Assembly: GCA_029860045.1 (NCBI GenBank)
Contig: JAOUBY010000009.1
Span: forward strand, 1 to 47,425
Reading direction: 5' to 3'
Length of the DNA: 47,425 bases
From: Gammaproteobacteria bacterium
Lineage (GTDB): Bacteria; Pseudomonadota; Gammaproteobacteria; UBA9214
Below the pieces are notes generated by a model, which did not search any database, had not been told where the DNA came from, and saw nothing but the letters and a program-made list of their open reading frames with translations. The translations under genes were made by a program, and so were the position numbers. Below, in pieces: positions 1 through 47,425 of this stretch (position 1 is its first letter; every line of letters starts with the position of its first letter).

Positions 1-184
1 CCTGAGCGACGGCCTGTACGCAGCGCTGGCCGTCATGTTCACTTGTGCTGTACGCAGTTTCACCTGAGAAACTCTTGCTCTCCCAGCCGGCAAGGTTGCC
101 GTCGGACAGGACCGATAGCCGGGTGGCTGCCAACGGCGTTGTCATGAGCGCAAACAGGAGCGTGAACACAGCGAGGTGTTTCAT
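1..184 (-). CDS. Partial N-terminus of a secreted DUF3047-like protein
   Basis: Reverse-strand translation from ATG at 184 runs off the window edge: MKHLAVFTLLFALMTTPLAATRLSVLSDGNLAGWESKSFSGETAYSTSEHDGQRCVQAVAQ. It has a signal peptide followed by a 'GWESKSFSGETxY' motif typical of DUF3047. It is absent from the ORF track because it is truncated. Confidence 0.65.
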   Translation of the reverse strand, partial: MKHLAVFTLLFALMTTPLAATRLSVLSDGNLAGWESKSFSGETAYSTSEHDGQRCVQAVAQ

Positions 185-213
185 AATAATGTTAATACTT
201 CGGCGTGTGTTTT

Positions 214-1200
214 CTAGCTGGGCTCGATGGCGTTAAGGTGCCGGCCCACGGCAAGCCAGGAGCCGAGCAGGCCAAGCAGGCTGCCGCCGCAAAGCAGGGT
301 GGCCAGTGACAGGAAGGGCAGTGTCCGCAGGGAAAAGTCGCTCTGGTAGAGGCCGGCCAGTGTGGCCACCGGCCCGGTCAGCAGCCAGAAACCGGCGCTG
401 ATCAGCAGCCAGGCGAGCAGTGCGCCGAGCAGTCCGTACCACAGGCCGCTGTACAGGAACGGCCGCCGCACGAACGGGTCGGTCGCACCGATCAGCTTGG
501 TTACCACGATTTCCTGGCGCCGGTTCTGAATCTCCAGCCGGATGGTATTGCCGATCACCAGCAGCACGGCCAGTGCCAGCAGGGCGCTGATCACCAGCAG
601 GCCGCGGCGGGCGATCTCGATCATGGCACTTAGCCGCTGCACCCATTCAAGATCGAGCTGGGCCAGTTCCACCTCCGGCAGTCCCCTGAGCCGTTTCTGT
701 AATTCACTGGCCGCCTCGGGTTCGCTGTGTGCACCCTCCGGCACCACGATCAGTACCGCGGGTAACGGGTTCTCGTCCAGTGCCTCCAGCGCGTCGGCAA
801 ACCCGGAGTGCGAACTGAATTCTTCCAGCGCCTGTTCCGGTGTAATCAATTGCACTGAAGCAACCTCGGGCCACCCGGTAATGCGTTTGGCCATGTCCTG
901 TGCGGTGCGTGCCGGCACCTCGTCCTTCAGGAATACCGACAGGCTGGCCTGGTCATCCCAGGAGCCACTCAGTCGCTGCAGGTTATCCAGCAGCAGGTAA
1001 AGACCGGACGGCAGTGCCAGTGCGATGCCGATCACGGCCGCGGTCATCAGCGAGGCAAGCGGGTTGCGGTACAGGCGGCCGAGGCTGTCGAGGGCTACCT
1101 GGGCATGGCGCTGCAGGTAGACATGCGGCAACTGCAGCCGCTGCAGCCAGCCAGGCCGACGCTGTGCACTGACGCGCTGGTTTCTGCGCCTGCCGATCAT
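214..1200 (-). CDS. ftsX: Cell division protein FtsX
   Basis: 328 aa, FtsX/permease architecture, overlaps ftsE; ftsYEX order. Confidence 0.95.
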   Translation of the reverse strand: MIGRRRNQRVSAQRRPGWLQRLQLPHVYLQRHAQVALDSLGRLYRNPLASLMTAAVIGIALALPSGLYLLLDNLQRLSGSWDDQASLSVFLKDEVPARTAQDMAKRITGWPEVASVQLITPEQALEEFSSHSGFADALEALDENPLPAVLIVVPEGAHSEPEAASELQKRLRGLPEVELAQLDLEWVQRLSAMIEIARRGLLVISALLALAVLLVIGNTIRLEIQNRRQEIVVTKLIGATDPFVRRPFLYSGLWYGLLGALLAWLLISAGFWLLTGPVATLAGLYQSDFSLRTLPFLSLATLLCGGSLLGLLGSWLAVGRHLNAIEPS

Positions 1201-1868
1201 GCGTGGCCGTCCGGGTTATTGGCGAGTCGGCCGTGCTCCAGCGTCAGTACCGGGTAATCGAGCGAGCGGATCAGCTGAATGTCATGCGTGGCAATGAGCA
1301 CACTGACGCCGACATCGTTGAACAGGCTGAACAGCTGCATGATCTCGCGGGACAGGTCGGGGTCGAGGTTGCCGGTCGGTTCGTCGGCCAGCAGCAGCAT
1401 CGGTTTGTTGACCACGGCGCGCGCAATGCCGACGCGTTGTTGCTCACCGCCGGACAGGGTGATCGGGTAGAGCCGTTCCTTGCTTAGCAGGCCCAGCTTG
1501 TCGAGGGCGGCACGCACGCGCCGGCCGATCTCCTGGTGGCGGTAACCTGCGATGACCAGTGGCAGTGCAACGTTGTCGTACACCGTGCGATCAAACAGCA
1601 GGTGGTGGTCCTGGAATATGAAACCGATCTTGCGACGAATGAAGGGAATGCGTCGTTTGCTGAGGCGCGATACGTTTTCACCGTCGAGAAAAATCTGGCC
1701 GCGGGAGCTGAGCTCGATCAGTGCAATCAGTTTCAGCAGCGTGCTCTTGCCGGCGCCCGAATGACCGGTGAGAAAGGCCATGGCGCCTTTCTCCATGTGG
1801 AAGCTGATGTTGTTGAGCGCCTCGAAGCCGCCTGGATAACGCTTGCTGACATTGGTGAAACGGATCAT
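1197..1868 (-). CDS. ftsE: Cell division ATP-binding protein FtsE
   Basis: [14 protein letters not shown] start; Walker [10 protein letters not shown], signature LSGGEQQR, Walker B LLADEPTG. Start trimmed from 1955 to the MIRF methionine. Confidence 0.95.
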
Positions 1869-1884
1869 GTGAAAACGGCCAGGC

Positions 1885-2859
1885 CTATTTCTCGAACAGG
1901 GCGTCGACAAATTCGGCAGCGTTGAATTCCCGCAGGTTTTCGATGCCTTCGCCAACGCCGACGAAACGGATCGGGATGCCGGTCTTTTTCGCTATCGCAA
2001 AGATGATGCCGCCGCGTGCGGTGCCGTCCAGCTTGGTGAGTGTGATGCCGGTCAGTCCGACCGCCTCGTTGAATTCCTGCGCCTGGCTGAGTGCATTCTG
2101 CCCGGTGCCCGCGTCCACCACCAGCATCACTTCATGCGGTGCCTGTTCGTCGAGCTTGCCCATCACGCGCTTGATCTTCTTCAATTCTTCCATCAGGTTT
2201 GACTGGGTGTGCAGGCGTCCGGCGGTGTCGGCAATCAGCACATCGATGTCACGCGCTTTTGCCGATTGCAGGGCATCGAAAATAACCGAGGCCGAGTCGG
2301 CACCCTGTTGCTGTGCAATCACCGGTACATCGTTGCGTTCACCCCAGGCCTGCAGCTGCTCCACGGCGGCAGCACGAAAAGTGTCCCCGGCTGCCAGCAT
2401 GACCTTCTTGCCATCCTGCTGGAAACGATGTGCGAGCTTGCCGATGGTGGTGGTCTTGCCGGCACCGTTGATGCCGACCATGAGAATGACAAACGGCTGC
2501 GTCATGTCGGGAATCTGCAGCGGCACACTGCAGGGTGCCAGGACGGCCTGCATGCGGTCATGCAGGGAGGTCATCAGGGCATCGGCATCCCCCAGCTGTT
2601 TGCGGGCAACCTGCTCGGTGAGGCTGTCGATGATTTCACGCGTCGCCTCGATACCGACATCGGCGACCAGCAGCATGGTCTCGATTTCTTCCAGCAGCTC
2701 CGCGTCGATTGCCTTGCTGCCCAGCACCAGGCTGGCCACGCCCTCGGTGAGCCCGTGACGGGTGCGCGACAGGCCGGCCTTCAGTCGCGCGAACAGGCCG
2801 GTCTTTTCAGGTTTCTCGGGTGGGGTCGATGATTTGTTTTTCAGGAAACCTGGCATCAA
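1885..2859 (-). CDS. ftsY: Signal recognition particle receptor FtsY
   Basis: SRP GTPase motifs GINGAGKTTTIGKLA, DTAGR, TKLDGTARGG. Confidence 0.97.
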   Translation of the reverse strand: MMPGFLKNKSSTPPEKPEKTGLFARLKAGLSRTRHGLTEGVASLVLGSKAIDAELLEEIETMLLVADVGIEATREIIDSLTEQVARKQLGDADALMTSLHDRMQAVLAPCSVPLQIPDMTQPFVILMVGINGAGKTTTIGKLAHRFQQDGKKVMLAAGDTFRAAAVEQLQAWGERNDVPVIAQQQGADSASVIFDALQSAKARDIDVLIADTAGRLHTQSNLMEELKKIKRVMGKLDEQAPHEVMLVVDAGTGQNALSQAQEFNEAVGLTGITLTKLDGTARGGIIFAIAKKTGIPIRFVGVGEGIENLREFNAAEFVDALFEK

Positions 2860-2955
2860 AATTGTTGTCAGTTAATGATCGGGCAATGTTCGGCTGAATA
2901 TCCTATCATCCCGTACCTTCCGGGGTAACTATTGCTTTAAATAAGGAGCGAATGA

Positions 2956-4323
2956 ATGCGCAGTGTGCTTGCAATAATCCTCTATTTCACTGTCCCGCTG
3001 GCGCTGGCCGCCGGCGAGGTCCACGAATACAGGCTGGATAATGGCCTGAAACTGATCGTCAAGGAGGATCACCGTGCCCCTGTGGTGGTGTCACAGGTGT
3101 GGTACAGGGTCGGAGCCGCCTACGAGACCGACGGCATCACCGGTATCTCGCACGTGCTGGAGCACATGATGTTCAAGGGCACCGATGCACACGCGCCCGG
3201 CGAGTTCTCCCGTATCATTTCTGAAAACGGTGGCCGTGAGAATGCCTTTACCAGCCAGGACTATACCGCCTATTTTCAGCGCCTGGAGAAGAACCGCCTG
3301 CCGGTGAGTTTCGAGCTGGAGGCCGACCGGATGCGTAACCTGCACCTGCTTGACGAGGAATTCCAGAAGGAAATCAAGGTGGTAATGGAAGAGCGGCGGC
3401 TGCGTACCGATGACAAGCCGACCTCGCTCACCTACGAGCAGTTCGCCGCCACGGCGCACACGACCAGTTCCTATCGCACCCCGACCATTGGCTGGATGGA
3501 CGACCTGGAGAACCTGGAGTTGGCCGACCTGCAGGACTGGTACCGGCGCTGGTATGCCCCGAATAACGCCATCCTCGTTGTGGTTGGGGATGTAGAGCCG
3601 GAGGCGGTACATGCGCTGGCGAAAGAGCATTTCGGTCCGCTTAAGCCGGAAAAGATCGTGCAACCCAAGCCGCGCATCGAGCCGACGCAGCGTGGCCGGC
3701 GCGACGTGACGGTCGCAGTGCCGGCCGAGGTGCCCTATACCATCATGGGTTACAAGGTGCCGGTGCTGAAAACGGCGGAGCTTGACTGGGAGCCCTATGC
3801 GCTCGAGGTGCTTGCCGGGATTCTCGACGGTGGCGACAGTGCGCGCCTGTCGATCGAGCTGGTACGCGGCAGCCGGATCGCCACCAGTGCCGGGGCCGGC
3901 TATGATCCCTACAGCCTGCAGGCGGACCTGTTCCTGCTCAGTGGCACCCCCTCTGACAAGCATACGACAGCGCAACTGCAGCAGGCCCTGCTGGACCAGG
4001 TGAAACGTCTGCAGGATAGCCCGGTTGACAAGGATGAGCTGGAACGCATCAAGACCCGGGTGGTTGCCAGCGCGGTCTATGAACAGGATTCAATCTTCTA
4101 CCAGGCAATGAAGATCGGCCAGCTGGAGACGGTGGGGCTGGACTGGCGCATTGCCGACGCATACGTCGATCGCATCAAGGCCGTCACTGCGGAACAGGTA
4201 CAGGCTGTGGCGAAGAAGTACCTGGTCGAGCGGACCCTGACCGTGGCCGAACTGGTGCCGTTGCCGATGGAGTCCGGTCGCAAGGCGCGTGCCGCAGTAC
4301 CGGGAGGTGCCCGTGTCCATTAA
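2956..4323 (+). CDS. M16 family zinc metallopeptidase (catalytic subunit type)
   Basis: Signal peptide; intact HxxEH motif (SHVLEHMMFKG). Confidence 0.93.
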   Translation: MRSVLAIILYFTVPLALAAGEVHEYRLDNGLKLIVKEDHRAPVVVSQVWYRVGAAYETDGITGISHVLEHMMFKGTDAHAPGEFSRIISENGGRENAFTSQDYTAYFQRLEKNRLPVSFELEADRMRNLHLLDEEFQKEIKVVMEERRLRTDDKPTSLTYEQFAATAHTTSSYRTPTIGWMDDLENLELADLQDWYRRWYAPNNAILVVVGDVEPEAVHALAKEHFGPLKPEKIVQPKPRIEPTQRGRRDVTVAVPAEVPYTIMGYKVPVLKTAELDWEPYALEVLAGILDGGDSARLSIELVRGSRIATSAGAGYDPYSLQADLFLLSGTPSDKHTTAQLQQALLDQVKRLQDSPVDKDELERIKTRVVASAVYEQDSIFYQAMKIGQLETVGLDWRIADAYVDRIKAVTAEQVQAVAKKYLVERTLTVAELVPLPMESGRKARAAVPGGARVH

Positions 4324-4330
4324 TCATTCG

Positions 4331-5656
4331 ATGAGCCAACGCATGAAACACTATCCGCTGATAACCCCTTTATTGTTGATGGTGCTGCTCGCCTGGGCGC
4401 TGCCGGGACAGGCCATGCCGCCGATTCAGCACTGGCTGACAGACAATGGCGCGCGTGTGTATTACGTGCCGGCGCCGGAATTACCGATGGTGGATATCAA
4501 TGTCACCTTTGCTGCCGGTAGTGCGCGTGACAATGGTCATGCCGGCCTGGCGCACATGACCAGCACCCTGCTCGATAGCGGCGCGGCCGGGCTGAGTGCC
4601 GATGCGCTGGCGACCCGTATCGAGGAGCTGGGTGCAGAGCTGTCGACTGGCTCCGCACGCGACATGGCCTGGGTTACCCTGCGCAGTCTGAGCGGTTCGG
4701 ATTACCTGCAGCCGGCACTGGCAATCATGGGTAATGTGCTGGGCAAGCCGGATTTCAACAAGGCGGATTTCGAGCGTGAACGGGATCGCACCCTTGTTGC
4801 CATTCGAAGCAGCGAACAATCCCCCTCGGCGGTGGCCCAGCATGCCTGGTTCCTTTCCCTGTATGGCTCGCATCCCTATGCCGAGCGGCCTTCCGGTACC
4901 GAGGACAGTCTCAAGGCCATCAAGCTGGAACAGGTCAGGGCGTTTCATCAGCGCTACTATGCCGCCCGTAATGCCGTGATCGCCATTGTCGGCGATCTCG
5001 ATCGCAAGGCGGCCGAGCAGTTGGCAGGTAAGCTGGCGGCACAGCTGCCGGAGGGCAGGCAGGCGGAGGCCCTGCCGGCACCGGTGTCGCTGAAAGAGGC
5101 ACAGGAGAAGCGCATCTTTCACCCGTCCGCGCAAACACACGTGCGCATGGGGGCGCCGGGCATGCGTCGCGGTGACCCCGACTACTTTACCCTCTATGTC
5201 GGTAACCACGTGCTGGGGGGTGGCGGACTGGTATCGCGCCTGAACGAGGAAATCCGCGAACAGCGCGGGTTGTCCTACAGCGTGAGCAGTTATTTCAGCC
5301 CGATGGCGCAGAACGGTCCGTACCTGCTGTCGTTGCAGACGCGCAATGACCAGGTCGACGAGGCGCTTGCCGTCATGCGCGATACCCTGAAGACCTATGT
5401 CGCCGAGGGTCCGACCGATGCGGAGCTGGTGGCTGCCAAGAAGAATATCACCGGCGGTTTTGCGCTGCGCATCGACAGTAATTCCAAGATTCTCGATTAC
5501 CTGGTGGTGATCGGGTTCTATGACCTGCCACTGGACTACCTGGATACATTCAACGGCCGGGTTATGGCGGTTACCCGTGAGCAGGTTGTCGATGCCTTCC
5601 AGCGACGCGTATTGCCAGACACCCTGTCGACGGTGATCGTCGGCGGTGAAAGCTGA
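4331..5656 (+). CDS. M16 family peptidase-like protein lacking HxxEH (partner subunit type)
   Basis: M16 fold similarity; the zinc motif position reads 'GLAHMTSTLLDSGAAG'. REQRGLSYSVSSYF motif present. Start chosen at MSQRMKHYPL. Confidence 0.9.
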   Translation: MSQRMKHYPLITPLLLMVLLAWALPGQAMPPIQHWLTDNGARVYYVPAPELPMVDINVTFAAGSARDNGHAGLAHMTSTLLDSGAAGLSADALATRIEELGAELSTGSARDMAWVTLRSLSGSDYLQPALAIMGNVLGKPDFNKADFERERDRTLVAIRSSEQSPSAVAQHAWFLSLYGSHPYAERPSGTEDSLKAIKLEQVRAFHQRYYAARNAVIAIVGDLDRKAAEQLAGKLAAQLPEGRQAEALPAPVSLKEAQEKRIFHPSAQTHVRMGAPGMRRGDPDYFTLYVGNHVLGGGGLVSRLNEEIREQRGLSYSVSSYFSPMAQNGPYLLSLQTRNDQVDEALAVMRDTLKTYVAEGPTDAELVAAKKNITGGFALRIDSNSKILDYLVVIGFYDLPLDYLDTFNGRVMAVTREQVVDAFQRRVLPDTLSTVIVGGES

Positions 5657-5694
5657 CGCTGCTTGCGAATTTTCTTTTCCTGATCCTCTTTCGT

Positions 5695-5728
5695 ACACGC
5701 CCTGTCAGTGACCACTGACGGGGCGTGT
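5695..5728. other. Long perfect-type hairpin (15-bp stem including one T:G, GACC loop)
   Basis: ACACGCCCTGTCAGT-GACC-ACTGACGGGGCGTGT directly downstream of the M16 pair; no T-tract follows. Confidence 0.6.
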
Positions 5729-5885
5729 TGCGTTATCCCGGCTGTCCCGGGACTTCGACTGCGTATTCTGTAGCACAGGACACCCGGCAACGGGCCTGGG
5801 CAGGGATGCCTGTTCTGTTTACGTGCCGAGGGAAGGCACGTCGGCGCATGGTCGCGCCAGAACCTGACAAATCATGGAGGATACG

Positions 5886-6533
5886 ATGTCATTTAAAAAA
5901 AATTGTCGCCTGCGTTTTGCACAGTCGGTACTGGCGGCGGCTGCCATTGCACCGCTGACACCCGTTGCCGCACAGACCATTATTTCCGAGGTGTTTTACG
6001 ATGCGGTTGGCCAGGACAATGGCCAGGTGTTTGTCGAACTGTACGGCACGCCGGGCACGCTGCTGGACGGTTTATTCCTGGATGGTATCAACGGTACCGA
6101 TGGCAGTGCTTATCTTACAGTTGCCCTGACCGGCACGATCGGGAATGACGGTGTGTTCGTGATCGGAGATGACAGTGGCGACGGTAGCACCCTGGTCAGT
6201 GGTTTCGATCTGGTGGCGAACGTGGATTTCCAGAATGGACCGGACTCCGTAGTGTTGCGCGACAGTGGCGGTATCCTGGATGCGCTGGGATACGGTGATT
6301 TCACCAGTGCTGTCTTTGCCGGCGAGGGCAGTGCGGCGCCCGATGTTGACAATGGCTGGAGCCTGGCACGCGCCAGTTTGCTGGACACCGACAACAATGT
6401 CGTGGATTTTCTCGGACTGAGTGTGCCGACGCCGGGCATTGTGCCGGCCAGTGCCGTGCCGGTTCCGCCGGCACTGGTGCTGTTCCTGTCCGGTATCGCC
6501 GGGCTGGTCGGCGTGGCGCGACGCAAGTGTTGA
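5886..6533 (+). CDS. Exported lamin-tail-domain-like protein with VPxPA/PEP-CTERM-type sorting signal
   Basis: Signal peptide (LAAAAIAPLTPVAAQ); LTD-like 'IISEVFYDAVGQDNGQVFVELYG...NGPDSVVLRDSGGILDALGYG'; C-terminus VPVPPALVLFLSGIAGLVGVARRKC. GGAGG RBS before ATG 5886. Confidence 0.75.
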   Translation: MSFKKNCRLRFAQSVLAAAAIAPLTPVAAQTIISEVFYDAVGQDNGQVFVELYGTPGTLLDGLFLDGINGTDGSAYLTVALTGTIGNDGVFVIGDDSGDGSTLVSGFDLVANVDFQNGPDSVVLRDSGGILDALGYGDFTSAVFAGEGSAAPDVDNGWSLARASLLDTDNNVVDFLGLSVPTPGIVPASAVPVPPALVLFLSGIAGLVGVARRKC

Positions 6534-6567
6534 TCCGGCGGTTGTTTCTGCTGCTGTAACTATTGGC

Positions 6568-6636
6568 GTAGGAGCGCCTTGCAGGCGCGAACAAATCTAT
6601 CTCTATAATTGAATCGCGCCTGCAAGGCGCTCCTAC
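6568..6636. repeat. REP-like inverted pair: GTAGGAGCGCCTTGCAGGCGCGA (6568-6590) and its reverse complement (6614-6636)
   Basis: Exact 23-nt inverted repeat; each unit is itself a hairpin (GCGCC-TTGCA-GGCGC). Further copies at 24829-24851 and 24869-24891. Confidence 0.9.
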
Positions 6637-6712
6637 CGGTGTAGATGGTTGTTGCCGGGCAGGGTTACCAGGGGTTTGACGGGCTGCCGCCAGGCGCGGA
6701 TCATTCCGGTGC

Positions 6713-7276
6713 ATGAAACCTCAAGCACCCAACCAGCTGCGTATCATCGGCGGCGCCTGGCGTGGCCGCAAGCTGGCGTTTGCGCCGGTGCCGGGCTTGC
6801 GCCCGACCCCGAACCGGGTGCGCGAGACACTGTTTAACTGGTTGGCGGCGGTGATTCCCGACGCGCACTGCCTGGACCTGTTTGCCGGCAGCGGTGCGCT
6901 GGGGCTGGAGGCGGCCTCGCGCGGTGCGGCACGCTGTGTGCTGGTCGAACAACAGCACGCAGTCGTGCAGACCCTGCGCGAGCAGGTCACCCGGCTGCAG
7001 GCTGAACACGTGGAAGTAGTCGAGGCCGAGGTGGCTGGCTGGTTGTTACAGGATGCACAGCCATTCGATGTCGTGTTTCTCGATCCGCCGTTTCGGCAGG
7101 GCCTGCTGCAGGCCTGCATCGAACGGCTGGAGCAAAACGGCTGGCTGGCGGATGCTGCCTGGGTCTACCTTGAGGCGGAAAGGGGAATGGAACTCGCACT
7201 GCCGGAGAACTGGACGTGGTACCGGGAGAAACAGGCTGGCCAGGTGAGTTACCGACTGGCACGACGGGAGAGATGA
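6713..7276 (+). CDS. rsmD: 16S rRNA (guanine966-N2)-methyltransferase RsmD
   Basis: RIIGGAWRGRKL, DLFAGSGALGLEAASRGA, FLDPPF motifs. Confidence 0.95.
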   Translation: MKPQAPNQLRIIGGAWRGRKLAFAPVPGLRPTPNRVRETLFNWLAAVIPDAHCLDLFAGSGALGLEAASRGAARCVLVEQQHAVVQTLREQVTRLQAEHVEVVEAEVAGWLLQDAQPFDVVFLDPPFRQGLLQACIERLEQNGWLADAAWVYLEAERGMELALPENWTWYREKQAGQVSYRLARRER

Positions 7277-7277
7277 A

Positions 7278-7340
7278 TCGCGGATGAGATCCGCTCCTAC
7301 AGGTGGGTCTGATTGTCGTAGGAGCGCATCTCATGCGCGA
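7278..7340. repeat. REP-like inverted pair, core variant: TCGCGGATGAGATCCGCTCCTAC (7278-7300) and GTAGGAGCGCATCTCATGCGCGA (7318-7340)
   Basis: Same GTAGGAGCG/CGCGA flanks as 6568-6636 with a different self-complementary core. Confidence 0.88.
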
Positions 7341-7352
7341 TGGGTGTGGCCG

Positions 7353-8657
7353 TCAGGTGCCCAGGGTATGCACCCGTCGACCGTCGAGCAGGGTATGCGT
7401 AACCCGGCCCTGCATTTCCCAGCCAGAGAACGGGGTGTTGTGGCCCCGGCTGCACAGGGTCTTCGCATCCAGTAGCCAGGTCTGTTCGGGATCAAACACG
7501 CAGATGTCCGCGGCGCTGCCAATGCTCAGCGTGCCGCAGGGCAGGCCGAGTATTTTTGCCGGTTCCACGGTCAGTCGGCGAATCAGCTCCGGCAGTTCCA
7601 GGATCTTTTCATCAACCAGCCGCAGGCTGAGCGGAAGCAGGGTGTCCAGGCCCGAGATGCCGGGTTCGGTTGACGGGAAGGGTCCCATCTTGGCATCCGG
7701 TTCGTGTGGCTGGTGGTCAGAACAGATCGCCTGGATCGTGCCATTTTGTAATGCAGCACGCAGTTGCTGGCGGTCTTCCACCCTGCGCAGTGGTGGTATC
7801 ACGTGGCACTGGCTGTCGAAGTCGCTGACATCGTTCTCAGTCAGGTACAGGTACGGAATGGCTACATCGGCGGTGACCGGCACGCCATCAAAGCGTGCGC
7901 GTGCAATCATGCGTGCAGCACGCCCGGTGGTCAGGCGGCAGAAATGTGCACGCACCCCGATCTGCTCAATCAGTGCCAGCAGGTGCGCCACCGCCGCGGT
8001 CTCGGCCGCCGCCGGGATGCCGGGCAGACCGTTGCGTGTTGCCACGCGGCCTTCATGTGCACACCCTTCGTTGGCCAGCCAGTGGTCGTTGGCATGCAGA
8101 AAAACCGTGAGGTCGAAGGTGGCCGCGTATTCCAGTGCACGGCGCAGCACCAGCGCGTTTGTCATTGGACGCTGCACGTTGCTGACGCCGACACAACCTG
8201 CCTTGCGCAGTGCGGCCATTTCGCTCAGGTGTTCGCCGTTAAGGCCGCGCGTCAGTGCGCCCAGCGTTACTATGTGTGCCTTGCCGGCATCAGCGGCACG
8301 CAGGCGGATCAGTTCGGCCACGGCGGGTGTGTCGATCACCGGGTCGGTATCCGGCGGGCAGCACAGCGTGGTGATGCCCCCGCTGGCGGCAGCGCGCGTT
8401 TCCGATGCAATGGTTGCCTTGTGTTCTGCGCCCGGTTCGCGTGCACGCGCGGCCAGGTCGACCAGTCCCGGGCAGACCACGTTGCCGATGGCATTGATCT
8501 CCACCTCTGCACTGAAACCATCCGGCGCATTGCCAAGCGCAATGATCTTGCCCTTCTCGATGTAAACGTCGGTGACTGCATCCAGTTCATTGGCCGGGTC
8601 GATGACGCGTCCGCCATGAATGTGGATGTTGAGCTGTTTGCGCGTTGCGGCCGCCAT
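7353..8657 (-). CDS. Dihydroorotase-like protein lacking the HxH zinc motif (PyrC'/PyrX type)
   Basis: DHOase-like sequence, but the PGxxDxHxHxR region reads PGLVDLAARAREPG; immediately downstream of pyrB with overlapping ends. GTG start at 8666 is possible. Confidence 0.9.
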   Translation of the reverse strand: MAAATRKQLNIHIHGGRVIDPANELDAVTDVYIEKGKIIALGNAPDGFSAEVEINAIGNVVCPGLVDLAARAREPGAEHKATIASETRAAASGGITTLCCPPDTDPVIDTPAVAELIRLRAADAGKAHIVTLGALTRGLNGEHLSEMAALRKAGCVGVSNVQRPMTNALVLRRALEYAATFDLTVFLHANDHWLANEGCAHEGRVATRNGLPGIPAAAETAAVAHLLALIEQIGVRAHFCRLTTGRAARMIARARFDGVPVTADVAIPYLYLTENDVSDFDSQCHVIPPLRRVEDRQQLRAALQNGTIQAICSDHQPHEPDAKMGPFPSTEPGISGLDTLLPLSLRLVDEKILELPELIRRLTVEPAKILGLPCGTLSIGSAADICVFDPEQTWLLDAKTLCSRGHNTPFSGWEMQGRVTHTLLDGRRVHTLGT

Positions 8658-8658
8658 G

Positions 8659-9633
8659 TTATTCACCCCCGTCCTGCTGGCTGCGCATGGCCATGGACAT
8701 GATGGCCATGCGCACCGCGATGCCGTGCGATACCTGCTGCAGGATCACTGAGCGCGGCCCGTCGGCTACCTCGGAATCCATCTCGACGCCACGGTTGATC
8801 GGGCCAGGGTGCATTACGATTGCATCCGGGTTGGCGCTGGCGAGTTTTTTCTCGGTCAGCCCGAACAGTTCGTAGTATTCGTGTTCGCTTGGCAGCAACG
8901 CGCCCTTCATGCGTTCATGCTGCAGGCGCAGCATGATGATAACGTCAGCATCCTGGATGCCGGTGCGCAGGTCATGAAAAATGCGTGTTCCCAGTGATTC
9001 CGCATAGGCAGGGATCAGGGTTTTTGGCGCCACGATGCGTACTTCACCGGTATTCAGCACGTTGAGTGCGTGGATCTGCGAGCGCGCCACGCGTGAGTGC
9101 ATTACATCACCCACGATGGCGACACGCAGTCGTCCGAAATCGGGACCCTTGGTGCGCCGGATGGTGAACATGTCCAGCATGGCCTGGGTCGGGTGAGAAT
9201 GCCTGCCGTCGCCGGCGTTGATGACGCTGGTATGCGGCGCAACATTGCTGGCAATGAAATGCGCAGCGCCGCTGTCGGCATGGCGCACGATGAACATGTC
9301 GACGTGCATGGCCTCGATGTTTCGCAGTGTGTCCAGCAGGGTTTCCCCCTTGGCGGCGCTGGACTGGGTGATATTGATGTTCAGTACGTCGGCAGACAGG
9401 CGCTTGGCAGCCAGCTCAAAGGTGGTGCGGGTGCGGGTGCTGGCCTCGAAGAACAGGTTGACGATAGTCTTGCCGCGTAGCAAGGGGACTTTCTTGACGG
9501 TTTGTTCGGTAACGCCTGCAAACGACTCGGCTGTATCCAGGATCTCGGTCAACAGCTGTTGATTCAGACCGCTGATGGTAAGGAAGTGGCGCAGCCGTCC
9601 CTGGTCGTCGATTTGCGGGTCGTTTGCTTTCAT
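8659..9633 (-). CDS. pyrB: Aspartate carbamoyltransferase catalytic subunit
   Basis: [29 protein letters not shown] motifs. Confidence 0.97.
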
Positions 9634-10136
9634 GTGTCGCGCTTGATTTCCAGCCTGAGCGGGTCCGGTCCCGACAGCTTGATATGTTCGCCGGGCTGCA
9701 GTTCGACACGCTGTCCGACGACATTCGCCTCAATGGGTAGTTCGCGCCCGCTGCGCTCGATCAGTACGGCAAGGTGAATCGATGCTGGCCGTCCGTAATC
9801 AAACAGTTCGTTCAGGGCAGCGCGAATGGTGCGCCCGGTATGCAGTACGTCGTCCACCAGCAGGATATGCCGGCCATCGATACCGAACGGTAATTCCGAT
9901 GTTTGTACCACCGGGTTGATGCCGATGCGGGTAAAGTCATCGCGGTAGAACGAGATGTCGAGGCTGCCGAGTGGATCGTTGATCGACAGGCGCTGGTAGA
10001 GTTGTTCGGCGACCCATACGCCGCCGCTGTGAATGCCGACCATGACCGGGTTATCCAGGTCATTGCGTGAAATCAGCTCGTCCAGTTGTGTGGCCATGGC
10101 GTCAAGCATGGCCGGGATATTGTCAAGGTTGCTCAT
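9630..10136 (-). CDS. pyrR: Bifunctional pyr operon regulator/uracil phosphoribosyltransferase PyrR
   Basis: PRPP-binding motif [19 protein letters not shown]; overlaps pyrB and ruvX. Confidence 0.93.
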
Positions 10137-10540
10137 TGATTGTTCGTGTCCAGCCAGTCCTGCAGGATAATCTGGGCCGCGATGGCATCGATGCCGGTAT
10201 TTACGCTGCCGGTACTCTCGCGCTGCAATTCGGCTGCGGCGTGCGAGCTGAGTCGTTCATCCATTGTGGTTACCGGCAAACGGTAGCGTGCTTCCAGTTG
10301 TTGTGCAAACTCACGTGCTGCCCGTGTCATGTCCGAGTCGCTGCTGTCCGCGTGGCGTGGCAGCCCGACCACCAGCGACTGCGGGCGCCATTCCTCGATC
10401 AGTGCAGAGATGCGATCCCAGTCAGGCGCGCCGTGACGGGAGCTAATGGTGCACAGCGCGCTGGCGGTGCCGGTAACTCCCTGCCCTACGGCAATGCCGA
10501 TACGCCGCTTGCCGAAATCAAACCCGAGTAATGTCTGCAA
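10133..10540 (-). CDS. ruvX: Putative pre-16S rRNA nuclease YqgF/RuvX
   Basis: LLGFDFGKRRIGIAVGQ, VVGLPRHADSSDS, MDERLSSHAA. Confidence 0.94.
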   Translation of the reverse strand: MQTLLGFDFGKRRIGIAVGQGVTGTASALCTISSRHGAPDWDRISALIEEWRPQSLVVGLPRHADSSDSDMTRAAREFAQQLEARYRLPVTTMDERLSSHAAAELQRESTGSVNTGIDAIAAQIILQDWLDTNNQ

Positions 10541-10575
10541 GATTAGTGGTCCGGCCTCGCGGGTGCGGTGGTCAC

Positions 10576-11139
10576 TCAGGCATGCCCCACGTCACTGGAC
10601 AGCAGGTGCAGGTCAACCCCGATCAGTTCGGCCGCGGCCAGCCAGCGGCGCTCGGTGGGCGTGTTAAACACGATATCCGTACTGGCCGGCCCGCTTAACC
10701 AGGCGTTGTTGGCCATCTCCTGTTCCAGTTGCCCTGCGCCCCAGCCGGCGTAACCGAGCGTGATGATGGCATGTTCCGGGCCCTTGCCCGCGGCAATGGC
10801 GGCAAGGATATCGCGCGAGGAGGTGATGCCGATCTCATCGGTGACCTTGAGTGTTGCCTCCCAGTCGCCGGATGGCTTGTGCAGCACGAAGCCGCGGTCA
10901 CTCTGTACCGGCCCACCCATGTAGACGGGTTGCGAGGCGATCTCGACGTCGTCGGTCCGGATATCCATGTGCAGCAGGACTTCCCCCAGCTGCAGCTCAA
11001 GTGGACGATTGATGACCACCCCGAGCGCACCGTTCTCGTCATGTTCGCAGATATACGTGGTGGTGTGGTGAAAATTCGGGTCTTCCAGCGTCGGCATGGC
11101 GATCAGGAAGTGGTTGCTGAGTGAGCCGGGATAAGTCAT
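10576..11139 (-). CDS. yqgE: UPF0301/AlgH family protein YqgE
   Basis: FLIAMPTLEDPNFHHTTTYICEHDENGALGVVINRP. Confidence 0.95.
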   Translation of the reverse strand: MTYPGSLSNHFLIAMPTLEDPNFHHTTTYICEHDENGALGVVINRPLELQLGEVLLHMDIRTDDVEIASQPVYMGGPVQSDRGFVLHKPSGDWEATLKVTDEIGITSSRDILAAIAAGKGPEHAIITLGYAGWGAGQLEQEMANNAWLSGPASTDIVFNTPTERRWLAAAELIGVDLHLLSSDVGHA

Positions 11140-11209
11140 ACGACCAGTATCAGGCGATGTCCCGCCGCATTCAAGCCTTCACAGTGGATATGCGGTGTTT
11201 TCCTACACG

Positions 11210-12064
11210 CTAGCGGCTGGAGAGCTGGTTGGTAGAAAACTCCCAGGTGCGTGTGATATGCAGGATGTCCGCATCCTTGAGGATTTCCGGCGGAAACGGC
11301 GGGAATGGCGATGCCAGCTCGACGATCCGGGTCGCTGCCGCGTCGATGACCGGGTGGCCGGAGGGGCGCAGTATCCTGATATCACGCACCGTGCCGTCGG
11401 CATTCAGCGCAACGTCCATCATCAGCTTGCCCGATATACCGGCCCGGCGTGCCTCGTCCGGGTAATTCAGGTTCCCCACCCGCTCGACCTTCTTGACCCA
11501 TTCGCTCATGTAATTGGCGTACTTGAATTCCTGGGTGCGGGCCGAGACGAAAATCTGCTTGGGTCGCTTGGCATAGGCCTGCATGGTTTCACTCAGTTGC
11601 TCGCTCAGGTTGACCATTTCCATGCTGCGTTCGATCAGTTTGGCCGCGGTGATGTCCGGTGTTTCCGTCTCCGGGTTGCTGAGCTCCTGCTGGCGCACCT
11701 TGATGTCGTCGTTGCTGGCCGTAACCACCTGGGTGGGCGCGGCCTCGGGCTGTTGTTGCTGCACTGACGGGGCCTGTTCCGGTACGGCCAGCTCCGGCTT
11801 GACCTTCTCGGTGGTGTTACCACCGCCATCCTGGCTGGTCTGGGCGAGGTACTCGGCCTCTTCCGGTGTCTCGGTCTTGCGATTGGAGACAGTGATGTCG
11901 AGAGTCGGCAGGACATTTTCCGGTGCCGGGTCATCGTACAGGGCGAAGGTGATGCCAAGGATGATCATGGCGTGCATGGCCACGGCGAGGAACAGGGTCA
12001 GCGCAAAGCGGTCCGTCGTGGTGACGGAGGTCTCGTTCAGCGATTGTGTTTCGGCGATTGACAT
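11210..12064 (-). CDS. tonB: Energy transducer TonB family protein
   Basis: N-terminal TM segment, Pro/Glu/Gln-rich spacer, TonB C-terminal domain (YPDEARRAGISGKLMMDVALNADGTVRDIRILRPSGHPVID). Confidence 0.85.
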   Translation of the reverse strand: MSIAETQSLNETSVTTTDRFALTLFLAVAMHAMIILGITFALYDDPAPENVLPTLDITVSNRKTETPEEAEYLAQTSQDGGGNTTEKVKPELAVPEQAPSVQQQQPEAAPTQVVTASNDDIKVRQQELSNPETETPDITAAKLIERSMEMVNLSEQLSETMQAYAKRPKQIFVSARTQEFKYANYMSEWVKKVERVGNLNYPDEARRAGISGKLMMDVALNADGTVRDIRILRPSGHPVIDAAATRIVELASPFPPFPPEILKDADILHITRTWEFSTNQLSSR

Positions 12065-12162
12065 GCAGGTTCCGGGTTGTACTCGGCATTGACAAGTATA
12101 GCGTCAAACCGTTCCCTGGCTGGAGCCGCTACCTGCCGATTGTATCGAGATGGCCATTCCGG

Positions 12163-12582
12163 CTACCAGCAGTGCTTGCTCAGGTAGCTGATAGATAGTT
12201 TGCGCTGTTCGCGATCGCGTGTGCTGCGCAGCTTGTCACGGTTTGCGCGGCAGCTGGCCCGGTGCGCGGCCACGGCATGATCATTGCGCTGGCGCATGTC
12301 CAGTGCCCGCTGTTGCTGACGTGCCCGGCGGCGCTCCATCCTGTGCAGGGCCTCTTGTTCCCCCGGCCTCAGCCCGCTGGCTGCCCCGGTGGCCTGGTCT
12401 GCAAACCTTATTTGCCGGCCCGGCCGGGCGGTCTCCACGGGCGGGGTGTCGCTGAAGTGGGTCTGGCCCCGGGCATCCGTCCATTGCCACACCGTATCCG
12501 CCCGTGCCGTGCGTCCCGGATGCAGCCCGGCCAGCAGGCTGCCCCAGATCAGGCTGGCGAGGATTACGGGTGCATGGCGCAT
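12163..12582 (-). CDS. DUF4124 domain-containing protein
   Basis: DTVWQWTDARGQTHFSDTPP motif after a signal peptide. Confidence 0.8.
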   Translation of the reverse strand: MRHAPVILASLIWGSLLAGLHPGRTARADTVWQWTDARGQTHFSDTPPVETARPGRQIRFADQATGAASGLRPGEQEALHRMERRRARQQQRALDMRQRNDHAVAAHRASCRANRDKLRSTRDREQRKLSISYLSKHCW

Positions 12583-12707
12583 GGGTGAGTCCTGGAGGAG
12601 TCGATTACCGGGTCTATAGTCTGGCCTGAATCCCGGTGGCAGCGTGTCAGCAGGGTGCCGACCTGGTGGTCGGAATTCCCGGGCGGCGTGAGTCGGCGCA
12701 TGGCGCC

Positions 12708-13745
12708 TCAGTGAGTAATGCGCACCTCGGCATTGATATCTTCGTTGAGTTCGGTAATCGCCTGCATCGCGGGCGTCATATGAATCACCCCTGCACTGTC
12801 CACCCGCATGACCCGATCAATCCCCATACGCCGCGCGATTGCCTGCCAGTCGTCGGTGCCGGCAACAAACAGGGCAGTGGCCGCGGCGTCTGCCGTGGCG
12901 GCATTTTCATGCACCACGGTAACGGCGCTGGTGCCGGTCGCCGGGTAGCCGGTGCGCGGGTCGAGGATGTGGTGGAAGCGCTTGCCATCTACCTCGAACA
13001 GGCGCTCGTAGTCACCCGAGGTGAATACGCTGGTATCGCCCGATGTTTTAATGCGTGCCAGAATGCCTTCCCTGCGCGGGTGGCGAATGCCGATGTTCCA
13101 GGCCCGTTCACCACGTGTTCCAATGGCGCGCAGGTCGCCGCCGGTGTTGACGATGGCGTTGTGAATGCCGCGCTTGCGCAGGTGATCGATCAGTTGGTCA
13201 ATCGCATAACCCTTGGCAAAGGCGCCCAGGTCGTAGGCGAGCTGCGGGTTGCGGCTGACAATTTGCGTACCCTGGATACTGACATCATCGACCGTCGGCG
13301 CCTGCGCCAGCCACTGCTCGATCGTCGCCGGGTCTGGATAGGCGCCTTCCGGCAACGGGTTGCCCTGGAATCCCCACACTGCAATCAGTTTTCCGATGGT
13401 CGGGTTGAACAGGTGATTACTGAGCCGGGACAGGCGGTTGGCTTCGGCCAGCAGCGGCAACAGTGCGGGCTCCGGCGTGAAGGGTTGCAGCGTGGCAAGC
13501 CGGGTATTGGTCTCTGTCAGCGGGCCGGGTTCCCACGGATGCCAGTCGTGGTGCCAGGTCATGAATTGTAGCTCGATTTCCGTGCTGACCGTTTCGGCGT
13601 AGGCGTGCTCCACGCCGTAGAAGGTAACCTCGATCAGGGTACCAAAGGCCAGGTACTGGTCGTGGAATACCGGTTCTGCTGTGTTGTCACAGGCGGAAAG
13701 CAGGGCAAGCGGCAGCACCAGCAGCAGGCACAGCCGGTGTATCAC
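12708..13745 (-). CDS. apbE: FAD:protein FMN transferase (ApbE family)
   Basis: Lipobox-like LLSAC; DLGAFAKGYAIDQ, NTGGDLRAIG, HHILDPRTGYP motifs. Confidence 0.93.
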   Translation of the reverse strand: MIHRLCLLLVLPLALLSACDNTAEPVFHDQYLAFGTLIEVTFYGVEHAYAETVSTEIELQFMTWHHDWHPWEPGPLTETNTRLATLQPFTPEPALLPLLAEANRLSRLSNHLFNPTIGKLIAVWGFQGNPLPEGAYPDPATIEQWLAQAPTVDDVSIQGTQIVSRNPQLAYDLGAFAKGYAIDQLIDHLRKRGIHNAIVNTGGDLRAIGTRGERAWNIGIRHPRREGILARIKTSGDTSVFTSGDYERLFEVDGKRFHHILDPRTGYPATGTSAVTVVHENAATADAAATALFVAGTDDWQAIARRMGIDRVMRVDSAGVIHMTPAMQAITELNEDINAEVRITH

Positions 13746-14728
13746 GCGGTTTCCAGCTTGCCTGCGATGGCTTCCATTAGTTGCCCGGCGATATCGCTGC
13801 CGTACTGTGCGTCGAGCTCGCGGATACAGGTCGGGCTGGTGACGTTGATCTCGGTCAGGTAGTCACCGATCACATCCAGACCGACAAACAGCAGTCCCCG
13901 TTCGCGCAGTGTGGGGCCGACCTGGGTACAGATCCAGCGGTCGCGCTCACTGAGCTCCACGCCCTGGCCAGTACCGCCCGCCGCGAGGTTGCCGCGGTTC
14001 TCGCCGGCCGCCGGGATGCGTGCCAGGGCATGCGGGAACGGTTCACCATCGATCATCAGGATACGTTTGTCGCCCCGGGCGATTTCCGGGATATAGCGTT
14101 GTGCCATTGCGCTCTGGCGGCCGTTATCGGTGATGGTTTCCAGGATAACCCCCAGGTTGGGGTCATCGTGGCGGACTCGAAATACCGATTCACCACCCAT
14201 GCCGTGCAGCGGTTTTACCACGATGTCGCCGTGTTCCTGCAGGAAGGCCCTGAGTCGCTGGCGGTCGCGACTCACACACATCGGCGCGCAGCACTGTGCA
14301 AACCAGGCGATGTAGAGTTTCTCGTTGGCATTGCGGATTGCGGCGGGGCGGTTCACCACCAGTACGCCGTTCGCCTCGGCACGCTCCAGCAGGAAGGTGG
14401 TATAGAGAAATTCCAGGTCAACCGGCGGGTCCTTGCGCATCAGTACCACGTCCAGTTCCTGCAGCGGTGCCGTCACCGGCTCCGCCAGGCTGTACCAGTC
14501 ATGCGGGTCTGTGCGCACCTCGAGGCGGGACATGCGCGCGTGACAGTCACCGTCCGCCAGGAACAGGTCCGACTGCTCCATGTGGTAGAGCTCGCAGCCG
14601 CGTTGCTGTGCCGCCAGCAGCATGGCCAGCGTGCTGTCCTTTTTATAGTTAATGGACCCGATCGGGTCCATGACCACACCCAGTTTGATGTTCATATGAG
14701 TCATTTCCATGCCCCTGTTGGAGCGCAC
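13742..14728 (-). CDS. gshB: Glutathione synthetase
   Basis: MDPIGSINYKKDSTLAMLLAAQQRG, LMRKDPPVDLEFLYTTFLLE, KPLHGMGGESVFR, NVTSPTCIRELD. Confidence 0.96.
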   Translation of the reverse strand: MRSNRGMEMTHMNIKLGVVMDPIGSINYKKDSTLAMLLAAQQRGCELYHMEQSDLFLADGDCHARMSRLEVRTDPHDWYSLAEPVTAPLQELDVVLMRKDPPVDLEFLYTTFLLERAEANGVLVVNRPAAIRNANEKLYIAWFAQCCAPMCVSRDRQRLRAFLQEHGDIVVKPLHGMGGESVFRVRHDDPNLGVILETITDNGRQSAMAQRYIPEIARGDKRILMIDGEPFPHALARIPAAGENRGNLAAGGTGQGVELSERDRWICTQVGPTLRERGLLFVGLDVIGDYLTEINVTSPTCIRELDAQYGSDIAGQLMEAIAGKLETA

Positions 14729-14915
14729 CGGCTAATTTGTCCGGCTTTGTAAAGTTTGCGGCCAGTTTGACGATAGAGCGATGTACAGGAAAGCCAATAC
14801 TAAGTTAATTCGTCTGTTTGGGCAGGACTGTATGACAGGGGGTCGCTTGCTAGCCGCGATAGCTGCCAGGTGAAAACCTAATAATGTCATTTATAACATA
14901 TACATAGGGGATATC

Positions 14916-15371
14916 ATGCAAAGCAGTGTACCGGCCGGTGAAGTTAACGAAACCGGTAGTGACGAGGCAGCCACCACTCCGGGGGCTGACGGCGCCAAGG
15001 GCATCACCATCATGGTGATAGATGATAGCAAGACCATCCGTCGTACGGCTGAAACGCTACTGCGCAAGGAAGGTTATGAGGTCATCGTGGCAACCGATGG
15101 TTTTGAGGCTCTCAGTATGGTGGCCGACAACAAGCCCGATCTCATTTTCCTCGATGTCATGATGCCACGGCTCGATGGCTATCAGACCTGTGCACTGATC
15201 AAGCATCACCGTGTTTTCCGTCATACGCCGGTTGTGATGCTGTCCAGCAAGGATGGTCTGTTTGACCGTGCACGCGGGCGCGTGGTGGGTTCAGACAACT
15301 ATATTACCAAGCCGTTTACTCGTGATGAATTGCTGGCTGTTATTAACCAACTCTGCAACAAAGCGGACTAA
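14916..15371 (+). CDS. pilG: Twitching motility response regulator PilG
   Basis: REC domain (VIDDSKTIRRTAETLLRKEGYEV...DVMMPRLDGYQTC...SSKDG); gshB-pilG adjacency (divergent here). Confidence 0.93.
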   Translation: MQSSVPAGEVNETGSDEAATTPGADGAKGITIMVIDDSKTIRRTAETLLRKEGYEVIVATDGFEALSMVADNKPDLIFLDVMMPRLDGYQTCALIKHHRVFRHTPVVMLSSKDGLFDRARGRVVGSDNYITKPFTRDELLAVINQLCNKAD

Positions 15372-15389
15372 CCCCAAGGGGCAATACCT

Positions 15390-15755
15390 ATGGCACGAAT
15401 AATGATTGTTGATGACTCGCCGACCGACGCGCAGGCGCTGAGGACGATTCTCGATAAGAATGGATACGAGACGGTGCATGCCACTGACGCGAAGGAAGGG
15501 ATAGATGTCGCGCGCCGTGAGAAACCCGATCTGATTCTTATGGATGTGGTGATGCCGGGGCTGAACGGTTTCCAGGCCACGCGTGAGCTGACCTCCGATC
15601 CGGAGACCGCCGGGATCCCTGTGATTATCGTGACGCGCAAGGACCAGAAGGTTGACCGTGTCTGGGGCATGCGCCAGGGCGCCAAGGATTATGTGATCAA
15701 GCCGGTCAAGGAAAGCACGCTGTTGACCCTGATTAACGAGGCGCTTGCTGCGTAA
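15390..15755 (+). CDS. pilH: Twitching motility response regulator PilH
   Basis: Second single-domain REC directly after pilG (MARIMIVDDSPTDAQALRTIL...MDVVMPGLNGFQATREL). Confidence 0.93.
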   Translation: MARIMIVDDSPTDAQALRTILDKNGYETVHATDAKEGIDVARREKPDLILMDVVMPGLNGFQATRELTSDPETAGIPVIIVTRKDQKVDRVWGMRQGAKDYVIKPVKESTLLTLINEALAA

Positions 15756-15760
15756 CTGCC

Positions 15761-16306
15761 ATGGCCAGAAGAAAAGCATTGAATCCGGTAGCAATCCTGC
15801 AGGAAATCGAGGATCTCTGCCGCGGGTCTGCGACCGGTGCGCCCCGCAAGGCCGGGAACAGCGCCGAGTGGTCCGGAATTACCTTTCGTATCGGGGATAC
15901 CTATCTTGTGTCGCAGCTGGGCGAGGTGGTCGAGATTCTTGAATACCCGGAACTCTCCAGCGTACCGCTGACCAGGCCCTGGGTGCGCGGCATTGCCAAT
16001 GTACGCGGCAACCTGCTTCCGGTCGTTGACATGAGCAGCTTTCTTAACGGCGCCGCAGCAACTATTACGCCGCGATCACGCGTGCTGGTGGTCGATCACA
16101 AGGGTCTCTACACAGGACTGATTGTGGATGAGGTGCTCGGACAGAAACATTTCACTGATGATGAATATACCGGGGATCTGCCGGGTGTGAATGAGGCTTT
16201 TGAGCCATATATACAGAATGGATTCCGCCGTGATGACGTGGTGTGGAGCATATTCAGCCTGCATGAGATGGCTGAAACACCACAGTTCCTGCAGGCGGCC
16301 GTGTAA
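15761..16306 (+). CDS. pilI: CheW-like protein PilI
   Basis: CheW motifs VRGIANVRGNLLPVVDM; position between pilH and pilJ. Confidence 0.92.
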   Translation: MARRKALNPVAILQEIEDLCRGSATGAPRKAGNSAEWSGITFRIGDTYLVSQLGEVVEILEYPELSSVPLTRPWVRGIANVRGNLLPVVDMSSFLNGAAATITPRSRVLVVDHKGLYTGLIVDEVLGQKHFTDDEYTGDLPGVNEAFEPYIQNGFRRDDVVWSIFSLHEMAETPQFLQAAV

Positions 16307-16377
16307 CAGGTTTGGATTAACGAAGCAGTTTTTTTATACAACTTTGCCAGGTGGACTAACCGGTCGGGAGATGGACC

Positions 16378-18390
16378 ATGAAAAAGATGTTTAATGTAGG
16401 TAAATTGGGAGGCAGTAGCCGGATGAAGGCATTGATGTTCTTGATGCTGGGCTCCGTGGCAGCCATGGCCTGGACCTTCGTTCACGTGGGTAACCAGGCC
16501 GGGACTGACCAGGCGCGTCTTACCGATGTGAGTGAGCAGCTGGTGCTGTCACAGAAGTTGGCCAAGTATGCACTGGCTGCGACGACCGGTGATACCGATG
16601 CGTTTGCCAGTATGGAGAGTTCCAAGAACCGGTTCTCCGAGATCATCAAAAAGCAGACGGCTGACTTCGGTGACGCTGGCAGCGAGAACGGAACGGCAGA
16701 GGGCATGGCCCTGGCCAGCCTGGACAAGCGCTGGGGTGGTTTCCGGAACAACATTGATTCCGTGCTTGATGGCCAGTTCCTGATCGTGGCAATGGCCGAG
16801 TCCACCACCGTGGTGAACGAGGTTATGCCGCAGTTGATGGAGCATACCCAGGACATCGTAAATACCCTGGTTAAGAATGGCGCAAGCGCCAGCCAGGTGC
16901 GTCTTGCCAGTCGCCAGATGGTACTCAGTCAGCGCATCGTGAACAGTCTGAACGGTGTTATGACCGGTAAGGGCACCGAGTCATCTGCACTGCTGTTTGC
17001 GGCAGACACCAGGGAATTCGGTCGCGTTCTGGACGGTTTCATGCGCGGTACCGGTGGCATACAGCAGCTGAAGGGCAAGACCTTGCAGTCCAAGGTTCAG
17101 AAGATTGCACTGCTGTTCTCCCGTATTAGTGACAACGCCGGTTCGATTGTTGATAACTCCGAAGAGCTGGTCACGATTCAGACCGCGGCAGCAGACATCA
17201 GTGGACAGAGTGAGACTCTGTATAACGCTGCACATGCCTTGCAGGGTGTGCTGGTCTCCTCCCGCGATGGTCGTTTCATCAACAATGAGCTGGCCTACTC
17301 CCTGGGCGCCATTGCACTGTTCGTGCTGTTCTTTATGGGCTTTGAGGCATTCCGCAGCCAGCGTCAGCGCAGTCGCATCGTGGAAGAGGAAAATGCAGAG
17401 AACCAGGAAGCAATCATGCGCTTGCTGGATGAAATGGGCGACCTGGCTATTGGTGACCTGACAGTCAAGGCGACCGTGACCGAGGACTTTACCGGTGCTA
17501 TCGCTGACTCCATCAACGTCACGGTCGGCTCGCTACGTGACCTGGTGAAAACCATTAACGATACCTCTACACAGCTGTCCGGATCGGTGCAGGAAACCGA
17601 GGAAATCGCTGGCCAGCTGGCTACCGCCAGCAAGAAGCAGTTCGAGGATATCACCCAGGCCAGTACTTCAATTACCGAGATGTCCGAGTCCATGGGCGAG
17701 GTGTCCAACAACGCAAACGAGTCATCAAAGGTTGCCATGCGGTCGGTGGAAATCGCTAAGAAGGGCGGCGATGCAGTGAAACGCACCATGTCCGGTATGG
17801 ATACGATTCGCGAGCACATCCAGGAGACGTCGAAACGAATCAAGCGACTTGGTGAAAGCTCGCAGGAAATTGGCGATATCGTTGAGCTCATTAACGACAT
17901 TGCCGAGCAGACCAACATTCTCGCCCTGAACGCATCGATCCAGGCGGCCATGGCCGGTGAGGCCGGACGTGGTTTCGCGGTGGTTGCCGACGAAGTGCAG
18001 CGACTTGCAGAACGTTCCGCAAATGCTACCCGGCAGATTGAAGCTCTGGTGAAAACCATTCAGGCCGACACCAACGAGGCGGTTATCTCGATGGAGAAGA
18101 GTACCTCTGGTGTGGTCACGGGTGCCCAGCTGGCTGAAGATGCCGGCGGCGCACTGGAAGAGATCGAGACTGTTTCGGATCAGCTTGCTGAACTGATTAA
18201 GGGGATGTCCGGTGAGGCACTCCAGCAGGCAAATGTTGCATCGGAACTGACCGAAACCATGAATGACATTCAGGAGCTGACCACGCAGGCCACGGCCGGT
18301 GCCGAGCAGACCTCGCGGTCTATTGGCAACCTGTCACGTATGTCGCAGGACCTGGATACATCCGTTACCGGTTTCAAACTGCCGCAGTAA
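16378..18390 (+). CDS. pilJ: Type IV pilus methyl-accepting chemotaxis protein PilJ
   Basis: Two TM segments; MCP signalling hairpin INDIAEQTNILALNASIQAAMAGEAGRGFAVVADEVQRLAERS. Confidence 0.95.
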   Translation: MKKMFNVGKLGGSSRMKALMFLMLGSVAAMAWTFVHVGNQAGTDQARLTDVSEQLVLSQKLAKYALAATTGDTDAFASMESSKNRFSEIIKKQTADFGDAGSENGTAEGMALASLDKRWGGFRNNIDSVLDGQFLIVAMAESTTVVNEVMPQLMEHTQDIVNTLVKNGASASQVRLASRQMVLSQRIVNSLNGVMTGKGTESSALLFAADTREFGRVLDGFMRGTGGIQQLKGKTLQSKVQKIALLFSRISDNAGSIVDNSEELVTIQTAAADISGQSETLYNAAHALQGVLVSSRDGRFINNELAYSLGAIALFVLFFMGFEAFRSQRQRSRIVEEENAENQEAIMRLLDEMGDLAIGDLTVKATVTEDFTGAIADSINVTVGSLRDLVKTINDTSTQLSGSVQETEEIAGQLATASKKQFEDITQASTSITEMSESMGEVSNNANESSKVAMRSVEIAKKGGDAVKRTMSGMDTIREHIQETSKRIKRLGESSQEIGDIVELINDIAEQTNILALNASIQAAMAGEAGRGFAVVADEVQRLAERSANATRQIEALVKTIQADTNEAVISMEKSTSGVVTGAQLAEDAGGALEEIETVSDQLAELIKGMSGEALQQANVASELTETMNDIQELTTQATAGAEQTSRSIGNLSRMSQDLDTSVTGFKLPQ

Positions 18391-18519
18391 GGCGTTACAG
18401 GCTGACAACGGGATATTCAGGTTTCTATCCTGCTGTTGTTCCGGGGAGGCAGTGCATTTTACAAATGCCGCCGGTTGGCAGTTATGAACAGACACTGAAT
18501 GTGGTAGCAAGGAACAATT

Positions 18520-21500
18520 ATGCGTGAAGCAATAGACTACAATGCCCTGGGATGGGTCCGCAAAGAGCTTGGCGAGGCGCTGAACAAGGCGCGCCAGGGC
18601 CTTGAGGCGTTCGCGGAAGGTGATGAGCGCAAGGAACTGTTACAGGACTGTAGCGCACAGCTGCACCAGGTGCGCGGACCGTTGCAGATGGTCAATCTCA
18701 AGGGCGCGGACATGCTCGCTGGCGAGATGGAAGAAACGATTGCCGACCTGATGCTGGATTCCATAGAGGAAAGGGACACGGTCCTGGAACTGTTGATGCA
18801 GGGCTTCCTCGAATTGCCACAGTATCTGTCCAGTCTGCATACCGGTAAAGCGGACACGCCAACGGCAATGTTTCCTCTTGTTAACAGTCTGCGTGCCGGC
18901 CGCGGTCTGCAGCCACTCTCGGAAGGTGACGTATTCTCGCCAGACCTGTCCAGCCGTGTACCGGCTGAAGTGTTTGATGTGCGTGCAGAACATGATGATA
19001 AGGGGCTTGCTGACCGGGTACGTGATGCACGTGTACGGTTCCAGGCCGGTTTGCTGGAATGGTACCGTGGCGGTGATGACAACCAGGGTATGCAGGCACT
19101 GCTGGGAGTGCTTGAAGACCTGCAGAAAATGGCCTGCTGTGAACCCGTGGTACGCCTGTGGTGGGTCGGTGCCGGCGTTGCGGAACTCGTGCGTGACGGT
19201 GTACTGGAGGAAACGGAAGAGACCAAGCGCCTGTTTGGGCAACTGGACAGGCATATCAAGCGATTGCTGGAAAAAGGCGAGTCGGTATTTTCCGATCCGC
19301 TGACCGATGATTTTATGAAAAATCTGCTGTTCCAGCTGGTGCGTGTCGAGACAGATTCCGAACGTATTAACGCTATCCGCTCAGTCTATGGCCTGGAAGG
19401 ATTGACTGAGACTGAATCGAATGACCAGGGCGGCGAGCTTGGAGATGAGTTGTTACAGACTGTCTCAACAACGGCGCGTGAGGAAGTCGATCGCATCAAG
19501 AACGACCTGGATGCCTGTTTTCAGAATTCTACTTCCACACCGGATTCCCTGGCGTCAGTCGCCGACCAGTTGCGTACGCTTGGCAGCACGCTGGGCATGA
19601 TTGGCCTGGAACATGTAGGCAGCGTGGTTGCCGAACAGGAACAGTTTATACGTGGTGTACTGAATGAGCAGCAGGATATTTCCGGGGTTGATTTCAGCAC
19701 TGTCGCCAATGCGCTGGTCATGGTTGAGGATGCGCTTTCCGGCATCACACAGCATGGCGCGAATGCGGGCGGTGTTGATGAGAGCGAGGCAGTGTTCCGC
19801 CAGGGACAGGACGCGGTTCTTGCAGCGGTTATCGCAGACATGTCGGCTGCCAAGGAATCGATTAATGAATTTCTGCAGTCATCAGGTGAATTTAATTTTC
19901 TTGGTGATGTGCCCACGCAGTTACACAAGATTTGTGGTGGACTGGAGCTGATCGGCGAAGAGCGGCTCTCCGGTGCCGCAAGCCAGACCAAGCAATTCAT
20001 CGCCCACGAGTTGCTGGCTGAGCACCGCACATTAAGTGAGGGCGAGCTGGACAGTTTCGCAGATGCGATTTGCAGTATTGAATATTGCGTTGAACAGCTG
20101 GGTGAGAACCAGAGTTATGGAGATCGTGCCATCGAGGTGGCAGAGGAGAGCCTGGGCAAGCTGGGCTATGCCAATGAATTTGCCGGGGAACCGGCTGTGG
20201 AAACGGAAACAGAAGTGGAACTGTCGGTGGCGACGGAACCGCCGGCGGAATCTGAAGCAGAGCTCTCCATTGTGACAGAGCCGGCCGTCGTGGAGGCAGA
20301 AGCGGAACCGGTTGCTGTTGCTGTGGCCCCGCCACAGGAAGACGGTGAATCCACACCGATTTCCGGATTGCAGGTCCTCGGTGAGGATGCGGATCAAGAG
20401 ATCGTCGAAATCTTTGTTGAAGAAGCCGGTGAGGTACTGGAGCTGTTCGCAGGCTCGATACCCGCCTGGTGCGATAAGCCAGATGATGCGGAGCTGCTGG
20501 GCGAGATCCGGCGTGGATTTCATACCATCAAGGGTAGTGGCCGCATGATCGGCGCACTCGCCACCGGTGAGTTTGCCTGGGCATTCGAGAACCTGCTCAA
20601 TAATGTCATCGAGAACACCGTACCTGCCGGGCAGGGTTTGCGTGATCTCGTTGCCGGATCGACCGGCATGCTGCACCAGCTGGTTGCCCAGGTCACTGAC
20701 AACTCGGTCAATCCGGGCGAGGCGGCGGACCTGATGGCCGTGCAGGCATTCAAATTCAGCACCGGCGAGCTTGTAGAGACCGAGGTTGTCAGTAACAGCA
20801 GCGCTGGTGATGAAGCAGATGTCTCTGCCGACGGGCAGGCTGATAGCGCTACTGAAACGGTTGCAACAACGCAGCCAGAGTCTGCCGGGTCGTTCATACG
20901 TGACCTGCCGGTACTGTCGGATGAGGCTGATCCGGAAATCGTCGAGATTTTCCAGGAAGAGGCTGCAGAGGCACTGCAGGTTATTGTGGAGGCACTGCCC
21001 AGGTGGGTCGCTGAACCTGCTGATATGGACGTTCTGGGTACGGTGCGCAGGAGTTTCCACACCCTCAAGGGCAGTGGTCGTATGGCCGGCGCAATGGTAC
21101 TGGGTGAGTTTGCATGGATCGTTGAAATGACGTTCAACAAACTGCTGGAAGGCACCATACAGGCGGACAACGCATTGTTCGAGGCCCTTGCCGTGGTGCC
21201 GGAAGCCGTTGATCAGTTATTGAAACAGTTGCGGGATGGCAGTGAGCCTGCAGTAAATATCGAACAGATCATGTCGCGCCTGGTGGCCTGCGAGTCTGTT
21301 GAGCAGACTATCCCTGACAGTGTTGATGTTGTCGATGTGATTGCCGTTGATGAAGTGGCTGACGAGCCGGCGGAAGCTGCCACAGAGTCTCCGTCGCTTA
21401 TGGAGACGTTTATCAAAGAGTGCGGCGAACACCTGCAGTCACTGGCCGGATGTGTTGCCGGTGAACCGGGTGAGTGCGAGGTGACGGAACCGATGTTCCG

Positions 21501-24327
21501 CTCAATGCATACCCTGGCAGGTATCACCGAACTGGTTGATGTGCCCGGTATCCGCAGTCTGGTGGAGCCGCTGTATGAATATTTTGGTCCGCGTTACCAC
21601 GAGGGGCAGCCGGCTGCGCCAGAGGCCATTACCGTGCTGGGCGATGCAGTACAGGAGATGTCCCGTCAGCTGGAACAGTTACCTGACTCGTCATACGACG
21701 AACAGCTGGTTGCGACACTGCTTGAACGTATCGCGACCCTGGCAGAACAGGTAGCAGAGACGGCTGATACGCCGGTCGTGGAGGCCGGGACGGTTACTGA
21801 AGAGGCGGACAATGTTGTCGCGCTGGAGGTGGAGACACCTGATGAGGTTGCGTCCGAAGAGATTACGGAGCAAGAGCTGCCCGAAGATGTCTATGCCAGC
21901 CAGGACCAGGAACTCTACGAGATCTTCGTGGAAGAGGCTTCCGAGATCATGGACAGCGGTGAAACCGTGCTGCGCAACTGGTCTGATGATCCGGACAACA
22001 CCGAATTGATGGCCGAGTTCCAGCGTATGCTGCACACCCTGAAGGGCGGTGCGCGCATGGTGGATATCACGACCATTGGCGATCTGGGCCATGCGGTGGA
22101 ATCCTTGCTCACCAAGGTGGGTGAGGGTGAAGTTAAAATATCGCCAGACCTGTTTGTCCTGCTCCATGAGTCGTTTGACCGGCTCTCGGATATGCTGGAC
22201 AAGGTCAAATCACGTCAGGAGACCGAAGCAGCTGCTGATCTTGAGACCCGCCTTGATGCGTTTATGAAAGGCGATACCAGTGCGGCTCATGCAACCGCGG
22301 CCCCGGTTAAAACGAAGCGGCCTGCCAAAAAGAGGGCTGCAAGGGGTAAGGCCGCAGCCGCCACAGCAAAGCCGGCCAGGGCCAAGCGTGGCGCGAGACG
22401 GAAGAAAGCAGGACCGCTGCAGCCGGCATTCTCGGAAATTGTTGCGCGCAGCACGGAAGTACAGTTACAGGGCGCGCAACAGGGCGGTGCTTCAGGTGAT
22501 CGCCGCGAGCAGGTCAGGGTGCAGTCCGATGTGCTGGACAACCTGGTTAACAACGCCGGTGAAATCAATATCTACCGCGCCCGCCTGGAACAGCAGATCA
22601 GTAATTACCGCTTCAACCTGGGCGAGCTGGACCAGACCATCAGCCGGTTGCGTGAACAGCTGCGTAAACTGGAAATGGAAGCAGAAGCACAGATCCTGTA
22701 TCGCTACGAACAGGAGTCGGATGACCGAAACGAGGACTTCGATCCGCTCGAGATGGATCGTTATTCCACGCAGCAGCAGCTGTCACGTTCCCTGAGCGAG
22801 AGTATCAGCGACTTGCGCAGCCTGCAGGAAATCATGGAAAGCTCCACGCGTGATGCGGAAACCCTGCTGTTGCAGCAGTCTCGCGTCAGTATTGACCTGC
22901 AGGAAAGCCTGATTCGAACCCGGATGGTTCCGTTTGCCGGGCTGGCCCCGCGTCTGCAGCGCATCGTGCGCCAGTCAGCACGCGAGCTGGACAAGAAGGT
23001 AGAGCTGGAACTGAGAGGTGCGGATGGAGAAATGGATCGCGCAGTTGTCGAGCGGATTATTGCGCCGCTGGAGCACATGCTGCGTAATGCCGTTGCCCAT
23101 GGCATCGAGAAACCTGAAAAACGCAAGCGTGTCAAAAAATCTGAAAACGGTACCATCATTATCGACTTTGACCGTGAAGGGCCGGAAATCGTACTGCGTA
23201 TTAAAGATGACGGTGCCGGTATGGATATCAAGAGGATCCGTGCGCGTGCTATCGAACGCGGCCTGATACCCAAGGGCAGCAAGATGCCGGATTCCGAAAT
23301 CATGCAGTTTGTGCTGCAGGCCGGTTTCAGTACTGCCACCGAGGTCACACAGATCTCCGGACGCGGTGTCGGCATGGATGTCGTGCACAGCGAAGTCAAG
23401 CAGCTTGGCGGCTCGTTGCATATCGATTCCGAGATGGGTGAAGGCACCGTGTTTACGGTACGCCTGCCCTACACCCTTGCCATCAACCAGGCATTGCTGG
23501 TGACCGCCGGCGAGGAAACCTTCTGCGTGCCGTTGTCCAGTCTCGAGGGTGTGGTGCGTGTCTACCCGGACGCACTGAAGGCCTGCTACGAGAATGAGGG
23601 CCAGCCGTTTGAATATGGCGACAACAACTACCAGCTCAAGCACCTTGGCAGCTTGCTCGGTACCGGGCGGATGGATATGGAGAATACCCGTGAACAGGTG
23701 CCGGTGTTGTTGATGCGCGTGGGTGATCAGCGCGTTGGTTTCCAGGTCGAGTCACTGCATGGCAGTCGCGAGGTGGTGATCAAGCCGGTTGGCGCCCAGC
23801 TCAGTACCATTGAAGGTATTTCCGGCGCCACTATCCTGGGTGACGGTAGCGTGGTGCTGATCCTCGACATGGTGGCCGCCTCGCGTATGAACGCACAGGT
23901 GCTGGATTCTGCCGCTATCGAGAAGCCGAAACAGGATGACCACACTGTCGTCATGGTGGTTGATGACTCGATCACCGTGCGCAAGGTCACTACACGCCTG
24001 CTTGAACGTAATGGTTACCAGGTGCTGACGGCGAAAGACGGCGTCGATGCCATGGGTCAGTTGCAGGATCGTATACCGGACATGATGCTGCTGGATATCG
24101 AAATGCCGCGCATGGACGGTTTCGAGCTTGCCACGCATATGCGCAACGATGAACGGTTGCGGGATGTGCCGATCATCATGATTACCTCGCGTACCGGTGA
24201 CAAGCACCGTGACCGCGCGCTGGCTATCGGTGTTAACCAGTACCTCGGCAAGCCGTTCCAGGAAGCCGACCTGCTGGATTCAATACATGACATTATCGGT
24301 GCCGAACCACTTGCGGTTGGCGCATGA
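18520..24327 (+). CDS. chpA: ChpA multi-Hpt hybrid histidine kinase
   Basis: 1935 aa; three canonical HTxKG Hpt motifs (HTIKGSGR, HTLKGSGR, HTLKGGAR), one variant HTLAGI, FimL-like N-terminus, HATPase (RNAVAHGIEKPEKR), CheW domain, C-terminal REC. Confidence 0.96.
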   Translation: MREAIDYNALGWVRKELGEALNKARQGLEAFAEGDERKELLQDCSAQLHQVRGPLQMVNLKGADMLAGEMEETIADLMLDSIEERDTVLELLMQGFLELPQYLSSLHTGKADTPTAMFPLVNSLRAGRGLQPLSEGDVFSPDLSSRVPAEVFDVRAEHDDKGLADRVRDARVRFQAGLLEWYRGGDDNQGMQALLGVLEDLQKMACCEPVVRLWWVGAGVAELVRDGVLEETEETKRLFGQLDRHIKRLLEKGESVFSDPLTDDFMKNLLFQLVRVETDSERINAIRSVYGLEGLTETESNDQGGELGDELLQTVSTTAREEVDRIKNDLDACFQNSTSTPDSLASVADQLRTLGSTLGMIGLEHVGSVVAEQEQFIRGVLNEQQDISGVDFSTVANALVMVEDALSGITQHGANAGGVDESEAVFRQGQDAVLAAVIADMSAAKESINEFLQSSGEFNFLGDVPTQLHKICGGLELIGEERLSGAASQTKQFIAHELLAEHRTLSEGELDSFADAICSIEYCVEQLGENQSYGDRAIEVAEESLGKLGYANEFAGEPAVETETEVELSVATEPPAESEAELSIVTEPAVVEAEAEPVAVAVAPPQEDGESTPISGLQVLGEDADQEIVEIFVEEAGEVLELFAGSIPAWCDKPDDAELLGEIRRGFHTIKGSGRMIGALATGEFAWAFENLLNNVIENTVPAGQGLRDLVAGSTGMLHQLVAQVTDNSVNPGEAADLMAVQAFKFSTGELVETEVVSNSSAGDEADVSADGQADSATETVATTQPESAGSFIRDLPVLSDEADPEIVEIFQEEAAEALQVIVEALPRWVAEPADMDVLGTVRRSFHTLKGSGRMAGAMVLGEFAWIVEMTFNKLLEGTIQADNALFEALAVVPEAVDQLLKQLRDGSEPAVNIEQIMSRLVACESVEQTIPDSVDVVDVIAVDEVADEPAEAATESPSLMETFIKECGEHLQSLAGCVAGEPGECEVTEPMFRSMHTLAGITELVDVPGIRSLVEPLYEYFGPRYHEGQPAAPEAITVLGDAVQEMSRQLEQLPDSSYDEQLVATLLERIATLAEQVAETADTPVVEAGTVTEEADNVVALEVETPDEVASEEITEQELPEDVYASQDQELYEIFVEEASEIMDSGETVLRNWSDDPDNTELMAEFQRMLHTLKGGARMVDITTIGDLGHAVESLLTKVGEGEVKISPDLFVLLHESFDRLSDMLDKVKSRQETEAAADLETRLDAFMKGDTSAAHATAAPVKTKRPAKKRAARGKAAAATAKPARAKRGARRKKAGPLQPAFSEIVARSTEVQLQGAQQGGASGDRREQVRVQSDVLDNLVNNAGEINIYRARLEQQISNYRFNLGELDQTISRLREQLRKLEMEAEAQILYRYEQESDDRNEDFDPLEMDRYSTQQQLSRSLSESISDLRSLQEIMESSTRDAETLLLQQSRVSIDLQESLIRTRMVPFAGLAPRLQRIVRQSARELDKKVELELRGADGEMDRAVVERIIAPLEHMLRNAVAHGIEKPEKRKRVKKSENGTIIIDFDREGPEIVLRIKDDGAGMDIKRIRARAIERGLIPKGSKMPDSEIMQFVLQAGFSTATEVTQISGRGVGMDVVHSEVKQLGGSLHIDSEMGEGTVFTVRLPYTLAINQALLVTAGEETFCVPLSSLEGVVRVYPDALKACYENEGQPFEYGDNNYQLKHLGSLLGTGRMDMENTREQVPVLLMRVGDQRVGFQVESLHGSREVVIKPVGAQLSTIEGISGATILGDGSVVLILDMVAASRMNAQVLDSAAIEKPKQDDHTVVMVVDDSITVRKVTTRLLERNGYQVLTAKDGVDAMGQLQDRIPDMMLLDIEMPRMDGFELATHMRNDERLRDVPIIMITSRTGDKHRDRALAIGVNQYLGKPFQEADLLDSIHDIIGAEPLAVGA

Positions 24328-24349
24328 TTCAACAATCTACGAGGGGTAG

Positions 24350-24817
24350 GTGATGGAGAATACTCAGGATAAGGTTCGTAGTTTGTGGATCCCGATGCGC
24401 AAGATGAACCTGTTAATGCCGAACGTTGCGGTCGCGGAAGTCGGCAGTTACCGGACGCCCACAGCACTGCCGGATACACCGGAATGGTTGATGGGTACTG
24501 TTAACTGGCAAGGCAAGAAAATCGCGGTGATTTCACTTGAGTCGATGTGTGGCATAAGTGTGGATTCCGACCAGGTGTTTTCACGCCTCATGATCGTGAA
24601 CTCGGTGCGACCGGACAGCCCGGTGAGCCACTACGCCATCGTGACAGCTGGTCTGCCGGGGTTGATCCAGTTTGGTGCGGATACGGCCAGTGATGCCAAG
24701 GCAGGCCAGAGCGAGGCCCTGAAATGCACGGTACACATCGGTAACGAAGAGGCCTCGATCCCGGACCTGGAATATTTGCAGGGACAGCTGGAAGAGCAGC
24801 TCGGCGAAGCCGCCTGA
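24350..24817 (+). CDS. chpC: ChpC-like CheW-domain protein
   Basis: Small CheW-like protein (EWLMGTVNWQGKKIAVISLESMCG) immediately after chpA. Confidence 0.8.
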   Translation: MMENTQDKVRSLWIPMRKMNLLMPNVAVAEVGSYRTPTALPDTPEWLMGTVNWQGKKIAVISLESMCGISVDSDQVFSRLMIVNSVRPDSPVSHYAIVTAGLPGLIQFGADTASDAKAGQSEALKCTVHIGNEEASIPDLEYLQGQLEEQLGEAA

Positions 24818-24828
24818 GTTATAGACTA

Positions 24829-24891
24829 TCGCGCCTGCAAGGCGCTCCTGCGGTAAAAAGAAAGTCCTGTAGGAGCGCCTTGCAGGCGCGA
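24829..24891. repeat. REP-like inverted pair: TCGCGCCTGCAAGGCGCTCCTGC (24829-24851) and GTAGGAGCGCCTTGCAGGCGCGA (24869-24891)
   Basis: The second unit is identical to 6568-6590; the first differs at one terminal-flank base. Confidence 0.9.
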
Positions 24892-24917
24892 TAGGCCAGC
24901 GTTGTATTGCTGGCCGG

Positions 24918-24940
24918 GTCCCCGCCTCCGCGGGGATGAC
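24918..24940. repeat. Second short palindromic repeat family: GTCCCCGCCTCCGCGGGGATGAC
   Basis: Hairpin CCCCGC-CTCC-GCGGGG. On the reverse strand it reads GTCATCCCCGCGGAGGCGGGGAC, the form that yields spurious 'VIPAEAGTR' translations (seen in ORF 24826..25020). Confidence 0.75.
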
Positions 24941-24964
24941 GTGATTTTTATTTGGGATCCTATT

Positions 24965-24987
24965 GTAGGAGCGGATCTCATCCGCGA
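24965..24987. repeat. REP-like single unit: GTAGGAGCGGATCTCATCCGCGA
   Basis: Reverse complement of the 7278-7300 unit except for one central base; stem GCGGAT-CTC-ATCCGC. Confidence 0.85.
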
Positions 24988-25001
24988 ATTCCCTCCACTG
25001 T

Positions 25002-25736
25002 TTATCTGAAATCCCCCCACAGGGTCTGCATCGCGGCAAGCGCCGCGAGTCCGGCGGTTTCGGTGCGCAGGATGCGCTGACCCAGGCGGATCCCTTTGAA
25101 TCCGGCTGTTCTGGCCAGTGACTGCTCACCCGATTCCAGCCCACCTTCCGGCCCGACTAGCAGGACGATGTTGCCGGCAGGTGCAGCTATCCCCGGCAGT
25201 GTGTGTGCGCTGTCCGGTTGCAGCATGAGTTGGCAGTCTGCCCCGGGCTGTGTGTGTATCCAGTTTGCCAGGCTGTCGGGCGCTTCCACGACCGGCAGCG
25301 TGGCGCGGCCGCATTGTTCGCAGGCGCTGATCACCACGCCCTGCCAGTGCTGGCGACGCCTGGCCAGGCGCTCCCCCTTCAGGTGCGACTGACTGCGTTG
25401 CATCCACAGTGGCTGGATTGTATTTACCCCCAGTTCTACCGCCTTTTGCAGGATCAGGTCCATGCGATCTTGTCGGGCAATGCCCTGCGCCAGGGTGACT
25501 GACAGTGCGGACTCCGGGCTGGCTGAAACCTGTTCGCCGACGGTGAGCTCGATACTGTCGCGGCCAGTGCCTTGCAGTATGGCGTGGTGTTCATTGCCCG
25601 CGCCATCGAACACGCGCAGTGCAGCGCCGCTGCGCAACCGCAGGACATGCGTGACCTGGTGGGCCGTTTGCCCGTCGATGGTCAGGGATGCTCCCGGGAC
25701 GAGAGCGTGGGCTGTATACAGGCGGGAGATGCGCAT
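25002..25736 (-). CDS. rsmE: 16S rRNA (uracil1498-N3)-methyltransferase RsmE
   Basis: HVLRLRSGAALRVFDG, LVGPEGGLESGEQ, LRTETAGLAALAAMQ motifs. Confidence 0.95.
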   Translation of the reverse strand: MRISRLYTAHALVPGASLTIDGQTAHQVTHVLRLRSGAALRVFDGAGNEHHAILQGTGRDSIELTVGEQVSASPESALSVTLAQGIARQDRMDLILQKAVELGVNTIQPLWMQRSQSHLKGERLARRRQHWQGVVISACEQCGRATLPVVEAPDSLANWIHTQPGADCQLMLQPDSAHTLPGIAAPAGNIVLLVGPEGGLESGEQSLARTAGFKGIRLGQRILRTETAGLAALAAMQTLWGDFR

Positions 25737-25836
25737 GGTCCTGGGTATCGGTATGGGTCGTTATGGAAGTACTGTAGCAATGTCTGGCAAGGGTTGGTGA
25801 CTATTGTACCCATGTTGCCGATAATGACTGCCATTC

Positions 25837-27141
25837 ATGAGCAAGATAATTCCTGAATCCGAAGACCGCTGGCTGGCCGCGGACCGTGCGCACGTCTGGC
25901 ACCCCTACAGTGCGATAGGTGCCGATACGCCGGTCTTTCATGTGCAGTCCGCGTCAGGCGTACGTATCAGGCTTGCCGACGGCCGTGAGCTGATTGACGG
26001 CATGGCCTCATGGTGGTGCGCGATTCATGGCTATAACCACCCGGTGCTGAATGCGGCCCTCGAGCAGCAACTCAAAAGTATGGCCCATGTCATGTTCGGT
26101 GGCCTGACTCACCGGCCGGCGGTGGAACTGGCCGAACTGTTGCTGTCAGTCACGCCGGAGCCATTACAGGCAGTGTTCTTTTCCGACTCGGGCTCCGTGT
26201 CGGTCGAGGTGGCCATGAAGATGGCCATCCAGTACTGGCAGGCACGCGGCAGTAACGACAAGGTGCGCTTTGTTACGCTGCGACATGGCTATCATGGCGA
26301 CACCCTCGGGGCGATGTCGGTGTGCGATCCCGTGACCGGCATGCACGCGCTGTTTTCGGGTGTGTTGCCGCAGCAACTGTTCATCGACGCGCCAGGCTGT
26401 GCGTTTGGAGAGCCCTGCACCGATGCAGACATCGAGCCGCTGGCAGGCGTGTTGCAGGCGCATGCACACGAGCTTGCAGCACTGATCCTGGAACCGGTGG
26501 TGCAGGGCGCCGGTGGCATGCGTTTCTATTCCGCCGATTATCTGCGCCGCGCGCGCGAGTTGTGCGAGCGCCATGACGTATTGCTGATTGCCGACGAAAT
26601 TGCGACCGGCTTCGGGCGTACGGGTGAATTATTTGCCTGTGATCATGCCGGGATCGCACCGGACATCATGTGCCTGGGCAAGTCGCTGACAGGTGGCTAT
26701 ATGACGCTGGCGGCCACGCTGACCACGGCGGCGATTGCCGACACCATCAGCCAGGGGGCGCCGGGGGTGTTCATGCACGGCCCGACCTTCATGGCCAATC
26801 CGCTGGCCTGTGCCACCGCGCTGGCCAGCGTGCAGTTATTACTGGATTCTCCCTGGCAGCAGCGCGTACAGGAAATTGAAGCCGGTCTGCGTCGGGGCCT
26901 GCAACCCTGCGCGGCATTCGGGCATGTGCGTGACGTCAGGGCGCTGGGTGCAATCGGCGTGGTCGAGCTGGATGCGCCGGTTGATATGAAAGCCGTGCAA
27001 CGTCAGTTCGTCGATCGGGGGGTCTGGGTGCGCCCTTTCGGGAGGCTGGTGTACCTGATGCCGCCATTTATTATTGGCGATGCGGACCTGGCAGCGTTGA
27101 CACAGGCCGTGGTCAGCGTGGTGAGCGATTCAACCGGATAA
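25837..27141 (+). CDS. bioA: Adenosylmethionine-8-amino-7-oxononanoate aminotransferase
   Basis: [53 protein letters not shown]. Confidence 0.95.
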
Positions 27142-27165
27142 ACCGGCTGAATCACTCATGTCTGT

Positions 27166-27528
27166 CTAGCTACAGCCGCCGCCTGCGGAGCCGCAGGTGC
27201 CGCAGCCACTGCCGGCCGGTTGTGGAATATTGTTGAAGACAAAGGCAGGGTTTCCGTCACCCCGGTCTACAAAATCAATTTCCGCGCCGCGCAAATGTCC
27301 GATTGTTTCGGTGTCGACGATGACCTTGACGTCGCCATGTTCGGCAACCAGGTCATTGCCCTCTACCTTGTCTGTGAATGTCATGCCGAAGCTCATGCCG
27401 CTGCATCCGCCGGGGGAGGCGTAGACACGAATGCCTTCGATATCTTCCTCGGTATTGCCAATCAGTTCCGCGAGTTTTTCTGTGGCCGCAGCGGTGACAG
27501 CCAGGTCATCCTGTGTAAGTACGTTCAC
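27166..27528 (-). CDS. A-type iron-sulfur carrier (HesB/IscA/ErpA family)
   Basis: GGCSGMSFGMTF motif and C-terminal Cys cluster GSGCGTCGSAGGGCS. Confidence 0.9.
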   Translation of the reverse strand: MNVLTQDDLAVTAAATEKLAELIGNTEEDIEGIRVYASPGGCSGMSFGMTFTDKVEGNDLVAEHGDVKVIVDTETIGHLRGAEIDFVDRGDGNPAFVFNNIPQPAGSGCGTCGSAGGGCS

Positions 27529-27630
27529 GTGAATATTACCTTCTGAATTATTAGAACAAGTGGGGGAGTATAACAGCTGTTGCGCGCTGGATGCCGCGCA
27601 TCAATGCGTGATGCAGGGCATGGGGGCGAA

Positions 27631-28479
27631 CTATTTGCTATCCAGACCGAGATTATTCCAGACGGCGAGTGCCGGCGCGGCTCGGTTAAGGGTATAAAAA
27701 TGCAGTCCCGGTGCGCCGTGCGCGAGCAGACGCTCACACAGTCCGGTGACGACTTCCTCGCCAAAGGCGCGAATGGAAGTCAGGTCCTCGCCATACCCTT
27801 CCAGGCGCTTGCGAATCCAGCGCGGGATTTCAGCGCCACAGGCATCCGAGAAACGCGCAAGCTGGTGGAAATTCGTGATGGGCATGATGCCGGGTACCAC
27901 CGGGATGCCGATGCCGTCTTGTTCGCAGCGTTCGACGAAGCGAAAGTAGGCGTCGGCATTGTAGAAGTACTGCGTGATGGCGCTGTTTGCACCGGCCGCA
28001 ACCTTGTGCCTGAAATTCTCGAAGTCCCGGTCCGGGCTGGTGGCCTGCGGGTGGTACTCCGGGTAGGCGGCCACCTCGATGTGAAAGTGGTCAGCGGTGG
28101 TCTCGCGGATAAAGGCAACCAGCTCGTTGGCGTAGCGGAATTCGCCGGCCTCGACCATGCCGGACGGCATATCGCCACGCAGCGCCACGATATGCCTGAT
28201 GCCGCGTTCCATGTAGGCAGACAGCATGTCGCGGATGTTGTCATGCGTTGAACTGATGCAGGACAGGTGCGGGGCGGTCTCTATGCCTGACTTGTGCTGG
28301 ATATTGATGACGGTTTCGGCGGTGCGGTCGCGGGTCGAGCCGCCGGCACCAAAAGTCACCGAGAAAAAACGCGGGGTGACCGCGGCCAGCGACAGGCAGG
28401 TTTTTTCCAGCTGAGCAATACCGTCCGCTGTCTTTGGCGGGAAGAATTCGAAACTCAGTTCTACGCTGCGCGAGCCCAT
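27631..28479 (-). CDS. metF: 5,10-methylenetetrahydrofolate reductase
   Basis: SFEFFPPKTADG, FGAGGSTRDRT, ITQYFYNADAYFRF. Confidence 0.96.
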   Translation of the reverse strand: MGSRSVELSFEFFPPKTADGIAQLEKTCLSLAAVTPRFFSVTFGAGGSTRDRTAETVINIQHKSGIETAPHLSCISSTHDNIRDMLSAYMERGIRHIVALRGDMPSGMVEAGEFRYANELVAFIRETTADHFHIEVAAYPEYHPQATSPDRDFENFRHKVAAGANSAITQYFYNADAYFRFVERCEQDGIGIPVVPGIMPITNFHQLARFSDACGAEIPRWIRKRLEGYGEDLTSIRAFGEEVVTGLCERLLAHGAPGLHFYTLNRAAPALAVWNNLGLDSK

Positions 28480-28505
28480 GGCCGTACTGCTTTCCCCTTG
28501 CTGTG

Positions 28506-29924
28506 TTAGTAGCGGTAATGCTCCGGCTTGTACGGCCCGTCCACCGGTACGTCAATGTAATCGGCCTGCTGTTGTGACAGCGCGGTCAGGTTGGCGCCGA
28601 CCTTGGCAAGGTGCAGTCGTGCCACTTCCTCGTCCAGTTTCTTCGGCAGGGTGTAGACACTGTTCTGGTAGTTGTCACCATGATTCCAAAGTTCCATCTG
28701 CGCGAGCGTCTGGTTGGTGAAGCTGTTGGACATCACGAAGCTGGGATGACCGGTGGCGCAGCCGAGGTTCACCAGCCGGCCCTCGGCCAGCAGCAGGATG
28801 CGCTTGCCATTCGGCAGGATGATGTGGTCGACCTGCGGCTTGATGTTCTCCCACTGGTACTGCTTCATGCTGGCGATATCGATCTCGTTATCGAAATGTC
28901 CGATGTTGCAGACAATGGCCTGGTCCTGCATCTTCACCATGTGATCGTGGTTGATGACATGGTAGTTGCCGGTGCAGGTAACAAAGATGTTGGCCTTGTC
29001 GGCGGCGTCTTCCATGGTGACTACACGGTAGCCTTCCATCGCGGCCTGCAGGGCGCAGATGGGATCGATTTCCGTCACCCACACGGTACAACCCAGTCCT
29101 TTCAGTGACTGGGCGCAGCCCTTGCCAACGTCGCCGTAACCAATGACCACGGCAATCTTGCCGGCAATCATCACGTCGGTAGCGCGCTTGATGCCATCGA
29201 CCAGCGATTCGCGGCAGCCATACAGGTTGTCGAACTTGCTCTTTGTGACCGAGTCATTGACGTTGATGGCCGGGAACGGCAGCTCGCCACGTTCCTGCAG
29301 CTGGTACAGGCGATGCACGCCGGTGGTGGTTTCCTCGGTTACACCCTGGATATTTTTCAGGATCTTCGAATACCAGCCGGGTTGTTCGGCAAGCCTCGCC
29401 TTGATGCTGTTAAAGAGTGCGACTTCCTCCTCGCTGTCCGGGTTATCCAGCACCGACAGGTCCTGTTCGGCCTTTGTGCCGAGCATGACCAGCATGGTTG
29501 CGTCGCCACCGTCGTCGAGAATCATGTTCGGTGTGCCACCGTCATGCCATTCCATGATGTTGTGGCAATAGGCCCAGTATTCATCCAGCGACTCACCCTT
29601 GAAGGCATAGACCGGGATGTTGCGCTCGGCAATCGCGGCGGCAGCATGGTCCTGGGTGGAGAAGATATTGCAGGACGCCCAGCGCACCTCGGCGCCCAGG
29701 TCGACCAGCGTCTCGATCAGCACCGCGGTCTGGATGGTCATGTGCAGGCTGCCGGCAATGCGTGCGCCCTTGAGCGGTTTTTCGGTTCCATACTTCTCAC
29801 GTAATGCCATCAGTCCCGGCATTTCGGTCTCGGCGATGGCGATTTCCTTGCGCCCCCAGCCGGCCAGGTCGATATCTGCAACCTTGTAATCACTGGCCAT
29901 CTGTTCCGCTGTTTGTGTACTCAT
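28506..29924 (-). CDS. ahcY: S-adenosyl-L-homocysteine hydrolase
   Basis: [20 protein letters not shown] motif, C-terminal PDHYRY-like 'YKPEHYRY'. Start trimmed to MSTQTAEQ (29924). Confidence 0.97.
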
Positions 29925-29950
29925 GGTGTGCCTCGTTTGATTATGTTGTA

Positions 29951-31117
<1,167 letters not shown>

Positions 31118-31232
31118 ATTTATGAGCTTATTAGTAGAGGGAACGCGTAAGTTTACCTTACATAGGTGATATTTTCATTAGTACCGATGTGCCATAGAGT
31201 GAGCTTCTTTTCATATTTTCAGGGAGTGCGGC

Positions 31233-31802
31233 ATGGTCCGTCTGGAGACACCGGTGTGCGAGTTTGGGAAACCCGCACTGGATTTCAAGCTGCCGGGTAT
31301 CGATGGCAGAGACTGGACCCTGGAGGAATGCCGCGGTCCGGGCGGCCTGCTGGTGATGTTTATCTGCAACCATTGCCCGTTCGTCAAGGCGATCCGCGAG
31401 CGCCTGGTGCGGGATACCCGCGATTTGCGTGCACTGGGGGTTCACAGCGTTGCGATCATGTCCAACGACACGGCCCTGTACGAGGAAGACAGCTTCGGGA
31501 ACATGCAGGCGGTGGCGCGTGAATTCGATTTTCCATTCCCTTACCTGCTGGATGAAAGCCAGGCCGTGGCAAGGGCTTACGGTGCCGTGTGTACCCCTGA
31601 TTTTTTTGGCTATAACAGTGACTTGACGCTGCAGTACCGGGGCCGACTGGATGCCAGTGGCATGCAGGCCGCGCCTGCAGATGCCGCGCGGGACCTGTTT
31701 GATGCCATGCGCCAGGTCGCCGGGACCGGTCAGGGGCCCGATGAGCAGATACCCAGCGTCGGCTGTTCCATTAAATGGCGCGAGGAGCCCGTGGCCGGCT
31801 AG
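31233..31802 (+). CDS. Thioredoxin-family (AhpC/TSA-like) protein
   Basis: Thioredoxin-like fold with ICNHCPFVKAIRERL and later CTPDFFGY; divergent from metK. Confidence 0.85.
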   Translation: MVRLETPVCEFGKPALDFKLPGIDGRDWTLEECRGPGGLLVMFICNHCPFVKAIRERLVRDTRDLRALGVHSVAIMSNDTALYEEDSFGNMQAVAREFDFPFPYLLDESQAVARAYGAVCTPDFFGYNSDLTLQYRGRLDASGMQAAPADAARDLFDAMRQVAGTGQGPDEQIPSVGCSIKWREEPVAG

Positions 31803-31879
31803 TTTTGCCAGCCCATAAGTTATTGTTATCGACCAATAAATGTGCGCCCCGGCGGCTCCGGTCCGGAACCGGTTCACTA

Positions 31880-31908
31880 TTGCCGTACGGCACAAACTAG
31901 GGGAAAAT
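31880..31908 (+). promoter_or_regulatory. Candidate sigma70-type promoter (TTGCCG-17 nt-GAAAAT)
   Basis: -35-like TTGCCG at 31880-31885, 17-nt spacer, -10-like GAAAAT at 31903-31908. Confidence 0.4.
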
Positions 31909-31913
31909 AGCGC

Positions 31914-32026
31914 GCCTTGCCTTAAGGTAAGGCCAGAGGGCCGGCGGGAGATTCACTCCAGGCCAGGCCAACGAATCACAGATTGATTGCCTCGGTGTGA
32001 ACGAACCTGCACCGGAGGCTTTTTTT
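31914..32026 (+). ncRNA. Candidate small RNA or leader upstream of tkt
   Basis: Begins 6 nt after a -10-like element with an 8-bp hairpin (GCCTTGCC-TTAA-GGTAAGGC, 31914-31933), then a second structured region (GGCCGGC..GGGAG-ATTCA-CTCC..GGCCAGGCC), and ends in an intrinsic terminator. Confidence 0.5.
31989..32026 (+). terminator. Intrinsic terminator upstream of tkt
   Basis: GCCTCGGTG...CACCGGAGGC stem (one bulge) followed by TTTTTTT. Confidence 0.75.
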
Positions 32027-32138
32027 GTCGCTGAACACAGGCTCATGCGCGCGGCGCAGAACCCGCGACACGGCCGGCAGGCTGCCGGATTATGGCGACA
32101 ATATAAACAGTATTCAAAATCAGAAACAGGAGAAAAAC

Positions 32139-34127
32139 ATGGCTCAGCGTAAAGATCTAGCCAATGCAATCCGTGCACTCAGCATGGATGCCGTGCAGAA
32201 AGCCAATTCCGGTCATCCCGGTGCTCCCATGGGAATGGCGGACATCGCCGAGGTACTGTGGAACGACAACCTCAAGCACAATCCGGGCAACCCGAACTGG
32301 TCTGACCGTGACCGTTTTGTCCTGTCCAATGGTCATGGTTCCATGTTGATCTATTCGCTGCTGCACCTGACCGGTTATGAGCTGACACTGGATGACCTGA
32401 AGAACTTCCGCCAGTTGCATTCCAAGACCCCGGGTCACCCGGAGTACGGTTATGCGCCCGGTGTGGAAACCACCACGGGTCCGCTCGGCCAGGGCATCAC
32501 CAACGCAGTGGGTATGGCCATCGCAGAGCGTTCACTTGCCGCCGAGTTCAACCGTGACGGTCACGAGATTGTCGACCACAACACCTGGGTGTTCCTGGGC
32601 GACGGTTGTCTCATGGAAGGCATATCGCACGAGGCCTGTTCGCTGGCCGGTACGCTGGGGCTCGGCAAGCTGACTGCATTCTGGGACGACAACGGTATTT
32701 CCATTGATGGTCATGTTGAAGGCTGGTTCACGGACGATACGCCGAACCGCTTCAAGTCCTACGGCTGGCATGTCATTGCCGGTGTCGACGGCCATGATCC
32801 GGTTGCCCTTCAGAAGGCTATTGATGAAGCACGCGCTGTCACCGACAAGCCGTCCATGATCTGCTGCAAGACCATCATCGGTTTCGGTTCGCCGAACAAG
32901 GCCGGCAGCCATGACTGCCATGGTGCGCCGCTGGGCCAGGATGAGATCGCACTGACCCGCAAGGAACTGGGCTGGGAGCACGATGCCTTCGTGGTGCCGG
33001 ATGATATTTATGCCGCATGGAATGCAGGGGACAAGGGTGCAGCGGCGGAAGCCGACTGGAACGAGAAACTGGCTGCCTACAAGGCGGCACACCCGGAACT
33101 GGCCGCCGAGTATGAGCGTCGCATGGCAGGTGATCTGCCGGCGGACTGGACAGCAAAATCGGAAGCGTTTGTTGCCAGTGTGAACGACAAGGCCGAGTCG
33201 CTGGCGACGCGCCAGGCATCGCTCAAGTCTATTGAGGGTTATGCGCCGCTGTTGCCGGAAATCTTCGGCGGTTCCGCCGACCTCGGCTGTTCGAACCTGA
33301 CCGAGTGGTCCGGTTACAAGCCGATGCGTGCCGATACACCGGACAGCAACTACATCAACTACGGTGTGCGCGAGTTCGGCATGTCCGCCATCATGAACGG
33401 CGTTGCGCTGCATGGCGGACTGATTCCGTTTGGCGCCACCTTCCTGATGTTTTCCGAATACGCGCGTAACGCCCTGCGTATGGCGGCGCTGATGAAGATA
33501 CGGAGTATCTTTGTTTATTCGCACGACTCCATCGGTCTGGGCGAGGACGGCCCGACCCACCAGGCCGTCGAGCAGATTCCGACCCTGCGCTTGATTCCCA
33601 ATATGTCGGTTTGGCGTCCGTGTGACACGGTGGAAAGTGCAGTGTGCTGGAAGGATGCGATCGAGCGCCAGGACGGTCCGAGTTGCCTGATCTTCTCGCG
33701 CCAGGGCCTGCCGCACCAGCAGCGCAGCAGTGAGCAGATTGCCGCGATCAGCAAGGGTGGATATGTCCTGAAAGACTGCGACGGCACGCCGGATGCCATC
33801 ATCATTGCAACCGGTTCCGAGGTGGCGCTGGCCATGGATGCGGCCGAGCAGTTGTCAGACAGGAAAATCCGTGTTGTTTCCATGCCGTCGACCAACGCCT
33901 TCGATCAGCAGAATGATGCCTACAAGGAATCTGTGCTGCCGGCAGCGGTTACCGCGCGTGTTGCGGTAGAGGCTGCGGTCACCGATGGCTGGTACAAGTA
34001 TGTCGGCATCAATGGCAAGGTTGTTGGTATCGACCGCTTTGGTGAGTCTGCCCCGGCCGGCGAACTGTTCAAGGAGTTCGGCTTTACGGTTGAGAATGTC
34101 GTCTCCGCCGTCAACAGCGTCCTCTAA
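32139..34127 (+). CDS. tkt: Transketolase
   Basis: [49 protein letters not shown], thiamine-PP region; RBS CAGGAG. Start trimmed from 32025. Confidence 0.97.
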
Positions 34128-34142
34128 TTTTACTCATTTATT

Positions 34143-34163
34143 CCGCCCCGTTCGCGGGGCGGG
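34143..34163 (+). terminator. Strong GC hairpin after tkt (weak T-tract; possible processing or termination hairpin)
   Basis: CCGCCCCG-TTCG-CGGGGCGG followed by GGTTATTTAC. Confidence 0.45.
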
Positions 34164-34186
34164 GTTATTTACTACTTTTCATATAA

Positions 34187-35209
<1,023 letters not shown>

Positions 35210-35225
35210 ATCAGCCGGATTCTTT

Positions 35226-35250
35226 CCCGGGTAACAGTCCGTTACCCGGG
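35226..35250 (+). other. Perfect 10-bp intercistronic hairpin between gap and pgk
   Basis: CCCGGGTAAC-AGTCC-GTTACCCGGG; no T-tract. Confidence 0.75.
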
Positions 35251-35339
35251 AGATTCCCGGTTGATCTGGTAATGAATTGCATTGCTGATTTTGCGCTTTA
35301 GCGCGAGATGGCTTTAGAAATTTAATAAAGGAGTCGTCC

Positions 35340-36524
35340 ATGTCTGTTCTAAAGATGACCGATCTCGATCTTCACGGTAAGCGCGTACTGATCCGCCAGG
35401 ATCTGAATGTGCCGATCAAGAACGGCAAGGTTACCAGCGACAAGCGCATTGTGGCCTCACTGCCGACCATTGAACATGCCATGAACGCAGGCGCGAAGGT
35501 CATGGTGATGTCGCACCTGGGTCGTCCGACCGAGGGCGAGTACGACGAACAGTTTTCCATGATTCCGGTGGGTGAGCACATATCCGCCCTGCTGGGTCAC
35601 AACGTCGAAATGGTCAAGGACTGGGTAAACGGCGTCGGCGGCATGAAGAATGGCGACGTTGTCCTGTGCGAGAACGTAAGATTCAATACCGGCGAGAAGA
35701 ACAACGATGATGAGCTGTCGAAAAAGATGGCTGCCCTGTGTGATATCTATGTAATGGATGCCTTCGGAACGGCCCACCGCGCTCATGCCTCCACGCATGG
35801 TGTAGCGAAATATGCGCCGGTTGCCTGTGCGGGACCGCTGCTGGCGGGTGAACTGGAAGCACTGGGCAAGGCGCTGGATGGCCCGGCCCGCCCCATGGCC
35901 GCGATTGTCGGTGGCTCCAAGGTCTCCACCAAGCTGACCGTGCTGGAATCACTGTCAAAGGTCGTTGACCAGCTTATCCCGGGTGGCGGTATCGCCAATA
36001 CCTTTATTGCCGCCAGTGGCTACAATGTTGGCAAGTCCCTGTACGAGGAAAACCTCGTCGACGAGGCCAAAAAGCTGATGGAAGCGGCCAGGGCGAAGGG
36101 CGGTGAGATCCCGGTCCCGACCGACGTGGTTGTGGGCAAGGAATTTTCAGAGTCCGCCGAGGCCGTGATCAAGCGGGTGGAAGAGGTCGAGGATGACGAC
36201 ATGATTTTCGATATCGGTCCGAAAACCGCCGCGCGTTTTGCCAGCATGATGCGCAATGCCGGAACAATCGTCTGGAACGGCCCGGTCGGCGTGTTCGAGT
36301 TCGACCAGTTCGGCGAGGGCACCCGGGTGCTGGGTATGGCCATTGCGGAGTCCACCGCGTTCTCGATTGCCGGTGGTGGTGACACGCTGGCCGCAGTGGA
36401 CAAATACAATATTTCAGATCGGGTCTCCTACATTTCCACCGGTGGCGGCGCGTTCCTTGAGTTCCTTGAAGGCAAGAAATTGCCGGCAGTTGCCATGCTG
36501 GAAGAACGTGCCCGGCAGGCCTGA
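35340..36524 (+). CDS. pgk: Phosphoglycerate kinase
   Basis: [46 protein letters not shown]. Confidence 0.98.
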
Positions 36525-36557
36525 CAGAATAACCACAGGAGTTCGGGCTTACCCGTT

Positions 36558-38003
36558 ATGCCAAGACGCACAAAAATAGTAGCAACCCTTGGCCCGGCCA
36601 CGGATAACGAGAGCGTACTCGATGAGATGATCCGCGCCGGGATGGACGTGGTACGAGTCAACTTCTCGCACGGTACACATGACGATCACATAAGGCGTGC
36701 CGAGACTGTGCGCAACCGCGCACGTGCACATGGTCACCAGGTCGGTGTGCTGGCAGACCTGCAGGGCCCGAAGATACGCATTGAGCGTTTCCAGGAAGGC
36801 CGCATCGAACTGGAAACCGACGATCACTTCGTTCTTGATGTCAAGCTCGGTACCAACGACGGTACCCGTGAACGTGTCGGTGTGACCTACAAAAAATTGC
36901 CGGATGATGTCGTGCGCGGTGACACCCTGTTACTCGACGACGGCATGCTGGTGCTGTGGGTTGAGGAAGTTAACGATACCGAGGTGCATTGCCGCGTCAT
37001 GGTCGGCGGCTGCCTGACCAACAACAAGGGTATTAACCGTCTCGGTGGTGGGCTGTCGGCGGAATCGCTGACAGACAAGGACCGTGAGGATATCAAGGTC
37101 GCTGCCGAGATGGGTGCCGACTACGTGGCAATTTCCTTCCCGCGTTCAGCGGATGATATTCATGAAGCGCGTGAACTGTTGCGCGCGGCCGGCGGCCACG
37201 GCAGCATCGTTGCCAAGATCGAACGTGCCGAGGCGCTGGAAGTGCTTGAAGATATCATCAAGGCAGCTGACGTGGTGATGATTGCGCGCGGTGACCTGGG
37301 TGTCGAGATCGGCGATGCCGAGTTGCCGGCAGTGCAGAAACGTATCATTCACGTGGCCCGTTCCATGGACCGCGTGGTCATTACCGCGACACAGATGATG
37401 CAGTCAATGGTGGAAAGTCCGATCCCCACCCGTGCAGAGGTGTTCGATGTAGCCAATGCCGTGATCGACGGCACCGATGCGGTGATGCTGTCGGCGGAGA
37501 CCGCGGCCGGGCGTTACCCGGCCAAGGTGATCGAGGCCATGGACCGTATTTGCGCAGGTGCCGAGAGTCAGCGTACTTCCTCCGCCGCGGAGCGTCGTAT
37601 TCACATGCACTTCAAGCGCGCCGACGAGGCCATCGCCAAGGCCACCATGTACACCGCCAACAGCCTTGGTGTGAAGGCGATCGCGGCACTGACAGAGTCT
37701 GGCGCTACGCCGCTGTGGATGTCACGTATCAGTTCCGGCATCCCTATCTTCGCCATGACGCGTCACGTCGAGACACGTCGCAAGGTGACACTCTATCGCG
37801 GTGTCTACCCGGTGAGTTTCGATGTCACCACCCCTGATCATGCGACGGTGAACAAGGAAGCCATCGATGAACTGGTACGGCGCGGTGCGGTGCGTGATGG
37901 CGATATGATCATTATTACCAAGGGTGACCTGATGGGTGTGCATGGTGGTACCAATGCCATGAAGATCATCACGGTCGGCGAACACGATATTATGGAGCAA
38001 TAG
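36558..38003 (+). CDS. pyk: Pyruvate kinase
   Basis: TKIVATLGPATDNES, VRVNFSHGTHDDH, IARGDLGVEIG, ATQMMQSM. Confidence 0.97.
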   Translation: MPRRTKIVATLGPATDNESVLDEMIRAGMDVVRVNFSHGTHDDHIRRAETVRNRARAHGHQVGVLADLQGPKIRIERFQEGRIELETDDHFVLDVKLGTNDGTRERVGVTYKKLPDDVVRGDTLLLDDGMLVLWVEEVNDTEVHCRVMVGGCLTNNKGINRLGGGLSAESLTDKDREDIKVAAEMGADYVAISFPRSADDIHEARELLRAAGGHGSIVAKIERAEALEVLEDIIKAADVVMIARGDLGVEIGDAELPAVQKRIIHVARSMDRVVITATQMMQSMVESPIPTRAEVFDVANAVIDGTDAVMLSAETAAGRYPAKVIEAMDRICAGAESQRTSSAAERRIHMHFKRADEAIAKATMYTANSLGVKAIAALTESGATPLWMSRISSGIPIFAMTRHVETRRKVTLYRGVYPVSFDVTTPDHATVNKEAIDELVRRGAVRDGDMIIITKGDLMGVHGGTNAMKIITVGEHDIMEQ

Positions 38004-38043
38004 TTTCCGCCGGGATCCTTAACGGTTCCCGGTATTACAGCAG

Positions 38044-38072
38044 CTGGCCGTTACGGCCAGACAGATTTTTTA
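38044..38072 (+). terminator. Hairpin with downstream T-tract between pyk and fba
   Basis: CTGGCCG-TTA-CGGCCAG then ACAGATTTTTTAA. Confidence 0.5.
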
Positions 38073-38111
38073 ATTCGACAGACAAACTGGAAGTATTTCG
38101 AGGAGAAGACA

Positions 38112-39176
38112 ATGGCCATTATTTCATTACGCCAATTACTGGATCATGCCGCCGAGCACGGCTACGGCTGCCCGGCATACAATGTAAACAACATGGAGCA
38201 GATGCACGCGATCATGGAGGCTGCTGACGAGACCGACAGCCCGGTGATCTGCCAGGCCTCTGCCGGTGCACGTTCCTACGCTGGTGCACCATTCCTGCGC
38301 CACCTGATCCAGGCCGCTGTTGAGCAGTGGCCGCACATCCCGGTGGTGGTGCACCAGGATCACGGTGCTTCTCCGGCCGTGTGCCAGCGTTCCATCCAGC
38401 TCGGTTTCAGCTCCGTGATGATGGACGGCTCGCTTGGCGAGGACATGAAGACCCCGATGAGCTACGAGTACAACGCGGAAGTGACTGCGCGCACCGTGGC
38501 CATGGCGCATGCCTGTGGCGTATCCGTGGAAGGCGAGCTGGGTTGCCTGGGTTCGCTGGAAACCGGCATGGCCGGCGAGGAAGACGGTTCCGGCGCCGAG
38601 GGTGTGCTGGATCACTCGCAGTTGCTGACTGACCCGGAAGAGGCTGCCCGCTTCGTCGAGGACACCAAGTGCGACGCACTGGCCATCGCCATTGGCACCA
38701 GCCACGGCGCCTACAAGTTCACCCGCCCACCGACTGGCGACATCCTTGCGATAGACCGTATCAAGGAAATCCATGCCCGCATTCCGGACACACATCTGGT
38801 GATGCACGGTTCTTCATCGGTGCCGCAGGACTGGCTGAAGATCATCAACGAGCACGGCGGTGACATGGGCGAGACCTATGGCGTGCCGGTCGAGGAGATT
38901 CAGGAAGGTATCAAGAACGGTGTGCGCAAGGTCAACATCGACACCGACCTGCGTATGGCTTCCACCGGTGCCATTCGCAAGCACCTGATGGACAACCCGT
39001 CCAACTTCGACCCGCGCAAGTACCTGCAGGCCGCAACCAATGGCATGAAGGAAATCTGCAAGGCGCGTTACGAGGCCTTCGGTGCCGCAGGCAATGCCTC
39101 GCGCATCAAGCCGATCAACCTGGAAGAGATGTACAAGCGCTATGCTTCCGGTGAGCTGGATCCGCGCGTGAACTGA
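38112..39176 (+). CDS. fba: Class II fructose-bisphosphate aldolase (CbbA type)
   Basis: [62 protein letters not shown]. Confidence 0.96.
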
Positions 39177-39194
39177 TCAGGTATTCCTGTTCGA

Positions 39195-39224
39195 TAAAAA
39201 AGGCGGCGCAAGCCGCCTTTTTTA
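39195..39224 (+). terminator. Intrinsic terminator after fba
   Basis: AAAAAAGGCGGC-GCAA-GCCGCCTTTTTT. Confidence 0.9.
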
Positions 39225-39315
39225 TTGGGTTCTGGCCACATTTTCCGTTTATATGGAGGAAAAATGTGTCCTGCCCCCCGTTTCTGACAGCGATTGATCC
39301 GTTATCATTTACTCC

Positions 39316-39969
39316 ATGAAACGCCTGATCCTGTTTCCGCTTGGTGGCATGACCCTGTTGCTGGTGGCGCTTGCGCTGCTGTTGGCCTCCAACCTGTACA
39401 CCTATTACCGCCTGACCAGCGAGGCGCCGATTGCCGAGTTGTCATTTCGTCAACTCGCTCCGCAGCAGTACCTGGCCACCATCGCCTATGGCGATTTCTG
39501 TGACGACGAGCAGTACACCTTGCATGGTGACCAGTGGCGACTCGATGCGCAGTTTCTCAAGTGGCGGCCGTGGGCGAACCTGCTTGGCCTTGATGCGTTG
39601 TACCGTATCGAGCGGCTGGGCGGCCGTTACCTTGCCCTCGGACAGGAGAATGCCGGCCCACATCGGGCACACAGCCTGTCCCCGGCGCAGCGTGTGGACC
39701 TGCCGGCCGTGCTGGCCCGCTACGACGGTGCGTTGTCGCCGGTCGATACGCTGTATGGCAGTTCGGTGTATGACAGCATGGACGAGAATGTGCTGTACCG
39801 GGTCTACCGTGGCCAGTCCGGTCTGCTGGTGCGCAGGGTCCCCGAACCCGCTATCCAGGCAGCGGGTGGCCTGACTATCGACATAAACAGGGCCTGCGAG
39901 CGGGAATTTGGCCTGTTACAGCGCATCCTGCGGCCAATCCGGCTGACAAATAATAAGATAAAACAATAA
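39316..39969 (+). CDS. Conserved hypothetical protein with N-terminal TM segment
   Basis: 217 aa, one TM helix then a soluble domain (FCDDEQYTLHGDQWRLDAQFLKWRPWANLLGLDALYRIERLGGRY); clear ORF after the fba terminator. Confidence 0.8.
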   Translation: MKRLILFPLGGMTLLLVALALLLASNLYTYYRLTSEAPIAELSFRQLAPQQYLATIAYGDFCDDEQYTLHGDQWRLDAQFLKWRPWANLLGLDALYRIERLGGRYLALGQENAGPHRAHSLSPAQRVDLPAVLARYDGALSPVDTLYGSSVYDSMDENVLYRVYRGQSGLLVRRVPEPAIQAAGGLTIDINRACEREFGLLQRILRPIRLTNNKIKQ

Positions 39970-40079
39970 CATACTGCTGAATTCGGGGGCGGGTGGCGGG
40001 TGCCGGACGGTGTCCGGGAAAGTGTGCGCCAGTGCTCAATTTTATGCCCGTTGACCCGATAACAGGGGTATGAAAATCC

Positions 40080-42965
40080 ATGTTTTCATCAATGCAGCAA
40101 GGGTCACGGCCAGAGCCGGGTCAGCTTGCCATGTTTGCATGCTGGGCGCGGGCCATGTCTGATTCGCGGCTGCCATTGCAAACACGGAGCGAAGAGCGGG
40201 TTACAAATACCGAGATCAACGTATTTGACTCGGATATCGAGAGCCAGCAGGTCGAGCTGATCTACCGGCAGGCCCCGGCTGTCATCAGCATAGCAATGAT
40301 CATCGCTGCACTGGTGGCCGCTGGCCTGTGGTCGGTTGCCGGGCACAAATCGCTGCTGTTGTGGGTGGGCGCACAAGCGGTCCTGACGGTGCTTAGACTC
40401 GCGCTTGTTGCGTTGTATCGCCGTGCCCCGGCAGAAAAACGCCAGCACTCCCGCTGGATGTTGCTGTTCTTCATCGGTAACTTTTTCGCGGGTATCGTCT
40501 GGGGTTGTATTGGCCTGCTGTTCAGCTTTGACTGGCCGGTGCAATACCAAACCCTGGCACTGGTAAGCCTGGCCGGTGTGCTGGCCGGCGCCATTTCATC
40601 TTACGCCGTCAACCTCTCGGTCTACATTGCTTTTATGGTGCCGGCTATCCTGATCCCGGCACAGTCCATGCTGATTTACAGCGGACAGTTACAGAATAAT
40701 CTCGGCCTGATGCTGGTGCTGCTGGCCGCGGCCCTGTTGATTGTTGCCAGGAACTACAACCAGCATGCCCTGCAGGTGCTGCATTTGCGTCAGGCAAACG
40801 ACAACCTGATCAGCGAGATGGGCAGGACCAATGCGAACCTTGCAGAAGAGATTACCGAGCGTAGTGCAATCGAGCAGGCCCTGCGTGTCGACCAGCAGTT
40901 GTTCACCAACGGGCCGGTAGTGGTATTCCGCTGGTCAGCGGACAGTGGCTGGCCAATTGAGTATGTTTCGAGCACTGTCGACCAGTTTGGTTACCAGGCC
41001 GACGAGTTGGTCGACCAGAAAAAATGTTTCTCGGAGTTGATTCACCCGGGTGATCTGCAGCGGGTACAGGATGCTGAGATGCTGACCGGCAGGGAGGGCC
41101 TCCAGTCACTGGGTATCGACTACCGCATTCTCAGTGCAGACGGTGTCGTTCGCTGGGTATTTGATTACACCATCCCGGTGTACAGCGACTCGGGTGAGTT
41201 GACCCACTATTTCGGATACCTGCTGGACATCACCGAGCGTAAAGATGCCGAGTTTGAGCTGGAGCAGCGCAAGGAACTTGCACAGGTGACGTTGCACTCG
41301 ATTGCCGATGCGGTGATTACAACGGATGTGAACGGGCAGATCAAGTACATGAACCCCAGTGCCGAGGCCATGACGGAATGGGATCACACGATTGCGCGCG
41401 GACTGCCTGTGGCCAAGGTGTTCAAAGCGTTTTATGAAGACAATCACCCGTTCACGGTCGACCCCGTGGGCCAGTGCCTGGCGAGAAGCGAGGCCACCCA
41501 GTCAGAGGATGACTATGTCATCCGCAGGCATGGCGGGGGTGAGCTGTCGGTGCGTTATTCAGTGTCACCGATTCTGTCTTCGCCGGGTAAGGCGCTGGGT
41601 GCGGTCCTGGTGTTCCATGATGTGACCAGGGCACGTAACCTGGAGCGCACCATCTCCTACCAGGCAACCCATGATGCGCTGACCGGGCTATGGAACCGCA
41701 CGGAATTCGAGTTGCAGCTGGAATACGCGATTACCGACACGGAACAGTCTTTTGAGAACCATGTTGTATGCATAGTGGATATAGACCAGCTCAAGGTGAT
41801 CAATGAGACTTGTGCGCACGAGTCAGGGGATCGTTTGCTGGTAAACGTTGCCGATCTCTTAACTGGTTCTCTGCGAGACTCGGATGTGATTGCGCGGCTG
41901 GGTGGTGATGAATTCGGCCTGCTGATGAAGAACTGTTCGCTGGACAGCGCGACACAACAGGTTGACAAGATCCTGGCGGATATCCAGGCCCTGCGTTTTA
42001 CAAGTTGCGGACGCATTTTTGCAGTAAGTTCCAGTATTGGCATTGCCCAGATCACGCCGGGTTGTAAGAACGCAACCCAGATCATGAGCGAGGCCGACCT
42101 GGCCTGTCATACTGCCAAGGAGAGAGGCGGCAATCGTATCCATACCTACCAGTCTACCGATGTGGAACTGGTGCGGCGCCAGAGCGAAATGCAATGGGTA
42201 TCGCGCATCTCGGATGCCATCAAGTCAGACCGACTGGTGCTTTACTGCCAGCAGATCGTACCGTTATCGGCACAGGAAGATGCAGGGCTCCATATCGAGG
42301 TGCTGGTGCGCATGCTGGGCGAGGATGGTGCAATCATCACGCCCGACCGCTTCCTGCCGGCAGCCGAACGCTATCAGCTGATTACCGACCTGGATAACTG
42401 GGTCATCAGTCACAGCCTGGAGTGGTATGCAGAGTATGCTGCGGCCGGCGAGTCTCAAGCTGCGGACACCCTGTCAATTAACCTGTCCGGTGTGTCGGTC
42501 GGTGACCCCAGGGTGCTCGAGCATATCAAGTGCGAGATCAGCAGGTACGCCGTGCCCCCGGGGGTGCTGTGTTTTGAAATCACCGAGACCGCCGCCATCT
42601 CCAACCTGTCGGCAGCTACCGGATTTATTCGTGAATTGCGGCGCCTTGGCTGCCGCTTTGCACTGGATGACTTCGGCAGCGGGCTGAGTTCATTTGCCTA
42701 CCTCAAGAATCTCCCGGTCGATTTCCTGAAGATCGACGGTGCGTTTGTGAGCGACATGCACACGGACGAAGTGAACTTTGCCATGGTCAGTGCCATCCAG
42801 CAGCTGGGTAAGGTGATCGGGACCCGGACGATTGCAGAGTATGTGTGCAACGAAGAAATTCTGCACATGCTTGGCGAGCTGGGTGTCGATTACGCGCAGG
42901 GTTTTGCCATCGCAAAACCGGTTGCGCTGGCCGACCTGTCGCACGACACGCAGCGCTCCGCGTAG
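40080..42965 (+). CDS. Membrane PAS-PAS-GGDEF-EAL cyclic-di-GMP signalling protein
   Basis: N-terminal multi-TM region, PAS/PAC regions, I-site RDSD five residues before GGDEF, EVLVR in place of EAL, DDFGSG. Confidence 0.95.
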   Translation: MFSSMQQGSRPEPGQLAMFACWARAMSDSRLPLQTRSEERVTNTEINVFDSDIESQQVELIYRQAPAVISIAMIIAALVAAGLWSVAGHKSLLLWVGAQAVLTVLRLALVALYRRAPAEKRQHSRWMLLFFIGNFFAGIVWGCIGLLFSFDWPVQYQTLALVSLAGVLAGAISSYAVNLSVYIAFMVPAILIPAQSMLIYSGQLQNNLGLMLVLLAAALLIVARNYNQHALQVLHLRQANDNLISEMGRTNANLAEEITERSAIEQALRVDQQLFTNGPVVVFRWSADSGWPIEYVSSTVDQFGYQADELVDQKKCFSELIHPGDLQRVQDAEMLTGREGLQSLGIDYRILSADGVVRWVFDYTIPVYSDSGELTHYFGYLLDITERKDAEFELEQRKELAQVTLHSIADAVITTDVNGQIKYMNPSAEAMTEWDHTIARGLPVAKVFKAFYEDNHPFTVDPVGQCLARSEATQSEDDYVIRRHGGGELSVRYSVSPILSSPGKALGAVLVFHDVTRARNLERTISYQATHDALTGLWNRTEFELQLEYAITDTEQSFENHVVCIVDIDQLKVINETCAHESGDRLLVNVADLLTGSLRDSDVIARLGGDEFGLLMKNCSLDSATQQVDKILADIQALRFTSCGRIFAVSSSIGIAQITPGCKNATQIMSEADLACHTAKERGGNRIHTYQSTDVELVRRQSEMQWVSRISDAIKSDRLVLYCQQIVPLSAQEDAGLHIEVLVRMLGEDGAIITPDRFLPAAERYQLITDLDNWVISHSLEWYAEYAAAGESQAADTLSINLSGVSVGDPRVLEHIKCEISRYAVPPGVLCFEITETAAISNLSAATGFIRELRRLGCRFALDDFGSGLSSFAYLKNLPVDFLKIDGAFVSDMHTDEVNFAMVSAIQQLGKVIGTRTIAEYVCNEEILHMLGELGVDYAQGFAIAKPVALADLSHDTQRSA

Positions 42966-42983
42966 TGCCGGGCCGTGCCTGTC

Positions 42984-43991
42984 TTACATAACCAGCGCGG
43001 GTTCGTTCAGCAGGCTGGCCTGTTCACGCAGTGCCAGGATATGTTCCTCCCAGTAGCGTGGCGTATTGAACCAGGGGAAGGCCATCGGGAAGGCGGGGTC
43101 ATTCCAGCGCTGTGCCAGCCAGGCCGCATAGTGAATGATGCGTAGCGTGCGCAAGGACTCAACCAGTTGCAGCTCGCGCGGGTCAAACTCAAAGAACTGC
43201 AGATAGCCTTCAATGATGTCGTTGAACTGAATCTGCATCTCGTGACGATCTCCTGACAGCAGCATCCACAGGTCCTGGATTGCCGGACCGGTCCGGCAAT
43301 CATCAAGGTCGACAAAGTGTGGCCCGTCATCAGTCCAGAGAATATTCCCGGGATGGCAATCCCCGTGCAGCCTGATCTGGCGGACATTGCCCGCGCTGGC
43401 ATGGATGGCCTCGATCTGTTTCAGCAGGTCGTCGGCCAGTGTCCGGTAGGCATCCTCAATGTGTGCCGGTATGAACCCGTGTTCCTGCAGGTAGTGGCAG
43501 GACCGATGCCCGAAACTGTCGATATCAAGTGTCGGCCGTTCCTGAAAAGAGCGTGTTGCACCGATGGCATGGATGCGTGCAATAAAACGCCCCATCCATT
43601 CACGTTCCTCCGCTGTATTCAGTTCCGGCCAGTGGCCGCCCTGGCGCGGATACAGGGCGAACCGGTAGCCCTGTGCATTCAGCAGGGTCGACTGCTCCAG
43701 CAGCATGGGTGCAACGACCGGCAGTTCATGGTCAGCAAGTTCCAGTGCAAAGGCATGTTCTTCCAGGATCGCTGCATCACTCCAGCGTTCCGGTCGGTAG
43801 AACTTCACGATCAGCGGACTGGCATCCTCTATACCAACCTGGTAGACACGGTTTTCGTAGCTGTTCAGCGCCAGCAGGCGGCCATCCGTCTGCCGGCCAT
43901 ACTGTTCAACCGCATCCAGTATCACATCGGGGGTCAGTGCAGAATAATCGGTGGGTGTCGGGCCTGTTGAGGTGCCGCTACTTGTCATCAT
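42984..43991 (-). CDS. srkA: Stress response kinase SrkA/YihE family
   Basis: LNSYENRVYQVGIED, IRLHGDCHPGNILWTDDGPHFVDLDDC. Upstream start 44027 possible. Confidence 0.93.
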   Translation of the reverse strand: MMTSSGTSTGPTPTDYSALTPDVILDAVEQYGRQTDGRLLALNSYENRVYQVGIEDASPLIVKFYRPERWSDAAILEEHAFALELADHELPVVAPMLLEQSTLLNAQGYRFALYPRQGGHWPELNTAEEREWMGRFIARIHAIGATRSFQERPTLDIDSFGHRSCHYLQEHGFIPAHIEDAYRTLADDLLKQIEAIHASAGNVRQIRLHGDCHPGNILWTDDGPHFVDLDDCRTGPAIQDLWMLLSGDRHEMQIQFNDIIEGYLQFFEFDPRELQLVESLRTLRIIHYAAWLAQRWNDPAFPMAFPWFNTPRYWEEHILALREQASLLNEPALVM

Positions 43992-44068
43992 GACGGGGAG
44001 GCTATAGTGCGACACATAACAGGTCAATGCGGGATGCCGGGAATGTCCGCGTACTGACCCGGTCGGGA

Positions 44069-44848
44069 CTACTTTATTTTGCGCGCCGCCTTGATTTGCT
44101 CGTAGGCTGCCTTGATCTGCTGTGTTTTCTCGGTGGCCACCTGGATCATTTCCTCCGGCAGTCCCTTTGCAATCAGTTTGTCCGGATGGTGCTGGTTCAT
44201 CATGCGGCGATAGGTCTTTTTGACGGTGGCATCATCTGCCGTACTGTCAATGCCGAGCATGGCATAGGCCTCGGCCAATGGCGGGGAACGTGGGGCTCCC
44301 GGGCCAGCCGACCCGGCAAGGTGCAGCAGTTGTTCGATGTCGGCCGGCGTGAAACCCAGTTGCCCGCCCATGGACAGCAGGATACGGCGCTCGGCGGCAT
44401 CCAGTCGGCCGTCCGCCATGGCCGTGGCGATCTGGATCTCGAGAAACATCTGGACCAGGTTGCGGCGGCGGTGACATTCGTGCAGGAACTGCTTGAGCAC
44501 ATCGTGCAGTGGGAAACCGGCTTTCTTTCCTTCATTGAACAGCGAAATGGCCGCCTTGCGCTGCCGCTCGTCCAGCTGCATGCGCGCCATGATGGATTCG
44601 GTAGCGGCGATTTCGTCGGGCGTGACCTTGCCATCCGACTTGGCGATATGCCCCATGACCGAGAAGGTCGCGGTAAAGAAAGCCGCCTGTACACGTTCCT
44701 GCTGGCCGGGGCCGAAGTCTGCATGCCGGTCGGTTAGCTTGATGCCGCGATCAAAGTTGCGTCCCAGCGCGGCGCCCAGCAGGGCGCCCAGCGGTCCGCC
44801 GAACATATAGCCCAGGGTGCCGCCCAGCAGTGTTCCCCACCATGCCAT
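44069..44848 (-). CDS. djlA: DjlA-like co-chaperone (TerB-like plus J-domain)
   Basis: N-terminal Gly-rich membrane segment, TerB-like middle, C-terminal J-domain YAMLGIDSTADDATVKKTYRRMMNQHHPDKLIAKG. Confidence 0.92.
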   Translation of the reverse strand: MAWWGTLLGGTLGYMFGGPLGALLGAALGRNFDRGIKLTDRHADFGPGQQERVQAAFFTATFSVMGHIAKSDGKVTPDEIAATESIMARMQLDERQRKAAISLFNEGKKAGFPLHDVLKQFLHECHRRRNLVQMFLEIQIATAMADGRLDAAERRILLSMGGQLGFTPADIEQLLHLAGSAGPGAPRSPPLAEAYAMLGIDSTADDATVKKTYRRMMNQHHPDKLIAKGLPEEMIQVATEKTQQIKAAYEQIKAARKIK

Positions 44849-44890
44849 CAGTATGCCTTCCCGTGCCGCAGGGCGGGTGACTGTTGCCTG

Positions 44891-45286
44891 CTACCTGAGT
44901 TCCGGCAATGGCGTGGTGATGTACCAGTGTTGCTCATCAGCATCGTAAATCCAGACTTGCTGGTCGGTGACGCTTTTCAGCGTCATTCCGTCCGTGTGGT
45001 AGTAACTGATTTTTACCGTGAGGGTCACCGTGCTGCCATCACCGGCTGGTGTCACGCGCAGGGTTTCATACGAAGTCACGCGGGTTTGGTCTGCCGGTGG
45101 CGGCCGCACCGGTTGTGTGTCATCCAGGCGCTGCAGTTGCTCCGCGGTTGTCAGGTCACCCCAGCGGATGGCCTTTGCGTACAGGGCCGTGTCTATATCA
45201 AAGGCACTGTTGCGTTTCCTGTCATCTATCGAGGCGCAGGCACACAAAAGCGTGCTGATCAGTAGCAGGAGGCCAATCTGTCGCAT
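44891..45286 (-). CDS. Small lipoprotein of unknown function
   Basis: Lipobox MRQIGLLLLISTLLCACAS. Start trimmed from 45373. Confidence 0.75.
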   Translation of the reverse strand: MRQIGLLLLISTLLCACASIDDRKRNSAFDIDTALYAKAIRWGDLTTAEQLQRLDDTQPVRPPPADQTRVTSYETLRVTPAGDGSTVTLTVKISYYHTDGMTLKSVTDQQVWIYDADEQHWYITTPLPELR

Positions 45287-45404
45287 AAACACCGCCGCAT
45301 CGGGCATGAGGAACAGTCTGGCATTATAACGGAGCGGGGCTGGATGCGAACCAGCCACGTGACGCACCGCCACGTCCAGTGGCGGTGCGGGGGGGCAGGG
45401 CGGA

Positions 45405-46775
45405 TTACTTCAGCTGGTTGAGCAGTGCGGTGATGCTTTCGGTCAGGCTGTTACGCGCCTGGCGTTCGGATTTACAGGCCTCTTCCAGTGCCTCGGCCGT
45501 GTCGGTATAGGCCTGTAGCTCGGTCTTGATCGCAGCGACCTCGGCTTCCAGCTCGCCAAGACGTTGTCTTTCCGGGGGGCTGGCCTCTGTTGACGCTGCA
45601 GGCTGTCCGCCGGTGTTCTCCTGGAACGGGGTAACACTGGCGGTTGGCATCTCGATACTGTTGCTTTCCTCGTTGCCGGCATCCTGCGGCTGGATAGCGG
45701 GATTATTAAAGTCGTTGCCCGGCATACTCTCATTCATGCCGCCCTCCAGTACCGAGACGCTGAAACCGCGCTGGGTGAGCAGGAAAGCGGCTGCGGCGCT
45801 GCGCCGCCCGGTGTCGCAATAAACAACGTATTTGAGGTTCTTGTCCAGGCGCGAGGTGTTGGCGCGTACCGTGGCCAGCGGGATATTGATACTGTTCTCC
45901 AGTGCCCAGCTGGTATGCTCCTCGGCCAGGCGTACATCCAGCCAGCGTTCACCGGACTTGATTGCAGCCTGCGCGAGGTCATATGTCACGTAGTGAACCA
46001 GCTGTTTCTTAAGGATATCCAGGAACTGCTGCTTCGACAGGCGCATCAGTGAACCGTCGGTCAGCATGGTAACGGAGGCGTTACGATGGCCATCCGAGAC
46101 CAGCGCATCCTCGCCAAAGCAGTCGCCGGCATTGAGTTCAGCCAGCGGCACATCCCAGCCTTTCCCGGAGGCAAGCCGGGTAACCGAGCAGCTGCCTTCA
46201 CGAATGATGTAAAAATAATCCCCGTCATCGCCCTGGCGGATCACGGTATCACCGGCACTGTAAGGTACCGGCTCAAGCGCCTGTATCAGGCGCTGGATAT
46301 CGGACGGGGGCAGCTTCGAGAAGGCTTCTGACCGCAGCATGCGCGACATCCAGTCCTGCTCGGTGTGCGCGCTTATTTTCACGGCTCCGGTCTCAACGGA
46401 CTGGTCGAGGGTGAGCATGACATCGAGCAGGGTGGAATCGATCCAGGCAATCACGGACTTGGTTGCGGCTCGCGCAGTCATCATGCGTGGCTGACGGTTG
46501 GCAATCGGGTAGCGTGCCGGGTCTGTTCCGGCACTGACCACGCCCGTTACCTTGCCGCCCTGATTGATAAGGTTGATCACTCCGTCTAGCAGATAGACGG
46601 AACGGTTGTCGTGGTCGCCCTGGCCAAACAGGTAGCTCCCTGCGCTGACATCCTCGATGGCAAGGCTGCCTGCAATTTCCTGGTAATGCTCCTCGGTCAG
46701 GGCATTCAGGGGGATCAGGTTGCGGAGGATATCCTGGCCAGTGGATTTGTTGCTGTGCTGCTCCGGGTTGTTCAT
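45405..46775 (-). CDS. cNMP-binding-like domain protein fused to a rhodanese domain and C-terminal coiled coil
   Basis: Two CRP-type beta-roll regions (LFGQGDHDNRSVYLLDGVINLI; DTVIRQGDDGDYFYIIREGSCSV...FGEDALVSDGHRNASVTML), rhodanese motif VVYCDTGRRSAAAAFLL, C-terminal heptad-like ERQRLGELEAEVAAIKTELQAY. Confidence 0.88.
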   Translation of the reverse strand: MNNPEQHSNKSTGQDILRNLIPLNALTEEHYQEIAGSLAIEDVSAGSYLFGQGDHDNRSVYLLDGVINLINQGGKVTGVVSAGTDPARYPIANRQPRMMTARAATKSVIAWIDSTLLDVMLTLDQSVETGAVKISAHTEQDWMSRMLRSEAFSKLPPSDIQRLIQALEPVPYSAGDTVIRQGDDGDYFYIIREGSCSVTRLASGKGWDVPLAELNAGDCFGEDALVSDGHRNASVTMLTDGSLMRLSKQQFLDILKKQLVHYVTYDLAQAAIKSGERWLDVRLAEEHTSWALENSINIPLATVRANTSRLDKNLKYVVYCDTGRRSAAAAFLLTQRGFSVSVLEGGMNESMPGNDFNNPAIQPQDAGNEESNSIEMPTASVTPFQENTGGQPAASTEASPPERQRLGELEAEVAAIKTELQAYTDTAEALEEACKSERQARNSLTESITALLNQLK

Positions 46776-46926
46776 ACCGATACCTTTCTGTCTTCAAGTA
46801 AGTGGTTATGCAGGCGGGCACCTGCTGCACACCTTGTATCGGCAGCACTACTTATATATGGAGCAGGCAGCCCCGCGCCCGGCCAGGGCGCAGAAAATCT
46901 GTATAAATTATATTATAAACAGGTGG

Positions 46927-47379
46927 TTAGCTTGTACTGCGCTCGACCTTGAGGATCACGCCATCAGTGCCGGTGACGGTGACCGGGGTGCCGGCCGGCA
47001 GGTCGTCCCCGCTGATGCGCCAGGTGGTGTCATCGACACGCAGGACGCCCACCCCGTTGCTGACGGGGTCCTGCAGGGTAAAGCTGCGTCCGACATACTG
47101 CTCGCCGCGCCGGTTTAGTGCCGGCTGGTCGGTGGGTTCCGGGTTGGCGCGCTGGTACTTGCGGAACAGGGCGATACTGATGACCGATAACCCGGAAAAG
47201 ACCATGACCTGGTACTGCCAGTCCAGCTCCGGCACCAGCAACATCAGGAAGCCGACCACGGCGGCGGCAATCGCCAGCCACAGGAAAAAGAAGCTGGGTG
47301 CCATGACCTCGACCAGCAACAGGATGCCGCCGAAGATCCACCAGTGCCAGTAATCGATGTTACCGAGCAGTTCTTCCAT
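46927..47379 (-). CDS. NfeD-like membrane protein
   Basis: N-terminal TM helices (WIFGGILLLVEVMAPSFFFLWLAIAAAVVGFLMLL) and C-terminal OB-like domain. Confidence 0.88.
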   Translation of the reverse strand: MEELLGNIDYWHWWIFGGILLLVEVMAPSFFFLWLAIAAAVVGFLMLLVPELDWQYQVMVFSGLSVISIALFRKYQRANPEPTDQPALNRRGEQYVGRSFTLQDPVSNGVGVLRVDDTTWRISGDDLPAGTPVTVTGTDGVILKVERSTS

Positions 47380-47425
47380 TAGGTCGCTCCCTGTTTCTGC
47401 ATGGCCGACTTCGCCACCTCCGCGA
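47379..47425 (-). CDS. 3' end of a probable SPFH/stomatin-like protein
   Basis: Reverse-strand frame ...EVAKSAMQKQGAT*, with TAATG stop/start overlap with nfeD. Very short, so identity rests on nfeD-SPFH linkage. Confidence 0.4.
   Translation of the reverse strand, partial: AEVAKSAMQKQGAT

Follow-up and report, generated by a model that had tools for sequence, protein, structure and literature searches.

In Escherichia coli, many RNAs derived from 5ʹ untranslated regions (5ʹ UTRs) arise by premature termination of transcription (PMC7815308). In the leader of the E. coli greA gene, GraL, about two thirds of the transcripts stop, and the resulting RNA acts both in cis and in trans (PMC6829880). 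Leaders with premature terminators, such as rimP-leader, have also been found by a genome scan (PMC2965389). In Legionella pneumophila, the tkt-gap-pgk-pyk operon is transcribed from an RpoD start that has been mapped ahead of tkt, and Rho-dependent termination inside gap is prevented by CsrA (PMC5338858). Our search, which covered part of the literature, found no paper on a tkt leader, a tkt sRNA or a terminator preceding tkt.

The element described here precedes a tkt-gap-pgk-pyk-fba cluster in a gammaproteobacterial metagenome-assembled genome, on a contig (C111) of 47,425 nt that was analysed as a whole and is called the window below. The order of the source genome consists of a single family with 23 genomes, and the named relatives are uncultured Gammaproteobacteria or Ectothiorhodospiraceae assemblies. 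The source genome contains two matches to the RuBisCO large-subunit family. The genes ahcY and metK lie upstream on the opposite strand, followed on the plus strand by the gene of an AhpC/TSA-Redoxin protein, the element and the tkt cluster. The gap from the redoxin stop codon to the tkt ATG (31803–32138) is 336 bp long and holds no plausible open reading frame (ORF), in agreement with the original prediction of a gap of about 340 bp without a supported ORF. That prediction had also placed a promoter, a first stem, a second folded region and a terminator with a T7 run in this gap, and direct reading of the sequence found each of them where it had been placed (Table 1). Comparison with phage DNA gave no match for the element.

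Table 1. Features of the tkt upstream region, in positions of the window.
Feature	Position	Strand	Basis or remark
Putative regulator-binding site, ATAAGTTATTGTTAT-N4-CAATAA	31815..31839	+	−99 to −75 from the predicted start; function predicted
Predicted operon promoter, CTATTGCCG-N9-AACTAGGGGAAAATAGCGC	31877..31913	+	In 20/20 relatives with the tkt start
Predicted short terminated leader RNA, about 113 nt	31914..32026	+	Promoter and terminator conserved
Hairpin 1, 8 bp, GCCTTGCC-TTAA-GGTAAGGC	31914..31933	+	Seen directly
Hairpin 2, apical GGAG-ATTCA-CTCC	31939..31969	+	Fold
Intrinsic terminator, bulged stem GCCTCGGTGTG...TGCACCGGAGGC and T7	31989..32026	+	Fold and terminator scan
Remaining tkt 5ʹ UTR, predicted to be reached only by read-through	32027..32138	+	Conserved ATTCAAAATCAGAAACAGGAG before the ATG
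tkt, first gene of tkt-gap-pgk-pyk-fba	32139..34127	+	Pfam
Downstream cluster genes gap, pgk, pyk and fba	34205, 35340, 36558 and 38112		Pfam

The promoter is composed of a −35 element TTGCCG (31880–31885), a 17-nt spacer and a −10 element GAAAAT (31903–31908), followed by a GC-rich discriminator, and the predicted transcription start is at 31914–31916. The −10 element fits only four of six bases and a scan for the strict sigma-70 consensus misses the promoter; its conservation in relatives is far above chance. The region before the tkt start is contained in 20 of the 23 genomes of the order (tkt is missing or cut in the other three), and the promoter was present upstream of tkt in every one of them. 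In pairwise comparisons of 19 sequences (G014 excluded), the body was on average 45% identical, the promoter 87% and the terminator 76%. The motif at 31815–31839 includes an inverted repeat, TTATTG-N8-CAATAA. With at most three mismatches it recurs in 17 of the 20 relatives between variable flanks, at a nearly constant spacing of −96 to −100 from the predicted start, and it is possibly an activator site.

The terminator was detected by a terminator scan, with a stem at 31989–32019, the T7 run at 32020–32026 and energies of −13 to −17 kcal/mol. It was present in 19 of the 20 genomes of the order, the exception being G014; strong terminators occurred in 4% of shuffled leaders. In the alignment, 97% of the cells of the stem were paired, and two pairs had compensatory changes. 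Conservation upstream of tkt in the relatives extends to the promoter and the terminator, the latter with compensatory changes, and to their place relative to tkt, and not to the body. The single discrete transcript of about 113 nt that the original prediction had placed between these two ends is well supported, as a predicted RNA, by the conservation of both. As modelled, the terminator looks strong, so that there might be little read-through.

The order keeps the bases directly after the T-run, 32027–32034 (GTCGCTGA in the window and GYCRCTGA in relatives), but not the sequence beyond. We scanned the stretch from the terminator to tkt for a second sigma-70-like promoter, a search that would miss promoters unlike that consensus, and found none better than those of shuffles in 17 of the 20 genomes and none conserved in place. 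Three genomes (G006, G008 and G002) have a candidate promoter, ATGACA-16-CAAAAT/CATTAT, 17 nt before the ATG. The lack of a second promoter downstream of the terminator is consistent with partial read-through into tkt. Folding z-scores of the 5ʹ UTR past the terminator were ordinary in nearly all genomes, indicating no structured region there. Pairing between the leader RNA and the 5ʹ UTR that follows it was rejected, as within-genome pairs had no advantage over cross-genome ones (−50.3 vs −48.6, sd 6.7).

The element had been proposed to be a structured RNA, which holds for the window itself: the fold of 31914–32026 reached −49 kcal/mol (z = −3.56), and none of 200 dinucleotide shuffles was as good. 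It does not hold for the order, as the fold of the body, the approximately 75 nt between promoter and terminator, is not kept across the 20 relatives. The body had a median folding z of −1.0 over the 20 genomes, among which the value of −3.7 in the window is the extreme, and the excess folding is for the most part unremarkable. The leader length in relatives was 109–134 nt. Hairpin 1 is not shared by the relatives. At the position of hairpin 2, many relatives have some hairpin, with pairs kept in 70% of cells and changes on both sides in an alignment that is itself uncertain. RNAalifold returned only the terminator and a spurious promoter helix, with no conserved fold of the body. Neither a conserved ligand-binding or sensor fold nor an order-wide seed was found in the body, and a weak motif, AATTTCG-N2-GTGGT, recurs ahead of the terminator in genera g2, g4 and g5 only. 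The 5ʹ end of the RNA, GCCTTG (31914–31919), resembles the 5ʹ arm of the terminator, GCCTCG (31989–31994), and is a potential pairing partner of the 3ʹ arm.

The locus was further compared with known RNA families and regulatory devices. Rfam, riboswitches included, gave no match at the locus at either gathering or relaxed thresholds (E ≤ 5), which bears out, as far as Rfam goes, the earlier view that it is neither 6S RNA nor a known riboswitch. The sole match to 6S RNA (RF00013) in the genome is on another contig (C49:5262–5441). In the genus of the window, the 5ʹ arm of the terminator pairs upstream no better than in shuffles, and no antiterminator conserved across relatives was found. A suggestive candidate was seen in genera g2, g4 and g5, where the 5ʹ arm could pair with a stretch like the 3ʹ arm of the terminator (such as GCATCGGG or GCACCCGG). 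A leader-peptide attenuator was rejected, as there was no ORF common to the relatives and none in the leader of the window. The T7 tail is compatible with Hfq. In genome and class searches, the terminated segment turned up only at the tkt operon.

Beyond the order, we used a pattern search of 369 genomes of the class together with a model, R1, built from the promoter, body and terminator, and both indicated that the promoter recurs in many other gammaproteobacterial families. About 33 of the 39 pattern matches precede tkt or prk-tkt, as determined by tblastn and locus reading, and the remaining matches were about equal in number to the control matches. Among 108 tkt upstream regions forming an even sample of the class outside the order, the motif was found with at most five mismatches in 29, compared to 0 in the reverse-strand control. 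The class-wide consensus is CTATTGCCS-N9-AASTAGGGGARAATA, followed by a GC-rich discriminator and a pyrimidine-rich start. Its spacer is unusually conserved, and in the various families the consensus occurs almost exclusively at tkt or prk-tkt operons (e.g., L103, L105, L109 and L111). In several other families, the tkt start codon lies 73–160 nt after the promoter and the terminator is absent. Because the same promoter there directly precedes tkt without a terminator, it is, judged from these comparisons, the operon's own promoter and not a private sRNA promoter.

Where prk stands before tkt, the promoter sits ahead of prk (G348, locus L147; G228, locus L117), and in two further genomes a prk-like gene, probably degenerate, lies between the promoter and tkt (G093, locus L148; G222, locus L149); prk was called by reading the translation and not by a family search. 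The prk-like gene of the latter two apparently lacks the usual GDSAAGKTT loop. In G228, another, strong hairpin with a T-run (−23.1 kcal/mol) lies behind the promoter and ahead of prk. Strong terminators were found in 7 of 43 promoter-bearing leaders outside the order vs 4% of shuffles; terminators there are modestly enriched and not the rule. More unusual than the leader itself is how widely the promoter is conserved together with tkt, and this promoter may carry a site for an undescribed regulator.

We consider it fairly probable that the element is a terminated, attenuator-like 5ʹ leader of tkt-gap-pgk-pyk-fba that gives both an RNA of about 113 nt and a read-through mRNA. Judged from the sequence, RNA polymerase would start at the promoter that stays with the tkt operon across Gammaproteobacteria and would meet an intrinsic terminator about 75–105 nt past the transcription start; because the promoter appears to be the operon's own in other lineages, this terminator would lie inside the tkt leader in the present order. 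Some transcripts would end at 32026 as the discrete RNA, and the others would extend into tkt and probably into the genes that follow it. How much transcription reaches the operon would be set by the terminator, which may also regulate it.

The original prediction had left the choice between a stand-alone sRNA and a terminated leader. The leader is favoured because the promoter is predicted to be tkt's own elsewhere, no second promoter is evident and the body is unconserved. A gene for a trans-acting sRNA that merely chances to precede tkt, with tkt using its own promoter past the terminator, would agree with the conserved promoter and strong T7 terminator, with the kept leader length, with the promoter-like sequence close to the ATG in three genomes and with the weak motif before the terminator in three genera. 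We regard it as unlikely, since the same promoter appears to serve tkt itself in other families, the body is only 45% identical and has no order-wide seed, the segment never occurs away from the operon, and no second promoter is conserved. A leader might also do both, as GraL does, its terminated product acting in trans (e.g., as an sRNA or a sponge) while read-through feeds tkt. The anatomy is that of the E. coli greA leader, and 5ʹ-UTR-derived RNAs with functions of their own are known in E. coli, but the body lacks a conserved seed, and such a dual role seems improbable here.

The terminator could instead be mainly a passive brake or insulator with a fixed, unregulated read-through. In its favour, no antiterminator, peptide or sensor fold was found, and the terminator is missing from most of the other families that have this promoter; however, the terminator is almost completely conserved over the order and shows compensatory changes, and we hold a mainly passive role to be very unlikely. 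The feature is real and conserved, and it is most likely of the terminated-leader kind, which is already known. For the terminated leader, we suggest only tentatively that it forms a regulated termination switch before a Calvin-cycle and glycolysis operon, responding to some signal, on top of a widely kept promoter to which an undescribed carbon-flow regulator may bind. If read-through is regulated, a single site would jointly set the enzymes of the pentose phosphate pathway or Calvin cycle and of glycolysis in an uncultured lineage with RuBisCO genes. The association of this promoter with tkt in different families offers a starting point in the search for a shared regulator of central carbon metabolism. 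The comparison also illustrates how an ancient promoter can acquire a terminator, thereby yielding a small RNA.

Among the described systems, the tkt leader resembles GraL in its layout: the promoter belongs to the gene, a short leader ends in an intrinsic terminator, read-through reaches the gene and no clear classical antiterminator is present, although for tkt these points come from sequence comparison. As in the GraL type, the leader is predicted to share its promoter with the downstream gene, and an intrinsic terminator lies between the start and the coding sequence in 19 of 20 genomes. The two differ in the gene concerned and have no known sequence relation, and GraL, with its in trans and autoregulatory action, has only about 19 nt before its terminator. 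With leaders of the rimP-leader type, the locus shares a conserved intrinsic terminator within the 5ʹ UTR, whereas tkt is absent from the main text of that survey and no conserved alternative structure was found in the tkt leader here. 6S RNA is likewise a small structured gammaproteobacterial RNA and differs in that it has a separate gene in this genome. The Legionella system concerns the same operon with a promoter upstream of tkt, and premature termination there splits pentose phosphate from glycolysis genes; however, that termination occurs at a Rho-dependent site in gap and is released by CsrA, whereas here an intrinsic terminator stands before tkt.
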